Below are positions 1 through 64,000 of a stretch of DNA of 64,000 nucleotides, piece by piece; position 1 is the first letter of the stretch; every line of letters starts with the position of its first letter. The position numbers were made by a program, and so were the translations under genes. The notes below the pieces were generated by a model. That model made no database searches, was not told where the DNA came from, and was given only the letters and a program-made list of their open reading frames with translations. The stretch lies in the NCBI GenBank assembly GCA_002721445.1, contig PBKN01000001.1, positions 68,626 to 132,625 of the forward strand, read 5' to 3'. Source of the DNA: Chloroflexota bacterium (lineage in GTDB: Bacteria > Chloroflexota > Dehalococcoidia > Lucifugimonadales > GCA-002723415).

Positions 1-47
1 TGTAAGCCTATATCTACATAAGGAATTTTTCTAATATGCTTAATCAT
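1..47 (-). CDS. Start of a gene running off the left edge (possibly DegT/DnrJ-type aminotransferase)
   Basis: An ATG at 47-45 directly follows the TAA stop (50-48) of the E1 beta gene and opens a frame beginning MIKHIRKIPYVDIGL that leaves the window. Its position immediately after a polysaccharide gene on the same strand makes it the next operon member. The IPYVD opening resembles the N-termini of DegT/DnrJ/EryC1 sugar aminotransferases, which often start with a similar I-P-[FY]-V-D block, but 15 residues cannot prove a family. The spacing (stop then ATG, no gap) suggests translational coupling. Confidence 0.4.
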   Translation of the reverse strand, partial: MIKHIRKIPYVDIGL

Positions 48-1028
48 TTAATTATTAATTAATTTATTTATTGAAGATATGAAAACTTCTTCATTTGGAT
101 AATAATTAGATTCAAGAGAGCTGGCAACTGGAGTATGGCTATCAGGTAGGCAAATTCTTATAGGGTTAGATTTCATTTCGGACCCTAGTGATTCATATAC
201 AAAAGTAATGATTTCGGAGGCTAGTCCAACTGATTTCCATGCGGGGTCTGCTATTGCAAGTCGCTTTGTTTTTGTTACAGAGTCGATAATTGATTTGTGG
301 TCTATTGGAGAAGCACTTCTTAAGTCTATTACTTCTATATCAAAGTTATTGTCTTTAAAATATTCAGCAACTCTTAGAGCTAAAGGTACCATGTCTCCTA
401 TAGCTACTAATGTTAAATCATTACCATTTCTACGCTTTATTGATTTTCCAAAACGTACTCTATATGGAGCTTCAGGTACATTGTCTTCCATAGAAAATAA
501 TGATCTATTTTCTATAATTATTGAAGGGTCTTCTCCAAATATACTTTCTAACAATAAGCCTTTTGCATCATATGCAGTAGAAGGAATAGCAACTTTTATA
601 CCAGGAAGATGTGCAAACCATGCATGTAGACTTTTAGAATGTTGAGGTCCTTGCCCCCAACCTTTTCCAACTATCGCTCTTATTGTTACAGGCAATCCTG
701 ATTTACCATTCGATTTAAATCTCCATAGTGACATCCAATTTACAATTACATCGAGAGAATAAATCATGAAGTCTAATCTTTGATGTATTATAACTGGTCT
801 TAAACCTGCTAAAGCAGAACCAGTTGCTGTAGATGTCATTATATTTTCAGCATTTGGGAAATCCTGAACTCGGTCACTTCCAAATTCATCATATAATCCG
901 GTTGTTGTCCCAAATATCCCAGATTTATTATCTACAGATTGGCCCAGTACTATTACATCTTGACTTAATTCCATAGATTGAAATAATGCTTCATTTATAG
1001 CTTTGGCAAATGTTATCTTTCTCATCAT
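48..1028 (-). CDS. Thiamine-diphosphate dehydrogenase E1 component, beta subunit-like
   Basis: A 326-residue protein with the two-domain layout of 2-oxoacid dehydrogenase E1 beta subunits: an N-terminal pyrimidine-binding domain (RKITFAKAINEAL, then the FPNAENIMTSTATGSALAGLRP region around residues 58-78) and a C-terminal transketolase-type domain (about residues 195-325, with DLTLVAIGDMV and VIDLRSASPID). The preceding gene on the same strand encodes the partner alpha subunit, 22 bases away. No lipoyl E2 or E3 gene is visible, and the neighbours are polysaccharide genes, so a role in building a sugar or its substituent is more likely than central metabolism (inference). Length is normal for the family. 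Start: two ATGs in tandem; neither has a convincing SD. Confidence 0.85.
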   Translation of the reverse strand: MMRKITFAKAINEALFQSMELSQDVIVLGQSVDNKSGIFGTTTGLYDEFGSDRVQDFPNAENIMTSTATGSALAGLRPVIIHQRLDFMIYSLDVIVNWMSLWRFKSNGKSGLPVTIRAIVGKGWGQGPQHSKSLHAWFAHLPGIKVAIPSTAYDAKGLLLESIFGEDPSIIIENRSLFSMEDNVPEAPYRVRFGKSIKRRNGNDLTLVAIGDMVPLALRVAEYFKDNNFDIEVIDLRSASPIDHKSIIDSVTKTKRLAIADPAWKSVGLASEIITFVYESLGSEMKSNPIRICLPDSHTPVASSLESNYYPNEEVFISSINKLINN

Positions 1029-1050
1029 TTAGTATTTATTATCCTAATAT

Positions 1051-2169
1051 TTAGAATGGAGCTAATTTTGCATCAGGTTGATTAGCATCAAAGTCGTTAT
1101 TATCAATCTCTTTAAGCAATAGGTCTGCTAAAGGACTTTCTGTAGATAAATTTAATTTTTCAATATTATCTATATCTGGAAAATTACTATCTTTAGCAAA
1201 TTTAAATGAATTATTTATCTCTAATTTTATTTCATCAATCATTTTTGATTTGAATTCTTCAGAGATAATTTTTTTATTCATTATGGCCTTTTCTAAAATA
1301 TTGATAGGATCATTCGATTTCCAAATTTCTAGTTCCTTCATAGATCTGTATTCTATTAAATCATCATTTTCTGGTCCTACATGTCCATTCCATCTATAAG
1401 TATATGCTTCGATGAAATGTGGTCCTCCACTATACCTTATATCTCTAATAGCTGCATTAATAGTTTTAAATACAGATATTACATCATTCCCGTAAACTTT
1501 ATTTGTACGAACTCCAAATGATGAAACTTTGTCTGATATATTATCATCTAATTGCCTTTTTAATTGAGTGGAATATGTTGAATATTTATTATTTTCACAT
1601 ATAAATATTATCGGTAATTTTTTTAATGAAGCATAATTGATTGCTTCCCAAAATATTCCTTCTTCAGTAGCTCCTTCTCCAAATCCAGCAAATACAAGAT
1701 TTTTAGATTTATTTAGTTTATTTGATAAAGCTACACCTACAGCTATAGCTATAGCTCCAGATAATATCGCACCAGCATAGAAATTAACTGAAGGCATTGA
1801 TAAATCCATTGATCCAGCAATTCCTCCACTTGCTCCAGTTTCTTTTCCATATAACTCAGCAAATAAAGATTTCATTGGGGCTTTCTTAGCAAGGAAGTAG
1901 CCATGAGACCTGTGATGTGAAAACAAATAATCATCTTTAGAAATAAGATTTGATATAACTGCAGGAATAGCCTCTTGCCCTACGCAAAAATGAACAGGAC
2001 ATTTCATTTCATCTGCAGGGTGGTATTCATCAATTAAAGACTGCTCACACAATCGTAGTCTATACATAAATTTATATAAAGATTTAATTACATCTATATT
2101 TACATTGTCTAATGATAAAGAGGAGTATTCTCCCATTTTTAAAATATTTTCGTGATTAAGATCTAGCAT
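1051..2169 (-). CDS. Thiamine-diphosphate dehydrogenase E1 component, alpha subunit-like
   Basis: A 372-residue E1 alpha-type protein. Visible features are HFCVGQEAIPA (about 60-70), the phosphorylation-loop-like HHRSHGYFLAK (85-95), and the ThDP/Mg motif region FGEGATEEG at 163-171 followed 26 residues later by the closing NN in ICENNKYS. The motif normally reads GDG; here the metal-binding Asp is Glu165 (codon GAA). Family relatives with the ATEEG signature are common in surface polysaccharide loci rather than in pyruvate dehydrogenase operons (recalled family knowledge). It pairs with the beta subunit gene downstream and follows an epimerase gene by 13 bases. The chemistry and substrate are not apparent. 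Confidence 0.85.
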   Translation of the reverse strand: MLDLNHENILKMGEYSSLSLDNVNIDVIKSLYKFMYRLRLCEQSLIDEYHPADEMKCPVHFCVGQEAIPAVISNLISKDDYLFSHHRSHGYFLAKKAPMKSLFAELYGKETGASGGIAGSMDLSMPSVNFYAGAILSGAIAIAVGVALSNKLNKSKNLVFAGFGEGATEEGIFWEAINYASLKKLPIIFICENNKYSTYSTQLKRQLDDNISDKVSSFGVRTNKVYGNDVISVFKTINAAIRDIRYSGGPHFIEAYTYRWNGHVGPENDDLIEYRSMKELEIWKSNDPINILEKAIMNKKIISEEFKSKMIDEIKLEINNSFKFAKDSNFPDIDNIEKLNLSTESPLADLLLKEIDNNDFDANQPDAKLAPF

Positions 2170-2182
2170 TAGAATTCCATAC

Positions 2183-3181
2183 CTATTTTAAATTCATCGA
2201 TTGCATTACTTTTATATTGTAATAGTTATTATTTGTCATTGGATTAATAATTAAGTTGTTTTGAAATGCTGACAACATATCGGTTACAGCATTTTTAATT
2301 CCATATTGAGGTTTGAAATTCAATTGGTTATAAATTTTTTCTGATGATATGTGGTATGACCTATTGTCATTAGTTGGGACAGTATTTATTAATACATCCT
2401 CTCCTATAATTTCCTGTATAATATTTGCAGTTTCATTAACAGTGAAATTTTCATAACCAGCGTTGAAAATTTGAGAATCAATTAATTCTTTAGGATATTC
2501 TAGACACTTTAAATATAAATCAGTCATATCTTGTATGTGTATATTTGGTCTTTTTTGTTCTCCTCCAAATACTTGTATTTTTCTATTATTAAATGCGTGG
2601 TTAGTTAATATATTTACAATTAAATCTAAGCGTTGCCTTGGAGAATACCCGCAAACTGTAGCAGGTCGTAAAACCAATGGAGTGAAATTATTATTACTAT
2701 TATTATTCAAAAGTAGTTCTTCACATAAAGCTTTATACTTTGAATAATCAGTTAAAGGTTTAAGCGATAGATTCTCAGTAACGTTTTCTTCTTCTTTTAA
2801 ACCATACACACTTGAAGATGAAGCATATATAAACCTCTGGACTCCTGAATCTATAGAAATATTTAATAATTCTGGAAAAGCATCATAATTTATTGATTTA
2901 CCTAAAAGAGGATTTAACTCAAAGCTTGGGTCATTAGATATACATGCTAAATGAATAACTGATGAGCATTCTTTTACTGCTTTTTTTATAGCTTCAACAT
3001 CTCTAATATCCCCAATAAATTCATTTAATTTGGGATTATTTCTAACTTTACTTAAAGATTCTTTACCAAAAAGATAAAGGTCTAATACATTAACTGAATA
3101 TCCTGCATTAAGCAACTTAGGTACTAATACAGAGCCTACATATCCAGCTCCTCCAGTTACTAAGATTTTTTTATTTTGCAT
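2183..3181 (-). CDS. NAD-dependent nucleotide-sugar epimerase/dehydratase (extended SDR)
   Basis: A 332-residue extended short-chain dehydrogenase. The NAD-binding motif VTGGAGYVGS (8-17) opens a Rossmann fold, and the catalytic pair is Tyr146/Lys150 in YSKYK, preceded by SSSSVYG. Such enzymes act on UDP-, GDP- or dTDP-activated sugars as 4-epimerases, 4,6-dehydratases or decarboxylases; sequence alone does not choose between these. Its ATG overlaps the stop codon of the SIS gene upstream by one base (TAATG), so translation is probably coupled. Third epimerase of the operon. Confidence 0.85.
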   Translation of the reverse strand: MQNKKILVTGGAGYVGSVLVPKLLNAGYSVNVLDLYLFGKESLSKVRNNPKLNEFIGDIRDVEAIKKAVKECSSVIHLACISNDPSFELNPLLGKSINYDAFPELLNISIDSGVQRFIYASSSSVYGLKEEENVTENLSLKPLTDYSKYKALCEELLLNNNSNNNFTPLVLRPATVCGYSPRQRLDLIVNILTNHAFNNRKIQVFGGEQKRPNIHIQDMTDLYLKCLEYPKELIDSQIFNAGYENFTVNETANIIQEIIGEDVLINTVPTNDNRSYHISSEKIYNQLNFKPQYGIKNAVTDMLSAFQNNLIINPMTNNNYYNIKVMQSMNLK

Positions 3182-3768
3182 TATTTATTTAATATATCCT
3201 TAGCTTGATCAGTTAAATAATGAATTAATATTGAATGTGACATTTCTACGTGTCCATATTGCATAGAATTAATATAAAAATTTAGTTTACCCATTTTTCT
3301 TATTATATTTTCTGGTGTAAATCCAGTGAAAGTAATAATATTACATTGCTTTTTATCAGCAGCATTTATAGCCTTAATTATATTTTCAGAATTTCCTGAG
3401 CTGCTTACAGCAAATAATAAATCATTTTTATCTGCCCATAATTCAATTAGCTTTTGATATGCATTTTCATATCCATCATCATTAGACAAAGCGGTTAATA
3501 ATGGTTGCTCAGTAAAAACAATTGATTTTATTCCTACAGCTTTACACATATCATTTTGAGCATGGCTAGCAATTGCTGCACTTCCTCCGTTACCTATAAG
3601 TATAACTTTATTATTGGTCTCTTTAGCTTTTATTATGTAGTTAATTATTTTACTAGTCGCTTCATCAAGGTCAATTATTTTAGCTAATTTATTTGTAACT
3701 TTTGTATTATTTAATACGTCATAAATATTTTGAATATATTTTTTGATTGAAATGTTTTTTTGATTCAT
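3181..3768 (-). CDS. SIS-domain sugar-phosphate isomerase, GmhA-like
   Basis: A 195-residue single SIS-domain protein. ILIGNGGSAAIASHAQND (about 57-73) is the substrate-phosphate loop seen in phosphoheptose isomerases, and FAVSSSGNSENIIKAI (about 113-128) is the second SIS phosphate-binding motif. GmhA converts sedoheptulose 7-phosphate to D-glycero-D-manno-heptose 7-phosphate. The gene lies four bases downstream of the HldE-like fusion, which carries the next two activities of that pathway. It differs from the second copy at 12551-13195, which is closer to canonical GmhA, so this one may have another ketose-phosphate substrate (inference). Confidence 0.8.
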   Translation of the reverse strand: MNQKNISIKKYIQNIYDVLNNTKVTNKLAKIIDLDEATSKIINYIIKAKETNNKVILIGNGGSAAIASHAQNDMCKAVGIKSIVFTEQPLLTALSNDDGYENAYQKLIELWADKNDLLFAVSSSGNSENIIKAINAADKKQCNIITFTGFTPENIIRKMGKLNFYINSMQYGHVEMSHSILIHYLTDQAKDILNK

Positions 3769-3772
3769 TTAA

Positions 3773-5302
3773 TTATTTTAATAGTGAATTTATATGTTTT
3801 ATTAAATTTTCTTTACTTATACTTTTACTATGTCCAAGAGTAGCTACAGCTTGAGCTCCTGCAACGTTACCTATAAAAGATAAAATTTCTAAAGGTGCCT
3901 TTTGTGCAGCACATAAAGCTGTTATTGCTAACACTGAATCTCCTGCACCCATTCTATCTATGACCTGATTAGATAGAGCAGGGGATTCATTAAATCCTTC
4001 TTTATCATTATAACTTATGCTTCCATCTTTACCTCGGGTAACTGTTATTAATTCACAGCTTAATTGAGAAGAAATATGTTTGATTAATTCTTTAATATCG
4101 CCACTTCTTTTTCTAGCTTCTATTGCTATTTCATGGCTAGCAAAGGATGTGTAATTTACTTTTTTATATCTAGATATAGGGTTGATACCTCTATTGCCTG
4201 CATTAGCTTGTGTATTGACTGCTAAATATTTTGATTTATTGTTTAAAATATTAATTGCATTTGAAGTTAACATTCCATGCCCATAATCAACTACTATAAC
4301 TAAATCTTGACTTGGAACTATTTCCTCTAATAATGAGCATAACTGAGTATCTTGAGAATTTGTTAATTCTTCGTCATTCATTTCATAAACTTCAAATAAT
4401 TTTTGTATTAATTGTGCTTCTAAGAAACGTCTTTTAACTATTGTAGGAGAATTTTCTTTGTAAATGAATTTTGAATTTATGTTTGGTTTTAAATTAGAAG
4501 TGATGAATTTTTCTTGCGTATTATAGCTTCCTAGAGTGCTTACAAGAGTTACTTTATTAGAGAAATCTGCAACGTGATTAGCAACAGCTATTACACCTCC
4601 TGCAAATTTTTCAGACGTGGTTGCTTTAGTGGCTAGTATAGGTTCTTTAGAAGTTTTACCCATTAATTCACCATATTGATATTCATCTATTATAGTTTCT
4701 CCAATTACCAATACATTTAAAGATTTAGAATTTTCTAAATAGCTATTTATTGTCTCAATTGAGAATTTGTTTGAGATTTCATTTAGATAATCTTTGATCT
4801 TGGGATCATATATTGAAATATATTTATTAATTAAATTTGAAGAACTGAATACAATATCGTCAGTAAATATAATTTTACCTCCTATAGATTTTACTGCATC
4901 TTCTTCTTTAGAAATATTTCCAGTAATATCATTATTTGGATCTTTATAATCAGGTCCTTTAGCATATATATCAACATTAAGTGTTTTAATCGTTTCTATT
5001 GCTGTAGGCCATTGATTTATTGCTACAAAATCTACACAATCTAAAGATGCAATAGCTTCAGCACGGAGTGTTTCACTAAAAGCAGGTCTGTGAGGGCCTT
5101 TATTAACATATTTATCTGGAGTTATGGTTACAATTAATATATCCCCTGATGCTTTAGCTTCCTCAAAATATTTTATATGACCTATATGCAGAAGATCAAA
5201 AACTCCATGGCATAGTACTGTTTTTTGTCCATTTAGTTTATGTTTTTTTAAAGTTTCAGATAATTCAAATATGTCTTGAATTTTGTTATGAATTTTTTTC
5301 AA
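3773..5302 (-). CDS. Bifunctional heptose-1-P nucleotidyltransferase / heptose-7-P kinase, HldE-like with inverted domain order
   Basis: A 509-residue two-domain enzyme. Residues about 25-160 form a cytidylyltransferase-fold domain with TVLCHGVFDLLHIGH, the H-x-G-H motif being His39-His42. Residues about 190-509 form a PfkB/ribokinase-type kinase ending in RMGAGDS with the catalytic-base Asp455. In E. coli HldE the kinase comes first and the nucleotidyltransferase second; here the order is reversed. The two reactions are phosphorylation of heptose 7-phosphate at C1 and nucleotidylation of heptose 1-phosphate. It lies in the polysaccharide operon beside a GmhA-like isomerase. Both active-site motifs look intact. 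The exact nucleotide and anomer cannot be read from the sequence. Confidence 0.85.
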   Translation of the reverse strand: MKKIHNKIQDIFELSETLKKHKLNGQKTVLCHGVFDLLHIGHIKYFEEAKASGDILIVTITPDKYVNKGPHRPAFSETLRAEAIASLDCVDFVAINQWPTAIETIKTLNVDIYAKGPDYKDPNNDITGNISKEEDAVKSIGGKIIFTDDIVFSSSNLINKYISIYDPKIKDYLNEISNKFSIETINSYLENSKSLNVLVIGETIIDEYQYGELMGKTSKEPILATKATTSEKFAGGVIAVANHVADFSNKVTLVSTLGSYNTQEKFITSNLKPNINSKFIYKENSPTIVKRRFLEAQLIQKLFEVYEMNDEELTNSQDTQLCSLLEEIVPSQDLVIVVDYGHGMLTSNAINILNNKSKYLAVNTQANAGNRGINPISRYKKVNYTSFASHEIAIEARKRSGDIKELIKHISSQLSCELITVTRGKDGSISYNDKEGFNESPALSNQVIDRMGAGDSVLAITALCAAQKAPLEILSFIGNVAGAQAVATLGHSKSISKENLIKHINSLLK

Positions 5303-5328
5303 CTATTATTACTCCAATAATTTATTAT

Positions 5329-7002
5329 TTAGATATATGTACATACAGATCTACTTGGGCACCAATTATGTTCGCAATTTGATAAAATTTTAGATTTTAA
5401 TCTTTGAAAAAGTTCTTCAAAAATATAATCAATACTATCAAAATCCATTTTATTAATAGCATTAGTGATTTCTTTATAATGAATGATTCTAACTTCACTA
5501 AAGTTAGTTAATTCGAAATGGTCTAATTTCCAGCCATATTTTTCTTCAAATTTTGGATGTGTATTATTCATCATATTAGAAAAATAATTTTTTTCTTCTT
5601 TATTCAACCTATGAGTATCATCGCTGCGCATATGAATTAGCGGTGGATTGTTAAAATAGATTGTCCATTTTTTATCTCTAGCTGCATTAATTTGCATTTC
5701 TCCTTCATGTCCGAATGGAATTGAAGAATCATATTTACCAAAACCTTCCCAGTACTTTTTGGGAAAAGATGCGGCAATACAAGTTTTTCCTGTCATAAAT
5801 CTTATTTTGTGCGGATTGTCATGCCATGGTTCTCGGTTTAAACCAAATTGTAGGCTAGGATCATGAATTTGAACATCGTCAATTTTCTTTGTTAGTCTAT
5901 CAAAATCTTTTGATGATTTGAGAATTTTAACTAAATGGTCATATTCACCTTGGTTAAAGAGTTCTTTGGTCGTAGAATCTGTTCCTGCACGAAATTGTAC
6001 ATAACCTAGTCCAATTTGAGCTATTTTTTGATATTTATTAACTGAACTCCAAGCAGTATCTAATTGTTTAAACCAATAATTTGGCCACAAAACATCACTA
6101 TGGACTATGATTACTATATCTGTTTTCGGATCCAAATAATCAATTCCAATATTTAAGGTTCCGGATATTCCTTGCCAGCTTTTGTTTTTAATATACTTTA
6201 CTCCTATAGATTTACAAAACTCTTCACAATTTTTATTTTGTGTTCTTCCATCTTCAGCTACAACTATATCTCCATTAAAATCACTGTTTAATATACTGTT
6301 TACAGAACTTTGAAATGTTGGAGAATCAAACATTGCTGCAATTACAATTCCGTAATTTAAATTAGCTTTTGTATATTTCTCTATGTAATTAGGCTTTATA
6401 TTAGAACTTTCTTGCAGAATAATACTATTCAGATATTTTGAGTCTTTTTCATTTCCAATTTCAGCTAGAAAAAAGCTTAACCAACTTTTACTCTTCAGAT
6501 TAGGTAAGTCAGACTTGAATCTTTTTATTAATATGTCAGCATATATACCGTGTTTATTTGCTGACCGTGCTACTAAACAGGCTTCTATTAAAGGATCTTC
6601 ATTTTTACTTGAATATATATAGCCATTAATATTGTTATGTTCATATGAATCATCATTTAATTTTTTATAAATACTATATATAACGTTTTTAAAAATGTTA
6701 GGTCTTCTCAAATTCCAAATCAGAATATGTATAAATATTAAAGTTAGGATCTCCGATAAGAAAATTATATTATTTATTAATTGAATATATAAAACTGAAA
6801 GAAGGTTTTTCCCTTTCGTATTGTTTCTTTGTAAAGGGGGATACATTAGTTTGAATATAATCAAAAAAATGGGTTTTAATAAAATTATTCTTTTATAATT
6901 TATAGGTATAGGTGAATAAGACAGCTCCCTTACTTTACTTGCTAGTAAAAAAATTTCTAAAGATTTTAATAATCGATTATTATTTTTAAAATTTTTATTC
7001 AT
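5329..7002 (-). CDS. Glycosyltransferase, GT-A fold, with hydrophobic N-terminal segments
   Basis: A 557-residue protein whose middle resembles a GT2-type glycosyltransferase: YGIVIAAMFDSPTFQSSVNS (about 218-237) is the nucleotide-binding start, DIVVAEDGR follows, and VIIVHSDVLWP carries a probable D-x-D-like metal site (HSD). Downstream come an acceptor-type region (HDPSLQFGLNREPWHD) and GHEGEMQINAARDKKW. The first 120 residues contain two hydrophobic stretches (about 40-55 and 70-93) that may anchor it to the membrane. The N-terminal region up to about residue 210 is otherwise unrecognised. The operon setting supports a role in assembling the surface glycan; donor and linkage are unknown. 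Confidence 0.65.
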   Translation of the reverse strand: MNKNFKNNNRLLKSLEIFLLASKVRELSYSPIPINYKRIILLKPIFLIIFKLMYPPLQRNNTKGKNLLSVLYIQLINNIIFLSEILTLIFIHILIWNLRRPNIFKNVIYSIYKKLNDDSYEHNNINGYIYSSKNEDPLIEACLVARSANKHGIYADILIKRFKSDLPNLKSKSWLSFFLAEIGNEKDSKYLNSIILQESSNIKPNYIEKYTKANLNYGIVIAAMFDSPTFQSSVNSILNSDFNGDIVVAEDGRTQNKNCEEFCKSIGVKYIKNKSWQGISGTLNIGIDYLDPKTDIVIIVHSDVLWPNYWFKQLDTAWSSVNKYQKIAQIGLGYVQFRAGTDSTTKELFNQGEYDHLVKILKSSKDFDRLTKKIDDVQIHDPSLQFGLNREPWHDNPHKIRFMTGKTCIAASFPKKYWEGFGKYDSSIPFGHEGEMQINAARDKKWTIYFNNPPLIHMRSDDTHRLNKEEKNYFSNMMNNTHPKFEEKYGWKLDHFELTNFSEVRIIHYKEITNAINKMDFDSIDYIFEELFQRLKSKILSNCEHNWCPSRSVCTYI

Positions 7003-7012
7003 TAAATATTAT

Positions 7013-8005
7013 TCAGTTCATGTATTTAAACCAAGTTTTAGTTTGTTCTGCTATGGATTTTTTATCCCATATAGGAGCCCCTTGCCAATTCTCTATATTT
7101 TTTAGCATAATTTTGACTCCATTTTCAAAATTTACTTTAGGCGACCAATTGATTTGAGATTTTATATATGATATATCTGCATTAGTTTGTTGGGGTTCAC
7201 CTTTTCGTTTAGGTAAATTTACAACACCATTATCATTACCTAATAGTTGAACTAATTTATTAATACTATTAGGTTTATTAGTTCCTACATTGAATACATC
7301 GTTTTCAATGTTAGATTTAGCTGATTCTATAAATGCATTAACAACGTCAGTTACGAAAATAAAATCCCGTAATTGATTGCCGTCTCCAACTATCGTGAAA
7401 GGTTTATTTGATAGCTTTTGAGCTAAAAAGACACCAAAAACTGCGCCATATGCTCCAGAAGTTCTACTTCTCGGACCATAAACATTAAATAACCTTAATG
7501 ATATTGTGTTTAAACCATAAACTTTGTTCCAATGTAATACAGCTTCTTCTCCTTGGAATTTTGTTAAAGCGTATGGGTACATTGGGGAAATTTTTGAATT
7601 TTCATTTGTTGGGTATTCAACTGGGATTCCATAACAAGAAGAAGAGGCAGCATAAATAAATTTTTTTATTTTTTGAATACGCGAAGCTTCTAATAAACAA
7701 ATGGTGCCATTTACATTTGAATTGTAGTATTCTAAGGGATTATCAATAGAAGGCACAATGTCAGCTAGACCTGCCAGGTGAAACACCCAATCTACTTTAT
7801 CGCATAGAGGTAATATTTCTTCAAAGTTTGTTATGTCTACATTGAAAAAAGAAATTCTATCTTTAATATGTGACAAATTATTTTTATTTCCAGTAACTAA
7901 ATTATCAAGAACAATTACTTCATGACCTTCTTCTAATAATTTATCTACTAAATGACTCCCTATAAATCCTGCTCCACCTGTAACTAATGCTTTTTTTGAT
8001 GTCAT
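7013..8005 (-). CDS. NAD-dependent nucleotide-sugar epimerase (UDP-glucose 4-epimerase-like)
   Basis: A 330-residue extended SDR with the NAD-binding VTGGAGFIGSHLVDKLL (8-24), the substrate-side SSSCYG, and catalytic Tyr145/Lys149 in YALTK. RLFNVYGPRSR and the later FIFVTDVVNA are typical of UDP-hexose 4-epimerases and related uronate epimerases. It sits between the ABC exporter (13 bases upstream) and the glycosyltransferase (10 bases downstream). Of the operon's three epimerases this is the most GalE/WbpP-like, but substrate choice cannot be confirmed. Confidence 0.85.
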   Translation of the reverse strand: MTSKKALVTGGAGFIGSHLVDKLLEEGHEVIVLDNLVTGNKNNLSHIKDRISFFNVDITNFEEILPLCDKVDWVFHLAGLADIVPSIDNPLEYYNSNVNGTICLLEASRIQKIKKFIYAASSSCYGIPVEYPTNENSKISPMYPYALTKFQGEEAVLHWNKVYGLNTISLRLFNVYGPRSRTSGAYGAVFGVFLAQKLSNKPFTIVGDGNQLRDFIFVTDVVNAFIESAKSNIENDVFNVGTNKPNSINKLVQLLGNDNGVVNLPKRKGEPQQTNADISYIKSQINWSPKVNFENGVKIMLKNIENWQGAPIWDKKSIAEQTKTWFKYMN

Positions 8006-8017
8006 AATAATCTTGAT

Positions 8018-9793
8018 TTACTTAATTGTAGTTTGTTGGATTTTTAAAAACTCAGAATAATGGCTATCATTAATTAGTAGGGATTCATGAGTCCCTTCTT
8101 CGACAATTTTGCCATCAAATAATACGATAATTTTGTCAGCATTTTTTATTGTTGAAAGTCTATGAGCAATAATAATAACTGTTTTATTTTTTCCAAGTTT
8201 TTCAACAGATTCATGTATTAATTGTTCAGATTTAGAATCTAATTCACTTGTAGCTTCATCTAATATTAATATTTGTGGATTTCGAATTATTGCTCTGGCT
8301 AATGCGATTCTTTGCCTTTGGCCTCCTGAAAGCAATACGCCTCTATCTCCAATTAAAGTGTCATACTTTTCAGGTAATTCGTTTATAAATTCGTCAGCAT
8401 TTGCTAAATTAGATGCATGAATTACTTGATCATTAGATGCATCTAATTTCCCCATCAATATATTATTTTTTATAGTATCGTTAAATAGAAAGATATCTTG
8501 GTTTACTAATGAAATACTTTTTCGCCACGAATCGAAATTCAATTTTCTTAAATCAGTTTCATCAATTAATATTTCTCCAGAATCAGGATCATAAAACCTC
8601 ATAATAAGGTTAGTTAAAGTAGTTTTACCACTGCCAGAGCCTCCCACTATTGCCGTAGTTGACCCCGATTTAATATTAAAGGACACCTTGCTTATCACAT
8701 CATTATCTTTCTCATAAGCAAAAGAAATATTTTTAAATTCAACACTTGAATTTAAGCCTTTGAAATCTTTTCCCCCTGATATTATTTTAGGAGATTGAGT
8801 TTCTTTAATAAAATTGAGAACTCTGTTTATACCTGGTATATGATAATTAATCTGGTGCAGGTTTGAGTTTATCGCACCTATTTTAGGATAAAATTTATAT
8901 ACTACATACATTAAAGTAAGTAATAATTGTGTAGGTATAGTGAAAACTGAAATAGAAATATATACTATTAATGACATTCCCCCAACCATACCTAGTCTAA
9001 ATAAATTTTCTAACCTAAACCTACTTTTAGAAACGGAATAACTGATTTGAGGTATTATGTCAGCTTGTTCTTTTAATTTGTTAAAAGAAATTTTTTCTAA
9101 GTTGAAAGATTTTAATATTCTTATTCCACTAAGATGTTCTGAAACAGTGCTTTGTTGTTTTTCATTAACTACAACTAGCTCATCTCCAAGTTGATCAGCT
9201 CGCTTGAGTTCATATTTTACTATTAAAGTAATTAATGAAATTATTCCACCTCCAATTAATACTAAAGGCCAGGAGATAAGCAAAGCAATTGTTAGGTACA
9301 TTATACTTTCACAAATTATAGCGACCATGTTTATAGAAGAAAAATATGCAGCTTGAATTCTTGTTGGCTCTGTTATTATAGAGTTTATAAATTCACTTTC
9401 TTTACGTTTATGTATATAACCTAAATCCATGTGTAATATATTTGAAAAAAGTTTAGTTTTAAATTGCGCAGCAATTTCTCCTCCAACTCTTGTGGATTCT
9501 GTACCAGATAAATATCGTAAAACTGCTTGTATTGCAAATAAAATAAAACCTCCGGATAATATAGTAGCTAAATTGAAAGGTATGTTTAAAAATTCAAATG
9601 TTCTCATTAGGTATTGAGTGATCTTAGAAGTTGGTTGATTACTTTCATTAGCTCCAATAGTTTCCAGCATGGGTATTAAAAATCCAATGCCTGCTGCCTC
9701 AAATGCTGATGCTAAAGTTAATAAAGCTATTAATAAGAATGATGATTTTGGTTTGATTTTAAATAAAATTAATATTGAATTTAATATTTTCAT
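8018..9793 (-). CDS. ABC exporter, fused membrane and ATP-binding domains (MsbA/PglK-type)
   Basis: A 591-residue half-transporter. The first 320 residues contain about six hydrophobic segments forming an exporter-type membrane domain. The nucleotide-binding domain has Walker A GGSGSGKTT (384-392), the Q-loop VNQDIFLFNDTI, the signature LSGGQRQRIALARA, Walker B ILILDEATSELD and the H-loop IIIAHRLST. It would work as a homodimer. In a polysaccharide operon this type typically flips a lipid-linked glycan or glycolipid across the inner membrane, as PglK and MsbA do. No Wzx gene is visible in the window, so it is the likely translocase for this locus (inference). Confidence 0.9.
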   Translation of the reverse strand: MKILNSILILFKIKPKSSFLLIALLTLASAFEAAGIGFLIPMLETIGANESNQPTSKITQYLMRTFEFLNIPFNLATILSGGFILFAIQAVLRYLSGTESTRVGGEIAAQFKTKLFSNILHMDLGYIHKRKESEFINSIITEPTRIQAAYFSSINMVAIICESIMYLTIALLISWPLVLIGGGIISLITLIVKYELKRADQLGDELVVVNEKQQSTVSEHLSGIRILKSFNLEKISFNKLKEQADIIPQISYSVSKSRFRLENLFRLGMVGGMSLIVYISISVFTIPTQLLLTLMYVVYKFYPKIGAINSNLHQINYHIPGINRVLNFIKETQSPKIISGGKDFKGLNSSVEFKNISFAYEKDNDVISKVSFNIKSGSTTAIVGGSGSGKTTLTNLIMRFYDPDSGEILIDETDLRKLNFDSWRKSISLVNQDIFLFNDTIKNNILMGKLDASNDQVIHASNLANADEFINELPEKYDTLIGDRGVLLSGGQRQRIALARAIIRNPQILILDEATSELDSKSEQLIHESVEKLGKNKTVIIIAHRLSTIKNADKIIVLFDGKIVEEGTHESLLINDSHYSEFLKIQQTTIK

Positions 9794-9796
9794 TAT

Positions 9797-11716
9797 TTAT
9801 ATCTTCAAAGTGTCTTCTTTAATTAATTTCCAAATGTTTTCAGGTGTGAAATTTGTATTTGCATAGTGCTGCATAAAAGAATTTTCAATTGTGTTATTTT
9901 TAGATAATTGATCGAATTTATTTATACTTTTTTGAAGATCATTTTTCCAGTTTTTATTTTTTTCAATCCACAAAACAGATTCTTTAAGTAAAGTTTCACC
10001 TTCATTAGTGAATTTAACTATATTGAGGTTGATATATATAACATTTTTGCAAGAGGCTAGAGATTCAATAATAACAGTTGTTGGACAATCTATTATTATT
10101 ACGTCAGCTTCATTTAAAAGTTCAACGAAATTACAATATTTAACAACTTTAACATTAGTAAAATTTGAATTTATTATAAAATTTTCTATAGGGTTTTCTA
10201 TTTTGTCTTTATAATGTAATTTAACAGTAGTTTCAGTATTTGGTATTTTAGATAAAGTTTGAATTATTTCAATTTGTTCAAGGCAATATTTTATATCATG
10301 CATTTGATCGTGGTTTGGACCATAACGATTATCTCCCATCATACCTGTTGGTACATATATAATCTTTCTACCAGTATTATTATTAAATTGTTTAGAATAA
10401 TTTGCTTTTTTTGATATTTGTTTCCCATTTTGCCATCCGATATTGATCAATTTAGTTGGCATATTTAATGACTTTGCAAATTTTTCAATATATTCACACG
10501 ATTTAGCTCCATAAGCAGCATATATATCAGCTCTTAAATCAGATAGTTGAATCCATTTTGTCTCAGTGTATCCATATGCCCCTCCATGCTGGAAAGATAT
10601 TAATGGTATTTTGTAAATTTTAGCTGCTTGGTGAATTATTTGTATTCGATCAGGGTCTGTGGTACCCGATATAATTGCAATTGGTTGATATGTTTTGAAA
10701 TAAGATTGAGCTTTTAAATATAAAGATAACAAATAAGGAATTCTATATTTATAAAAGCTTTTGAAACATTTATATAGAATATTAATTAGAGGCTTTTGAT
10801 TATTTTCTATCATTAAATGATTTAATAGGTCGTTTGGAATATTACTAGGTGTAAAATTTATATTTTCTTCTTCTGATTGTTCAAAAATCAGTGATTTAAA
10901 AGTAGGGAAATTAACAGGATCAAATGTGTCTCTAACCCACCAGTCTAATTTTGAAATATCTGAATTTATTGAATGTAGTAAAAATGGTATTACATTATCT
11001 GCTTGACCTATAACTAATAGACGATCTTTTTTATTCTTAAATATAGATCTAGGAACCCTATAAGTAAATTGTTTTATTAAATCGATTCTATTTGGGTTTA
11101 TCAGATTAGAAATTTTATTTTTAAGTTTAGGTTTTTCATTAATATTAGATTTTAATTTTTTTGAATATATAGGTACGGTATTTATACCTAATTCATTCCA
11201 CCATTTATCTTGATCTAATACTAATGATGTTACGTTTGGCCCTATGGGACGTATAGAAAAATATCTATTTTTATTATTTTTATTTATATAATGTATGTAA
11301 TCATTTTCTTGAACATCTGTTACATAAGTGATTTCTTTTACATTTTCTTTCATACATAATTCATGCAATTCTTTTATGCTAAAAGCTAAAGAATCTATAA
11401 AGTTTTTCACTCCATGTTCAATGGAATAAAAAGGATTGAATGAAATTGGTATTTGTGGATGCATTTGATGGAACCAATTATCCATTGTTTGTGTGATTAA
11501 TTTAGTAAAATTAAAATTTTTTTCAGAAATATTATTTAATTGTTTTTTTGTCACAAATTCATGAGGACTTTTGTAATTTTTATTTGAGTTTTGTAAAGAA
11601 AAAAAAGCTTCAGGAGTGTTTGTTAAAAAAGAAGGATATTTTTCTTTATTTGTATATTGACTTTCGAATAAAGAAAATTCATCATATTGGTTAACTACAT
11701 GCCAAGAATTGCTCAT
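9797..11716 (-). CDS. LIC12162-family putative transferase
   Basis: A 639-residue protein from the preferred start. ISFQHGGAYGYTETKW and the later DVIIIDCPTTVIIESLA with YVPTGMMGDNRYGPN resemble the LIC12162 family first noted in Leptospira LPS loci (recognition from memory). The C-terminal half looks like a GT-B type transferase. I prefer the ATG at 11716 (MSNSWHV), eight bases after the upstream SDR stop codon, over the longer ATG at 11746, which overlaps that gene by 23 bases and adds ten residues that are only the SDR's 3' end in another frame. Acceptor and donor are unknown. It is probably involved in transferring the locus's special sugar, since family members often neighbour NeuB-like genes (inference). 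Confidence 0.7.
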   Translation of the reverse strand: MSNSWHVVNQYDEFSLFESQYTNKEKYPSFLTNTPEAFFSLQNSNKNYKSPHEFVTKKQLNNISEKNFNFTKLITQTMDNWFHQMHPQIPISFNPFYSIEHGVKNFIDSLAFSIKELHELCMKENVKEITYVTDVQENDYIHYINKNNKNRYFSIRPIGPNVTSLVLDQDKWWNELGINTVPIYSKKLKSNINEKPKLKNKISNLINPNRIDLIKQFTYRVPRSIFKNKKDRLLVIGQADNVIPFLLHSINSDISKLDWWVRDTFDPVNFPTFKSLIFEQSEEENINFTPSNIPNDLLNHLMIENNQKPLINILYKCFKSFYKYRIPYLLSLYLKAQSYFKTYQPIAIISGTTDPDRIQIIHQAAKIYKIPLISFQHGGAYGYTETKWIQLSDLRADIYAAYGAKSCEYIEKFAKSLNMPTKLINIGWQNGKQISKKANYSKQFNNNTGRKIIYVPTGMMGDNRYGPNHDQMHDIKYCLEQIEIIQTLSKIPNTETTVKLHYKDKIENPIENFIINSNFTNVKVVKYCNFVELLNEADVIIIDCPTTVIIESLASCKNVIYINLNIVKFTNEGETLLKESVLWIEKNKNWKNDLQKSINKFDQLSKNNTIENSFMQHYANTNFTPENIWKLIKEDTLKI

Positions 11717-11723
11717 GATTAAT

Positions 11724-12560
11724 TTACCAGGTAGTCCTGCCGCCATCTATAATTAAATTTGCTCCAGTCATATAAGAAGATGCGTCGGAAATTAAAAAAA
11801 TTATTGCTGCTTTATATTCATCTTCATGCGCCATTCTTCCTAAAGGAATTAATGATTCTAAACGGTTTACAAAATCCTGGTCTTGATTTGTATAAATACC
11901 TCCAGGAGATATTGAGTTTGCTCTTATCCCTTGGTCAGACCAATATGTAGCTAAGTATTTAGTTAATCCTATAAGACCTGATTTTACTACAGAATATGTT
12001 ATAGGTTTTTTTGGCTGTGAATCTTGTGGTTGATTTGAGTCTTTGTAAATTCTCTGATCTGGCGCAATTACGCCCAAGTCTGAAGCAATATTAAGTATTA
12101 CTCCTTCATTATTTTCAGCCATTGTTTGTCCTAGAATTTGACTGCATAGGAAAGCACCTGTTAATCCTACAGCTATATCTTGGTTCCATGAATCTAAAGG
12201 GAAATTTTCTAACATTGTCCATTCATTGTTAGGTTTATTATCTACTTTTTCAACTTTTGGATTGTTGGCAGCGTTATTAATTAAAATATTAATTTTCCCA
12301 TATTTATTTAATATTTTATCTCTGGTTATTCTAATTGCTTTCGGGTTAGTAATGTCAGTTTTATATCCTTTAGAATTGATACCGAATTTCTTAGAAATAT
12401 TTTTTGCAATATAATTAGATTTTTCTTCATTAATATCTAAAAGTATAGGATTGCCACCCATTTCAGCTATTGCTTCAGCGTGTTTTTGACCTAAAAGCCC
12501 TGCGCCGCCTGTTATGACAGCATTTTTACCTTCCAGGCTAAACAAATTTTTTAATTGCAT
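11724..12560 (-). CDS. Short-chain dehydrogenase/reductase, PtmA-like
   Basis: A 278-residue classical SDR: cofactor motif VITGGAGLLGQ (15-25), NINILINNAA around 90-98, catalytic Tyr189/Lys193 in YSVVK, and the C-terminal MTGANLIIDGGRTTW. The GGAGLLGQ opening and overall feel match the flagellin-modification SDR PtmA, found in legionaminic acid loci of Campylobacter. It is flanked by GmhA (10-base overlap upstream) and the LIC12162 transferase. It probably reduces or oxidises a sugar intermediate; the substrate is not known. Confidence 0.75.
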   Translation of the reverse strand: MQLKNLFSLEGKNAVITGGAGLLGQKHAEAIAEMGGNPILLDINEEKSNYIAKNISKKFGINSKGYKTDITNPKAIRITRDKILNKYGKINILINNAANNPKVEKVDNKPNNEWTMLENFPLDSWNQDIAVGLTGAFLCSQILGQTMAENNEGVILNIASDLGVIAPDQRIYKDSNQPQDSQPKKPITYSVVKSGLIGLTKYLATYWSDQGIRANSISPGGIYTNQDQDFVNRLESLIPLGRMAHEDEYKAAIIFLISDASSYMTGANLIIDGGRTTW

Positions 12561-13195
12561 ATGATAAAACCTTTATCAATTAAGATATCTTCTACTAATT
12601 CCATGATGCAATGTCCTATAGTAATATGAGATTCTTGGATTCTACCAGTAGTATTTGATGGGACCAAAATTTTTAAATCACAATAATTGATAGCATTACC
12701 CCCATCACTTCCTAATAACCCTATTGTGGTAATTTTTAAACTTTGGGCCATTTTTAGAGCATTAATTATGTTTTGTGATTTTCCTGAAGTAGTGATTGCA
12801 ATTAACAAATCTCCAGGTTTAGATAATGCTTCAATAATTCGAGCATAGTATTCTTCAAAGCTATAATCGTTCCCACTTGCTGTTAAAGAAGAAGTATCCA
12901 TTGTTAAAGCAATTGCAGGTAAACTTTGACGGTTAATGTTAGATCTAAGTCGAATAAGAAGTTCAGCTGCTAAATGTTGAGCATCTGAAGCCGATCCTCC
13001 ATTACCACATAATAATATTTTATTACCTTTTATTAATGCTTTAGAAATCTCGTCAGATATCTCTATCATTTGTTCGCTACATTTTTCTAATGTTTTTCTT
13101 TTTATTTCAATTGATTCATTAAATAAATTTTCAATTTTCGATTTTAACAATTCACTTGTAATATTTGGTGAAAATTGTTTGTTTTTTTTAGACAT
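12551..13195 (-). CDS. gmhA: Phosphoheptose isomerase (GmhA), SIS domain
   Basis: A 214-residue protein close to canonical GmhA. CGNGGSASDAQHLAAEL (about 63-79) is the diagnostic active-site block; TASGNDYSFEEYYARII, AITTSGKSQNIINAL and the C-terminal ITIGHCIMELVED (metal/acid-base His) are also present. It converts sedoheptulose 7-phosphate to D-glycero-manno-heptose 7-phosphate. Its 3' end overlaps the start of the SDR gene by 10 bases. The operon carries a second, more divergent SIS gene at 3181-3768, so the two may serve separate sugars or branches. Confidence 0.85.
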   Translation of the reverse strand: MSKKNKQFSPNITSELLKSKIENLFNESIEIKRKTLEKCSEQMIEISDEISKALIKGNKILLCGNGGSASDAQHLAAELLIRLRSNINRQSLPAIALTMDTSSLTASGNDYSFEEYYARIIEALSKPGDLLIAITTSGKSQNIINALKMAQSLKITTIGLLGSDGGNAINYCDLKILVPSNTTGRIQESHITIGHCIMELVEDILIDKGFIICN

Positions 13196-13222
13196 AATAG
13201 CTATTACTCTAACGAATGTTAA

Positions 13223-14044
13223 TTAAATAAAATTTTCTATAAATTTTTTATTTTGTTTTGCCCATTCTTTTTCTGGTAATTGGTCGTTACGTGCTGATTG
13301 AAGTATGAATGGGTTATTGAAGTTGAGTTTCTTTACAAAATCAAATATTTTGGGGAAATCAGCATTACCATGGCCTAATGAAACTGTAGTACTATTTAAT
13401 GGTCTATCTTTAATATGAATACTGCCAATAAATTCTGACATTAATTCGAATTCTTCATCTATCTCGAAGCCTAGTGATGCCCTGTCGCCTATATCATAGC
13501 ATGCTCGTATCAAAGGATGTTTTGTTTGGCTTAATATATTACTCCATATTTTAGGGTGTAGATCTGTTTCCATATGCAATTCAATTTGATGTTTTTCTAA
13601 AATAGGTATCATAGTTTTTAAAAATATTAATAAACCTTCTTGTTGCTTAGAATTTTTCAGGCTAGAAGCGTCTACAAAAGGAGTCATAATGTATTTAACT
13701 CCTAATTTTTTTGATTGAATGATTAGCCATTCTAAATGTGCTAATGTGTTTTTATTAATCTGTCCATTTTCAGATATTAGATTATCTTCCATATAATAAT
13801 CAGCTGTAATTGACAAGACATTAACTCCTGACTTCTTAGATACCTCTAATATTTTATTTATACCAGAATCATATGAAATTAAGTTTTCATTTGCACTTGA
13901 CTTTTGGAATACCCATTCGATACAGACGAGTCCAATTTCTTTAGCTAAATAGAATTCAGATTCCCAAGTGTCTTCAGGATACCATTGAATAAGGTCTCCT
14001 CTTGGAGGAGATAATCTTCCTTGCATAATTCCTATATTACTCAT
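13223..14044 (-). CDS. TIM-barrel sugar-phosphate isomerase/epimerase family protein
   Basis: A 273-residue protein starting MSNIGIMQGRLSPPRGD, which matches the opening of xylose-isomerase-like TIM-barrel proteins found in polysaccharide loci. Likely metal ligands are Glu in ELHMETDLHP, Asp in IRACYDIGDRA, His in IGSIHIKDR and Glu/Gln near the C-terminus. Such enzymes isomerise or epimerise free or phosphorylated sugars. It overlaps the PLP aminotransferase stop by one base. Its precise substrate cannot be told. Confidence 0.7.
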   Translation of the reverse strand: MSNIGIMQGRLSPPRGDLIQWYPEDTWESEFYLAKEIGLVCIEWVFQKSSANENLISYDSGINKILEVSKKSGVNVLSITADYYMEDNLISENGQINKNTLAHLEWLIIQSKKLGVKYIMTPFVDASSLKNSKQQEGLLIFLKTMIPILEKHQIELHMETDLHPKIWSNILSQTKHPLIRACYDIGDRASLGFEIDEEFELMSEFIGSIHIKDRPLNSTTVSLGHGNADFPKIFDFVKKLNFNNPFILQSARNDQLPEKEWAKQNKKFIENFI

Positions 14045-15027
14045 TATTTTTTCCTGAATTTATATGGAGAAGTGCCAGAAGATTCTTTATTTTCTGACAG
14101 GTTCCATTTTTTGATTTGATCAATTATATTTACGTCTACGTTATTTCCCCAAGTGTTTATAAGTTTTTTTGTGATTTCTCCTACTTTGCCTGATCCAATT
14201 TTTTGTGAATTTAAACTAGTCACAGGTAGTATGCAAAACGGAGTTCCAGTCATAAATGCTTCGTCAGATGTCAAAACATCATATGGCTCAATATTTTTTT
14301 CTATCGCAGGAATATTTAATTGTTGAGACAATTCATTTAAAACATAATCTCTACTTATTCCTCTTAATATATTACGTCCTTCTGGAGTGATAATTTGATT
14401 ATCTTTAATTATAAAGAAATTATCGCCAGTTCCCTCTGCAATAAATCCATCTGTATCAGTCAATAAAGCCCAATTGTTATCTCCTTGATAATTTGAAACT
14501 TCGATGTTTGCCATCAAATAATGAATTCTGCTTCTATTTTTTATTTTTGGATCTAATAAATATGCAGGGATAGCTTTTTGAGATGGGATTACCGCATTTA
14601 TACCTGTATCAAAAAGTTTTCCCATACCTGAAACAGTCCAACGTAAAGGAAAATCAGCTATTATGACATTACAACCTTTATTATCGCCAACTACATCTTG
14701 ATAAATTGAAAGCAATCCTCTAGAAATATCTATCATAATTCTGTGTTCATCGTCATCATCAAATAAAGGGTCATTTAATTCTATTGTTTTAAAGACTGCT
14801 TCTTCCATTTCAGACAGGGACATTTCTATTGGTATATTAGTGATTTTAATTGAATTATAGAGCCTTTCTAAATGTTCTTTTAATTTAAATTGTTTTTTGT
14901 TGAAAGAACGGGTCATTTCGAACACCATGTCTCCAAACATTAAAGATGAATCATATATTGAAATTTTTGCTTCGCTTTCTGGAACAAATTTACCGTTAAA
15001 ATATACTACGCGTCCTGAATTATTCAT
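14044..15027 (-). CDS. Fold-type IV PLP aminotransferase (BCAT / D-amino acid transaminase-like)
   Basis: A 327-residue protein with the family opening VVYFNGKFVPESEAKISIYD and SLMFGDMVFEMTR. The Schiff-base lysine is probably Lys163 (IKNRSRIHYLMANIEV), positioned 13 residues before the conserved Glu as in D-amino acid transaminase. IAEGTGDNFFIIKD and RGISRDYVL supply the PLP-phosphate contacts. Enzymes of this fold transaminate branched-chain or D-amino acids, or cleave aminodeoxychorismate. Its location inside a sugar operon, between a HAD gene and a TIM-barrel isomerase, argues against a housekeeping IlvE and for a role in the glycan pathway (inference). Confidence 0.8.
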   Translation of the reverse strand: MNNSGRVVYFNGKFVPESEAKISIYDSSLMFGDMVFEMTRSFNKKQFKLKEHLERLYNSIKITNIPIEMSLSEMEEAVFKTIELNDPLFDDDDEHRIMIDISRGLLSIYQDVVGDNKGCNVIIADFPLRWTVSGMGKLFDTGINAVIPSQKAIPAYLLDPKIKNRSRIHYLMANIEVSNYQGDNNWALLTDTDGFIAEGTGDNFFIIKDNQIITPEGRNILRGISRDYVLNELSQQLNIPAIEKNIEPYDVLTSDEAFMTGTPFCILPVTSLNSQKIGSGKVGEITKKLINTWGNNVDVNIIDQIKKWNLSENKESSGTSPYKFRKK

Positions 15028-15047
15028 TATTAATCTCCGTATTTGAT

Positions 15048-15365
15048 CTAAAGTTTTTCATTAATTGAGTTTTGTTGAATCCAGTCTTTAATATTTATAG
15101 CTTTATCATCAATATAAATATCTGCTCCAGGCTTTCCAAGAAAAAGTTTATGATATTTTACTCCCCATGCTTTCATTTGAACTTCAGTTTCTTTTCTCCA
15201 ATCAATACCTGTTGTTGCGCCTCTTGCAGTATTTAATATTATTTCATTCCCTTGTTCATAAAGTTCGTTAACTTTTTTTATAATATTAGGGTAGGGTATA
15301 GCATTTGGGTAATCTCCATTTGTGTTTGTACAAATAGTACCGTCTATATCAAAACAATAGATCAT
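15048..15365 (-). CDS. Small HAD-family hydrolase
   Basis: A 105-residue minimal HAD protein. Motif I is FDIDGT (Asp5/Asp7), motif II the Thr in LNTARGA, then Lys in GKPGADIYIDDKA with the motif IV acidic pair. There is no cap domain. Small HADs of this kind occur in capsule and O-antigen loci and probably remove phosphate from a sugar or keto-acid phosphate. GmhB (about 190 residues) has the analogous heptose bisphosphatase role but is longer, so equivalence is only a guess. Its start codon overlaps the stop of the nucleotidyltransferase gene upstream. Confidence 0.75.
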   Translation of the reverse strand: MIYCFDIDGTICTNTNGDYPNAIPYPNIIKKVNELYEQGNEIILNTARGATTGIDWRKETEVQMKAWGVKYHKLFLGKPGADIYIDDKAINIKDWIQQNSINEKL

Positions 15366-16081
15366 TTTTTATATATATTATCGTACCATTTGATAACTTC
15401 ACGAATACCGAATTCAATATAATTGGCAGTCATATATTCATACATTTCAGATACGAATTCATATTGTTCTTTTGTGTTTATATCTAATATTATGTCAGGC
15501 CGCCTTATTTCTTCTGGACATTCTAACACCCCAATTTTAAACATTTTTGGATTTTCATAAAAATTTGTGTGAGGATGTTCTCGATTACGTGGACTGGATG
15601 ATAAATCCCATATCCTTTTTAAAGCTTCAAAATTAATTACTTCAGCTCCAATACCATCAGGATAGCCATTATGTGGATAACCGTGTTGAGCTACATCTGG
15701 AAAATTAGAAGAGAAATCGTTGCCATTATTATTATGGTAATTTATTACTCTATCAATTTCTTTAGGTTCAGGTAATGCATTATCTCCGGGTACTCTAACT
15801 ATTAAATTTGCTTTATATTTTTTTGCGGCTTGATAATACCTGTCAACCAAATCATTTTCTGAACCTCTAAATACATCTATTTCATACTCTAAACCTATTT
15901 TTTCTAATATATCATCTTCAGTTTTTGTTGTTGTTGAAAGTACTATTTTATCGACTTGAGATGTTTTTTTGAGTCTATGAATCACCCAGCCAATTAAGGG
16001 TTTTCCTCCAAGGTTTAAGGTCGATTTGCCAGGTAGCCTTGTAGATCCCATTCTAGCTTGTATTATTAAAACTGTATTCAT
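15362..16081 (-). CDS. SpsF-like nucleotidyltransferase (CMP-sugar synthetase-like)
   Basis: A 239-residue nucleotidyltransferase. The N-terminal LIIQARMGSTRLPGKS (5-20) is the NTP-binding loop of the SpsF/KdsB/NeuA superfamily, and IVRVPGDNALPEPKEID carries the metal-binding Asp. SpsF-like enzymes activate a sugar acid or sugar with CTP. The gene follows the NeuB-like synthase gene by six bases, the same pairing seen in nonulosonate loci (NeuB then NeuA), so it most likely activates the NeuB product. Confidence 0.8.
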   Translation of the reverse strand: MNTVLIIQARMGSTRLPGKSTLNLGGKPLIGWVIHRLKKTSQVDKIVLSTTTKTEDDILEKIGLEYEIDVFRGSENDLVDRYYQAAKKYKANLIVRVPGDNALPEPKEIDRVINYHNNNGNDFSSNFPDVAQHGYPHNGYPDGIGAEVINFEALKRIWDLSSSPRNREHPHTNFYENPKMFKIGVLECPEEIRRPDIILDINTKEQYEFVSEMYEYMTANYIEFGIREVIKWYDNIYKK

Positions 16082-16087
16082 TATTGT

Positions 16088-17002
16088 TTAATTTATATGT
16101 TCATCATGGAATGGACCCCAGTAGCGTAACTTATCTGAATTAGCTTTTTCTCCTGGGGTAATTGTTTTATTTCCGTTGCCAATTATACTTGGAATGGATT
16201 TTATATATCCACACATCATTTCTAAACCGCGTTTTTCTAAGGATGCAGCTTGGTCACTACCATACATAGCCCTATCTAAAGTGATATGCCTTTCAATAAC
16301 TACCGCTCCCATCATTGCAGCCAAAACACAAGGTATCATAGTTACTTCATGTCCACTGTAGCCTATGTGACAGTTATATCTTTCTCGCAAGTTAGTCATT
16401 CCCTTTAGATTGATTTTGTCTTCTGCAATAGGATATTCTGATACGCAATGATTTAATATAAAAGGGCAGTCGTTTTTTTTGAAAATATCTACTGCTTTGT
16501 CTATATCATCATATGTACTCATTCCTGTAGAAATAAAAGTTAATTTTTTTTCTTCAGCAACCATTTTCAATAAATCAATATGAGTTATCATAGGGGATGC
16601 AATTTTATTATATTTAAAATTATATTCTTTCAAAAATAATTGACTTGGTATATCCCAAGCAGAAGCAAACCATCCTATTGACTTTTCTTTACAATATGAA
16701 TTTATTTCATTATATTGTTCTTTATTAAATTCAAGAGCTTCCTTTTGCTCTCTTTGGGTATTTCCCCAAGGACTTTCTCTATATGAGTCTAGGATATCTT
16801 TAGGGTATACTATATCAATTGTTCTTTTTTGAAATTTCACATAATCACACCCAGCATTTTTAGCCATGTCAATTAGCTTTTTTGCTATTGCAATATCTCC
16901 ATTATGATTGATGCCTATTTCTGCTATTATTAATGTTTTATTTGGTATAGGCCAAGGGTTGTTTTGAATAAATCCATTAGTAAAATCTAAATTTTCTTCC
17001 AA
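16088..17002 (-). CDS. NeuB-like sialic/nonulosonic acid synthase lacking the SAF domain
   Basis: A 304-residue TIM-barrel enzyme: LIIAEIGINHNGDIAIAKKL (24-43), DYVKFQKRTID, ASPMITHIDLL, FISTGMS, LNHCVSEYP, IGYSGHE and ERHITLDRAMYGSDQAASLE. These blocks bind phosphoenolpyruvate, metal and the acyl-hexosamine in NeuB. Canonical NeuB is about 345 residues with a C-terminal antifreeze-like SAF domain that closes the partner active site; here the protein ends at RYWGPFHDEHIN with no room for it. It should condense PEP with an aldose, but the substrate may be unlike N-acetylmannosamine. An SpsF-like gene follows. Confidence 0.85.
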   Translation of the reverse strand: MEENLDFTNGFIQNNPWPIPNKTLIIAEIGINHNGDIAIAKKLIDMAKNAGCDYVKFQKRTIDIVYPKDILDSYRESPWGNTQREQKEALEFNKEQYNEINSYCKEKSIGWFASAWDIPSQLFLKEYNFKYNKIASPMITHIDLLKMVAEEKKLTFISTGMSTYDDIDKAVDIFKKNDCPFILNHCVSEYPIAEDKINLKGMTNLRERYNCHIGYSGHEVTMIPCVLAAMMGAVVIERHITLDRAMYGSDQAASLEKRGLEMMCGYIKSIPSIIGNGNKTITPGEKANSDKLRYWGPFHDEHIN

Positions 17003-17038
17003 TATTATTCTCCTACTATTTAATCATTAATGAGCTTT

Positions 17039-18022
17039 TTAATTATTTAGTTTGTTAGTAATTATTCTAGATAAAGTTTGATCTAAAGTGATTTCCGGTT
17101 CCCATCCTATTAATCTTTTAATTTTGGTTACATCAGGAACTCTTCTAAGCATATCTTCAAATCCTACTTCGTAAGCTTTATCATAAGGAATGAATTTAAT
17201 TTGATTGTCAGATAAAATTTCCACTTTGTTTTTCTTGGCAATTTGTAAAATCTTTTTAGCAAGATCTAATATACTTATTTCTTCGCTAGAGCCTATATTA
17301 AATACTTCACCTACAGCTTTATTAGATTTAGATAAAGCTATGATTGCACTTACAACATCTTCAACGTCACAAAAACATCGCGTCTGGTTACCATCTCCGT
17401 ATATAGTCAGTGGTTTCTGTTGAATACTTTGGTCTATTAGTCTAGGAATAACCATACCGTACCTACTTTCCTGTTTAGGCCCAACAGTGTTAAATAGGCG
17501 AAATATTGTGACTTGTAATCCTTTTTGTTTATAATATGCGAGGCCTAAAAATTCATCTACTGCTTTTGATGTTGAATAACTCCATCTTGACTTGGTGGTT
17601 GGACCCAATAGACGATCGGCATCTTCTTTAAATGGCACATGGGAACTTTTTCCATATATTTCTGAAGTTGAAGCAATTAATACTTTTTTATTATATTTAC
17701 TAGCAGATTCTAATACTTTATGTGTCCCAAGTATGTTTGTTTCAATTACTTTTACAGGATCTTTAACAATTAGATATACACCTACAGCTGCAGCTAGGTG
17801 AAATATTGTATCAGAGTTTTTTATTAATGTATCTATTGTTTTTGTATTCAGGATGGAGTCATTTACAAATTGGATATTTGGATTTTTTAAAAGATGATTT
17901 ATATTATCGAGTTTACCAGTAGATAGATCATCAATTATTGTTACTTTATTTCCTTCATTCAAAATTTTTTCTGCAAGATTGGAGCCTATAAAACCTGCTC
18001 CACCTGTTATTAATATATTCAT
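17039..18022 (-). CDS. NAD-dependent nucleotide-sugar epimerase/decarboxylase (extended SDR)
   Basis: A 327-residue extended SDR: ILITGGAGFIGSNLAEKIL (3-21), HLAAAVGV, ASTSEIYG and catalytic Tyr149/Lys153 in YSTSK. FNTVGPKQESRYGMVIPR and the C-terminal FEDMLRRVPDVTKIK are typical of the UDP-glucuronate decarboxylase / epimerase group. It is immediately downstream of a UDP-sugar dehydrogenase gene (15 bases), so the pair may oxidise a UDP-hexose to a uronate and then epimerise or decarboxylate it (inference). Confidence 0.85.
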   Translation of the reverse strand: MNILITGGAGFIGSNLAEKILNEGNKVTIIDDLSTGKLDNINHLLKNPNIQFVNDSILNTKTIDTLIKNSDTIFHLAAAVGVYLIVKDPVKVIETNILGTHKVLESASKYNKKVLIASTSEIYGKSSHVPFKEDADRLLGPTTKSRWSYSTSKAVDEFLGLAYYKQKGLQVTIFRLFNTVGPKQESRYGMVIPRLIDQSIQQKPLTIYGDGNQTRCFCDVEDVVSAIIALSKSNKAVGEVFNIGSSEEISILDLAKKILQIAKKNKVEILSDNQIKFIPYDKAYEVGFEDMLRRVPDVTKIKRLIGWEPEITLDQTLSRIITNKLNN

Positions 18023-18036
18023 TTTTTGCTCATCAA

Positions 18037-19344
18037 TTAAATCTTATTATTTTTCAATGCATTTCGAGTATCTATAATCAGATTAGATTTTTTTTGTATT
18101 TCCTTCCAGTCGTAAGAGCTATGGTCTGTAGCTATTATGACACAATCATAAGATTGCAAACCATTTTCCAAAATAGAATTTGAAATTGAAATCAAATTTT
18201 TACCGTCAACAGTTATGACTTTTGCCAATGGATCGTGATAATCAAGTTCTGCTCCCTTACTAATAAGTTTTTCTATTATGCATAGTGAAGGAGATTCTCG
18301 GGTATCTGACACATCTGGTTTATAAGCAACTCCAAGTACAAGTATCTTTGAATTTTTAATAGGCTTATTATTTTGATTTAATAAGTCCTGAGTTTTCTCT
18401 ATCCAATGCTCAGGCATAGATTCATTAATCTCTGCAGACAATTGGATAAAGCGTGCTTTGTAGTTAAGAGTTTTTAATTTCCATTCAAGTAAATGAGGAT
18501 CTACTGGTATACAATGCCCTCCAATTCCTGGGCCGGGATAGAAGGGCATAAATCCAAAAGGCTTAGTTTTGGCAGCTTCAATAACTTCCCAGACATCAAT
18601 ATTCAATTTGTCACAAATTAAATATATTTCATTCACTAATGCCACATTAGTAGCTCTAAATGTGTTTTCTAATAATTTCACCATTTCAGCTGCTTTAGTA
18701 TTTGAAACTGGAACTACTTTATCAACTATTGATTCATAAAATATTTTTACTAAGTCTAAGCATTCTTCAGTTATGCCGGCTATTACCTTAGGCGTGTTGC
18801 GAATTGATTGATTTGATCTTGCAGGATCTATACGTTCAGGGGAATATCCTAGATAAAAATCATTTCCAACTTTTAAATTTCTTCCCTTTGATTTTTCTAA
18901 AATTGGAAGTACTAATTCTTCTGTAGTCCCTGGGTATGTAGTGCTTTCTAGCACAAGCAGAGTGTTTAATTTCAGTTCACTAGAAATCGAATTTATTGAA
19001 TTCAAAATATATGATATATCAGGGTCTTTGCTTTTACTTAAAGGAGTTGGTACACAAATTATTATGACATCAGAGTTTTTTATGCTGGAATATTTTGTAG
19101 TAGCTTTTAGCAGAGGACCTTTAATACCTTGAGAAGATGTTAATGTCGCTATATCTTTGGATTTAATGTCTTCTATATATGATTTGCCTGACTGAATCGA
19201 TTGGATTTTACTTTTACTTGTATCGATTCCGCATACTTCAAACCCTGATTTGGCCAAAGCTATTGCTAAAGGAAGACCGACATAGCCTAGTCCAATAATA
19301 GAAATTTTAGCTTGTTTATTTAATAATTTTTGTTTTAGATCCAT
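18037..19344 (-). CDS. Nucleotide-sugar 6-dehydrogenase (UDP-GlcNAc/UDP-hexose dehydrogenase, WbpA/VipA type)
   Basis: A 435-residue enzyme of the UDP-glucose/GDP-mannose dehydrogenase family. The NAD-binding motif ISIIGLGYVGLPLA spans 14-27 and the catalytic Cys278 lies in GPGIGGHCIPVDP. GVAYKPDVSDTRESPS marks the UDP-binding domain. It carries out two successive NAD-dependent oxidations of a UDP-hexose to the uronic acid. The family subgroup with this GHCIPVDP block most often uses UDP-N-acetylhexosamines, but that is not certain here. It is the first enzyme gene of the operon, after the 153-base leader. Confidence 0.88.
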   Translation of the reverse strand: MDLKQKLLNKQAKISIIGLGYVGLPLAIALAKSGFEVCGIDTSKSKIQSIQSGKSYIEDIKSKDIATLTSSQGIKGPLLKATTKYSSIKNSDVIIICVPTPLSKSKDPDISYILNSINSISSELKLNTLLVLESTTYPGTTEELVLPILEKSKGRNLKVGNDFYLGYSPERIDPARSNQSIRNTPKVIAGITEECLDLVKIFYESIVDKVVPVSNTKAAEMVKLLENTFRATNVALVNEIYLICDKLNIDVWEVIEAAKTKPFGFMPFYPGPGIGGHCIPVDPHLLEWKLKTLNYKARFIQLSAEINESMPEHWIEKTQDLLNQNNKPIKNSKILVLGVAYKPDVSDTRESPSLCIIEKLISKGAELDYHDPLAKVITVDGKNLISISNSILENGLQSYDCVIIATDHSSYDWKEIQKKSNLIIDTRNALKNNKI

Positions 19345-19497
19345 AATGATTACCTATTTTTAATTAGTCTATTTATCATAATATTACTTTATTTTTAAAT
19401 ATATTTGTTAAATTTTTGGGTTGCAAAGTCAATTGCATTTTAAATGCGTTCAAAAAATTATGAATACCTTTTGGAGCTAACGCTACAACAAAATATA
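19345..19497 (-). promoter_or_regulatory. Leader between the NusG-like gene and the polysaccharide genes
   Basis: This 153-base non-coding stretch separates two regulatory genes from the first biosynthetic gene. Everywhere else in the operon gaps are 0-37 bases. On the minus strand it begins with GTAGCGT soon after the NusG-like stop, then has GCATTT/AAATGC symmetry near 19436-19448 and a TTGACT hexamer near 19430. It could hold a secondary promoter or the loading site for the NusG paralogue. I see no clear intrinsic terminator. Confidence 0.5.
19480..19486 (-). promoter_or_regulatory. ops-like GTAGCGT element
   Basis: GTAGCGT on the minus strand equals the core of the E. coli ops element (GGCGGTAGCGT), the site where RfaH is recruited to paused RNA polymerase. 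It lies about 12 bases beyond the stop of the NusG/RfaH-like gene and about 135 bases upstream of the first sugar gene. A match of seven bases could be chance, but a GC-rich heptamer in such AT-rich DNA at this place is noteworthy. Confidence 0.35.
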
Positions 19498-20094
19498 TTA
19501 TTTTTGTAATACCAATGATTTAGTAGAATTCGGATCAATATTCCGAATTTTTCTTCCCCTACCTCTAGTTAGGCGCGTATTTTTTTTATTAGAAGATTTT
19601 ATTGGTTTTATATTATGCCATGGAACTAGAGCAGGTATTTTACGACCCATGAAATGCATTAATACTTTTGCATTTTCATGAGGCGATTTTGCATTTTCAA
19701 TTATTTCTGCGTATTCACTTATCTTTCCAGCTTCTACCATGACTTTTTCACCAGGTTTGAAATTAGACCATAACCCATATGAAGAATTTATATTAAACAG
19801 TGTTCTTTTTATTTCGCTAATCACACTATCTTCTATATAAGGCAGATCATCATTGAATTTCAACCATCCATATATACCGTTGATTTGGCTAATTGAAGGG
19901 AGTTTCATATTTTCATATTTTGTATGAGCAAATAAATATCCGGGAAATAATGGTTTAAATATATCTTGATCTTTAATATTTGAAGGTACTTTAACTTGAG
20001 GATTATAAGATACTAAATCATATTTATCTAAAATTTTTGCAGTCTCATTTTCTCTATTTGCAGATGTTATTACAACATACCATTTATAACTCAT
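19498..20094 (-). CDS. NusG-family specialised antiterminator (RfaH/UpxY/LoaP-like)
   Basis: A 198-residue NusG paralogue. The N-terminal NGN domain starts KWYVVITSANRENETAKIL (4-22) and includes DIFKPLFPGYLFAH, which contacts RNA polymerase in this family. A C-terminal KOW region follows (about 110-160: NFKPGEKVMVEAGKISEYAE). The tail after residue 170 is basic (RLTRGRGRKIR) and could bind RNA. Position at the head of a long polysaccharide operon is classical for RfaH, UpxY and LoaP paralogues, which prevent premature termination. Its ATG shares a base with the regulator's stop (TAATG). Confidence 0.8.
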   Translation of the reverse strand: MSYKWYVVITSANRENETAKILDKYDLVSYNPQVKVPSNIKDQDIFKPLFPGYLFAHTKYENMKLPSISQINGIYGWLKFNDDLPYIEDSVISEIKRTLFNINSSYGLWSNFKPGEKVMVEAGKISEYAEIIENAKSPHENAKVLMHFMGRKIPALVPWHNIKPIKSSNKKNTRLTRGRGRKIRNIDPNSTKSLVLQK

Positions 20095-20780
20095 TATGAA
20101 CTCTCCAGTTCATCAGTATTCAATATACTGCTAGTGTGGTCTAAAAGTAACGTAATTCGAGATTCAGGTATTCCTTTATTTATTAATAATTCTTTGTTTT
20201 CAATAGAGTTCTTATGAGCTCCTAAAATAATTGAATTGTGATTTGTTAAATCTATATTTTCAATTTTAATCGTATCATTTCCTAAAAATTTTTCATTTCC
20301 TGATTCACTAATAACATCTATTTCAGTTATACCCATGTCTCTTAAACATATATATGCTAATTCAGTAAATTCTTTATTTCCTAATAAAGCAATTCTTGAT
20401 TCGCTATTTAAATCTAGATTACCTAGTTGGTGCTTTAAAAGTTCTCTAACATTTTTATATTGGTCAAAAAATCTATCTATATATGCTAAAGTTAATTGAA
20501 GTTTTCTAGTAAATCCAGCTGGTGTAACAATATAAACCCATCTTTTCCATCCAAGTTTACTTGCCTTAACGTAACCTTTTTGAACCATAGATTTAATTAA
20601 TAAGTTAGCTAATCCAAGAGCTATGCCAAGTTTTTGAGATAAGTTTCTCTGACTTATTCTTGGATCAAATTCCATTTGTTCTAGAATTTGTAGCTCTCTG
20701 TATATATTTTGCTCGGTATCTTCTTTTTCTTTTCTCATTATATATGTCTCAGTTAAGGTGTGTTCAAATAATGAACGCAT
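20094..20780 (-). CDS. MarR_EPS-type winged-helix regulator with a C-terminal sensor-like domain
   Basis: The N-terminal part contains a winged helix (ELQILEQMEFDPRISQRNLS, LGIALGLANLLIKSMVQKGY, YIVTPAGFTRKLQLT) that matches regulators associated with exopolysaccharide operons. The C-terminal part (ALLGNKEFTELAYICLRDMGI and ILGAHKNSIENKELLINKGIP) looks Rossmann-like. I place the start at the ATG at 20780 (MRSLFEH). The longer TTG start at 20819 coincides with a perfect -35 hexamer TTGACA, so it is unlikely to be translated. An ATG at 20738 is also possible; none has a good SD. It is first in the operon, so it may be autoregulated and control all downstream genes. Confidence 0.65.
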   Translation of the reverse strand: MRSLFEHTLTETYIMRKEKEDTEQNIYRELQILEQMEFDPRISQRNLSQKLGIALGLANLLIKSMVQKGYVKASKLGWKRWVYIVTPAGFTRKLQLTLAYIDRFFDQYKNVRELLKHQLGNLDLNSESRIALLGNKEFTELAYICLRDMGITEIDVISESGNEKFLGNDTIKIENIDLTNHNSIILGAHKNSIENKELLINKGIPESRITLLLDHTSSILNTDELESS

Positions 20781-20790
20781 ATTTTTATTT

Positions 20791-20819
20791 ATTGTGACTT
20801 TATACTTTCTGTTTGTCAA
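20791..20819 (-). promoter_or_regulatory. Predicted promoter of the polysaccharide operon
   Basis: On the minus strand TTGACA (20819-20814) is followed after 17 bases by CACAAT (20796-20791, 4 of 6 matches to the -10 consensus). The start point would fall near 20784, only a few bases before the ATG at 20780, giving a very short leader or a leaderless transcript for that start. Confidence 0.5.
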
Positions 20820-20911
20820 GGTTTACTGTTATTTTAAAGTTTCAAATTTACTTTATTGACTATTTTATTATTGATTTATTGAGGATATGATCAAATAGTT
20901 GAATAAATATT

Positions 20912-20920
20912 TGATATAAT
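20912..20920 (+). promoter_or_regulatory. Extended -10 promoter of the O-antigen polymerase gene
   Basis: TGATATAAT at 20912-20920 is a perfect extended -10 element (TGnTATAAT). It lies 34 bases before the ATG at 20955, which has the SD AAGGA at 20944-20948. No good -35 sits 17 bases upstream, as is common for extended -10 promoters. Confidence 0.5.
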
Positions 20921-20954
20921 TTCAGAGTTAAACTTAATTAAATAAGGAATTTAG

Positions 20955-23063
20955 ATGGCAATAGTTAAAGAAAAATATGATTCCTGGGAATATATTTTAT
21001 TAGGACTTATTCTTTTATCTTTAAGTATATGCTTAGTAACTCCTTTAGTAATTTCAAGTAATACATTCTTTCCTTTTATTGTTGGGAAGTCAGTTTTATC
21101 ACGTATGTCTATAGAGTTTGCTTTTGCTTTTTGGATAATATTGGCATATAGAATTCCTGAATACAGACCAAAACACTCCATAATTATTTATGTATTTTTA
21201 ATATGGATTTTAATTTCTTTAATCACTGGATTTCTTGGAGTTAGTATCCAAAGAAGTTTATGGTCATCATTTGAGAGAATGCAAGGTATTATAGATTTGT
21301 TACATTGGTTTGCATTTATTTTAATTATAATTTCAATATTTAAAACAGGGACATCTTATAAAGAGGATTGGGTTATATCTAAAAAATCAAATAATGATAA
21401 TTTAGATGTTTCTAAAGTATTTAATTGGCGTGTTTTAATTTCAATTAATGCAGCAGTAAGTTTATTTATGGGTTTAATGGCATTAGATCTATACTATTCT
21501 TTAGATAAATTTTTTACTTATGATGCATTTAACAATATACCTGAATCTAGAAGGATTATGGGAACTTTAGGTAATCCTACTTTTGTTGGTGCATATATGC
21601 TAGTGAACTTTTTTTTAGTTGCAGGTTTATTTGTTCAATCAATTGTTGATCAAAAATACCTGCAAAAAAATATTATACTTAAATCTTCGAAACAGATTAA
21701 AAATAAACGTAGGAATACAAAAATACCAAATTTTTATTTATTTAGAGGGTTTTGGATAATTACATTAATAGTTAATTTTTGGGTTTTAATTCTAACTGAA
21801 ACTAGGGGAGCTATATTTATTGGATTACCTGTTGGTTTAGTAATTATATTGGGGGGGATTTCTTTATGGCATAAACATAGAGGGCTTATATTAAGCAATA
21901 TATCTAAACTTGCTTTGTTTATTATTATTATATTAAGCATTATAATTGTTTTTTCACGAGAAAGTTCAGCTTTTGATTATTTTGCTAAATCAAATGATTT
22001 AATTAATCGTGTGCAAAATATAACTTTAGATGATCCTAGTATAAGAGGAAGAATTTCTTCTCATGCAGCTGGATTTCGAGCTGTTTTAGATAGACCAATT
22101 TTTGGCTATGGTCCTGAAAATTATTTAGTTGCTTGGGGACAAAATTATATTTTTGACCAAAAATCATATGAAATATATGATCAAGCTCATAATAAAATTT
22201 TAGAAGAAATGTCTACAAAGGGAATTGTTGGACTTTTAGCCTATTCTGTTTTATGGGTACTAATGTTTTTGTCAGTTTATAATAAGGCAAAATATCAAAA
22301 TGATAGAGAGCAAGTGTTTAATTTGTTTCTTCTTGCAGCCTTAGGTTCATATTTTGCACAAAATATATTTTTGTTTGATACCCCAAGTACAGTTTTACAA
22401 TTTAGTATATTAGTAGCATTAGTTGTCTTTGTAGATAAAGGTTTTGTATTTGATCAAAATAAGATTAAGAAATTAAGTATTATTAATTCATTTCAAACAA
22501 AGTTTAAAAAAGTTTTATCGATGAATTTAAAAGTATTTTATATGATTATCATTAGTGTATTTTGTACATTAACAATTGTCATAGGAGTTTGGATGAATAC
22601 TAAGATTTATTTGTCTGCCACAATTCTTCTTGATGCACATATACTAGAACCGCGTTGGGAAGAAAAAATTTCTAAATATAATGATTCTATTAATATGTTT
22701 CCACCTCTTGCAAATTATCCAAGGAAATTTTCATTTACCCAAATAGAAAAAAATTTAATTACTATGAATCAAAGTGATTTTAATTTAGTTATGGGGTATG
22801 TAGACAGAGAAGCAGAAAAACTTCTGCAATCAGAACCTCAAAATTGGGCAATATTTGGTGATCTAACTCGTGTATACAGAGAAGCTCTCAGAGTAGATTT
22901 AATTTATGAAGAAAAATATTATAAATATTATAAATTAAGTTCTGCTATAGCTCCAGAAACATTAAAGGTTAAATATATTATGTACATTGAATGTAAAAAT
23001 TCAAATATTTCTACTGTTGCTTGTAATAAAATAATTCAAGAAATAGAGGGGATTAGATATTAA
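20955..23063 (+). CDS. O-antigen polymerase / ligase family membrane protein (Wzy_C type)
   Basis: A 702-residue protein with about ten or more hydrophobic segments over residues 12-540. [30 protein letters not shown] and the following [20 protein letters not shown] form the signature region of Wzy_C O-antigen ligases and polymerases, where a periplasmic loop carries Arg and His needed for glycan transfer. A C-terminal soluble region (about 555-702) lies outside the membrane. It is transcribed divergently from the polysaccharide operon and shares its 5' region, so it probably polymerises or ligates that glycan. Start supported by AAGGA six bases upstream. Confidence 0.85.
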
Positions 23064-25093
23064 TCAATTAATTGTTTAGTTAATTCTTCTATTGTATTTA
23101 CGGGTAATTTACATTGATAATTTTGGCATATATATATCGTAGGTTTATTATTCAGAGAAATTTTATTTTTCAATAATAATAATTCTGAATAATTTTCTTC
23201 TGTACTGGAATAATTCTTTCCGACTACAATTTTATTGGGTATAAAAGTTTTATGGATTTGCAATTTTAATTTAACCAATTCTTCATCGTAAGGATTGCCT
23301 ACTACAACTATTTCTTTAACTGTAGAAAGTAAATAGCTTAAATTACATAACCAATTACCAGAAGCGTTAGGGAATTTATTCATCAGATTTATAGAGCTTT
23401 TAATTAATTGATCTGAAATATTTTTGTATTCATCATTATTTGTAATTATTGATAATTTCATTAATATTTGTGCCGATACTGAGTTAGGGGAGGGGACAGC
23501 ATTATCATATAAATCCTTGGGTCGTTTAATTAATTTTTCATGATATATACTTGTATCATAGAGTGAATTAGAAGAATTATCCCAGAAAAGATTTTTCATA
23601 TCTTCTGTAATTTCTAAAGCATTATTTAATATTTCTTTATTTAAATTAGATTCATGTAATTTTAATAAGCCATCTATAAAGTAAGCATAGTCTTCAAGAA
23701 ATCCCCTAGAAGCATTTTTGGAATTATTATCTCTTAATAACATGCCATGGTTTTTATATATGTTTATTATATATTTAGCGTTTATGTTAGCTACTTCGGT
23801 ATAATGATTATTGTTAAGGACTACTCCTGCTTCTGCAAATGCTCCTAGCATTAAGCCATTCCAACTAGTTAATATCTTGGTATCTAAATTTGGCTTTGTT
23901 CTTTTGTTTCTTTCGTGTATTAGCTTTTGTATAAGGGTTTCAATTTTACTTGATTTTATATTATGTTTTTCAAGAAATTCTTTTTCATTAATAGGTAGGT
24001 GTAAAACATTACTACCTTCAAAATTTCCATTTTCTTTGATACCAAAAAAATCACATATTAAATTTAAATCATTATTGTCAAAGATATTTGTTAATTCTTT
24101 TTTAGTCCAAACAAAATATTCTCCTTCAATATTATTAGTATCAGCATCTATTGAAGAATAAAACCCGCCATTTTTATCTAACATTTCATTTTCAATAAAA
24201 TTTAATGTTTTATCAATTATGTTTTTAAATATTGAATTTCCTGTAATTTGATATAAATGTAAATATAATTTTACAAGTAATGCATTATCATAAAGCATTT
24301 TTTCAAAATGAGGGATTAACCATTTTTGGTCTGTTGAATATCTGTGGAAACCTCCACCGATTTGATCAAAAATTCCACCATTTGCTATTTTACTTAATGT
24401 AAACTCAACCATATCTAAAGCTTCAGTATTTTCGTATTTAGAATAATATTGAAGTAAAAATTCATATATCATTGCCTGCGGGAATTTTGGAAATGTTCCA
24501 AATCCTCCATTTTCACCATCGAAATTATTTTTTAATATTTCAAATGCATTGTGAAGTATTCCTTCATTAATTAGACCATTTGTATTATTATCATCATCAT
24601 GTTGTAAATGTTCAGTAACATTTTTTGCTATAGAATTAACTTTTTCAAATTCTGAATTATATATTTTTTGTATATTTTCTAATATGTTGATAAAGCCTGG
24701 CATACCATGTCGATCATTAGTAGGGAAGTATGTGCCAGCATAAAAAGGCATACATTCAGGTGTTAAAAATACACTTAGCGGCCATCCACCATTTATACCC
24801 ATAGATTGAACAGCATTCATATATATGCTATCAATGTCAGGCCTTTCTTCTCTATCAACTTTAATAGATATAAAATGCTCATTTAATATATTTGCAACTT
24901 TATTATTTTCGAAAGACTCTTTCTCCATGACGTGGCACCAATGACACGCAGAATACCCAATACTTAAAAAAATAGGTTTATTTTCATTTTTAGATAGATT
25001 AAGGGCCTCAGAGCTCCAAGGATACCAGTTGACAGGGTTATCAGCATGCTGCAATAAATAAGGGCTAGATTCGTTTATAAGTTTATTAGTCAT
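23060..25093 (-). CDS. Thioredoxin-domain protein of the DUF255/YyaL (SSP411) family
   Basis: A 677-residue protein with the family opening [18 protein letters not shown] (9-26) and a thioredoxin-like domain carrying [24 protein letters not shown] is the redox-like motif. [14 protein letters not shown] and [12 protein letters not shown] follow. The rest is an alpha/alpha barrel as in glycoside hydrolases and epimerases ([26 protein letters not shown]). Length is typical. Its function is not established in bacteria. It converges on the O-antigen polymerase gene, with stop codons overlapping by four bases. Confidence 0.9.
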
Positions 25094-25129
25094 TGTAGAT
25101 ATATCAATATGTTTATATATTTATATGCG

Positions 25130-25202
25130 CACCCCTGACAGGATTCGAACCTGTGGCCCTCTGATTAGAAATCAGATGCTCTATCCACTGAGCTACAGGG
25201 GC
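25130..25202 (-). tRNA. tRNA-Arg (anticodon UCU)
   Basis: The minus strand folds as a full cloverleaf of 73 bases: acceptor GCCCCTG/CAGGGGT (one G-U pair at the end), D-stem GCTC/GAGC, anticodon stem TCTGA/TCAGA with loop TTTCTAA, variable GGGCC, T-stem ACAGG/CCTGT with loop TTCGAAT, discriminator G. The anticodon TCT reads AGA/AGG. CCA is not encoded. It is the only RNA gene seen in the window. Confidence 0.95.
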
Positions 25203-25252
25203 ACATCAAAATAGTCTAACATAACTACTTGTAAGGTCAAGCTGTACCACCT

Positions 25253-25309
25253 GAAAAGATTTGAAAAGATTTGAAAAAGCTGGAAAAGTATTAGAAAAGA
25301 TCTGAAAAA
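25253..25309 (+). promoter_or_regulatory. Six helically phased A-tracts (predicted bent DNA / UP-like element)
   Basis: GAAAA occurs at 25253, 25263, 25273, 25283, 25294 and 25304, so the spacing is 10, 10, 10, 11 and 10 bases, one per helical turn. Such phasing makes intrinsically curved DNA. The array ends three bases before a TTGACT -35 box and is probably an activating curved or UP-like element for the small HTH gene downstream. Confidence 0.7.
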
Positions 25310-25312
25310 GTA

Positions 25313-25341
25313 TTGACTTATAGCTAAGTGATGTATAAAAT
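25313..25341 (+). promoter_or_regulatory. Promoter of the small HTH gene
   Basis: TTGACT (25313-25318), 17-base spacer, TAAAAT (25336-25341, five of six to TATAAT). An alternative TATAAA at 25334 would give a 15-base spacer. The start codon at 25371 lies 29 bases beyond the -10. Confidence 0.6.
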
Positions 25342-25370
25342 TAATTTAAATTAAGAAAGTAAGAGGAAAT

Positions 25371-25601
25371 ATGTTTGTTACTAGAAAAAGCAAAAAGATG
25401 ATTGAAGTAGAAAATAAATTCAAGCAACCTTTAGAGGATATGCTTCCTCAAATGGTTACTGAGTACGGATTAACTGCTAGTGCCGATCAACTTGGTGTAA
25501 GTAAGGCTACCTTGGGTTACTGGCTTCTTAAATTAGGAATTAATGTTAGAAGAGTTGCTTTAGCTCCTGGGGATTCTATAGAAGTTAAAAGAGTAGGGTA
25601 G
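25371..25601 (+). CDS. Small helix-turn-helix protein, function unknown
   Basis: A 76-residue protein with a probable HTH at about residues 34-57: LTASADQLGVSKATLGYWLL, the second helix being SKATLGYWLLKLG. The C-terminal RRVALAPGDSIEVKRVG looks like a short beta segment. An SD (GAGGAA) precedes the ATG. The promoter with six phased A-tracts suggests strong or supercoiling-sensitive expression. It might be a nucleoid-associated or regulatory protein (inference). It converges on smpB with a gap of three bases. Confidence 0.75.
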   Translation: MFVTRKSKKMIEVENKFKQPLEDMLPQMVTEYGLTASADQLGVSKATLGYWLLKLGINVRRVALAPGDSIEVKRVG

Positions 25602-25604
25602 GAA

Positions 25605-26075
25605 TCACTTTTTTCGTTTTTCCCAATTTCTTGTTTCTCTCTTTAGGTCACGTTCCATTATTGTGCGTCTTTTATCATAATTTTTCTTGCCCTTAGCTAA
25701 TCCAATTTCTGCTTTAGCTATATGTCCTTTGATATAAATCTTCAAAGCCATAATAGTTAAGCCTTTTTCCATAACTTTAGACTTTAACTTTAAAATGTCT
25801 TGTTTGTGTAGTAAAAGTTTTCTTTTTCGAGTAGGGTCTAATGGTTCTCCGAAATTAGTATTAGCTCCTGATTGATAGTTAGCAATATGAGTATTATATA
25901 GCCATAATTCACCATTTTCAGGGCGTACAAAAGATTCAGCAAGACTGACTTGCCCTTTACGTATAGCTTTTATTTCCTGACCAGTTAGAACTATACCTGC
26001 TTCATATGTGTCAGATATTTCGTAATTAAATCTTGCTTTTCTGTTTAAAGAAATTGTTTGTATTTTTTTATTCAT
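25605..26075 (-). CDS. smpB: SsrA-binding protein SmpB
   Basis: A 156-residue protein matching SmpB along its length: RKARFNYEISDTYEAGIVL, GQEIKAIRKGQVSLAESF, LYNTHIANY, DPTRKRKLLLHKQDI, GLTIMALKIYIK, AEIGLAKGKKNYDKR and a basic C-terminal tail. SmpB binds tmRNA and mimics the codon-anticodon helix during trans-translation to rescue stalled ribosomes. The tmRNA gene itself is not in the window. Its start overlaps the stop of the S41 protease gene upstream by eight bases. Confidence 0.97.
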   Translation of the reverse strand: MNKKIQTISLNRKARFNYEISDTYEAGIVLTGQEIKAIRKGQVSLAESFVRPENGELWLYNTHIANYQSGANTNFGEPLDPTRKRKLLLHKQDILKLKSKVMEKGLTIMALKIYIKGHIAKAEIGLAKGKKNYDKRRTIMERDLKRETRNWEKRKK

Positions 26076-27336
26076 TTTTATTTATTATGTTATTTAATAT
26101 TTTTAATGCTTCATCTAGTTGCTGAGTGTTCTCTGTTTGTTTATCAGGGTTTGATATAATTATGTCAGGTTTTAGCCCTTTATCTTCAATTAATCTTCCT
26201 AATGGTGAGTAAAATCTAGATATAGATATGCCTATTCCTCCGCCATTACTTAATTTTCTAATTATATTAACACTTCCTTTTCCAAAAGTAGTATTTCCAA
26301 TAATTTTCCCTCGGTCATAATCTTGTATTGCTCCTACTAAAATTTCACTAGCACTAGCACTATATTCATTAGCTAAAATAACTAAAGGTATTTCAGTTGC
26401 AAGCCCACCTTTACGTATTTTCCAGTTAACTCTGTTTCCTTTACCATCTATTTCGTATAAAGCTAAGCCATCATCTAAAAACTGGCTAGTTACATCTATT
26501 GCTGAGTTTAAAAATCCACCTGGGTTATTTCTGACATCTATTATTACAGCTTTACCTCCATTTATCTTTACTTTTTCCAAAATTTCTTTAAGCTGTATAG
26601 AGGTGTTTGAATAGAAGTTAGTTATTTTTATATGTGCAATTTCAGCATTTTCGTCTGTAATTAAAATAACTGATTCTAAAGGTATTACATCTCGAATTAT
26701 TGAAATATTAACTGGATCCATGTCGCCTAGATGCTTAATTAGTAATGCCACAGAAGATCCCTTTGGCCCACGTATTTTATTTACTGCTTCTAATAAACTG
26801 ATGCCATCAGTAGATATCCCTTCAATTTCTAAAATTATATCTCCAGGCTTAATTCCAGCTTTTTGGGCAGGACTACCTTCAATTGGTGCTACAATCATTA
26901 TTGAGCCATCAGCTTTAATAGAGACATGTGCGCCTATTCCTTCAAAATCACCCCCCATATCTTCATTTTGTATTTTAAATTGATTTGGGGGTATATAATA
27001 TGTTCCTTGATCATTAAAAGTTTTTAAAATAGCAATTATAGCTTCTTCTGATAATTTAGCTGAATCTATTTTTGCTCTATCAACGTGATCATCGCTTAAG
27101 AATTTCCATGTTTCCCATATAGAAATAAGATCATCAGGTACATTATCTGGAGAATTAAGAGGTTCATTGGGTATAATTATTTCTGGGTGGATATCTGCAT
27201 CATTGTTAGTATTGTTTAAAATTAATTCCCTAGAAGAATTAGTAGGGACTTGAATTTGGCTTTGATTGTTATTTTGACAACTCAAAATAATTGTCAAAGC
27301 CAATATTATAGATAAATGTATAAGGACAGGTTTCAT
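26068..27336 (-). CDS. S41-family C-terminal processing protease, lipoprotein (CtpA-like)
   Basis: A 422-residue protein. A lipoprotein signal peptide ends at Cys20 (IILSC). A PDZ domain spans about 120-205 (GIGAHVSIKADGS, AQKAGIKPGDIILEIEGIS). The S41 core has VIIDVRNNPGG, the catalytic Ser within SASASE (326-331) and Lys353 in FGKG. Family members cut protein C-termini in the periplasm or at the cell surface. It lies upstream of smpB on the same strand, overlapping it by eight bases. An AAGG SD lies six bases before the ATG. Confidence 0.92.
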   Translation of the reverse strand: MKPVLIHLSIILALTIILSCQNNNQSQIQVPTNSSRELILNNTNNDADIHPEIIIPNEPLNSPDNVPDDLISIWETWKFLSDDHVDRAKIDSAKLSEEAIIAILKTFNDQGTYYIPPNQFKIQNEDMGGDFEGIGAHVSIKADGSIMIVAPIEGSPAQKAGIKPGDIILEIEGISTDGISLLEAVNKIRGPKGSSVALLIKHLGDMDPVNISIIRDVIPLESVILITDENAEIAHIKITNFYSNTSIQLKEILEKVKINGGKAVIIDVRNNPGGFLNSAIDVTSQFLDDGLALYEIDGKGNRVNWKIRKGGLATEIPLVILANEYSASASEILVGAIQDYDRGKIIGNTTFGKGSVNIIRKLSNGGGIGISISRFYSPLGRLIEDKGLKPDIIISNPDKQTENTQQLDEALKILNNIINKNE

Positions 27337-27477
27337 TTTTACCTTAATTTTGATCTAAATATATTGAACTTATTTTATCACAAATAATTGCAACTTACTT
27401 TATTTTAAATGCACAATAGATTATTTCAAAAGTTTTCAGAAGTATGAGTGGAGAAGGGTATAGGCTTGTAAAATCCT

Positions 27478-27523
27478 GAAAAGAATAGAAAAGATTGACT
27501 TGGAATGCCTTCAGGTATATATT
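27478..27523 (+). promoter_or_regulatory. Promoter with paired GAAAA tracts before the wHTH/TIR-like gene
   Basis: GAAAA at 27478 and 27488 (10 apart), then TTGACT (27495-27500), 17 bases, TATATT (27518-27523, five of six). The layout copies the promoter of the small HTH gene at 25313. The rest of the 237-base divergent gap (27337-27573) shows only A/T-rich DNA. Confidence 0.5.
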
Positions 27524-27573
27524 TAAATAAAAATTAATCAGTATAGTTTTTTGTAAATAATCCTGGGGGTAAA

Positions 27574-28596
27574 TTGATAAAACGTACAAGAGTTGTTAGG
27601 GAATACCCAATTAATAGATTGCAGGATGTATTAATTGTGCCTATGTCAATCTATAAAAATAATGCTGGATTACCGATAGATAGAAAGTTATTAGCTGAGT
27701 CTTTAGGCACCACTCATAAAAGCAGCGGATTTATTACTAAAATTAACTCTTCTTTTAGTTATGGGCTTACTATGGGTGGATATAAAGATGAACTCATCAG
27801 TTTAACTGAGTTAGGTAAATCAATTGTGGCCCCTAAAAATAAGTATGAATACGAAAATTCTTTAATTAAATCAGCTTTAAATCCTCAAGTTTTTAAAAAG
27901 CTATATAATGTTTTAGCTGGCAAAATATTACCAAGTGATTCGCATATGGTTAATTTACTTGAAAGAGAATTCAGTATGCCTAGCCAGATCAGCAGAGAAT
28001 GCTTGGAAGTTTTAAAGTCTAATGGAATATTTTCTGAATTGATAAAAGAAACTTCAGGTGGCTATGTGGTTGTTGACAGAGAAGTTTCTTCGCTGGATAT
28101 TAATGAGGGAAAGATAATTGACGGCAGGTTGCATCGTGATTTTAGGGATGACAGCGTACCAAATCAAATCCTTTTAATATCTAATGCAACCAAGTCGGAT
28201 TCTTTAAAATTAATTTATGATCTATTGGAGACTATAGATATTAAATATACTGAATTGTCATTATTAAATTTTCAAGATATTGCTGGGGAAAATAATATCA
28301 TTGATAAAGATTATTACTTAAAAACAAATCAATGCAGCTCGGCAATTATTTATTTTAAAAAAATAGAAAACAATGATTGTTTAGACATATTGGAAGCAAA
28401 CTTAATGCTGAATTTGGGGGCTTTATTTTATAGTTATGACATGAAGGTAGTGATTGTTATAGAAGATTCGCTTAAATTAATTGATCTTTTAAAAGGATTT
28501 GACCCTCTCGTACTAAATGAAAGTGACGATAGCGATATAAATAAGTTGCTACTTAATAAAATGATCAATAAAGGAATTATTAAAATAACTGCATGA
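27574..28596 (+). CDS. Unrecognised protein: winged-helix-like N-terminus, TIR-like C-terminus
   Basis: A 340-residue protein I cannot assign. Residues about 13-90 look like a winged helix (VLIVPMSIYKNNAGLPIDRK, LISLTELGKSIVAPKN, as in some DUF5343-type proteins). A second helical segment spans 90-160. The C-terminal part (about 195-330) runs NQILLISNATKSDSLKLIYDL, then SAIIYFKK and MKVVIVIEDSLKLIDLLKGF, which resembles degenerate TIR-like nucleotide-binding domains. The start is TTG at 27574 with GGGGG (27565-27569) just upstream; there is no in-frame ATG near. A sensor or defence-related role is possible but unproven. Confidence 0.7.
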   Translation: MIKRTRVVREYPINRLQDVLIVPMSIYKNNAGLPIDRKLLAESLGTTHKSSGFITKINSSFSYGLTMGGYKDELISLTELGKSIVAPKNKYEYENSLIKSALNPQVFKKLYNVLAGKILPSDSHMVNLLEREFSMPSQISRECLEVLKSNGIFSELIKETSGGYVVVDREVSSLDINEGKIIDGRLHRDFRDDSVPNQILLISNATKSDSLKLIYDLLETIDIKYTELSLLNFQDIAGENNIIDKDYYLKTNQCSSAIIYFKKIENNDCLDILEANLMLNLGALFYSYDMKVVIVIEDSLKLIDLLKGFDPLVLNESDDSDINKLLLNKMINKGIIKITA

Positions 28597-28652
28597 ACTT
28601 TACATAACATATATAGTGCGAACCATTAAGTTTGTATTTATATACCCTTTTA

Positions 28653-29786
28653 TTAAGTATTCTGTAGCATGTCATCAATAGATTTAATAAGATTATCTAT
28701 GCCTATATTTTCTTTAACGGAAATCATTTTTGTTATTAAATCTGTTGATTTATTATTTTTTAATTTTAATTCTAATTCTATCTGTTGATTTTTATTAAGT
28801 TTATCAATTTTATTTAATACCATAATTTGATTACTCTTTTTAATATTAATTTTTTCTAATACTTCTTTTACTACATCAGTCTGTTCTGCTGCGTTTTTAT
28901 TAGAGATATCTATTATATGTAGTAATATATCTGCCTCATTAATTTCGTCTAATGTTGCATCAAAAGCATCAATTAGAGTTGTAGGTAATTTATTTATAAA
29001 TCCTACTGTGTCTGTAATTGCTACTTGTTTACCGCTTTTTAAATATAATTTTCTTGTTGTTGGATCTAATGTTGAAAATAATTTGGATTTTTGTATTACA
29101 TTTGCACCAGTTATTAGATTCAATAATGAACTTTTACCTGCATTTGTATATCCTATTAAGGAAATAATTGGTATCCCGGAATTTGATCTTTGTTTCCGTT
29201 GTTGTTTTCTGTTAGTTTTTAATTTGTTAAGATCTTTACGAAGTTTTTGTATTCTTTGCCTTGTAATCCTTCTATCAGTTTCTATTTGTGTTTCTCCTGG
29301 CCCTCTTGTACCAATTCCTCCTCCTAATCTCTCTAAATGTGACCATTGACCTGCAAGTCTGGGTAATAAATATTCATTTTGAGCTAATTCAACTTGTAAT
29401 CTACCTTCTTTACTTTTTGCATTTTGTGCAAATATATCTAATATTAAAGATGTTCTATCTATGATTTTTTTGTTTTTTAATTCGTTTTCTATATTTCTCT
29501 GTTGTGTTGGCGTTAATTCATCATCACAAATTACCGTATTTGCATTTTGGAATTTAGGGTCATTTTTGAGTTCTATTAATTTGCCTTGGCCTAAATATGT
29601 TTGGCTACGTTTCTCTAGGTACTGAATCGCTGATCCTACTATTGTTGCTTGAGCAGTTTTTGCAAGTTCTCCAAGTTCATCTATTGATTCTTTTATGTTC
29701 CAAATAGAATTATCTTTTTTTAATTGAGCTGCAATTAAAAAAACTTTTTCAGTTGCGTTTCTAGTGGATATTAATTTTTTTACGAT
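28653..29786 (-). CDS. hflX: Ribosome-associated GTPase HflX, apparently starting at ATC
   Basis: Reading the minus strand from 29786 gives one uninterrupted 377-residue frame: [16 protein letters not shown], the domain with [45 protein letters not shown] (diagnostic), the P-loop [31 protein letters not shown] and NKIDKL. HflX splits or rescues ribosomes under stress. No ATG, GTG or TTG occurs in frame between the upstream TAA (29798-29796) and a TTG at 29123, which lies inside the P-loop. AAGGA six bases before ATC (29786-29784) suggests ATC is the start. The gene follows dapL by 25 bases. Confidence 0.85.
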
Positions 29787-29811
29787 TAAATTTCCTTATT
29801 TATATAAATAT

Positions 29812-30963
29812 TTAATTTATTAGCTTATTTATACCTTTATCAAGTTGCTCATCTGGAATTGTTAATGATAATCTAATATACCCTTCACCATATTCGCCAT
29901 AGCCTGAACCAGGTGTTACAACAATATCTTTTTCGTCAAGTAATTTTGTTGCATATTCAGCTGAAGTAAATCCATTTGGAATTTTTGCCCATATATATAA
30001 GCTTGCTTTTGGTTTTTCAACATTTAGCCCTATAGAATTTAATGCACCAACTACTTTATCACGTCGTTTTTCATATATACTGTTTCTTTTATCTATGAAT
30101 TCTTGTTTTGTATTTAGTGCTGTAATAGCCATGGATTGAATTGCTTGAGGAATTCCTGAATCTAAGTTTGATTTTACTATCATTAGTGGGTTAATCAACT
30201 TGCTATTTCCTACTACATAACCAACTCTCCACCCTGTCATATTATAACTTTTTGATAATGAATGAAATTCAAGAGAGATATCTTTGGCTCCAGGTGTTTC
30301 CATAAAACTTATTGGTTGGTATCCATCATAAGAAACTTCGGTATAACATGCGTCATGTAAAATTATAATTTCATATTTTTTAGCAAAATCAACTACTCTT
30401 TTAAAATATTCTATATCTGCAATTGCACTTGTAGGGTTATTAGGATAATTTAACCACATTACTTTAGCCTTTTGGGCTATTTCTTTGGGTATTGCATCCA
30501 AGTCAGGAAGCCATTGATTATCTTCGGTTAGAGGCATAGTATAACACTCTCCTCCAGCAAACCAAGTCCCTACAGAATATACAGGGTATCCTGGGTCTGG
30601 GATTAAAGCTATGTCTCCATTATCAATAAAGCAAAATGCTGTATGCCCAATTCCTTCTTTAGCACCTATTAATGGAAGTATTTCAGTCTCTGGATTGAAA
30701 GATAAATTAAATCGATTCTGATACCATTTTTGGATAGCTGTACGAAATTCAGGTAATCCATCTGTTTCCGGATACCTATGATTACTAATATTTAAAGAAG
30801 TTTTCTGAAGTTCGGTAATTACAGTGTTAGGAGTTGGTAAATCAGGGTCGCCAATTCCAAAGTTAATTATTTCAATACCTTGTGATTTTTTCTCAGCAAT
30901 TTTTTTACTTATTTCTACAAAAAGGTATGGAGGTATTTTGTCTAATCTTTTAGCTATTTTCAT
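29812..30963 (-). CDS. dapL: LL-diaminopimelate aminotransferase (DapL)
   Basis: From the preferred start the protein has 383 residues and begins MKIAKRLDKIPPYLFVEISK, then NFGIGDPDLPTP, the PLP-binding SLSKSYNMTGWRVGY with the Schiff-base Lys, and YIRLSLTIPDEQL. DapL makes LL-diaminopimelate directly from tetrahydrodipicolinate and glutamate. The ATG at 30963 has AAGGAG just upstream, so the longer in-frame start at 30987 is rejected. dapF, the next enzyme, lies at 33609-34448 beyond the metallohydrolase gene. General aspartate/alanine aminotransferase activity is the alternative. Confidence 0.85.
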   Translation of the reverse strand: MKIAKRLDKIPPYLFVEISKKIAEKKSQGIEIINFGIGDPDLPTPNTVITELQKTSLNISNHRYPETDGLPEFRTAIQKWYQNRFNLSFNPETEILPLIGAKEGIGHTAFCFIDNGDIALIPDPGYPVYSVGTWFAGGECYTMPLTEDNQWLPDLDAIPKEIAQKAKVMWLNYPNNPTSAIADIEYFKRVVDFAKKYEIIILHDACYTEVSYDGYQPISFMETPGAKDISLEFHSLSKSYNMTGWRVGYVVGNSKLINPLMIVKSNLDSGIPQAIQSMAITALNTKQEFIDKRNSIYEKRRDKVVGALNSIGLNVEKPKASLYIWAKIPNGFTSAEYATKLLDEKDIVVTPGSGYGEYGEGYIRLSLTIPDEQLDKGINKLIN

Positions 30964-31028
30964 TTTACTCCTTATAAGTCTTATCAAAATTTAAATAATA
31001 TATTATATTTTATATTGTACAAATAAAA

Positions 31029-33560
31029 TTATCGACTATTTTTAATTCTATCTTTTATTTTTTTCTCAGCTTCTAACAAAGGTCTTGATAAGTATTCAAT
31101 ATGGTTTTCTTCTCCGTGGTGGTGTGTAACTTTACCTTGCGGGTGATGAAGAGCAGTATTTTTAACATAGAGTAAATTTCCTTGTATAGTTTTTAGCATA
31201 TAATTTGCTATAGATTTATCAAACATCCACCATTTCCCTCTGCATGCTATATAAATTGGTGAGGTGTGTGCAAAAATTCCTCTTTCCCATATATCATGAT
31301 GGTTTATACTGTCAAAATAATTTGGGCCACCTGATCTGGCAGCTAGCCAGGAATTCGAATCAATTTGTATTTTCTCTTTTATACTTAACTTTCTTGATCC
31401 TTTATTACTATTAGTTGAAGCTACAACTTTGCCGTTTTTTATAATTTCTAATTTATGTACAGGAATAATGCTTTCAATAGATGCTTCAACTTCAATAGTA
31501 CCTGCTGAAGATAGGTTAACTGTATCTCCTATTTGATTACCATCGATACTAAATTTTATGATAGGTCCTCCTGTCATAAATGTTTTTCCAAGGGATACAT
31601 TTTTACACCAATTTTCATATGTAAAATCTTCTTCTTCTGGTATATATACGTAAGTTCTATAAGCTCCTACAGGCACACTCCCATCCATTTTGTCTGTACC
31701 TCCAACTAATGGTAGCTTATAACCACAATTAAGATATTGGTAATAGTGTTTGTGGTTTAGAGGTGTTTGTCTTAGCATTTCAATACCATCAAGACGATTT
31801 GTAGCTATTAAAGAAGCTGGTTCTCCATTTGGCATAGGAAAATGAGGGCTTATAACATATCCACCTTGCTTATGTGCTTCATCTGCCCAGTGAGATAAAG
31901 TAGTTTCAAGAGGTCCTCCTAATTCACCTTCACCTGGGCCATCGGTACCCCAAGGCATCACGGGTTTCTTTAAACCCCATAAAATCATATGTCCCAATAA
32001 ATGTTGTCTATTTTCTTGTGATACATATATTATATTTTGTTTATTTTTAGAGATATTAGGTTCTCCAGTAAAATCTTCAATATTTGTAAATAAACTACCC
32101 CATTGTGCTTGAAGTAAATTTACTACGTTCAGGTCTTCAGATTGGGCTTCTTTATGTGCTCCTTGTGTAGATAAAAAATGCACATGAGAGTCTCCACTAT
32201 ACCATCTCTCTTTATTCATATTTGTCCATCTTTTTATTTTTAATAATAAATCAGTCTGTCCAGGTTTAATTTGTACGGTAGTTCTAATAGGTTCATACTC
32301 AAATCCCCTAGCTACATCTACTATCACTTTACCTCTAGGTAACCATCCTTCACATTTTCCATCAATAATTGCATAAGTGACTTGCCCTAACCTTACATCC
32401 CCGCCTATATCTATATGCCAAGTACCTTGGTTAGAATTTAAATGTGAATGATGTCCATGTGGTTGATATGGTATTCCTGTAGTAGATCTAAAATGTATTC
32501 TACAAGGAACTTGTTCGTTAGTATCTGCATCTATAACCTTGACTTTAACCCAGTTCTTTTGAGTATCAACAATTTGAATAGTAGAATTTTTTCCATCAAC
32601 AAAGTTGTTTTTTTGTAATGTTTCCCAATTCACCTTATCAATAATTTTCCCATTTTCTTTAATCTTTATAGTTGCTGATTTAGTTGCTGAAATTTCAGAA
32701 TAAACTTTATTACCTGTTTTATTTTGTGATTCTCCCCATCCTTTTAAGTCATCTTTTAAAAAAGATTCTGAATCAGATTCTGGTAAGGGATATGTATAAG
32801 TCGAGGTACCTCTGTCAACCTCAACTGTTAAGTCTACATTTTTTCTTAAATTAGATTTAACAGTTTCAATTTTTACAGGTGTATTTGCATCTTTAGCAAA
32901 AGGATATTCATCGATATATCCCAAAGTAATTGCAGAAATTATAAATGCCGGACCTTTAGGAACAATTTTTATAGAATCAATTTTTTGTGATTTTTCTTTA
33001 TTATTCCAGGACCATAAGTAATTCCATTTTGCTGATCCTTGTATAGATTCCATCTGCCTTTTACCAGTATCTTCCCATGGACCTTTGTCTCTATCCATTA
33101 AGCTGTTTTTCTGATCAGGATATGCAAGAAATGGTACTTGAGGAATCAATGCCGAGCCTAATCTATTATTATGAGTCCATTGAATGTTAGGTCCAGATGC
33201 AATTTCAAATCTACCTCTTATATTAACTATATGTTCTGATTTATCAGATAATATAAATATGTAATCAGCTATATCATTTCCTGTAGGCTCTATTTGGTCA
33301 AGACCATTTAGTCCAAAACTTCCTGGAATTATATGGTGAGCGAAAATTATATTTTGAGCAAACTTTTTTACGTCTATATTTATGGGGGGACTATTTTTAT
33401 CTAATTTAATACAGATATTACCTTTATTCTCTGGAGTTCCTAATTTAAATGGTAATCCATGAAAAATATGCTCACCTGGAATAGGAATATCTCTATTAGC
33501 ATAGATTTCTTTTCCAGAATTGAAAGAGCTTGTTAAGTCTAATGGTTCATAATCATTCAT
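31029..33560 (-). CDS. CehA/McbA-family metallohydrolase (PHP-type), large
   Basis: An 843-residue protein. The metal site begins around residue 450 with RWYSGDSHVHFLSTQ (GDxHxH), followed by a PHP-type domain with VISPHFPMPNGEP and YLNCGYKLPLVGGTDKMDG. N-terminal residues 1-430 are beta-rich and include ADVWV-like repeats of the carbohydrate/peptide-binding kind. Related CehA/McbA proteins hydrolyse carbaryl-type esters, but environmental homologues are numerous and of unknown substrate. SD AGGAGGT lies before the ATG. There is no signal peptide, so it is probably cytoplasmic. Confidence 0.75.
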   Translation of the reverse strand: MNDYEPLDLTSSFNSGKEIYANRDIPIPGEHIFHGLPFKLGTPENKGNICIKLDKNSPPINIDVKKFAQNIIFAHHIIPGSFGLNGLDQIEPTGNDIADYIFILSDKSEHIVNIRGRFEIASGPNIQWTHNNRLGSALIPQVPFLAYPDQKNSLMDRDKGPWEDTGKRQMESIQGSAKWNYLWSWNNKEKSQKIDSIKIVPKGPAFIISAITLGYIDEYPFAKDANTPVKIETVKSNLRKNVDLTVEVDRGTSTYTYPLPESDSESFLKDDLKGWGESQNKTGNKVYSEISATKSATIKIKENGKIIDKVNWETLQKNNFVDGKNSTIQIVDTQKNWVKVKVIDADTNEQVPCRIHFRSTTGIPYQPHGHHSHLNSNQGTWHIDIGGDVRLGQVTYAIIDGKCEGWLPRGKVIVDVARGFEYEPIRTTVQIKPGQTDLLLKIKRWTNMNKERWYSGDSHVHFLSTQGAHKEAQSEDLNVVNLLQAQWGSLFTNIEDFTGEPNISKNKQNIIYVSQENRQHLLGHMILWGLKKPVMPWGTDGPGEGELGGPLETTLSHWADEAHKQGGYVISPHFPMPNGEPASLIATNRLDGIEMLRQTPLNHKHYYQYLNCGYKLPLVGGTDKMDGSVPVGAYRTYVYIPEEEDFTYENWCKNVSLGKTFMTGGPIIKFSIDGNQIGDTVNLSSAGTIEVEASIESIIPVHKLEIIKNGKVVASTNSNKGSRKLSIKEKIQIDSNSWLAARSGGPNYFDSINHHDIWERGIFAHTSPIYIACRGKWWMFDKSIANYMLKTIQGNLLYVKNTALHHPQGKVTHHHGEENHIEYLSRPLLEAEKKIKDRIKNSR

Positions 33561-33608
33561 ATTACCTCCTATTAAAAGCTAACTTAAACACTAATACGTA
33601 TTTAAAAA

Positions 33609-34448
33609 TTAAATAAATAATTGCCCCTCGAATACAGTTTTTACAGGTCCTTCCATTATCACAGGGCCATTTCCTGGCCAAGTAATATTTAGATTGCCAC
33701 CAGGCAATTCAACTTCAACTGAATTATTTACTAAATTTTGTAGTTTTAACGCAACTACTGTTGCGCATGCGCCGGTACCGCAAGCCATTGTTAAGCCGCT
33801 CCCTCTTTCCCATACTCGTAATTTTACATAATCTTTAGAAATGATATTGACTATTTCAAAATTTATTCTTTCTGGAAAAATATTGTGTTTCTCAGCTATA
33901 GGTCCTATGATTTCCAATGGCACCTTTTCAATTGGTTCTTTAAGTATAGATACAGCATGTGGATTACCCATAGAAACAAAGGCTAGTTTAAAATTATAGT
34001 CATTTATTTTCATAGGATAATTTGAAACAAATTGAGTTTGATCAATACTTACAGGAACATCTTTAGGGTTTAAAATAGGCTCTCCCATACTAACTATTGC
34101 TTTAATCATAATATTATTTTCGAAAATTGGCTTTACAGATAAAATTCCTGACAAAGTTTCAACTGAAACTGAATTGTTATTTTTGGGAATCACTCCTTCG
34201 TCGATAGCAAATTTGACTAGACAACGTATTCCGTTGCCGCACATTTTACCTTCAGAGCCATCTGCATTGAACATCGTCATTTTTATATCAGCAACTTCAG
34301 AATTTAGTAAAAGTATTAGGCCATCAGACCCAATACCTGTGTGTCTATTACTAACTTGAATAGACAATGAAGACCAATTGTAATTTAAATTAGTCGCATT
34401 TATAAACACATAATCATTGCCTGCACCATGCATCTTTGTGAAATCCAT
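33609..34448 (-). CDS. dapF: Diaminopimelate epimerase
   Basis: A 279-residue enzyme: FTKMHGAGNDYVFI (3-16), FNADGSEGKMCGNGIRCL with the first catalytic Cys, and TMACGTGACATVVAL with the second Cys. It converts LL- to meso-diaminopimelate for lysine and cell-wall synthesis. It follows miaA and pairs with dapL nearby. The ATG is preceded by GGAG. Length is normal. Confidence 0.96.
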   Translation of the reverse strand: MDFTKMHGAGNDYVFINATNLNYNWSSLSIQVSNRHTGIGSDGLILLLNSEVADIKMTMFNADGSEGKMCGNGIRCLVKFAIDEGVIPKNNNSVSVETLSGILSVKPIFENNIMIKAIVSMGEPILNPKDVPVSIDQTQFVSNYPMKINDYNFKLAFVSMGNPHAVSILKEPIEKVPLEIIGPIAEKHNIFPERINFEIVNIISKDYVKLRVWERGSGLTMACGTGACATVVALKLQNLVNNSVEVELPGGNLNITWPGNGPVIMEGPVKTVFEGQLFI

Positions 34449-34476
34449 AATATCTCCATATTTTGATATATATATA

Positions 34477-35400
34477 TTATAATAGCCAGTTATTTATATA
34501 TTGTTTTGCGTTATTTAGTTCGGTCTGAATATCAAACCATGTTATTCTTTCATCAGAGCTTTTAAACCAAGTGTATTGCCTTCTTGCAAATTTATGGGTT
34601 CTAAACTTGGTTAAATTTATAACTTCTGATAACTCCCCTCCCCTATTTAAATATGATATTATTTCAGAGTATCCTAAACTCGATAGAGAGGGTAGTTTTA
34701 TATCATATCCTTTTGATAAGATGTTTTTTGTTTCTTCTATCCAGCCTGATTCTATCATTTTATCTACTCTTAAATCTATTTTTTTATATAATATTTCGCG
34801 GTTTACAGTTAGGCCAATAATTAATATATTTAAATCATCTATATTGAATTTATTGTTATTAGTAGATATGTCAATTGTATTTTTATTCAGTTCAACTTCA
34901 ATAGCTCTTATAACTCTTCTAGTATTTCTAAGGTCAATTCTATTTGCTGACTCAGGGTTCAGATTGAATAATTTATTATGTAAATATTCTTTACCAAAAT
35001 CTAAACTTTCTTTAAATAGATTTGATCTTAATTCTTCATCTGGTTTAATATTTGGAGGTTGCCAGTTTTCTAATAGTGCCCAAATATACTGCCCTGTTCC
35101 TCCTACTAAAATTGGAAGATTGGATGAATTTTGAATTTTATCTATTGATTTTTTACAATCAGATAAAAACATAGATAAATTATATGTTTCATTAGGATAT
35201 TTGATATCAATTAAGTGGTGATTAATTTTTGATTGATCATCAATATTAGGCTTTGATGTTCCAATATTTAGTAATTTGTATATTTGCCTACTGTCTGCAT
35301 TTATTATTTCCCCAGAATATTGTTGAGCAATGTCTATGGCAAATTGACTTTTGCCTATAGCAGTTGGTCCGACAATTACAAGTAATTTATTATTAGCCAT
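34477..35400 (-). CDS. miaA: tRNA dimethylallyltransferase
   Basis: A 307-residue protein with the P-loop VIVGPTAIGKSQFA (8-21), INADSRQIYK, GTSKPNIDDQ, VGGTGQYIWALLENW and the C-terminal FARRQYTWFK. MiaA attaches a dimethylallyl group to A37 of tRNAs reading UNN codons. It sits between tpiA and dapF in the same operon, after a polyprenyl synthase gene that may share its isoprenoid substrate pool. Confidence 0.96.
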   Translation of the reverse strand: MANNKLLVIVGPTAIGKSQFAIDIAQQYSGEIINADSRQIYKLLNIGTSKPNIDDQSKINHHLIDIKYPNETYNLSMFLSDCKKSIDKIQNSSNLPILVGGTGQYIWALLENWQPPNIKPDEELRSNLFKESLDFGKEYLHNKLFNLNPESANRIDLRNTRRVIRAIEVELNKNTIDISTNNNKFNIDDLNILIIGLTVNREILYKKIDLRVDKMIESGWIEETKNILSKGYDIKLPSLSSLGYSEIISYLNRGGELSEVINLTKFRTHKFARRQYTWFKSSDERITWFDIQTELNNAKQYINNWLL

Positions 35401-35409
35401 AATTTATAG

Positions 35410-36162
35410 CTATTTTATTGCTGCTATTTCAACTATTTTTGAAAATTTTTTGGAATCTAGGCTAGCTCCACCAATAAGACATCCGTTTATATCAGTAAGG
35501 TTAAGATATTCTAAGGCATTTTGATCTGTAACACTCCCTCCATATAAAATAGGTGTTTTATTTGCAGTATCACTATTAAATATTTCTTGTAAAATTAATC
35601 TTATATATTTCATTGTTTCTTGAGCGATTTCAGGAGTTGCTGCAACTCCTGTTCCTATAGCCCATATAGGTTCATATGCAATTGAAATATTAGCATTTTC
35701 TTCAAGATTTTTTAATGAATTCAATAATTGATTTCGTATTTTGTTTTTTGTTAAACCTGATTCTCTTTCGGATATGTTTTCCCCAACACATATAATTGGT
35801 ATTATGTTGTTTTCAATCGCGGCTTTAGTTTTTTTATTTATCAACTCGTCATTTTCTTCAAATAAAGTTCTTCTTTCCGAATGTCCCAAAATAACATATT
35901 CACAATATTCTTTTAACATTTGAGGAGAGATTTCTCCAGTATATGCTCCAGCATCTTTATAAAACATGTTTTGAGATCCTAAATATAAATTGGAAGAAGA
36001 TATTATTTCATGCAATTTGGGTATATAAATATATGGTGGACAAATTACTTTTATAACAGAATTAATATGATTAATATTATCGATTAAATTCGAAGTTAAC
36101 TTATATGCTTCGAATGAGTCTGTATTCATTTTCCAATTGCCTACAATAAGAGTTTTAATCAT
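35410..36162 (-). CDS. tpiA: Triosephosphate isomerase
   Basis: A 250-residue TIM: IVGNWKMN (6-13, catalytic Lys11), VILGHSERR (His), AYEPIWAIGTG (catalytic Glu), and LYGGSVTDQN with GCLIGGASL near the C-terminus. It interconverts DHAP and glyceraldehyde 3-phosphate. It forms a glycolytic group with pgk and apgM, each separated by 12-15 bases. Confidence 0.97.
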   Translation of the reverse strand: MIKTLIVGNWKMNTDSFEAYKLTSNLIDNINHINSVIKVICPPYIYIPKLHEIISSSNLYLGSQNMFYKDAGAYTGEISPQMLKEYCEYVILGHSERRTLFEENDELINKKTKAAIENNIIPIICVGENISERESGLTKNKIRNQLLNSLKNLEENANISIAYEPIWAIGTGVAATPEIAQETMKYIRLILQEIFNSDTANKTPILYGGSVTDQNALEYLNLTDINGCLIGGASLDSKKFSKIVEIAAIK

Positions 36163-36174
36163 ATTTTCTGCCTT

Positions 36175-37377
36175 TTAAGGTCCATATTTATTTAATTTTC
36201 CTGCATTAGCTAAAGATAACATCATTAATTTTGTAGCATGAAATGTTCCAAGATTACCATGGATCAGGTCTTTTTCAGTAAATTGTTTGACGTTATTATT
36301 GGTTGAATTATTTGTATGAATCATTAATGGTACAGGGTGCCAACTATGACTCCCTAATATTGCAGGAGTTGAATGATCTCCTGCAATTACTAAAACGTCT
36401 GCGCCAATATTTTTTATTATTGGTATAACTTTGTCCAAGTCTTCTAGAGTTTTGACTTTCTTGTCAAAATCTCCATCTTCGCCAGCTGCATCAGCAGGTT
36501 TATAATGGAGAAAAAAGAAATTGTATTTATTAAAATTTTCTTTTAGAGTTTCTATTTCTTTATCAAAAGTTTCACCAGTATTAAGTACATCCATCCCTAA
36601 TAATTTGGATAAACCTCTGTACATAGGGTAAGCTGCTATAGCACAAGCATTTAATTTGTAATGAAGGTTAAAATTAGGGAGGTTGGGCAATTTAGAAAAT
36701 CCTCTTAAAAGTATCATATTAGCTGTTTTTCTGGGTGACAAAATTGTTTTTGCCTCATTGAGGAATTTATTTATCATAGAAGCAGTATCGTTTGAATCAT
36801 TAGATAAAGGTCTAACTTCAAGTGGCTTTAGGCCTAGCATTTGTGGATCTGTTTCAGAAATTTCTGGAGATAATTTATCTCCATTCATAATTAAAACAAA
36901 CCTATGATCTTTAACTGAATAGATTTTGAATTCGATACCAGGTATTTTTATATTTTGGAGTTCTTTAACAATATTAGAGCTTATATTAGTAGGAATTCGG
37001 TTAGCTCTTCTATCAGTAATATATCCATTATTGTCAACGGTACAGAAATTACCTCTTGCAGCTATTTCATTTGGTTTTAAATCTATATCTATTCCTAAAG
37101 TTTCTAAAACGCCTCTTCCTAATAGATATTTTACTGGGTCATAACCAAATAAAGATAAATGCCCAGGACCACTACCTGGTGTTATACCATGCGACACAGG
37201 TATAGTTAACCCACAATCACTTTTTTTTACTAGGTTATCTAAATTAGGTATTTCTGCTTTTTCTAATTCGGATTTTCCAGTTTTGTCTGGATATCCACCT
37301 AGGCCGTCAATAACTAAGAATATTATCTTTGAATCTGTATTTCTAGTAATAGTATTTAAATATGGTAAATCTATCAA
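36175..37377 (-). CDS. apgM: 2,3-bisphosphoglycerate-independent phosphoglycerate mutase, archaeal type
   Basis: A 400-residue alkaline-phosphatase-superfamily enzyme: FLVIDGLGGYPDK (metal site), SGPGHLSLFGYDP (phosphate-accepting Ser), GRGVLETLGIDI and VIAGDHSTPAILGSHSW (metal-binding residues). ApgM is widespread in archaea and found in Chloroflexota and a few other bacteria. It interconverts 3- and 2-phosphoglycerate. The start is TTG at 37377, six bases after AAGGA. The gene is between pgk and tpiA. Confidence 0.93.
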   Translation of the reverse strand: MIDLPYLNTITRNTDSKIIFLVIDGLGGYPDKTGKSELEKAEIPNLDNLVKKSDCGLTIPVSHGITPGSGPGHLSLFGYDPVKYLLGRGVLETLGIDIDLKPNEIAARGNFCTVDNNGYITDRRANRIPTNISSNIVKELQNIKIPGIEFKIYSVKDHRFVLIMNGDKLSPEISETDPQMLGLKPLEVRPLSNDSNDTASMINKFLNEAKTILSPRKTANMILLRGFSKLPNLPNFNLHYKLNACAIAAYPMYRGLSKLLGMDVLNTGETFDKEIETLKENFNKYNFFFLHYKPADAAGEDGDFDKKVKTLEDLDKVIPIIKNIGADVLVIAGDHSTPAILGSHSWHPVPLMIHTNNSTNNNVKQFTEKDLIHGNLGTFHATKLMMLSLANAGKLNKYGP

Positions 37378-37392
37378 ACTTTTTCCTTTAAG

Positions 37393-38586
37393 TTAGTTAT
37401 TTAATAATGCTGCGTATCCTGGCAAAAGCTTTCCTTCTAAAAATTCTAATGTTGCTCCTCCACCTGTAGATATATGTGTAATGGAATTCTGTAAATTTAA
37501 TTTTCCAAATACTTCTGCAGTAGAGCCACCACCAATTATAGTTGTAATTTCATTTAAATTAGCAAGGTAATTAGCAATTTTATGAGTTCCATTAGAAAAA
37601 TTTTTCCACTCAAAAACTCCCATTGGTCCATTCCATAAAACCGTTTTTGAATTTTTTAATATATTTTGGAATTCTAAAATAGATTTAGGTCCTATGTCCA
37701 TAATTAATTCATCTTTTTTTACTTCCGTTGATTTAACATTTTTAAATTCAGTATTTTCATTAAATTCTTTACCTATTATTATGTCCTGCGGCAAATGAAT
37801 TTTGACATTAAATTCTTTTGATTTTTTTAATATAAGATTAGCCTGTTTAATTTCTTTATTGTCAAATTGTACATTGTTTAATGGAAGACTTTTAGTATAG
37901 ATAAAAGTAGAGGCCATGCCTCCACCAATTATAATATTTTCTGCTATTTTAATTAAATTATCTAAAACTCCTATTTTATCAGTTACTTTTGCTCCACCTA
38001 TAATAGCAGTAAATGGTTTTTGAGGGGTATCAAGAAGGTTATTTAAAATATCAATTTCCTTTGAAAATAATAAACCTGCAACGCTTGGGATAAATTTAGT
38101 AATTCCAGTAGTTGATGCATGCCCCCTATGTGCAGTTCCAAAAGCATCATTTACAAATATATCTGCAAATGATGAAAGATGTTGAGCAAATTTAAGATTG
38201 TTTTCTTCTTCTTCTTTATTAAATCTAATATTTTCAAGCATAGTTATCTGGGTAGTTTCTTTTTTTGGTGTACAAATATCTTCAATGTTTTTAAGTTTTA
38301 CTGGAATGTTTAATAGTTCTGATAACCTAGTTGAAATAGGCAGCAAACTTAACTTTGGTATAATTTTTCCATTAGGTCTGCCTAAATGAGAACATATTAA
38401 TATTTTACATTTATTCTTTATCAAATATTGTAAAGTCGGAATTGATTCCTTTATTCTAATATCATCGGATATATGTCCATTATTTTCTAACGGAACATTG
38501 TAGTCGGTTCTTAATAGGATTGTTTTTTTATAAATATCTATATCTTTTATAGTCTTTTTATTTATATTTCTCAATTTACAATCCAT
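37393..38586 (-). CDS. pgk: Phosphoglycerate kinase
   Basis: A 397-residue PGK: LLRTDYNVPLENNG (24-37), CSHLGRPNGK, AHRGHASTTG, GGAKVTDKIGVL, WNGPMGVFEW and IIGGGSTAEVFGK with STGGGATLEFLEG. It makes ATP from 1,3-bisphosphoglycerate in glycolysis. Its ATG lies inside the 3' end of the polyprenyl synthase gene (16-base overlap), suggesting coupled translation. Confidence 0.97.
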   Translation of the reverse strand: MDCKLRNINKKTIKDIDIYKKTILLRTDYNVPLENNGHISDDIRIKESIPTLQYLIKNKCKILICSHLGRPNGKIIPKLSLLPISTRLSELLNIPVKLKNIEDICTPKKETTQITMLENIRFNKEEEENNLKFAQHLSSFADIFVNDAFGTAHRGHASTTGITKFIPSVAGLLFSKEIDILNNLLDTPQKPFTAIIGGAKVTDKIGVLDNLIKIAENIIIGGGMASTFIYTKSLPLNNVQFDNKEIKQANLILKKSKEFNVKIHLPQDIIIGKEFNENTEFKNVKSTEVKKDELIMDIGPKSILEFQNILKNSKTVLWNGPMGVFEWKNFSNGTHKIANYLANLNEITTIIGGGSTAEVFGKLNLQNSITHISTGGGATLEFLEGKLLPGYAALLNN

Positions 38587-39563
38587 TTAATCAAATCAAG
38601 TAGTAGTGGTTTATTTTTTGGTTGAATTATTGATTCATTTTCAATTATCTTTATTGCATTTTCACTTGATTTATTTAAGATATTATATGATCGTTTTTTT
38701 ATATTTAATTCGTCCAAAATTTTTCGTAAATTATTTAAATCATCTTTTTCTAAGACTCTTTTAAAATATATCTCCCCGATCATTCTTTTATATGAAACTG
38801 ATTCATTTTCTAATGCAATAATAACTGGAATTAACTTAGTTTTATTTAGGGCATAATTTTGATCTTCTGACGAGCTATCTGTCCATATTTGAGATATATC
38901 TTTTTTCATTTTAATAGATAAAGATATGCTTCTCGCTAGTTCTTGAATATTATTTTCTAAATTATGTAAATTGTTTGATAGTACAGCACCTAATGATAAT
39001 GCACATTCAAATAATGCACTCCCCTTGTTTGATATATTATCAATATATTCTGGGTATGTTATGTCTATGCGTTCTTGATACTCTAACTCTGAATACCTAG
39101 ATTCACAAGTTTTTATAGTTGCATTATCTAATAACTTCAATGCTTCAAAGGTTTTAGTTTGGTTAATATTGGGATTATTTTTTATATTTAATATAGAAAG
39201 CCTTGCTAAAGCATGCATACCGTCTCCTGCGTTTATTGCTTGTGCAGGACCCCATTTCCACCACAATGTATCTCTTTTATTTCTTTGAGGTTGCCCTGAT
39301 TGAACATCATCGTGTATTTCTATAAAGTTATTTACAAATTCTATCGAAGAAGCAAAGTTTAATGCTGTTTCATATTTGCCCTCTAAAGCTAAATGAGTAA
39401 ATAAACATAATAATCCTAATATTCGAGGCTGATCATTTTGAAAATTCATATGATATGACATCATATCGTATAGGGGGATTGTTTTTTTGTTTAGAATCGA
39501 TCCCATATGATTTTCAAGGGAATTATTTAATTTTAAATATTCTTTTGGTAAATCTGTCATCAT
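38571..39563 (-). CDS. Polyprenyl synthetase-family protein with altered aspartate motifs
   Basis: A 330-residue all-helical prenyl synthase homologue. The block WGPAQAINAGDGMHALA (about 104-120) is characteristic of Chloroflexota-type geranylgeranyl diphosphate synthases. The first aspartate-rich motif reads DDVQS (85-89), with the third Asp replaced by Ser. The second, normally QIxDD, reads QIWTDSSSED (225-234), losing the first Asp to Thr. Basic RNKRD replaces the usual RRxRPT. These changes question normal metal-dependent catalysis. The gene overlaps tsaC by four bases upstream and pgk downstream. Confidence 0.75.
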   Translation of the reverse strand: MMTDLPKEYLKLNNSLENHMGSILNKKTIPLYDMMSYHMNFQNDQPRILGLLCLFTHLALEGKYETALNFASSIEFVNNFIEIHDDVQSGQPQRNKRDTLWWKWGPAQAINAGDGMHALARLSILNIKNNPNINQTKTFEALKLLDNATIKTCESRYSELEYQERIDITYPEYIDNISNKGSALFECALSLGAVLSNNLHNLENNIQELARSISLSIKMKKDISQIWTDSSSEDQNYALNKTKLIPVIIALENESVSYKRMIGEIYFKRVLEKDDLNNLRKILDELNIKKRSYNILNKSSENAIKIIENESIIQPKNKPLLLDLIKWIVN

Positions 39564-40162
39564 TGTATTTCTATAAAATTTTGAATTATTTTTTTTGGTA
39601 TAAATCCTTCACGAATTATAATAGCAGGTTTTATTGTTAAATCTAATATAGTTGAAGCAACATTTGTTTTTTGAATACTATTTTCTATAATTAAGTCAAT
39701 TTTATTTCCAAAAGTATTTTTAATATCTATGTGAGATATCATATCAGCTTGACCACTAATATTCACACTAGTACCAGTAATTGCTGATCCTAAATTTCCA
39801 ATGATGTTTCTAGCAACAATATTATTAGGAATTCGCAAACCAACTTTACCTGTTTGAGCTAAAAGAATATTTGGAACTTCAGGTGAGCTTTTCAGGATGA
39901 TTGTGAGAGGTCCTGGCCAGAATTCTTCAATTAAGTTCCAAGTTTCTTTAGGTATTTCTTGGGTATATTTTTTCAATTGATCTGATGAATCAATTAATAA
40001 TGAGATTGGAGAATTATAAGATCTACCTTTTATATCAAACACCTTTTCGATACCTTTAGATGATTCTATTGATGCTGATAAAGCATATAAAGTATCTGTA
40101 GGTAATGCTATAATTCCATCATTTTTTAGAATACTCACAGAATTTTTGATTAAATTTTTCAA
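39560..40162 (-). CDS. tsaC: Threonylcarbamoyl-AMP synthase, TsaC/Sua5 (YrdC) family
   Basis: A 200-residue YrdC-fold protein: GIIALPTDTLYALSAS (16-31), the ATP/threonine-binding KGRSYNSPISLLI, and GPLTIILK, LRIPNNIVA and GSAITGTSVNISGQ. It makes threonylcarbamoyl-AMP for the t6A modification of tRNAs reading ANN codons. The only possible start near the domain is TTG at 40162; there is no SD, so a short leader from the TATAAT at 40195-40200 is likely. Confidence 0.92.
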   Translation of the reverse strand: MKNLIKNSVSILKNDGIIALPTDTLYALSASIESSKGIEKVFDIKGRSYNSPISLLIDSSDQLKKYTQEIPKETWNLIEEFWPGPLTIILKSSPEVPNILLAQTGKVGLRIPNNIVARNIIGNLGSAITGTSVNISGQADMISHIDIKNTFGNKIDLIIENSIQKTNVASTILDLTIKPAIIIREGFIPKKIIQNFIEIQ

Positions 40163-40270
40163 TATAGACCAACGTTCACATAATAATTTTTAGAATTATA
40201 GTGTGGGAATCCACAATGATTTAGTATATCATTAACTAATCTTGAATTTACATAAAAGGAACCAGTAAGT
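40163..40270. promoter_or_regulatory. Divergent promoter region, tsaC operon and guaA operon
   Basis: The 108-base gap holds a minus-strand TATAAT (40200-40195) and, directly beside it, the palindrome TGTGGGAATCCACA (40202-40215; 5-bp arms). A second inverted repeat AATGAT/ATCATT lies further right, around 40216-40234. The guaA SD AAAGGA is at 40255-40260. No purine riboswitch is evident in this short region. The palindromes may be operators (inference). Confidence 0.4.
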
Positions 40271-41836
40271 TTGAACTTTAAACAAGAAAATAATACTTCA
40301 TCTGAGACCATTTTAGTTATGGATTTTGGTTCTCAATACAGTCAATTAATTGCAAGAAGAGTTAGAGAAAATAATGTTTATTGCGAAATTGTTAATCATA
40401 ATGCACCTTTAGATTCTATAAAACACCTGTGCATTAAAGGAATAATCCTGTCAGGTGGACCTGCAAGTGTATATTCTGAAAATGCTCCTATAGCACCTGA
40501 ATGGGTTTATGAAATTGATGTACCTATATTAGGTATATGTTATGGAATGCAAGTTATGGTGCATCAATTAGGTGGAAATGTTAACCCTAGCAACAAAAAA
40601 GAATTTGGGCACTCGGAATTAAATATTTCTGATATAAAACATGATTTGTTCAATGATATTGATTTAAAAATACAAGCATGGATGAGTCACGGTGATAAGA
40701 TTACTAAATTGCCTGAGGGTTTTAATACGTTGGCTTTTACTAATAATTCGCCAATTGCTGTAATTGGGGATTCATATAATAGAATTGGGTTGCAGTTTCA
40801 CCCGGAAGTTAGTCATACACCCTTAGGAAATAAAATTATTAATAATTTTTTGTATAAAATTTGTGGTTGTAGTGGTAAATGGACTCCAGAAAATTTCGTA
40901 TTGAATTCAATAAATTTGATTAGAAATCAAATAGGTGATGGTAAAGTTATATGTGCTTTATCTGGAGGTGTAGATTCTTTAGTTGCAGCTTCATTAATTC
41001 ATAAAGCCATTGGAGATCAATTGACCTGCATTTTCGTTAATAATGGCTTGATGAGAAAAGAAGAGCCTGAACGTATATTGGAAACATTTAATAAAAACAT
41101 GAACATTAATTTAATTTATAAGGATGCTTCAGAGTTATTTTTAACAAAATTAAAATCAGTAATTGACCCTGAAGAAAAGAGGAAAATTATAGGTAAAGAA
41201 TTTATTAGAGTATTTGAAGAACAATCATTAAATTTGGGTGAAGTTGATTTTCTTGCTCAGGGAACTCTTTATCCTGATGTCATAGAAAGTAAAACTAGCG
41301 AAAATGAAATATCTGCAAAAATAAAAACGCATCATAATGTTGGTGGATTACCAGAAAACATGAAATTGGATTTAGTTGAACCTTTGAGGTATTTATTTAA
41401 AGATGAAGTTAGGAATGTAGGTTTAGAGCTTGGATTACCGGAGGAAATGGTATTTAGACAACCTTTTCCAGGACCAGGTTTAGCTATAAGGACATTAGGA
41501 GAAGTTACTAAAGAGAAATTAGATATATTAAGAGATTCTGACTGGATTGTAATGGATGAAATCAAGTCTAATGGTTTATATCGAGATCTTTGGCAAAGTT
41601 TTGCTGTTTTAACTGATACGCATACGGTTGGAGTATCAGGTGATTTTAGGACTTATGGATATTTAATTGCTATAAGGGCAGTTACTAGCGCAGATGCTAT
41701 GACTGCTGATTGGGCTCGATTACCTTATGATGTTTTATCTAAAATATCAAATCGAATTGCTAATGAAGTAAAAGATGTTAACAGGGTTGTTTACGATATT
41801 ACTAGTAAACCTCCAGGAACTATTGAATGGGAATGA
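40271..41836 (+). CDS. guaA: GMP synthase (glutamine-hydrolysing)
   Basis: A 521-residue two-domain enzyme. The N-terminal glutaminase has [19 protein letters not shown], the nucleophile in GICYGMQVM and the His in LQFHPEV. The ATP pyrophosphatase domain begins with [14 protein letters not shown]. The C-terminal dimerisation part has [12 protein letters not shown] and ends KPPGTIEWE. It converts XMP to GMP. The start is TTG at 40271 with AAAGGA ten bases upstream; an ATG at Met17 is an alternative but would cut the usual N-terminus. First gene of the purine operon. Confidence 0.96.
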
Positions 41837-42159
41837 AAACCTTAGTGAATAATTCAAATAGAAAAACGGCTAATGCAAAAAATCAAGTTGATAATGAGGA
41901 TGTTAGAGTAACTGAATACCATTTTATTCCTGGTGCTGAAACTACATTTCATAAACATATATTTGATTATGTTGTAATCCCTTTAACTGATGGAGAGTTA
42001 TTATTGATAAATTCAGAAGGAGAAGAAATAAGATCAAAGTTATCAAGAGGCTTATCATATTTTCGAAATTCAGGTATTGAACATAATGTAATCAATGTTG
42101 GGAAAAAAGATCTAATTTTTATTGAATTAGAAATAAAAGGTAATTTTAAAGAGAAATAA
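41827..42159 (+). CDS. Small cupin-domain protein
   Basis: A 110-residue single cupin: [21 protein letters not shown] carries cupin motif 1 with metal-binding His residues, and [11 protein letters not shown] holds motif 2. The ATG at 41827 overlaps guaA by 10 bases and has AGGA eight bases upstream; a second ATG at 41833 forms the classical ATGA overlap with the guaA stop. Function is not known. Position between guaA and purD implies co-expression with purine synthesis. Confidence 0.75.
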
Positions 42160-42195
42160 TTTTAATATATTTAATGAAAGAAAAATGGTTACATT

Positions 42196-43467
42196 ATGTC
42201 TGATAAATTAAAGATACTTGTAGTTGGTAAGGGGGCTAGAGAGCATGCTTTAGCTTGGAAGGTATCACAGTCTTCTTTAGTGGATGATATTTTTGTGGCA
42301 CCCGGTAATGGAGGTACTGCAGAAATTGCTAAAAATATCGATATTTCTGAAACAGATATTTCAAGGCTACTTGATTTTGTATTGAAAGAAAAAATTGATG
42401 TAACTATAGTAGGCCCTGAGAGCTCATTAGAAGTTGGTATAGTAAATCTTTTTAGATCTAGAAATTTGAAGATATTTGGGCCAACAAAAGAAGCTGCTTT
42501 AATTGAAACTAGTAAGGATTTTGCTAAGAAATTAATGGTAGATAATGATATACCAACTGCAGATTACAAAACATTCGATTCTTATGCTGATGCAAAAGAA
42601 CATATTAGGTTAATAAAATTTCCTTGTGTTATTAAAGCAGATGGATTAGCAAGTGGAAAAGGTGTGGTTATAGCAAATACATACGATGAAGCTAATAGAT
42701 TCTTGTATGAACAAATGATTGAAGAAAAATTTGGTAGTGCTGGTAAAAAAGTAATTATTGAAGAGTTTTTAATCGGTGAAGAAGTTAGCGTATTTACTTT
42801 TGTAGACGGAAAAAATATTTCAAATGTTATAGCTGCATGTGACTATAAGAAATTATTGGAAGGTGACTTGGGGCCTAATACAGGAGGAATGGGAGCCTAT
42901 TCACCTCCAACATATTGGAATCATGATTTGTCAGAGAATATAAAAAATAAAATTATATACCCTACTATTAATGCATTATCAAATTTAGGAACGCCATATT
43001 CGGGAATTCTTTATAGTGGTTTAATATTAACTGAAAATGGACCCAAGGTATTAGAATTTAATTGTAGGTTTGGGGATCCAGAGGCTCAAACAATATTGCC
43101 ATTATTAAAAACAGATTTAGCAGATTTGATTTTGAAAATTTCTGATAATAAACTAAATGATATAAATGTTCAATGGGCTGATAAAAATTCAGTATCGATT
43201 GTTCTAGCATCTGGAGGCTATCCTGAGAAGTATGTTACGGGTTATACTATAGATGGGATTGAAGAAATTAGTGATTCAGTATTAATATTTCATGCAGGTA
43301 CTGATATAATTCCTTCTTCCAAATTACTTGTTACTAATGGTGGTAGAGTTTTGACATTAACATCTTTAGGTAATAATTTAAATGATGCAAGAAATAAAGT
43401 TTACTTAAATTTGAGTAATAATATATTATTTGAAAATATGTTTTATAGAAAAGATATTGCTATATAA
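42196..43467 (+). CDS. purD: Phosphoribosylamine-glycine ligase
   Basis: A 423-residue ATP-grasp enzyme: KILVVGKGAREHALAWK (5-21), VAPGNGGTAEIA, TIVGPESSLEVGIV, FPCVIKADGLASGKGVVIA, GPNTGGMGAYSPP and EFNCRFGDPEAQTI. It joins glycine to phosphoribosylamine in the second step of purine synthesis. The next gene, purE, follows after 38 bases. Family length is normal. Confidence 0.97.
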   Translation: MSDKLKILVVGKGAREHALAWKVSQSSLVDDIFVAPGNGGTAEIAKNIDISETDISRLLDFVLKEKIDVTIVGPESSLEVGIVNLFRSRNLKIFGPTKEAALIETSKDFAKKLMVDNDIPTADYKTFDSYADAKEHIRLIKFPCVIKADGLASGKGVVIANTYDEANRFLYEQMIEEKFGSAGKKVIIEEFLIGEEVSVFTFVDGKNISNVIAACDYKKLLEGDLGPNTGGMGAYSPPTYWNHDLSENIKNKIIYPTINALSNLGTPYSGILYSGLILTENGPKVLEFNCRFGDPEAQTILPLLKTDLADLILKISDNKLNDINVQWADKNSVSIVLASGGYPEKYVTGYTIDGIEEISDSVLIFHAGTDIIPSSKLLVTNGGRVLTLTSLGNNLNDARNKVYLNLSNNILFENMFYRKDIAI

Positions 43468-43505
43468 AATAAAAAAACAATTTATATGAAATAAGGAGAT
43501 AAAAA

Positions 43506-43973
43506 TTGGGAAATGATCATATATTAGTATCAGTATTAACAGGGAGTAAATCAGACTTACCAGTTATGGAAGCCTGTGTTGATATATTAAATGAGATGGG
43601 TATTCCAAATGAAATAAAAGTTATTTCAGCTCATCGTAATCCTAAAAAACTAATGGAATATGTAACTGGATTAAAAGATAATGGGACAGAGGTTGTAATT
43701 GCTGGGGCTGGTGGAGCAGCTGCTTTACCTGGAGCGATTGCTTCGTGGACTACATTGCCAGTCATAGGTGTTCCAATTGCATCAAGTGAATTAAAAGGAG
43801 TAGATTCTTTATATTCCATTGTACAAATGCCTCCAGGTATTCCTGTAGCATGTGTTGCCATAGGTTCATGGGGTGCTAGAAACGCAGCTTATTTTGCTTT
43901 ACAAATATTGGGGTTAAAATATAGTGATTTTAAAGAAAAATATGAAAATTATAGAAGTAGCTTAAATAAGTAA
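43506..43973 (+). CDS. purE: N5-carboxyaminoimidazole ribonucleotide mutase
   Basis: A 155-residue protein with VLTGSKSDLPVMEACV, ISAHRNPKKLMEY, VIAGAGGAAALPGAIAS and PPGIPVACVAIG, the full class I PurE pattern. It makes carboxyaminoimidazole ribonucleotide. The start is TTG at 43506, seven bases after AAGGAG (43493-43498). PurK is not visible here, so the substrate route is not clear from this window. Confidence 0.96.
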   Translation: MGNDHILVSVLTGSKSDLPVMEACVDILNEMGIPNEIKVISAHRNPKKLMEYVTGLKDNGTEVVIAGAGGAAALPGAIASWTTLPVIGVPIASSELKGVDSLYSIVQMPPGIPVACVAIGSWGARNAAYFALQILGLKYSDFKEKYENYRSSLNK

Positions 43974-43998
43974 ATATATTTATAAAGAGAAATAGTTA

Positions 43999-45288
43999 AT
44001 GATTGATAGATATTCAAGAGACCAAATGAAAAAAGTTTGGTCTGAAAATAATAAATATGATAAATGGCTAGAAGTAGAAATATCAGTATGCCAAGCCTGG
44101 CATAAACAAGGTGTAATACCTAAATCAGATATAGATAAATTAGAAAAATGTAATTATGATTTTGATAAGCTTAATGATATTCTAAAAGTTACTAGGCATG
44201 AAATGACAGCCTTTTTGCAGTCAATTACTGATGTGATTGGTCCTGAAGGAAGATGGCTGCACCTTGGTCTTACAACAAGTGATGTATGGGATACAGCAAC
44301 AAGCCTGCAATTAATCGATGCCGCAAATATTTTATTAGAAGATGTTGCAATATTACTAGATACGTTAAAAATCCAAGCACTTAAATATAAGAATACATTA
44401 ATGGTAGGCAGAACACACGGTGTTCATGCCGAGCCAATTACTTTTGGTTTAAAATTAGCCTTGTGGTGGGATGAAATGAGAAGAAACCAAAATAGATTGA
44501 TACAAGCAAAGGAAGAGATATCAGTTGGTAAAATTTCTGGGCCAGTAGGGACGTTTGCTACAGTAAATCCAGAATTAGAGAATTTTGTTTGTACTAAGCT
44601 TGGAATTTCACCAGCACCAGTTTCAAACCAAATTATACAAAGAGATCGCCATGCTAGATTTTTAACTACTTTAGCTGTAATTGCTGCATCACTAGAAAAG
44701 ATAGCTACTGAAATCAGAAATTTACAACGTACTGAAATTAGGGAAGTTTCTGAGCCATTTCCTAAGGGACAACCTGGGTCTTCTTCTATGCCTCATAAGA
44801 GAAATCCTGAATTGTCAGAGAGAATTTGTGGTATTTCAAGATTGATACGAGGTAATTCAATGGCAGCATTAGAGAATGTAGCATTATGGTCTGAAAGAGA
44901 TATTAGTCATTCTTCAGTAGAAAGAATTATTTTACCTGATTCTTGCTTAGCTTTAGATTATGCCTTATTTATTACAAATCAAATAATAAAGGATTTAAAT
45001 GTAAATGTTGAGAGAATGGAATATAACTTAGAAATGACTAAAGGAGTTTTGTTTTCTCAAAGAGTATTGTTGGCCATGATAGAAAAAGGATTTGCGAGAG
45101 AAAAAGCATATTCGATTGTTCATGATTTATCAATGAATAGTTGGAATGAAAATAAAGATTTTCGTGATTTAGTAAGAAATAATCAAATTATTACATCTAC
45201 CCTACAATCAGATGAAATTGAAGATTTATTTAATTATAAATACTATGTAAGATATGTAGATGAAGTTTTTTTAAGGTTAAATTTTTAA
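43999..45288 (+). CDS. purB: Adenylosuccinate lyase
   Basis: A 429-residue fumarase-superfamily enzyme with MIDRYSRDQMKKVW at the start, EMTAFLQSI, LTTSDVWDTATSL, GRTHGVHAEPITFG (catalytic His) and GSSSMPHKRNPELSE (the catalytic-Ser loop). It removes fumarate from SAICAR and from adenylosuccinate, working twice in purine synthesis. It is placed between purE and purC. Confidence 0.97.
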   Translation: MIDRYSRDQMKKVWSENNKYDKWLEVEISVCQAWHKQGVIPKSDIDKLEKCNYDFDKLNDILKVTRHEMTAFLQSITDVIGPEGRWLHLGLTTSDVWDTATSLQLIDAANILLEDVAILLDTLKIQALKYKNTLMVGRTHGVHAEPITFGLKLALWWDEMRRNQNRLIQAKEEISVGKISGPVGTFATVNPELENFVCTKLGISPAPVSNQIIQRDRHARFLTTLAVIAASLEKIATEIRNLQRTEIREVSEPFPKGQPGSSSMPHKRNPELSERICGISRLIRGNSMAALENVALWSERDISHSSVERIILPDSCLALDYALFITNQIIKDLNVNVERMEYNLEMTKGVLFSQRVLLAMIEKGFAREKAYSIVHDLSMNSWNENKDFRDLVRNNQIITSTLQSDEIEDLFNYKYYVRYVDEVFLRLNF

Positions 45289-45316
45289 AAAATTAATTAT
45301 TAATATAGGAGATAAT

Positions 45317-46192
45317 ATGAAATCAATTGAGAAAGTTAATTTGCCAAACCTGCTTTACAGAGGTAAAGTTAGGGATACTTTTCCTATGAGTGATGATAGA
45401 TTACTGATAGTTGCAACAGATAGAATTTCTGTGTTTGATGTAGTCCTGCCTAGTACAATACCTGGTAAAGGAATTGTACTATCGAAAATTTCTTCTTTTT
45501 GGTTTGACTTAACTAAAGATATTATTCCTAATCATCTAATTGATTTAGCTACTGATACTAAAGAATTAGATATTGATACTGAGATATTACAAAGAGGTAG
45601 TATTGTAAAAAAAGCTGAAAGAATTGATGTTGAGTGTGTTGTAAGAGGATATATTACTGGCTCAGCTTGGTCAGAATATAAAAAAACTGGCAAAGTAGCT
45701 GGATTCGATATGCCATCTGATTTAAAGGAAGGAGATAAATTTCCTAGCCCTCTTTTTACTCCTACAACTAAAGCTGAAGTTGGACATGATGAACCATTAA
45801 CAATTGATGAAGTGAAAGATATGGTAGGAAAAGATATGGCGGATAGATTGGAATCAATTACTATTGAAATTTATAACTTTGCACATGATTTTGCATTGTC
45901 TAAAGGTATACTGATTGCTGATACCAAAATGGAGTTTGGTGTAATTAATGGCGAATTAACTTTAATTGATGAATTGCTAACTCCTGATTCTAGTAGGTTT
46001 TGGGATTTGAATGGATATAGTCCTGGTAAATCTCAGCCAAACTATGATAAACAATTTGTTAGAGATTGGGTAGACTCCTCTGGCTGGGATCATGAGCCAC
46101 CTGCACCTAAGTTACCTTTAGATATAATAAATAAAACACAAGATAGGTACCTCCAAGCTTATAATAAGTTAACTGGCTTGGATATTAACTAA
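45317..46192 (+). CDS. purC: SAICAR synthase
   Basis: A 291-residue enzyme: LLYRGKVRDTFPM, LLIVATDRISVFDVVLP, ECVVRGYITGSAWSEYKKTG, PLFTPTTKAEVGHDEPL, LIADTKMEFG and LIDELLTPDSSRFW. It couples aspartate to carboxyaminoimidazole ribonucleotide with ATP. The length fits the longer (yeast-like) PurC group rather than the 240-residue type. AGGAG is six bases upstream of the ATG. Confidence 0.97.
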   Translation: MKSIEKVNLPNLLYRGKVRDTFPMSDDRLLIVATDRISVFDVVLPSTIPGKGIVLSKISSFWFDLTKDIIPNHLIDLATDTKELDIDTEILQRGSIVKKAERIDVECVVRGYITGSAWSEYKKTGKVAGFDMPSDLKEGDKFPSPLFTPTTKAEVGHDEPLTIDEVKDMVGKDMADRLESITIEIYNFAHDFALSKGILIADTKMEFGVINGELTLIDELLTPDSSRFWDLNGYSPGKSQPNYDKQFVRDWVDSSGWDHEPPAPKLPLDIINKTQDRYLQAYNKLTGLDIN

Positions 46193-46210
46193 TATAATTT
46201 GGAGAATTAA

Positions 46211-46825
46211 ATGAGTAAATTAAGTGCTTCTCAAGTTAGGGCAGCGAGACGTGAAAGAAGAGATAAAAAAAAGAAAATATTTAGAATAGCTACTACATCA
46301 GTAGTGTCAATGATAGCTTTAATTTTTGTTATTTCTTTTTTGTTGCCAAGCTTACCGATATTTGATAGATCAAATGATGTACCAGATGGACCTGGTAAAC
46401 GTATGGCTGATCAGGGAAGACAACATATTGGTCCTGGAGACACACATCCTAATTATAACTCTTATCCTTCTACATCTGGCTGGCATTATCCTCAACCACT
46501 TGCACCAGTGAGATGGGGTATACATTCTACATATATTGAAGATGAATATTATATTCATAACCTTGAGCATGGAGGAATAGCTATATTTTACAATTGTGAA
46601 GTTGATTGTCCTGAATTAGTAAGCCAATTAAGTCAAGTGGTAGATAAAGCAGTTGGAGGAGGCATGAAAGTAGTTATGGCTCCCTACCCTGGTATGACTA
46701 CAAAAATAGCCTTAACTGCTTGGAATTTTATAGATATTTTTGATGAATTCGATGAGGATCGTATAATAAAATTTATTAATAGTCATGAAAGTTCACCGAA
46801 TTCTCCGGAACCAAATTTTAGGTAA
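46211..46825 (+). CDS. DUF3105 membrane-anchored protein
   Basis: A 204-residue protein. A basic N-terminus (RAARRERRDKKKK) is followed by one membrane segment (about 26-50, IATTSVVSMIALIFVISFLL), then an outside domain with QGRQHIGPGDTHPNYNSYP, SGWHYPQPLAPVRWGIH, IHNLEHGGIAIFYNC (a His/Cys-rich centre) and VMAPYPGM. These are DUF3105 hallmarks. Function unknown; some members resemble metal- or thiol-binding secreted domains. GGAG is six bases before the ATG. It interrupts the purine genes between purC and purS. Confidence 0.85.
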   Translation: MSKLSASQVRAARRERRDKKKKIFRIATTSVVSMIALIFVISFLLPSLPIFDRSNDVPDGPGKRMADQGRQHIGPGDTHPNYNSYPSTSGWHYPQPLAPVRWGIHSTYIEDEYYIHNLEHGGIAIFYNCEVDCPELVSQLSQVVDKAVGGGMKVVMAPYPGMTTKIALTAWNFIDIFDEFDEDRIIKFINSHESSPNSPEPNFR

Positions 46826-46830
46826 ATATT

Positions 46831-47079
46831 GTGTTTGAGGTAAAAATTACAATTAATTTAAAACCGACTGTTAATAATCCTGAAGGGTTAACAATTAAGA
46901 GTAGTTTAGAAAGTTTAGGTTTTAGTAATCTAAATAGTGTAAGAGTTGGTAAGAATATAATAGTTAAAATAGACTCAGATGATAAAAATGAAGTTATTCT
47001 TCAAGTTGAAGAAATGTGTAGTAAATTGCTTGCTAACCCAATAATTGAGCAATATGAATTTGATATTAATCAGATATAG
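46831..47079 (+). CDS. purS: Phosphoribosylformylglycinamidine synthase, PurS subunit
   Basis: An 82-residue protein with the PurS fold pattern (VKITINLKPTVNNPEG, SLGFSNLNSVRVGK, SKLLANPIIEQYEFDI). PurS bridges PurQ and PurL in the three-part FGAM synthase. The start is GTG at 46831, six bases after the DUF3105 stop. purQ and purL do not follow: the next gene is convergent hisB, with which the 3' ends overlap by 14 bases. The partners must be elsewhere in the genome. Confidence 0.9.
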   Translation: MFEVKITINLKPTVNNPEGLTIKSSLESLGFSNLNSVRVGKNIIVKIDSDDKNEVILQVEEMCSKLLANPIIEQYEFDINQI

Positions 47080-47665
47080 TACCCTTAGTACTAGGTATAG
47101 TATCCTTTTGTCTTTCATCTGTTGTTAGTGCAAACCTTATAGATTTAGCTAAACTTTTAAATATTGATTCGGCAATATGATGGTTGTTTTGACCAGATAT
47201 TAATTTTACATGTAAGTTGAACTTGCCTTCTCTTGCAAAAGATTCTAAAAAGTGTCTGATCATATCAGCAGGCAATCCTCCAAGGTCACTGTCAGATATT
47301 TTTATATCTAATACAGAATATCCTCGTCCACTAAAGTCAACTGCGGTGAAAGCTAATGATTCATCTAAAGGTACAAACGCATGCCCCATTCGATTAATAC
47401 CTTTATGGTCTCCGAGTGCTTCATTTAAAGCTTTTCCTAATATTATTCCTAAATCTTCTATTGTATGATGCCATCCTGTTTGGATGTCTCCTTTTGCAAT
47501 AATGTCCATGTCTATCAAGCTATGACGAGATAATTGTGCTAAGAGGTGGTCCATCATTCCATTACCTGTAGTTATATTTTGTTTTCCTGTACCATCTACA
47601 TCTAATTTTATTGATATTTGAGTTTCATTTGTATTTCTGCTAAGTTCTGTTTTTCTTTTTTGCAA
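47066..47665 (-). CDS. hisB: Imidazoleglycerol-phosphate dehydratase
   Basis: A 199-residue single-domain HisB: GNGMMDHLLAQLSRHSLIDM, GWHHTIEDLGIILGKAL (metal-binding HHxxED), DLGGLPADMIRHFLESFA and NNHHIAESIFKSLA (second HHxxE site). It dehydrates imidazoleglycerol phosphate in histidine synthesis. The start is TTG at 47665, with AAGGGA eight bases upstream. There is no HAD phosphatase domain, so HisN must be a separate gene. It is last in the his operon. Confidence 0.96.
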   Translation of the reverse strand: MQKRKTELSRNTNETQISIKLDVDGTGKQNITTGNGMMDHLLAQLSRHSLIDMDIIAKGDIQTGWHHTIEDLGIILGKALNEALGDHKGINRMGHAFVPLDESLAFTAVDFSGRGYSVLDIKISDSDLGGLPADMIRHFLESFAREGKFNLHVKLISGQNNHHIAESIFKSLAKSIRFALTTDERQKDTIPSTKGTISD

Positions 47666-47698
47666 AGTTCTATTCCCTTTTCTTATAAATTTAAATTT

Positions 47699-48793
47699 TT
47701 ATAATTTGTTTAGAAATTTTTCTATATATTTTATTAAAATATCTGTTTGAGATGGAGTTCCAATAGCTATTCTAAAGAAATTTTTTAGTCTATTTGTATT
47801 AAAATATCGAACAAAAATACCATTATTTGCTAATTGATCGACTATTATTTTTGCTTTACCTTCATCTAGTTCGCAAAGAATATAATTTCCATATGAAGGG
47901 AAAGGCTTTATATTATTTATTTTTTGAAGTATATTAAACATTCTATTACGTTCATTAATTATCAGTTCAACATTTTTTATTAAATTGTCACAATCATCAA
48001 GAGAAGCTAAAAGGGCTACTTCTGCAGCAATATTAACATTATATGGAGATTTTATATCTATTATATGATTTATTAAAATTGGGTTTGCTAAAGCATATCC
48101 AATTCTTAAACCAGCCAAACCAGCCCATTTACTCAAAGTCCTTAGAACTATTAAATTTTCATGTTCTTTAACAAGTTCAGCTACAGTATGTCCTGAAAAT
48201 TCGTAATACGCTTCATCAATTACAACTAACTTTCCCGTCTGTAGAAGTCTTAATACTTGATCTTTTGAACATATATTACCTGTAGGGTTATTAGGCGAAC
48301 TTACAAATATTATTTTTGTATTATCATTAATTTTGTTTTCTAAAGCTTTTATATCTATTTCAAAATTTTTATCTCTAGGTACATTTATAATTGATGCACC
48401 TGCTATACGCGCACAAAACCCATACATTGCAAATGTTGGTTCAAAATCAATTATATTATCTCCATAAGAAATAAATAATCTAAAAATTAAATCTATCAAC
48501 TCATCACTGCCTGCTCCAGCAATTATATTTTCTGTAGGCATATTTGTATATTTAGACAAACTATTTCTTATTTTTCTTTGTAATGGGTCTGGATATATAT
48601 GTAAAGGAGCATTTTCAAGAGCTTTTATAGCCTTTTCGGATCCTCCATATGGGTTTTCATTTCCATTAAGTTTGAGAATATTTTCTTTTTTTATTCCAGA
48701 TTTTTGAGCTAATACTTCTGGGGGATCTACAGGTTCATAGACTTTCATTTTTAAAAGGTGAGGTTTAATTAATTTTTCTATTTTTATATTCAT
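47699..48793 (-). CDS. hisC: Histidinol-phosphate aminotransferase
   Basis: A 364-residue fold-type I aminotransferase: LNGNENPYGGSEKAI, AGAGSDELIDLIFR, IFVSSPNNPTGN, VIDEAYYEFSG, TLSKWAGLAGLRIGYA (PLP Lys) and FRIAIGTPSQ. It transaminates imidazole acetol phosphate with glutamate. It lies between hisD and hisB in the operon, which supports this over other aminotransferases. Confidence 0.94.
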   Translation of the reverse strand: MNIKIEKLIKPHLLKMKVYEPVDPPEVLAQKSGIKKENILKLNGNENPYGGSEKAIKALENAPLHIYPDPLQRKIRNSLSKYTNMPTENIIAGAGSDELIDLIFRLFISYGDNIIDFEPTFAMYGFCARIAGASIINVPRDKNFEIDIKALENKINDNTKIIFVSSPNNPTGNICSKDQVLRLLQTGKLVVIDEAYYEFSGHTVAELVKEHENLIVLRTLSKWAGLAGLRIGYALANPILINHIIDIKSPYNVNIAAEVALLASLDDCDNLIKNVELIINERNRMFNILQKINNIKPFPSYGNYILCELDEGKAKIIVDQLANNGIFVRYFNTNRLKNFFRIAIGTPSQTDILIKYIEKFLNKL

Positions 48794-48847
48794 AGTTAAT
48801 AATCCAATGAGAATAGTTTTATTTATTTTGATAAATCTTATTCTACA

Positions 48848-50182
48848 CTAATTTTTGGATTTCCTTATTTTTAAAGCGTTAAAATGGCCATATAATCCTT
48901 CTGCTTGAGCAATTATTGAAGCAGTTTCTCCTAATTCTAGTGCTAAAGATTTATCTAAAGATAAAACAGGGCTATATTTAAGAAACGTATGAACACCAAG
49001 TCCAGAATTGAACTTAGCTGAACCTCCAGTCGGCATAACATGGCTTGGTCCAGCTATATAATCACCTAGTACTTCATGAGAAAATTCTCCTATAAAAATT
49101 GCTCCAGCATTTTTTATTTTGTCTATGTGGCTTAAAGGGCTATCTATCATAAGAGATAAGTGTTCGGGTGAAAAAATATTTGCTAAATCAAATGCATCTT
49201 CTAAATTATCTAATACAATAATTGCGCCTTGGGTTTCAATTGATAATTTAGCAGTTTCTGATCTTGCCATTTTAGGAATTGCGTTGGTAATTTTTTCTTT
49301 TACTTCTTTTCCTATTTTTTCTGATGTAGTTATTAAAATTGGTTTTGCTAAGATGTCATGTTCAGCTTGAGCTAATAAATCTGCACAGCAGTAATCAGAA
49401 TTTGAAGATTTATCTGCAATCAACATAGCTTCAGTAGGACCAAATAGTCCATCAATTCCAACTTGCCCGAACAGTAGTTTTTTTGCTAGTGTAACAAATA
49501 TATTCCCAGGGCCACAAATCATATCAACAGCTGGTACTGTTTTTGTTCCATAAGCCATTGCAGCTATTGCTTGGGCACCACCTATTTGGAAAATATCATC
49601 TACTCCCGATATATCGGCAGCTACTAATATAGATGGATCAGGTGGAGAGTTGTTTTTTGTAGGGGTACATAGAATTATTTTTTCTACTCCTGCAATTTTT
49701 GCAGGTGTCACTGTCATTATTACTGTTGATGGATAAGTAGCAGTACCACCTGGAGCATAAGTTCCAATAATATTCATAGGTTGAATTATCTGCCCCCATC
49801 CTTTTTCTTTATCCATCCATGATTTTGGTAAGGTTTTACTATGAAAATCTGCTACTCTTTCTGAGGCTATTTTTAATGCTTCTATTAATTTTAATGGGAC
49901 TTTATTGTACGCATTTTTTATGTCTTCATTGGATACTTTTATTTGGTCTATATCAAAACCATCTAATTTTGATGTGTATTTTTTTACAGCTTTATCTCCT
50001 TTAATTTTTACTTCATCTATTATCATTTCAACAATTTGAACTGGAGATAATTTTTTTCCAAAGATTTTTTTATTAGATTCTAATATTAATTCTAAAGTTT
50101 CATTTGGAATATTATCAATTCCAAATTTTCTTAAATCTAACAGAAATTTTTTAGCATCCTCTAAACCTTTAATTAATTTCAT
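48848..50182 (-). CDS. hisD: Histidinol dehydrogenase
   Basis: A 444-residue enzyme: IGTYAPGGTATYPSTVIMT, IFQIGGAQAIAAMAYGT, MICGPGNIFVTLAKK, GPTEAMLIAD, AEHDILAKPILIT, FSPEHLSLM (catalytic Glu/His) and HVMPTGGSAKFNSGL. It oxidises histidinol to histidine in two NAD-dependent steps. Its start overlaps the stop of the phospholipase C-like gene by four bases. Confidence 0.97.
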   Translation of the reverse strand: MKLIKGLEDAKKFLLDLRKFGIDNIPNETLELILESNKKIFGKKLSPVQIVEMIIDEVKIKGDKAVKKYTSKLDGFDIDQIKVSNEDIKNAYNKVPLKLIEALKIASERVADFHSKTLPKSWMDKEKGWGQIIQPMNIIGTYAPGGTATYPSTVIMTVTPAKIAGVEKIILCTPTKNNSPPDPSILVAADISGVDDIFQIGGAQAIAAMAYGTKTVPAVDMICGPGNIFVTLAKKLLFGQVGIDGLFGPTEAMLIADKSSNSDYCCADLLAQAEHDILAKPILITTSEKIGKEVKEKITNAIPKMARSETAKLSIETQGAIIVLDNLEDAFDLANIFSPEHLSLMIDSPLSHIDKIKNAGAIFIGEFSHEVLGDYIAGPSHVMPTGGSAKFNSGLGVHTFLKYSPVLSLDKSLALELGETASIIAQAEGLYGHFNALKIRKSKN

Positions 50183-50925
50183 GATATTAAGCTTCCAATT
50201 AATTTCGTTGTAATATCAATAGTATCTTTTTCATATTTAATTATTTCATTTTTCGATACTTTAGAATATATCTTTTCTAAATTAGAATCAATTGATTCTA
50301 AAAATGAATCTGCCATAAGGATTACTGATTTATTTGAATTATTTTTTTCAATTCTTTTAGCCATAAATTTCAATCTTTCCCATGAAAAATCTTTTGATAA
50401 AAAATTCGTAACCCATTCTCTCCATTCTATTAATTTATTATTATTAATAAATTTAATATTTAGAGATTTGGATGCAGTTCTTATACAGATTAGTGAATTA
50501 TTTAAAACTGGCCAGGCTTGTTTATCCATGTCTAATTGAACGGCCCTATCCATTAACAAACCAAATATTTCATCATTATATATTGATTTGTTTCCAAAAT
50601 ATGGCCTGAATATTTTATTAATCCACATTTCATCAGCTATTAAGTGCGAGATATATCCAGCAAAAAAAGCTTGTGTTTCGGAGTTCTGTTCACGTATATT
50701 TTTTAGTTCAGGATATTTTATTAAAATCTTTTCTACTCCTGTGCCAATTTTATTAACAGATAAAGTTGAGAAATGGTATTGCTCTCTATTCTCTTTTGAA
50801 ATTACATGCATATCAGGTGAGGTAGATCCAAGTAAAAAATATCCAATATTTTTAGAAATAATATGTAAATTTATTTTACTTGAAGATAACTTAGCTAGTT
50901 GAATATGTTTAGGTAAATTAGGCAA
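50179..50925 (-). CDS. Zinc-dependent phospholipase C-like protein
   Basis: A 248-residue protein resembling the zinc-dependent phospholipase C fold (pfam00882): LPKHIQLAKL at the start, LLGSTSPDMHVI, REQYHFSTLSV, and AFFAGYISHLIADEMWINKIF, which supply His and Asp ligands. No signal peptide is visible. Such proteins are common and poorly understood in Chloroflexota and Firmicutes. It lies inside the his operon, between hisG and hisD, and overlaps hisD by four bases. A role in histidine synthesis is not known. Confidence 0.7.
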   Translation of the reverse strand: MPNLPKHIQLAKLSSSKINLHIISKNIGYFLLGSTSPDMHVISKENREQYHFSTLSVNKIGTGVEKILIKYPELKNIREQNSETQAFFAGYISHLIADEMWINKIFRPYFGNKSIYNDEIFGLLMDRAVQLDMDKQAWPVLNNSLICIRTASKSLNIKFINNNKLIEWREWVTNFLSKDFSWERLKFMAKRIEKNNSNKSVILMADSFLESIDSNLEKIYSKVSKNEIIKYEKDTIDITTKLIGSLIS

Positions 50926-50958
50926 TTAATTATCCATAATTATAATATTAATCAATAC

Positions 50959-51924
50959 TTAAAATATATATTCTGGATTATAGACTTTTATATTTTTCCC
51001 TCCAGAACCTTTTATAGCTTTAATTACTAAAAGTAAGTCTTGCTTAATTATCATGATTTCTAATTTGTATAATTTTTCTTTTGAATGGTTATATATTTCA
51101 GATATAGTTATATCGGAGCTATCAATAAAAGAATTAAGTTTTTTTAATAGCCTATTAGAATTATTTACGTTTAAGTTAGCTGTTATAATATATGATTCAG
51201 AAGCATAGATATGTGATTCAATTGTATTTATTAACATTTGAGATAATTCAAGTTTAGATTTGTTAGACTCTAATATCTTCTTGTTACCAATTAAAATTGC
51301 TTGTGAATTTAATATAGTGCCACCTTTAATAGTTTTTAAATTGTTTTCTCTCATTGTTGTACCGCTAGAAGAAATGTCAGCAATTATATCAGCAAATCCC
51401 ATTTCTGGGGCAACTTCTAAAGTACCATCTGACCTTATTAATGAGAAATGGTTAATTCCGTTTTCAATTAAGTGTTTTTTTACAAGCCTTGGAAATTTAG
51501 TAGCAATTTTCAATACCTTTCCTTTATTTCTAAATTCCATAGTTAGATCAGTCAGGTCTGCTAAAGAAGAAATGTCAATCCAAGAGTTCGGTATTTCTAA
51601 TAAGAGACTACATCCTCCGAATTTTAAATCATTTATCAATATAGAAGTATTACTATCTTTTTCTTTTAATTCTAAGTATCTATCTAATCCAACAATGCCT
51701 AATTCCGCACTCCCTTCTTCTACTTTTGATGTTATATCTGAAGTTCTTTGGAATAAAATATTGATCCCATTTAAATTAGGTATTATTGCAGAATATTTTC
51801 TTGGATTTGATCTGTATACAGGGATGCCTGATTTTGATAAGAATTTTAAAGTTGGATCATATAATGCTCCATTACTTGGTATAGCTAGTTGTATTTGGGT
51901 ATTTTTTCTCATATTATTTGCCAT
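50959..51924 (-). CDS. hisG: ATP phosphoribosyltransferase, long form
   Basis: A 321-residue HisG: QLAIPSNGALYDPTLKFL, ELGIVGLDRYLE, LKIATKFPRLVKKHLIE, LEVAPEMGFADIIADISSSGTTM (PRPP-binding loop) and a C-terminal ACT-like domain of about 75 residues (YIITANLNVNNSNRLLKKLN... ending IKAIKGSGGKNIKVYNP). HisG catalyses the first step of histidine synthesis. The regulatory domain is characteristic of the long hexameric form, which needs no HisZ. Yet a HisZ-like gene lies upstream with an 11-base overlap. Confidence 0.93.
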   Translation of the reverse strand: MANNMRKNTQIQLAIPSNGALYDPTLKFLSKSGIPVYRSNPRKYSAIIPNLNGINILFQRTSDITSKVEEGSAELGIVGLDRYLELKEKDSNTSILINDLKFGGCSLLLEIPNSWIDISSLADLTDLTMEFRNKGKVLKIATKFPRLVKKHLIENGINHFSLIRSDGTLEVAPEMGFADIIADISSSGTTMRENNLKTIKGGTILNSQAILIGNKKILESNKSKLELSQMLINTIESHIYASESYIITANLNVNNSNRLLKKLNSFIDSSDITISEIYNHSKEKLYKLEIMIIKQDLLLVIKAIKGSGGKNIKVYNPEYIF

Positions 51925-53104
51925 TAATTATTTCTAAAACTTTTTGTATATTTTCAAGTGAATATGCGAAACCCAAAGCGGGCACCATTTCCCGTCCTCC
52001 AAGAATTTGCACAAGCTCATCATATCTACCACCTCCACCTAGATGTATTAATTCTGATTTATTTTGATAGTTTATATCAAAAATAATACCAGTATAATAT
52101 TCAAGTCCACGAATATGTGCAGGAACTAAATTAATATTAGCATTAGGCCCAATAGTTTTTTCAATTGAATTAGAGATTTCTTCTAAAGGGATTAACAATT
52201 TTTCTGGAATAGAATTTTCTTGGAGTATTTTTCTAGTTTCATTTAAAGCTTTTTCAGGCGGAGCATCTATTTTTACTAAACTTTTAGTTAAAAAAATTGC
52301 ATCTTTTAATGCCTGACTGTTATCTGAATATTTTCTTTTTTTAAATAAACGTTTAATGATGTCATCAGGCGACCTTTGTCCAACTGTGCTATTTAAATGT
52401 TCTTTTAGAACAATATCTGAAAAATCGAGTTTATTTTCTTTATCAGGTGTGTTTTGGGGATTATTTTTTGTATTATTAAAAATACCTAATTTTTCAGCTT
52501 TATATATAATATCTTCAGTTGTTATTTTATTGGATTGTATAGATTGTAAGTTGTTTAGTATTAGGTTTATTGCAGGGTTTGATAATTCAAAAACCGTTAA
52601 TATTTTATTTAGAAATTCTAGATTTCCAATTTTAATTTTTGTTTTATCTATTCCAATTAATTCTAAGGCTTTTATTGACATATATAATATATCAGAATCT
52701 ATTTCTAAACCATTTTGGCCTATTAGCTCTATACCTATTTGATTACGTTGTTCTAAACCATCTATCTGATTTGGATTATATGCGAATACTGGTCCATTAT
52801 ATTGGAATTTTAATGGTAAATCGTCGGGTTCATATATCTTTAAAAAATTTTTTATTATAGATGTTGTAAATTCAGGTCTTAAACTAACACTGCGCCCACC
52901 AGGGTCTACGAAAGAATATAATTTACTAGATAGTCTTACTCCTGATTTACGAGTAAAAATATCTGAATCTTCAATTAATGATGTACTTGTTGGAATATAG
53001 CCTTTAGTAGTAAAAAAGTTTTTTATATTGTCAATAGTATCAATAATTTTTTTATTTGTCTTATCAAAATCTATATTTGGTAATTTAGATGCTGTCATGA
53101 TCAT
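51914..53104 (-). CDS. hisZ: ATP phosphoribosyltransferase regulatory subunit-like (HisZ), class II aaRS fold
   Basis: A 396-residue class II tRNA synthetase-like protein without an anticodon-binding domain: SLRPEFTTSIIKNFL, FQYNGPVFAYN, GIELIGQNGLEID, HIRGLEYYTGIIFDI and HLGGGGRYDELVQILGG, ending soon after PALGFAYSLENIQ. Motif 2 has FAYN where HisRS has FRxE. It keeps Arg in the RGLEYYTG motif, which HisZ often lacks. A charged insertion (about 210-225) follows ITTEDIIYKAEKLG. It lies upstream of hisG, so it is annotated HisZ; another possibility is a HisRS paralogue with an unrelated job. Alternative ATG at 53098. Confidence 0.78.
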   Translation of the reverse strand: MIMTASKLPNIDFDKTNKKIIDTIDNIKNFFTTKGYIPTSTSLIEDSDIFTRKSGVRLSSKLYSFVDPGGRSVSLRPEFTTSIIKNFLKIYEPDDLPLKFQYNGPVFAYNPNQIDGLEQRNQIGIELIGQNGLEIDSDILYMSIKALELIGIDKTKIKIGNLEFLNKILTVFELSNPAINLILNNLQSIQSNKITTEDIIYKAEKLGIFNNTKNNPQNTPDKENKLDFSDIVLKEHLNSTVGQRSPDDIIKRLFKKRKYSDNSQALKDAIFLTKSLVKIDAPPEKALNETRKILQENSIPEKLLIPLEEISNSIEKTIGPNANINLVPAHIRGLEYYTGIIFDINYQNKSELIHLGGGGRYDELVQILGGREMVPALGFAYSLENIQKVLEIINGK

Positions 53105-53194
53105 TTGTCTCTAAAAAATATTTTTGTATATTTAATTATATATTTAATTATATTAAAATTCAGTTATAAAACCTAATGATTTTAGATATATATA

Positions 53195-54460
53195 TTAATT
53201 ATTGGAAATCTTTTCAAAAACTTTATCAATACTATTTAAAGTTATTTTAATATCTTCTAAATTATGTTCTGTTGAAATAAACCAAATAGATCCCGAATAG
53301 TCTCCATATTCAATTCTTACTCCATTTTGAATCATGAGGCTATAAAATTTTTTGTAAATTGAATTACTTTTTTTTGGTTTTTCTAAATCATCTATAAATG
53401 ATAGTTTAAACATTGGGCCATCGCCTTGAATTAAAATAGGAATATTATATTTTAAGGCATGTTCTTTAATCCCATTTATTAACTGTGCACCTATTTCATA
53501 CAATTGCTTATAGATACTTTTCTCATTACTAATAAGGTATGATAAAGCAGCATTTGATGCACTTAATGACATAATATTAGAATTTAAGGTTCCTCCATGG
53601 TAAACTTTATTTTTTTCTAATAAAGACATTATGTTAAGTTTTCCACAGATCATTGATATAGGGAAACCTCCTCCAAGTGCCTTGGCAAAAGTTGATAAAT
53701 CAGGTTTTATATCACATAATTTTTGAGCTCCACCTATAGATAATCTGAATCCAGTTATTACTTCATCAAATATTAAAATTATTTGCCATTTATCACACAA
53801 ATATCGAAGACTTTTCAAAAATTCCTTATTTATTTCACAATCTGGAGCTGGACTAGTAATTATGGAAGCAATTTCATGGTGATTATTTGAAATTATATTA
53901 TTCAACAATTCAATATTATTCCACGGAACTGTGATAATATTCTTAAATAATTGATTAGGAATACCTTCAGAAGCTAGCATTGATCTATCTTGATTATTAA
54001 TTTGAGGCACTAAAGTATTATCAGTCCATCCATGGTATTGACCTTCAAACATTATTATTTTTGATTTTTTAGTAAAAGCTCTAGATAGTCTTAATGCCAG
54101 CTCTACTATTTCTGTGCCTGTAGTTGCATATCGTACTAAATCGGCTGATGGAATTATTGATTTTATTTTTTCAGATAATTCTATTTCTAATTTGTTTGCA
54201 GTTCCAAATACTTGACCATACTTAATATGTTTTTCTACTTCTTTAAGAATGAATTTAGGAGAATGTCCAAACATTAAAGGACCTCTTCCTAAAATATAGT
54301 CAACATATTCATTTTGGTCTATATCATAAATACGAGATCCTATGCCTCTATTAAAAAAAGGAGGTGAAGGTAATTCTCTAATCCTAGAATTACTACTAAC
54401 ACCCCCAGCGAGTGAGTTTTTTGCTTTTGCGAATAAATTTATTGATTTTGAAATATCCAT
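53195..54460 (-). CDS. Class III aminotransferase, glutamate-1-semialdehyde aminomutase-like
   Basis: A 421-residue fold-type I PLP enzyme: SLAGGVSSNSRIRELP, DYILGRGPLMFGHSP, RYATTGTEIVELALRLSRA, EGQYHGWTD, LIFDEVITGFRLSIGGAQ and STFAKALGGGFPISM with the PLP Lys. These features match the HemL group. ITSPAPDCEINKEFLK and the short C-terminus differ from canonical HemL, so it may be a paralogue acting on another beta- or gamma-amino compound. It lies between the his operon and a zinc-ribbon gene. Confidence 0.75.
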   Translation of the reverse strand: MDISKSINLFAKAKNSLAGGVSSNSRIRELPSPPFFNRGIGSRIYDIDQNEYVDYILGRGPLMFGHSPKFILKEVEKHIKYGQVFGTANKLEIELSEKIKSIIPSADLVRYATTGTEIVELALRLSRAFTKKSKIIMFEGQYHGWTDNTLVPQINNQDRSMLASEGIPNQLFKNIITVPWNNIELLNNIISNNHHEIASIITSPAPDCEINKEFLKSLRYLCDKWQIILIFDEVITGFRLSIGGAQKLCDIKPDLSTFAKALGGGFPISMICGKLNIMSLLEKNKVYHGGTLNSNIMSLSASNAALSYLISNEKSIYKQLYEIGAQLINGIKEHALKYNIPILIQGDGPMFKLSFIDDLEKPKKSNSIYKKFYSLMIQNGVRIEYGDYSGSIWFISTEHNLEDIKITLNSIDKVFEKISNN

Positions 54461-54505
54461 ATAAAATGTATTTCTATAAAGATTTTTTTATATCAAGTAT
54501 TTAAT

Positions 54506-54976
54506 TTATTTCCAGCCTAAACCACCGTCATCTTTTACTTTTAATGAAACTCTATGACCTTTGTCACACCTATAACGTTCTTCTTTCATATCGCGCCTTT
54601 TACCTGATAAAGAAGTTTGTTCCATGTGTGTAGTGCAAAAAGGGCAAGTCACATCATACACTGCTCTATTGCCCAATCTATAAAGTTCAATATTAACTAG
54701 AGTGTTGTTTAAAGATTCTGATTCACCAATGTATCTTAATACATACTTAGTGCCAGAGTTAACTACATTTTTAGTCTTTTTGATTTTTTCTTTATATTCA
54801 TAATCAACGAATCCACATTGAATACATTGTGGCTCATAGTATGTAATTCGTAGTTTTGCACTACATCTAGGGCAAAGTATTTTTTGTTTTTCAACCTGTT
54901 TCTTTTCAGGTTGAATAGGCCTAGTAGAAGGGATTGTTAATGTTGAAATTATAGGTTTAGCAACTGGGGTAACCAT
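54506..54976 (-). CDS. Zinc-ribbon protein, function unknown
   Basis: A 156-residue protein with two cysteine clusters: CPRCSAKLRITYYEPQCIQCG (about 35-55) and CPFCTTHMEQ with CDKGH (about 115-145), which look like zinc ribbons. The middle is a beta-rich segment and the end reads SLKVKDDGGLGWK. I do not recognise the family. It may bind nucleic acid or act in a complex. AAGGAG is six bases before the ATG. Confidence 0.6.
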   Translation of the reverse strand: MVTPVAKPIISTLTIPSTRPIQPEKKQVEKQKILCPRCSAKLRITYYEPQCIQCGFVDYEYKEKIKKTKNVVNSGTKYVLRYIGESESLNNTLVNIELYRLGNRAVYDVTCPFCTTHMEQTSLSGKRRDMKEERYRCDKGHRVSLKVKDDGGLGWK

Positions 54977-55224
54977 CCTGGTCTCCTTTATGTTATATTA
55001 TACAATTTTTTGCATTGTCTTAGATTTGTATAAAAAAGTCAAGTCCAATTATTTATTTTATATTTATATATTGTTTTATATCTATACAAAATTTATATAA
55101 GAATAATATAAATTAATTATCTGTGTATATTTTATGAAAAATATTATGTAGAGAAAAAAAATAATTTAATATAAAATAAATAATTATTTTTAATTGATTT
55201 AACGATGTCGAGGTTGATTTATTT
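54977..55224. promoter_or_regulatory. Divergent intergenic region between zinc-ribbon and CoA-transferase genes
   Basis: This 248-base A/T-rich region contains, on the minus strand, TTGACT (55042-55037), a 17-base spacer and GACAAT (55019-55014), a likely promoter for the zinc-ribbon gene, and a nearer TATAAT (55002-54997). On the plus strand no convincing promoter stands out. GAGG (55210-55213) is a weak, far SD for the CoA-transferase ATG at 55225. Confidence 0.4.
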
Positions 55225-56418
55225 ATGTTGTCTGGTATTAGAGTACTTGATATAGGATCAGGAGTTTCTTCTGGTTATTGTTCAAAAATATTTTCTGATT
55301 TAGGTGCTGAAGTAATAAAAATAGAATCTTCTAAAGGTGATTCTGTCAGATATATGGGCCCTTACCCTGAAGATAAATTTCATATCGAAAAAAGTGCGAT
55401 GCATTTATCATTAAATCTTGGTAAGCGTAGTATAGTATTAGATTTAAAAAATGACATAGATATTAAAAAATTTTTAAGATTATCTAGTACTGCAGATATT
55501 ATTATAGAGAATCATCCTTTAGGCGAATTAGATAAATTAGGTATTGGCTATGATGTTATAGAAAATTTAAATAAAGAGATTATATTTACTACTATCACTC
55601 CATTTGGAAATAAAGGACCGTATAAAAATTATAAGCTTACAGATTTAGTTCTTTTTCATATGGCTGGACATTCTCACGGCTTATTAGGGCCTGTAGAAAA
55701 TCCTGAAATTGTTCCACCAATTAGAGCTGGAGGTTATCAAGCAGAATTTGTAGTTGGAATGGCTGCTGCAACTGCTACAATGATAGCCTTATATAGAAAG
55801 ATATCTAAAAATAAAGGTAGCCATATTACTATTTCATCATTTGAATCTATGGTTACTCAATTAATTAGTGGTTTAGCTAACTGTGCATATGATAAACCTG
55901 TTCCATCAAGGGATTTGAGTTTGCAAAAAGAAGCCTCTGTTGGTGGAATGGTTACAGCTATAGGAGGCATTTTACCTTGTAATGATGGTTATGTAGCTAT
56001 TTCTCCTAGAGAAGATGCACAATGGGAAAGATGGGTACAAGTAATGGATTCACCTGAATGGACTAATCAAGACCGTTTTAAAACTAGAGAAGGAAGGCAA
56101 GATAACTATAGAGATTTATGGGATTTAATAAGTGAATGGACAATAAAAGAATCAAAATTTGATATTGCTCGTAAAGGTCAGAATAAACGTATTCCTTGTT
56201 TTCCTGTTAATACTATAGAAGATTTGATGACCGATAAGCATTTATCAGAAAGAGAGTTTTTTATAGAATTGGATCATCCTTATGTGGGTAAACTTAAATA
56301 TCCAGGAGTTGCTTATAAATTATCTAACCCTCCTTCAAATGTATTTAAGCTTCATGCCCCTATTTTAGGACAAGATAATGATATGATTTCTGAATTAATT
56401 GGAGAAAAAAATGAATGA
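55225..56418 (+). CDS. CaiB/BaiF family CoA transferase, catalytic Asp replaced by Glu
   Basis: A 397-residue class III CoA transferase: MLSGIRVLDIGSGVSSGYCS, DLGAEVIKIES, HLSLNLGKRSIVLDLK and GPYKNYKLTDLVLFHMAGHS. The catalytic Asp (Asp169 in formyl-CoA transferase) aligns with Glu174 (AGGYQAEFVVG). These enzymes move CoA between carboxylic acids. It overlaps the next CoA transferase gene by eight bases; the two could form a heteromer (inference). Confidence 0.88.
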   Translation: MLSGIRVLDIGSGVSSGYCSKIFSDLGAEVIKIESSKGDSVRYMGPYPEDKFHIEKSAMHLSLNLGKRSIVLDLKNDIDIKKFLRLSSTADIIIENHPLGELDKLGIGYDVIENLNKEIIFTTITPFGNKGPYKNYKLTDLVLFHMAGHSHGLLGPVENPEIVPPIRAGGYQAEFVVGMAAATATMIALYRKISKNKGSHITISSFESMVTQLISGLANCAYDKPVPSRDLSLQKEASVGGMVTAIGGILPCNDGYVAISPREDAQWERWVQVMDSPEWTNQDRFKTREGRQDNYRDLWDLISEWTIKESKFDIARKGQNKRIPCFPVNTIEDLMTDKHLSEREFFIELDHPYVGKLKYPGVAYKLSNPPSNVFKLHAPILGQDNDMISELIGEKNE

Positions 56419-57583
56419 TTTACCGTTAAAAGGAGTAAGAATTGTTGATTTTAGTTGGATTATTGCTGGTCCAACTGCTACTCGCCATCTTGCATTAATG
56501 GGAGCAGAAGTTATTAAAGTTGGTAGTGCTAGAAGAATTGACCCTTCATTTAAATACCCTCCATTTCAGGTGTATAATCAATCAAAAAAATATGTATCTT
56601 TAAATATTTCTAAACCTGAAGGACTTAAGTTAGCAAAAGAGCTAGTATCTATATCAGATATAGTGATAGAAAATTTTGCTGTTGGAGTAATTGATAGATT
56701 AGGATTAGGCTACGAATCCTTGAAAGAATGTAAGTCAGATATAATCATGATTTCTTCTTCAGGGACTGGACACTCAGGACCTGATAAAGATTATGTTGCA
56801 TATGGTAGCTTATTGCAGCATTATACTGGTTGGAATTCTATATCTGGTTATCCAGACAATGAACCAATTAAAGGAGGTCTATGGGCTGATCCATGGGTTG
56901 GACTTGAGATAGCTATGTTGTCTTGTGCAGCTTTAACTAATAGGTTAACTACTGGACTAGGACAGTATATAGATTTTTCAATGTCTGAAGCTCTGACTTC
57001 TACTTTGCCTGAAGCGATATTGGATTATCAAATGAACAAAAGAGTTGTTACTCCTCAAGGTAATAAAGATAGAAATTATGTTCCTCATGGAGTATATAAA
57101 TGTAAAGGAAAAGACCGCTGGATAGCTATAGCTGTCACAGAAGATAATCAATGGCAAAATTTATGTAAAATTATTAATAGAGAAGATTTAATTACAAATG
57201 ATAGGTTTTCTAGTAATGAATCTAGATTATTAATTGAAGATGAGGTGAATAGTATAATATCTCAATGGACAAAAGACTTAGAGGATGAAGAAGCTATGAA
57301 AATATTGCAATCAATAGGAATTGCTGCAGGTCCATCTTTAGATATAGGTAGAGTTTATGAAAATAAGCAATTAAAAGATTCAGGTTACTTTGCACCTTTT
57401 ATCAACACTGACGGGGAAACTAGAGAACTTCCTCTTTTACCATGGCATTTTAAAGATGATTTGGAATTAAATATGACTCCAGTACCTAGTTTAGGAGAAG
57501 GTAATGAATATGTTTTTAGAGACCTGTTGGGATTGTCTGAAAAAGAAATATTAGATTTTAAAAACGAACAAATAATTTATTAA
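56411..57583 (+). CDS. CaiB/BaiF family CoA transferase, catalytic Asp present
   Basis: A 390-residue class III CoA transferase from the ATG at 56411 (GGAG six bases upstream); a TTG at 56399 is a longer alternative but has no SD. Key blocks are MNDLPLKGVRIVDFSWIIAG, LMGAEVIKVGS, KYVSLNISKPEGLKLAKEL and LWADPWVGLEIAML with the catalytic Asp160. It follows its Glu-variant partner and precedes a crotonase, suggesting one catabolic module for an acyl-CoA. The substrate is not evident; carnitine-like or oxalate-like acids are examples only. Confidence 0.88.
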   Translation: MNDLPLKGVRIVDFSWIIAGPTATRHLALMGAEVIKVGSARRIDPSFKYPPFQVYNQSKKYVSLNISKPEGLKLAKELVSISDIVIENFAVGVIDRLGLGYESLKECKSDIIMISSSGTGHSGPDKDYVAYGSLLQHYTGWNSISGYPDNEPIKGGLWADPWVGLEIAMLSCAALTNRLTTGLGQYIDFSMSEALTSTLPEAILDYQMNKRVVTPQGNKDRNYVPHGVYKCKGKDRWIAIAVTEDNQWQNLCKIINREDLITNDRFSSNESRLLIEDEVNSIISQWTKDLEDEEAMKILQSIGIAAGPSLDIGRVYENKQLKDSGYFAPFINTDGETRELPLLPWHFKDDLELNMTPVPSLGEGNEYVFRDLLGLSEKEILDFKNEQIIY

Positions 57584-57609
57584 TTTTATATTAACATTTG
57601 GAGGTGATT

Positions 57610-58527
57610 TTGGGAGTAATTTATAATACTAAAGATGGTATTGGATATATCACAATAGATAATCCAAAAAAAGCTAATATATTAGATAGAGAAACTTCAA
57701 ATGAAATTAGTGAAGTATGGAATGAAGCTTGGGAAGATAGAGATGTTAGAGTAATTATTTTGACGGGATCAGGGGATAAATATTTTTGTGCTGGTCATAA
57801 TCTTGCTACTAGACCTGAAGTAACTGAAGAGCAAAGAGAACGAATTCGTGCTGAGAACGCTTTTTGGCCATTGAGTGGAACTGTTAATGGAGCTAGGACT
57901 GGTGCTTCTGGCCACTTAGGTGACCATTATCCACAGATTTGGAAGCCTGTAATTGGAGCAATTAATGGATGGGCTGCAGGAGCAGGGTTTTATTCTATGC
58001 TTACTTCTACTGATATCAGGATTGCTTCTGAAGAAAACGCAAAATTTAAATTTGCTTTATTAAGTCAAGGCTGGGTTGGAGGTGGCCCTGGAGCAACTTA
58101 TTTAGTTCGTCAAATAGGTTACGCTGATGCGATGAGAATATTATTAACAGATGAGCCTTTTGATGCAAAAGAAGCTTTAAGAATTAACTTGATAAATGAA
58201 GTTGTTCCTCATGAGTCATTAATGGATAGAGCTGAAGAAATTGCTAGGCACATTGTAAGTCTTCCTCCACTAGCTGTCCGTATGATGAAAGAATTTGTAA
58301 TTAGGTTCAGAGATATACCAGTTACTGAAGCTTGGAGAGTCCAAACCTTAATGAATAGTTTATTAACTCAACTTAGTCAAGATGGAGAAGAAGGCAGAAA
58401 TGCATTTTTAGAAAAACGCAAGCCAAATTTTACAGGTGGTATTTTAGAAAAAGGAGAGCCTTATCCTGAGTTGACTAAAGAAGAAAGAGAAATATTAGAC
58501 GAAATCAGACGAGAGCAACTTGGTTAA
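57610..58527 (+). CDS. Enoyl-CoA hydratase/isomerase (crotonase) family protein
   Basis: A 305-residue crotonase from the TTG at 57610, five bases after GGAGG (SD GGAGGTGAT at 57600-57608). The earlier TTG at 57598 would put the SD inside the gene. Motifs include GIGYITIDNPKKANILD, RVIILTGSGDKYFCAGHNL and GAINGWAAGAGFYSM (oxyanion hole). The two catalytic Glu of enoyl-CoA hydratase correspond to Tyr128 and Ala149 here, so hydration by the usual mechanism is unlikely and isomerase or another crotonase chemistry is more likely. It is downstream of the CoA transferases. Confidence 0.85.
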   Translation: MGVIYNTKDGIGYITIDNPKKANILDRETSNEISEVWNEAWEDRDVRVIILTGSGDKYFCAGHNLATRPEVTEEQRERIRAENAFWPLSGTVNGARTGASGHLGDHYPQIWKPVIGAINGWAAGAGFYSMLTSTDIRIASEENAKFKFALLSQGWVGGGPGATYLVRQIGYADAMRILLTDEPFDAKEALRINLINEVVPHESLMDRAEEIARHIVSLPPLAVRMMKEFVIRFRDIPVTEAWRVQTLMNSLLTQLSQDGEEGRNAFLEKRKPNFTGGILEKGEPYPELTKEEREILDEIRREQLG

Positions 58528-59783
58528 TATATTTTTGGAAGGTCTTCCCATTTTGTTGTGTAATGTTGAGAAACTTTGTTTCTACGTGTTTCCCATTCAT
58601 ACTTAATTCCTTGTGATGCATGAAATATGGTTTTTCGACCCATTGATTTATTGATATTATCTAATACTTTCATTAAATTGTCTTTTCGATATTCGTCGTA
58701 TTTTATGAATAAATGACTTTGGATCTGGTTTTCAGGTACCAAATCAAGTAGGATAATACCGCATTTATGGTATCGATATCTGTTATCATAAATGCGTTTA
58801 ATTAGATTTTTTGCAGAACGGATAATTAATCCAGTGTCTGATGTAGGTAAATCAAATCCCAATGTAGCACTTTTCTGGTATTGGGGTTCGTTTTTTCTAA
58901 ATGGATTAGTTTTTAGAAAAACGTAAATCCCGTTAGTTTTACTCTTTTGAGTCCGTAGCTTTTCACAGGCTCTGGCTGCATAATTTGATATTGCTTCTTC
59001 TATTTTTTCTATTTCTATAATTAATTTCCCAAAGGATTTTGATGAGCCAATACTTTTCTTAGTAGTGCTAAGATTTATATCAATACATGATAACCCTCTA
59101 AGTTCATATACTATTCTTTCTAATACGATACTAAAATTATTACGTATAAATTTAGTATCGGTATTTTTTAATTCAAGTGCTGAAGATATTCCCAGAGCTC
59201 TGAGTTTTCTTCCCCATCGATATGATATGCCCCATATATCTTCTACAGGGATATCAGATATGATTTTATCCTTTGTAGAGGAATCATGTATGTCAAATAT
59301 TCCATTTGCTCTGTGTTTTTTTGCTATACGATTAGCAATTTTAGAAAGTGTTTTAGTCGGAGCTATTCCAATAGATGTTGGTATTCCTGTCCACATAAAA
59401 ATTTTGTTTCGAATGTGTTTAGCAATATCTGTTAAATTATTAGAGTTGAAATTGTCCAAGTGTATAAAGGCTTCATCTATAGAGTATATTTCTATATTGG
59501 GGATTATCATACTTAATGAATCCATAACACGTTGTGACATGTCACCATAAAACTGATAGTTTGAAGAGAAAACAGCTATATTATTTTTTTCTATAACTTG
59601 TCGATAATGATGATATGGAGCTCCCATTGGTATTCCGAGTTTTTTTGCTTCATTTGAACGTGCAACTATGCAGCCATCATTATTAGACAATACAAGTACA
59701 GGCTTATTATTTAGAGATGGATTGAATAACCTTTCACAAGATACATAGAAATTATTGCAATCTAAGAGTGCAAATTTACTCAT
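58524..59783 (-). CDS. umuC: Error-prone DNA polymerase V catalytic subunit (UmuC-like, Y family)
   Basis: A 419-residue Y-family polymerase: FALLDCNNFYVSCERLFNP (catalytic Asp8), PVLVLSNNDGCIVARSNEAK, LGIPMGAPYHHY, SIDEAFIHLD (second Asp-Glu), PTSIGIAPTKTLSKIANRIAKK and the HhH-type thumb. The C-terminal domain with the YRYHKCGIILLDL region is UmuC-like. It is downstream of umuD by five bases on the same strand and is part of the SOS-type translesion response. Its 3' end overlaps the convergent crotonase gene by four bases. Confidence 0.95.
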   Translation of the reverse strand: MSKFALLDCNNFYVSCERLFNPSLNNKPVLVLSNNDGCIVARSNEAKKLGIPMGAPYHHYRQVIEKNNIAVFSSNYQFYGDMSQRVMDSLSMIIPNIEIYSIDEAFIHLDNFNSNNLTDIAKHIRNKIFMWTGIPTSIGIAPTKTLSKIANRIAKKHRANGIFDIHDSSTKDKIISDIPVEDIWGISYRWGRKLRALGISSALELKNTDTKFIRNNFSIVLERIVYELRGLSCIDINLSTTKKSIGSSKSFGKLIIEIEKIEEAISNYAARACEKLRTQKSKTNGIYVFLKTNPFRKNEPQYQKSATLGFDLPTSDTGLIIRSAKNLIKRIYDNRYRYHKCGIILLDLVPENQIQSHLFIKYDEYRKDNLMKVLDNINKSMGRKTIFHASQGIKYEWETRRNKVSQHYTTKWEDLPKIY

Positions 59784-59788
59784 CTAAT

Positions 59789-60304
59789 TTATACTTTATG
59801 CAATACATTTGTGACTACTCCCCATATAATCACATCATTAGCTTCTGTGATTTTAATAGATGCATAGTCTTTATTTTCTGGTACAAGGTAAATTCCTTTA
59901 GGCGATTTATGTAGGCGTTTTACTGTTAGTTGTCCATCTATAGCAGCAATTATAATTTTCCCATCAACAGCTTCTATGCTACGGTCAACAACTAATATGT
60001 CTCCAGGGTGTATCCCCGCATTGATCATAGATGTTCCAGCTGCTCGCACGAAAAAAGTTGCAGAAGGATGCTTAATAAGGTGCTTATTTAAATCTAGTTT
60101 TCCTTCCATATAGTCATCTGCTGGAGAAGGGAATCCAGCTTGTACAGCGCAAGCATATAAGGGCAGCTTGTGTCCGCTTGTTTCAATATATTCTAATACT
60201 TCTTCAACCATACTTTTTGGAATTCGAATAGGCTTAGTTTGTTCTTTGTATTTTCCTTGGCCTTTAGGTCTTCCAGCTCCGAGACGTGCTCCACCTCTTG
60301 GCAT
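59789..60304 (-). CDS. umuD: UmuD-like S24 self-cleaving peptidase (SOS response)
   Basis: From the ATG at 60304 the protein has 171 residues and starts MPRGGARLGAGRPKGQGKYK. The S24 core has the autocleavage Ala-Gly in AVQAGFPSPADD, catalytic Ser in AGTSMINAG and Lys in LTVKRLHK. UmuD is cleaved under RecA* stimulation and then forms Pol V with UmuC. The long in-frame ATG at 60355 (51 bases upstream) would run through the operator, so it is rejected; AAGGATAT precedes 60304. Confidence 0.93.
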   Translation of the reverse strand: MPRGGARLGAGRPKGQGKYKEQTKPIRIPKSMVEEVLEYIETSGHKLPLYACAVQAGFPSPADDYMEGKLDLNKHLIKHPSATFFVRAAGTSMINAGIHPGDILVVDRSIEAVDGKIIIAAIDGQLTVKRLHKSPKGIYLVPENKDYASIKITEANDVIIWGVVTNVLHKV

Positions 60305-60329
60305 TTTAATATCCTTAATATGTTTATTT

Positions 60330-60358
60330 ATTATAGAATATTGTACAGTATTCAAAAA
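60330..60358 (-). promoter_or_regulatory. umuDC promoter with an 18-base near-perfect palindromic operator
   Basis: On the minus strand TTTTTG (60358-60353), 17-base spacer, TATAAT (60335-60330). The spacer is filled by the palindrome GAATATTGTACAGTATTC (60336-60353 on the plus strand; one mismatched pair). A repressor bound here would block RNA polymerase. It is the best candidate LexA-type SOS operator of this genome, although it matches neither the E. coli nor the Gram-positive LexA box. Confidence 0.65.
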
Positions 60359-60426
60359 TTAAATGCTACGGATGATTTCTAAGGAGGTTTATTATTTAGT
60401 AATCAGTCCTTTGGAGAATTCCTAAT

Positions 60427-60445
60427 AAAAGGTTGGAAACACCTT
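60427..60445 (-). terminator. Weak intrinsic terminator after the ThuA-like gene
   Basis: On the minus strand AAGGT, a 7-base loop and ACCTT form a 5-bp hairpin (60445-60429), followed by TTTTATT. It lies nine bases past the ThuA-like stop codon. The stem is short, so termination may be partial. Confidence 0.4.
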
Positions 60446-60453
60446 GTTAATAA

Positions 60454-61125
60454 TTATGAATTATTTGACCAGTTAATGCCATTTAATATGATTTTTTGAA
60501 ATTCTTTTGTTTTAAAACTTAAACCATTATGTCCAAGCAATGTAACCATTACTTTGCCATTTCCATATTTTCTTGTCCACCCTAAAGGGTACTCCCCTGC
60601 TGGCATTAAAACAGGTTTATCTCTCCATTCATATGTTCCTTCATCTGCATTAGCAGTTAAAAATACTTCGTTGTCATTTTCATATTCAATGTTCATATAT
60701 AATTCATCATTTGTTTCAAAATTTGGTACGTTATTTACTATTGGATGCTTTTTATTTGTTTTGACATTAAATTTGCTAAATGGAGGGTGGAAACTTTTAG
60801 CCATTTCCCATCCTCCTCCAGTTATTTCTCGATATTCTTGCCAATTGTCAGGAATGCATCCAGATATGTGTATACAGATGAATCCTTTTCCAGAACTGAT
60901 TAAATTTTTCAAACATTCTTGTTGGGTTTTAGTAAAAGCTAAATTCCCTACTCTTAATGTATTAAACACCAATACATCAAATTGATTCATATAGGTTGTA
61001 TTTTCAATTTTTGATGCGTCTTCTGTAATGATTGTTGAGTGCCCAGCATTAGTTAGGAATTCTTTTAAAATAGGTGTAGATTCTTCATATGGATGGTTTC
61101 CTCCAGATAGAATGAAAATATTCAT
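60454..61125 (-). CDS. ThuA-like protein (trehalose utilisation family)
   Basis: A 223-residue glutamine-amidotransferase-like fold: FILSGGNHPYEESTPIL, VLVFNTLRVG, GKGFICIHISG, ITGGGWEMAKSFHP, EYENDNEVFLTANADEG and the C-terminal GNGKVMVTLLGH. ThuA family members act in sugar metabolism, but the function is generally unproven. The nucleophile Cys of true amidotransferases is absent at the equivalent place (IHISGC). No signal peptide. Confidence 0.75.
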   Translation of the reverse strand: MNIFILSGGNHPYEESTPILKEFLTNAGHSTIITEDASKIENTTYMNQFDVLVFNTLRVGNLAFTKTQQECLKNLISSGKGFICIHISGCIPDNWQEYREITGGGWEMAKSFHPPFSKFNVKTNKKHPIVNNVPNFETNDELYMNIEYENDNEVFLTANADEGTYEWRDKPVLMPAGEYPLGWTRKYGNGKVMVTLLGHNGLSFKTKEFQKIILNGINWSNNS

Positions 61126-61235
61126 AGTTTTTCTCCTATTATATTGATAAAATCATATTAAACAAATATAAGTTTTTTATCAATAATATTTAATTGATAA
61201 AAAACTTATATCTATTTGATTGTGAATCTAATTCT

Positions 61236-62330
61236 ATGAATAAAATTAAAGTACTAGCTGCTGCAAGGCATCCTGGTCCAGCTGAATCAATTGCTTCAGT
61301 GGTAAAAAAATTAAGGGATAATGGGAATGATGTATTACTCTTATCTGTTAGAAATGATACCCCTGAAACTAAAATACATGGAGGTTCTAAAGATATCTTT
61401 GATATGAAATCTTTAGATAACATTGAAATTAGTAAAATAGGATATTCTGGAGATGTTATATCACTTAAACCTGAAGTTATAAAAAATTTTTTTAAAGAAT
61501 ATAATCCAGATAAAGTCATAGTTGGATGTTCTGCTGATTCTACAGGTGAAGAGATAGGAATTGAAGAAGTTGTTCTTGCAATTGCAAATTGTGAAAATAT
61601 AGATTCTGTTCAAGTTCTAGATGGTTGGGATGTTTGGTTTCCAAAAATTAATGGTAACTTAGCTAATAGGTATGCAGCTATTGATGAACTTAATAAGGCT
61701 ATTTGTATCAATAGAGGTTTATATAGTGAGCGTATATTTATAACTGGAAATCCTAGTATGGATTATTATAAAACAGAAATAAAAGAATACGTTAGTGATA
61801 AATTGAAATTAGATTTAGATATATCTAAATCTAAGAGAATATTAGTTTATTTTGGTCAAGCAGAAGTTTCTAATGGTTCTCCAGATCATTATATTACTTT
61901 AAAGTGGGTTATTAATTCTATGAAACCTTCAGATATATTAATTTTTTCTAAGCATCCTAGAGATCATAGAGATTATTCAAAAGTTTTGAATTTTGATAAT
62001 TGTATCTATGATTTAGATATTAATAGTGATGAATTATTAAATATAGCTGATATTTGTATTACACATTATTCTACAATGGGTTTAAAGTCAGCAATTATGA
62101 ATATACCTACAATTTGTATTTTATTACATGAAGATGCAAGGAGTACTCGTGATTTTTGTGGAAGTATTCCTTTAGATATAAATGGTGGATGTTATATAGC
62201 AGTTACTGAATATGAAGTAAACAATTTATTGTCAAAAAAATTAAAATATAATTCAGACCGTTTAAAGGCTAAATTGCAAATTGATTCTTTATCAACTCAA
62301 AGAGTATATGATTTATTATTAAGAAAATAA
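61236..62330 (+). CDS. GT-B-like transferase (capsule/CDP-glycerol transferase-like), unassigned
   Basis: A 364-residue protein from the ATG at 61236 (MNKIKVLAAARHPGPAESIA). The first half binds as a Rossmann fold (residues 4-20), and the second half (SKRILVYFGQAEV, DILIFSKHPRDHRDY, ADICITHYSTMGLKSA) is typical of the C-terminal domain of GT-B transferases. ILLHEDARSTRDFCG follows. The TTG at 61194 would add 14 residues but has no SD. Donor and acceptor are not known. No polysaccharide genes lie beside it, unlike those in region 1. Confidence 0.6.
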   Translation: MNKIKVLAAARHPGPAESIASVVKKLRDNGNDVLLLSVRNDTPETKIHGGSKDIFDMKSLDNIEISKIGYSGDVISLKPEVIKNFFKEYNPDKVIVGCSADSTGEEIGIEEVVLAIANCENIDSVQVLDGWDVWFPKINGNLANRYAAIDELNKAICINRGLYSERIFITGNPSMDYYKTEIKEYVSDKLKLDLDISKSKRILVYFGQAEVSNGSPDHYITLKWVINSMKPSDILIFSKHPRDHRDYSKVLNFDNCIYDLDINSDELLNIADICITHYSTMGLKSAIMNIPTICILLHEDARSTRDFCGSIPLDINGGCYIAVTEYEVNNLLSKKLKYNSDRLKAKLQIDSLSTQRVYDLLLRK

Positions 62331-63008
62331 TCAATCTATATTATTGCTATTAGATTCACTATATTCGTCTGATTTACCTGTAACTAAATAAATTACCCTT
62401 TCAGCTATATTAGTTGCTCTATCTGCGGTACGTTCTAGATCATGAGCTACCCATAATAAATACGTTGCTCTTTGAATAGTTTTTGAGTCTTCCAACATAA
62501 ATCTTAATAAATCTTTATATACTTTTTTATATAAATCATCAATTTCATCATCTGCACTCATAATTGATGTAGCAGTAACTATGTCTCTATTTACTAATGA
62601 ATCAATAGAATTCTTTAACATAGAAGATGTTTTTTCTGCCATTATGGGTATGTCAATTAAGGGCTTTAATGGTGGTTCATTTCCCATTGCTATAGATATT
62701 TTTGCAATTCCTTCAGCATAATCCCCTATACGTTCTAATTCATTTGAAATTAATAAGAAAACTACTATTTTTCTTAAATCTGTAGCAATTGGTTGTTGAG
62801 TAGCAATTAAGTGGATACATTTTTCTTCAATTTGGGTAGTTTTTTCATCAATATAATTATCTTGAAAAATTATCTCTTCAGCAAGTTTTAAGTCTCTATT
62901 TTTAAGAGCATCTATAGATCTTAATATAGATTTTTCTACCATGCTACTTAAATTTAGTAAGTCATCCTCTAGTAATTGTAATCCACGGTCGAATTCTTCT
63001 CTTGGCAT
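62331..63008 (-). CDS. phoU: Phosphate uptake regulator PhoU
   Basis: A 225-residue protein with two PhoU repeats: REEFDRGLQLLEDDLLNLSS, NYIDEKTTQIEEKCIHLIA, LERIGDYAEGIAKI and DEIDDLYKKVYKDLLRFM, LERTADRATNIAER. The paired ERIGDYAE / ERTADRA metal-binding motifs are diagnostic. It controls Pst phosphate transport and signalling. It follows pstB by nine bases. Its stop abuts the stop of the convergent GT-B-like gene with no gap. Confidence 0.96.
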   Translation of the reverse strand: MPREEFDRGLQLLEDDLLNLSSMVEKSILRSIDALKNRDLKLAEEIIFQDNYIDEKTTQIEEKCIHLIATQQPIATDLRKIVVFLLISNELERIGDYAEGIAKISIAMGNEPPLKPLIDIPIMAEKTSSMLKNSIDSLVNRDIVTATSIMSADDEIDDLYKKVYKDLLRFMLEDSKTIQRATYLLWVAHDLERTADRATNIAERVIYLVTGKSDEYSESNSNNID

Positions 63009-63017
63009 AATTAATTC

Positions 63018-63782
63018 CTAACTGAACCTACCAGTAATATAGGCTTCGGTTCTTTCATCTTTTGGTTGGGTGAAAATTTGTTTTGTGTTGTCATGTTCTA
63101 CAATATATCCTGATCTTTGATCATCCACCATAAGAAATACGGTTTCATCTGAAACTCTAGCAGCTTGCTGCATATTGTGAGTGACTATTACGATTGTGAT
63201 ATATGAAGATAAGTCTCTAATTAATTCTTCAACAGCTAATGTGGCAATTGGATCTAATGCTGATGCCGGTTCATCCATGAGTATTAATTGAGGTCTAACA
63301 GCTAGAGCTCTAGCAATACAAAGCCTTTGCTGCTGCCCACCAGATAGAGTTAAAGCACTCTTGTCGAGTCTGTCTTTAACTTCATCCCATAATGCAGCTT
63401 TAGTAAGGGATTCTTCTACAGCTTCTTCCATGTTTCCTTTAAATCCATTAACTTTCAAACCAAATGCTATATTTGCAAAAATTGATTTTGGGAATGGATT
63501 TGGTTTTTGGAATACCATACCAATTTGAGACCTGATTTTAATTGGGTCAATAGATTTTGAATTTATATTTGTTCCTTTATAAATTATATTTCCATCTACT
63601 TTAGCAGTTGTTACTAGGTCATTCATTCTATTAAAACATCTAAGCAAAGTACTTTTTCCACAACCAGATGGCCCTATGAATGCAGTTATTTTTTGATCTT
63701 GTATTTTTAGGTCTACATTTTTTAATGCATGAAAATCTCCATACCATACATTTAGGTGTTGTGCTTCCAATATAGTATTCAT
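63018..63782 (-). CDS. pstB: Phosphate ABC transporter ATP-binding protein
   Basis: A 254-residue ATPase: [16 protein letters not shown], the Walker [13 protein letters not shown], the PstB-specific [20 protein letters not shown], the signature [15 protein letters not shown] and Walker [14 protein letters not shown]. It energises high-affinity phosphate uptake. Its ATG overlaps the stop of pstA (ATGA). It is followed by phoU. Confidence 0.97.
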
Positions 63783-64000
63783 TCTTCCGACTCTCTTTGA
63801 TATTTATTTCTTAAGAAAATTGCAATTGAATTCATAGATAATAATAGGGTTAATAATACTATAATGCCTGCAGCTGCAAGACCTCTGAAATCTTCCTGAG
63901 GCCTAGCTACCCAATTGTATATTTGTATAGGTAAAACTGTAAAACGAGATAATGGTCCATCTGGAACAAATCTTAAATATACAAGAGCACTAATAGCAAT
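63779..64000 (-). CDS. pstA: Phosphate ABC transporter permease PstA (3' part, cut by the window end)
   Basis: The minus strand from 64000 reads in frame for 73 residues, ending [13 protein letters not shown] then TGA, which overlaps the pstB ATG. The visible part includes [20 protein letters not shown], then [20 protein letters not shown], a membrane helix, as in the C-terminus of PstA. PstC and PstS probably lie further upstream. Confidence 0.9.

Follow-up and report, generated by a model that had tools for sequence, protein, structure and literature searches.

Evidence for an ATC start codon in hflX of a Chloroflexota bacterium, of a codon class kept in most families of its order

To our knowledge, few bacterial genes need a start codon that initiation factor IF3 discriminates against, and the cases that we met are infC, pcnB and sigR. 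IF3 disfavours initiation at codons outside AUG, GUG and UUG, and the AUU start codon of infC places that gene under autocontrol by IF3 (PMC5472188). In Streptomyces, the GTC start of sigR is repressed by IF3, and SigR is overproduced upon mutation of IF3 or replacement of the GTC by a canonical codon; the gene has an extended Shine-Dalgarno sequence (SD), and its non-canonical start is conserved in 34 Streptomyces genomes (PMC5472188). HflX splits 70S ribosomes, after which IF3 keeps the subunits apart (PMC9067457). Here we analysed hflX in a stretch of 64,000 nucleotides (the window) from a Chloroflexota bacterium of the order Lucifugimonadales, class Dehalococcoidia, for which a first-pass annotation had proposed a rare ATC start. 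ATA, ATC or ATT at the start position is referred to as AUH.

The hflX frame (28653-29795, minus strand) opens past a TAA as GGA AAT TTA ATC GTA AAA AAA TTA ATA TCC, with AATTTA as the six-base spacer between the AAGGA and the ATC, and the anti-SD in the 16S RNA of the same genome is intact (GGATCACCTCCTTT). No upstream start is possible in this frame because of the TAA, and no ATG, GTG or TTG is present ahead of the P-loop; the first is a TTG within the G domain, from which a protein of 156 residues would be initiated. The 377-residue product matched TIGR03156 with 424.5 bits (cut-off 216.75) over model positions 3-350 of 351 and contained the Pfam domains GTP-bdg_N, GTP-bdg_M and MMR_HSR1 (N-terminal, middle and G domains), with about 220 residues of conserved HflX protein ahead of the first canonical codon. 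Since the match is full and includes both N-terminal Pfam domains, the segment before the TTG is real protein, and the product is a complete HflX, a predicted ribosome-splitting GTPase. The dapL stop lies 25 bases 5' of the ATC. The annotation had thus read this locus correctly, from the lack of a canonical codon before the P-loop and the SD with its adjoining in-frame stop to the truncated product from 29123. We hold with high confidence that the ATC start is real, and it is conserved far outside its own genome; actual initiation at the AUC is very probable.

Table 1. Features of the hflX locus in the window
Feature	Position	Strand	Basis or remark
hflX reading frame beginning at the ATC, 377 aa + stop	28653..29786	minus	TIGR03156, Pfam
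ATC start codon of hflX	29784..29786	minus	AUH at the homologous position in 84/112 loci of the order
Shine-Dalgarno AAGGA, six bases 5' of the ATC	29793..29797	minus	duplex with anti-SD, -5.1 kcal/mol
In-frame stop TAA, three codons 5' of the ATC, overlapping the SD	29796..29798	minus	
TTG, first canonical codon of the hflX frame, just past the P-loop	29121..29123	minus	codon 224
dapL, LL-diaminopimelate aminotransferase, gene upstream of hflX	29812..30963	minus	NF006756, 603 bits

The source genome (1.71 Mb, 18 contigs) comes from a SAR202-type marine bacterium and is the only one of its genus and family among the 197 genomes of the order that were searched; the closest relatives that have a name are SAR202 cluster assemblies, whose HflX is about 50% identical. 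The 5' end of hflX was read in about 110 genomes, and the HflX proteins compared across the order were about 50-60% identical. At the homologous codon, the 112 loci had ATA in 44, ATC in 24 and ATT in 16, adding up to 84 AUH. The remaining loci usually had a canonical codon at the same place (ATG 14, TTG 7, GTG 2), a total of 23 that is one too high as L005 and L175 are apparently one genome, and that includes two loci, L149 and L180, entered as ATG after manual correction of the scored assignment; five had other codons (ACG 2, GTA 1, GTC 1, TTC 1). The assignment scored the SD, the codon and the next residues, so these counts and the SD energies given below are partly circular, which is not the case for the codon-blind test described further on. 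AUH starts were present in 30 of 35 families, closed genomes included, and only f11, f16, f21 and f28 were purely canonical. The contexts are exemplified by AGGAGGCCTGTC-ATC-GCAAAAAAG (L004), AGGAGGTGGGAT-ATC-GCTAAGCGA (L091), CGGAGTTATTAA-ATC-GTAAGAAAA (L107) and GGGAGCTAGGCC-ATA-CCGAACAGG (L109). After the start, A, P or S was mostly the next residue and K or R the one after it, and about 12 residues lay between the start and a conserved ER motif. In family f5, GTA, TTC or GTC stood behind a strong SD (L133, L139 and L176, respectively), GTC being the codon at which Streptomyces sigR starts. The first-pass annotation had named an ATG in relatives as the observation that would speak against an ATC start, and ATG proved to be the exception; the pattern in relatives exceeds what the single-genome observation had shown.

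As controls, smpB and der/era (loci L261-L318) and infC (L193-L220) were read in 30 of these genomes. All smpB starts (27/27) and all der/era starts (29/29) were canonical. All infC starts (28/28) were AUH, counting four rows with a one-residue insertion that print a proline codon and have the AUH one codon earlier, and a small residue followed by K or R was usually next, as at hflX. The earlier comparison with infC was apt, since in these very genomes the two genes have their codon class in common and resemble each other in context. The median SD energy was -7.5 kcal/mol for AUH hflX, -9.7 for infC, -4.3 for smpB and -3.7 for der; AUH hflX was nearer to infC (p=4e-12 against smpB and der), a comparison that is supportive and not independent, since the SD had contributed to the score by which the hflX start was selected. 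Compared with hflX and infC of these genomes, smpB and der/era tended towards weaker SD sites.

In the window, all other real-looking gene-sized open reading frames had a canonical codon no more than about 30 codons from the upstream stop. Among 351 open reading frames in 392 kb of other contigs of the same genome, one other gene was without a usable canonical start; this census is a sample of stretches, and genes in which an ATG, GTG or TTG occurs early inside the coding sequence escape the screen. That gene encodes a SCO1/SenC-family lipoprotein (L337:9225-9854; contig C9, 49225-49854, plus strand), in which the signal peptide and the first 132 codons are without ATG, GTG and TTG, and it is a candidate for a non-canonical start or has a damaged 5' end. 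AUH starts are rare in this genome, and that of hflX is a peculiarity of the gene and not a genome-wide trait; general AUH usage was rejected on smpB, der/era, the window and the 392 kb of contigs. Among the gene families tested, the AUH start class was shown to be restricted to hflX and infC.

The most probable role of the AUH start of hflX would be control by IF3. The SD would hold the 30S subunit at hflX while the initiator tRNA pairs with the A and U of the codon and the third base is mismatched. IF3 would disfavour such AUC complexes, and HflX synthesis would be slow. More HflX would be made under a shortage of IF3 relative to 30S subunits or under reduced start-codon fidelity, and with infC carrying the same codon class, the levels of IF3 as an anti-association factor and of HflX as a 70S-splitting factor would move in parallel. 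Shared control of the two genes would be functionally sensible because HflX splits the 70S ribosome and IF3 holds the subunits apart. HflX and IF3 would probably belong to a small set of genes with IF3-discriminated codons, with HflX scarce and coupled to the supply of IF3, and by analogy with infC and Streptomyces sigR it is plausible that hflX is sensitive to initiation fidelity. We consider the explanation as a whole, an AUC-started hflX that is held by its SD, disfavoured by IF3 and coupled to infC, to be likely. Taken by itself, repression of hflX by IF3 is somewhat favoured, and co-regulation with infC as a selected function is a tentative suggestion.

The main rival to control by IF3 accepts the start codon as real and takes it as a mere throttle that keeps HflX low, especially relative to the DapL of a shared operon, and lacks IF3 feedback, as was proposed for pcnB of E. 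coli. The dapL-hflX pair (28653-30963 in the window) was conserved in the greater part of the order, and in the other orders of the class it was present in at least 28 of 40 loci. The median gap in the order between the hflX start and the upstream stop was 25 bases, and a weak start behind dapL would cut HflX relative to DapL. In addition, the SD was lost in the canonical-start clade of f28 with f16 (median -1.15 kcal/mol), as if output were kept low by another route. Against a throttle, a weak SD with AUG would be equivalent and seemingly easier to evolve, yet a strong SD was kept together with AUH, as in infC. Moreover, a strong SD was retained at seven canonical loci outside f28 and f16, and expression is therefore not tightly limited everywhere. 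Outside the class, dapL was mostly not upstream of hflX, and the non-canonical hflX starts found in Chloroflexota classes mostly without an upstream dapL weaken the throttle a little. We regard a plain throttle as a serious possibility that is nonetheless less probable than IF3 control. The hflX genes of f28 have ATG or TTG with little or no SD (L136, L156, L163, L167-L169, L171, L173, L177, L178, L180 and L181), and f28, f11, f16 and f21 do well on canonical starts. The idea that AUH is generally replaced by AUG behind a weak SD was rejected: this combination was seen in f28 and L005, but the seven other canonical loci had a strong SD.

The conservation of AUH is by itself no proof of a start because all three codons read isoleucine, and the residue could be internal to a longer HflX, made from an upstream start or by readthrough or frameshifting from dapL. 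Some of the replacements (Val, Leu, Phe and Met) are conservative, the GTA, GTC and TTC of family f5 would also fit an internal residue, and 14 AUH loci had an in-frame canonical codon further upstream. However, 22 AUH loci from 17 families, the window included, had an in-frame stop at most four codons upstream, which in L107 and L121 immediately adjoins the ATC, and 47 non-canonical loci from 24 families had no ATG, GTG or TTG between the upstream stop and the ER motif. In the codon-blind test, the best match to AAGGAGGTG was located 5' of the conserved region and the trinucleotides 4-9 bases beyond it were counted. AUH was found in 56/192 in frame and 8/384 out of frame in the order (p=1.6e-21), and in 22/76 in frame and 4/152 out of frame in the other orders of the class (p=1.5e-8); these p-values count related genomes as independent and are optimistic, and the effect was spread over many families. 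Close stops, the lack of a canonical codon and an AUH enrichment solely in frame, behind a strong SD at initiation distance, together argue for a start codon and not an internal isoleucine, and nothing alike was seen in these genomes at smpB and der. In the window, a longer HflX is refuted by the TAA unless stops are read through. We consider an internal isoleucine very unlikely.

Initiation at another nearby non-canonical codon, such as the ATA at 29771-29769, is slightly less likely still: AUA, too, may act as a start codon, and this one precedes the ER motif, but it lies 21 bases away from the SD at a position that is not conserved, whereas the ATC is preceded at six bases by an SD and followed by the conserved small residue and K/R. 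A sequencing or assembly error hiding an ATG, or an hflX that is dead at its 5' end, is the least credible reading even though the genomes are mostly metagenome assemblies, because independent assemblies agree on the codon class in 30 families, single-contig genomes have ATT (G003) or ATC (G005 and G032), and the N-terminal part of HflX is conserved as protein; error and local mutation were ruled out by the relatives.

In the other orders of the class, hflX had mostly AUH, with ATG in some. In other Chloroflexota classes, the SD-anchored in-frame codon was often ACG (8/60 trinucleotides), and AUH and ACG together made up 13/60 in frame and 3/120 out of frame (p=5e-5). Examples are AGGAGGCGCTT-ACG-AGTAAA (L349) and GGAGGTAACT-ACG-GCAAAA (L356); hflX genes that seemingly start at ACG after a strong SD were observed at L345, L349, L356, L358, L360, L368, L370 and L007. 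Anaerolineae hflX had ATG at about the same distance from the ER motif, and in other phyla 67 of 69 hflX loci had a canonical codon in the right region. In a tree of 59 HflX proteins, built with the start columns excluded, the canonical label needed 8 scattered changes, at least 5 of them on well-supported branches, with Anaerolineae as canonical outgroup. The pattern is compatible with a single early change to AUH in the class that was later reversed repeatedly, although the tree leaves the changes unoriented. A wider proposal is that hflX avoids AUG, GUG and UUG across Chloroflexota (using AUH, often ACG, and rarely GUC, GUA or UUC) and forms a two-gene regulon with infC in which the ratio of IF3 to 30S sets both supplies; this we regard as rather unlikely. 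No earlier report of unusual hflX or Dehalococcoidia start codons was found among the open-licence titles and abstracts listed, and in the literature within reach an AUH-type hflX start is apparently unreported so far.

If the reading with IF3 is true, hflX would be a second translation factor gene with the device of infC, class-wide, and initiation fidelity would be a control signal for ribosome rescue. Gene finders that accept only ATG, GTG and TTG should truncate or misstart HflX throughout the group. The N-terminal domain of HflX acts in ribosome splitting, and the false 156-residue product would be without it.

Among the known systems, infC (AUU, AUC or AUA in E. coli and other bacteria) is like hflX in combining AUH with a strong SD that is conserved across families. 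They differ in that infC is repressed by its own product, an autocontrol that was demonstrated in E. coli, whereas hflX encodes a different factor and its control would be in trans. The sigR gene also has a non-canonical start, belongs to a stress response, lies in an operon and is misannotated by gene finders (PMC5472188). Unlike hflX, it uses GTC or GTT in one genus and encodes a sigma factor, and its repression by IF3 is demonstrated. The pcnB gene of E. coli shares an inefficient AUU start that limits expression (Binns and Masters 2002, as cited in PMC1780047), but its product is no translation factor. Finally, lepA of Borrelia burgdorferi and Bacillus licheniformis, like hflX, encodes a ribosomal GTPase that is full length only if started at AUU; in contrast to hflX, these are predictions from single genomes, with conservation not shown there (PMC1780047).
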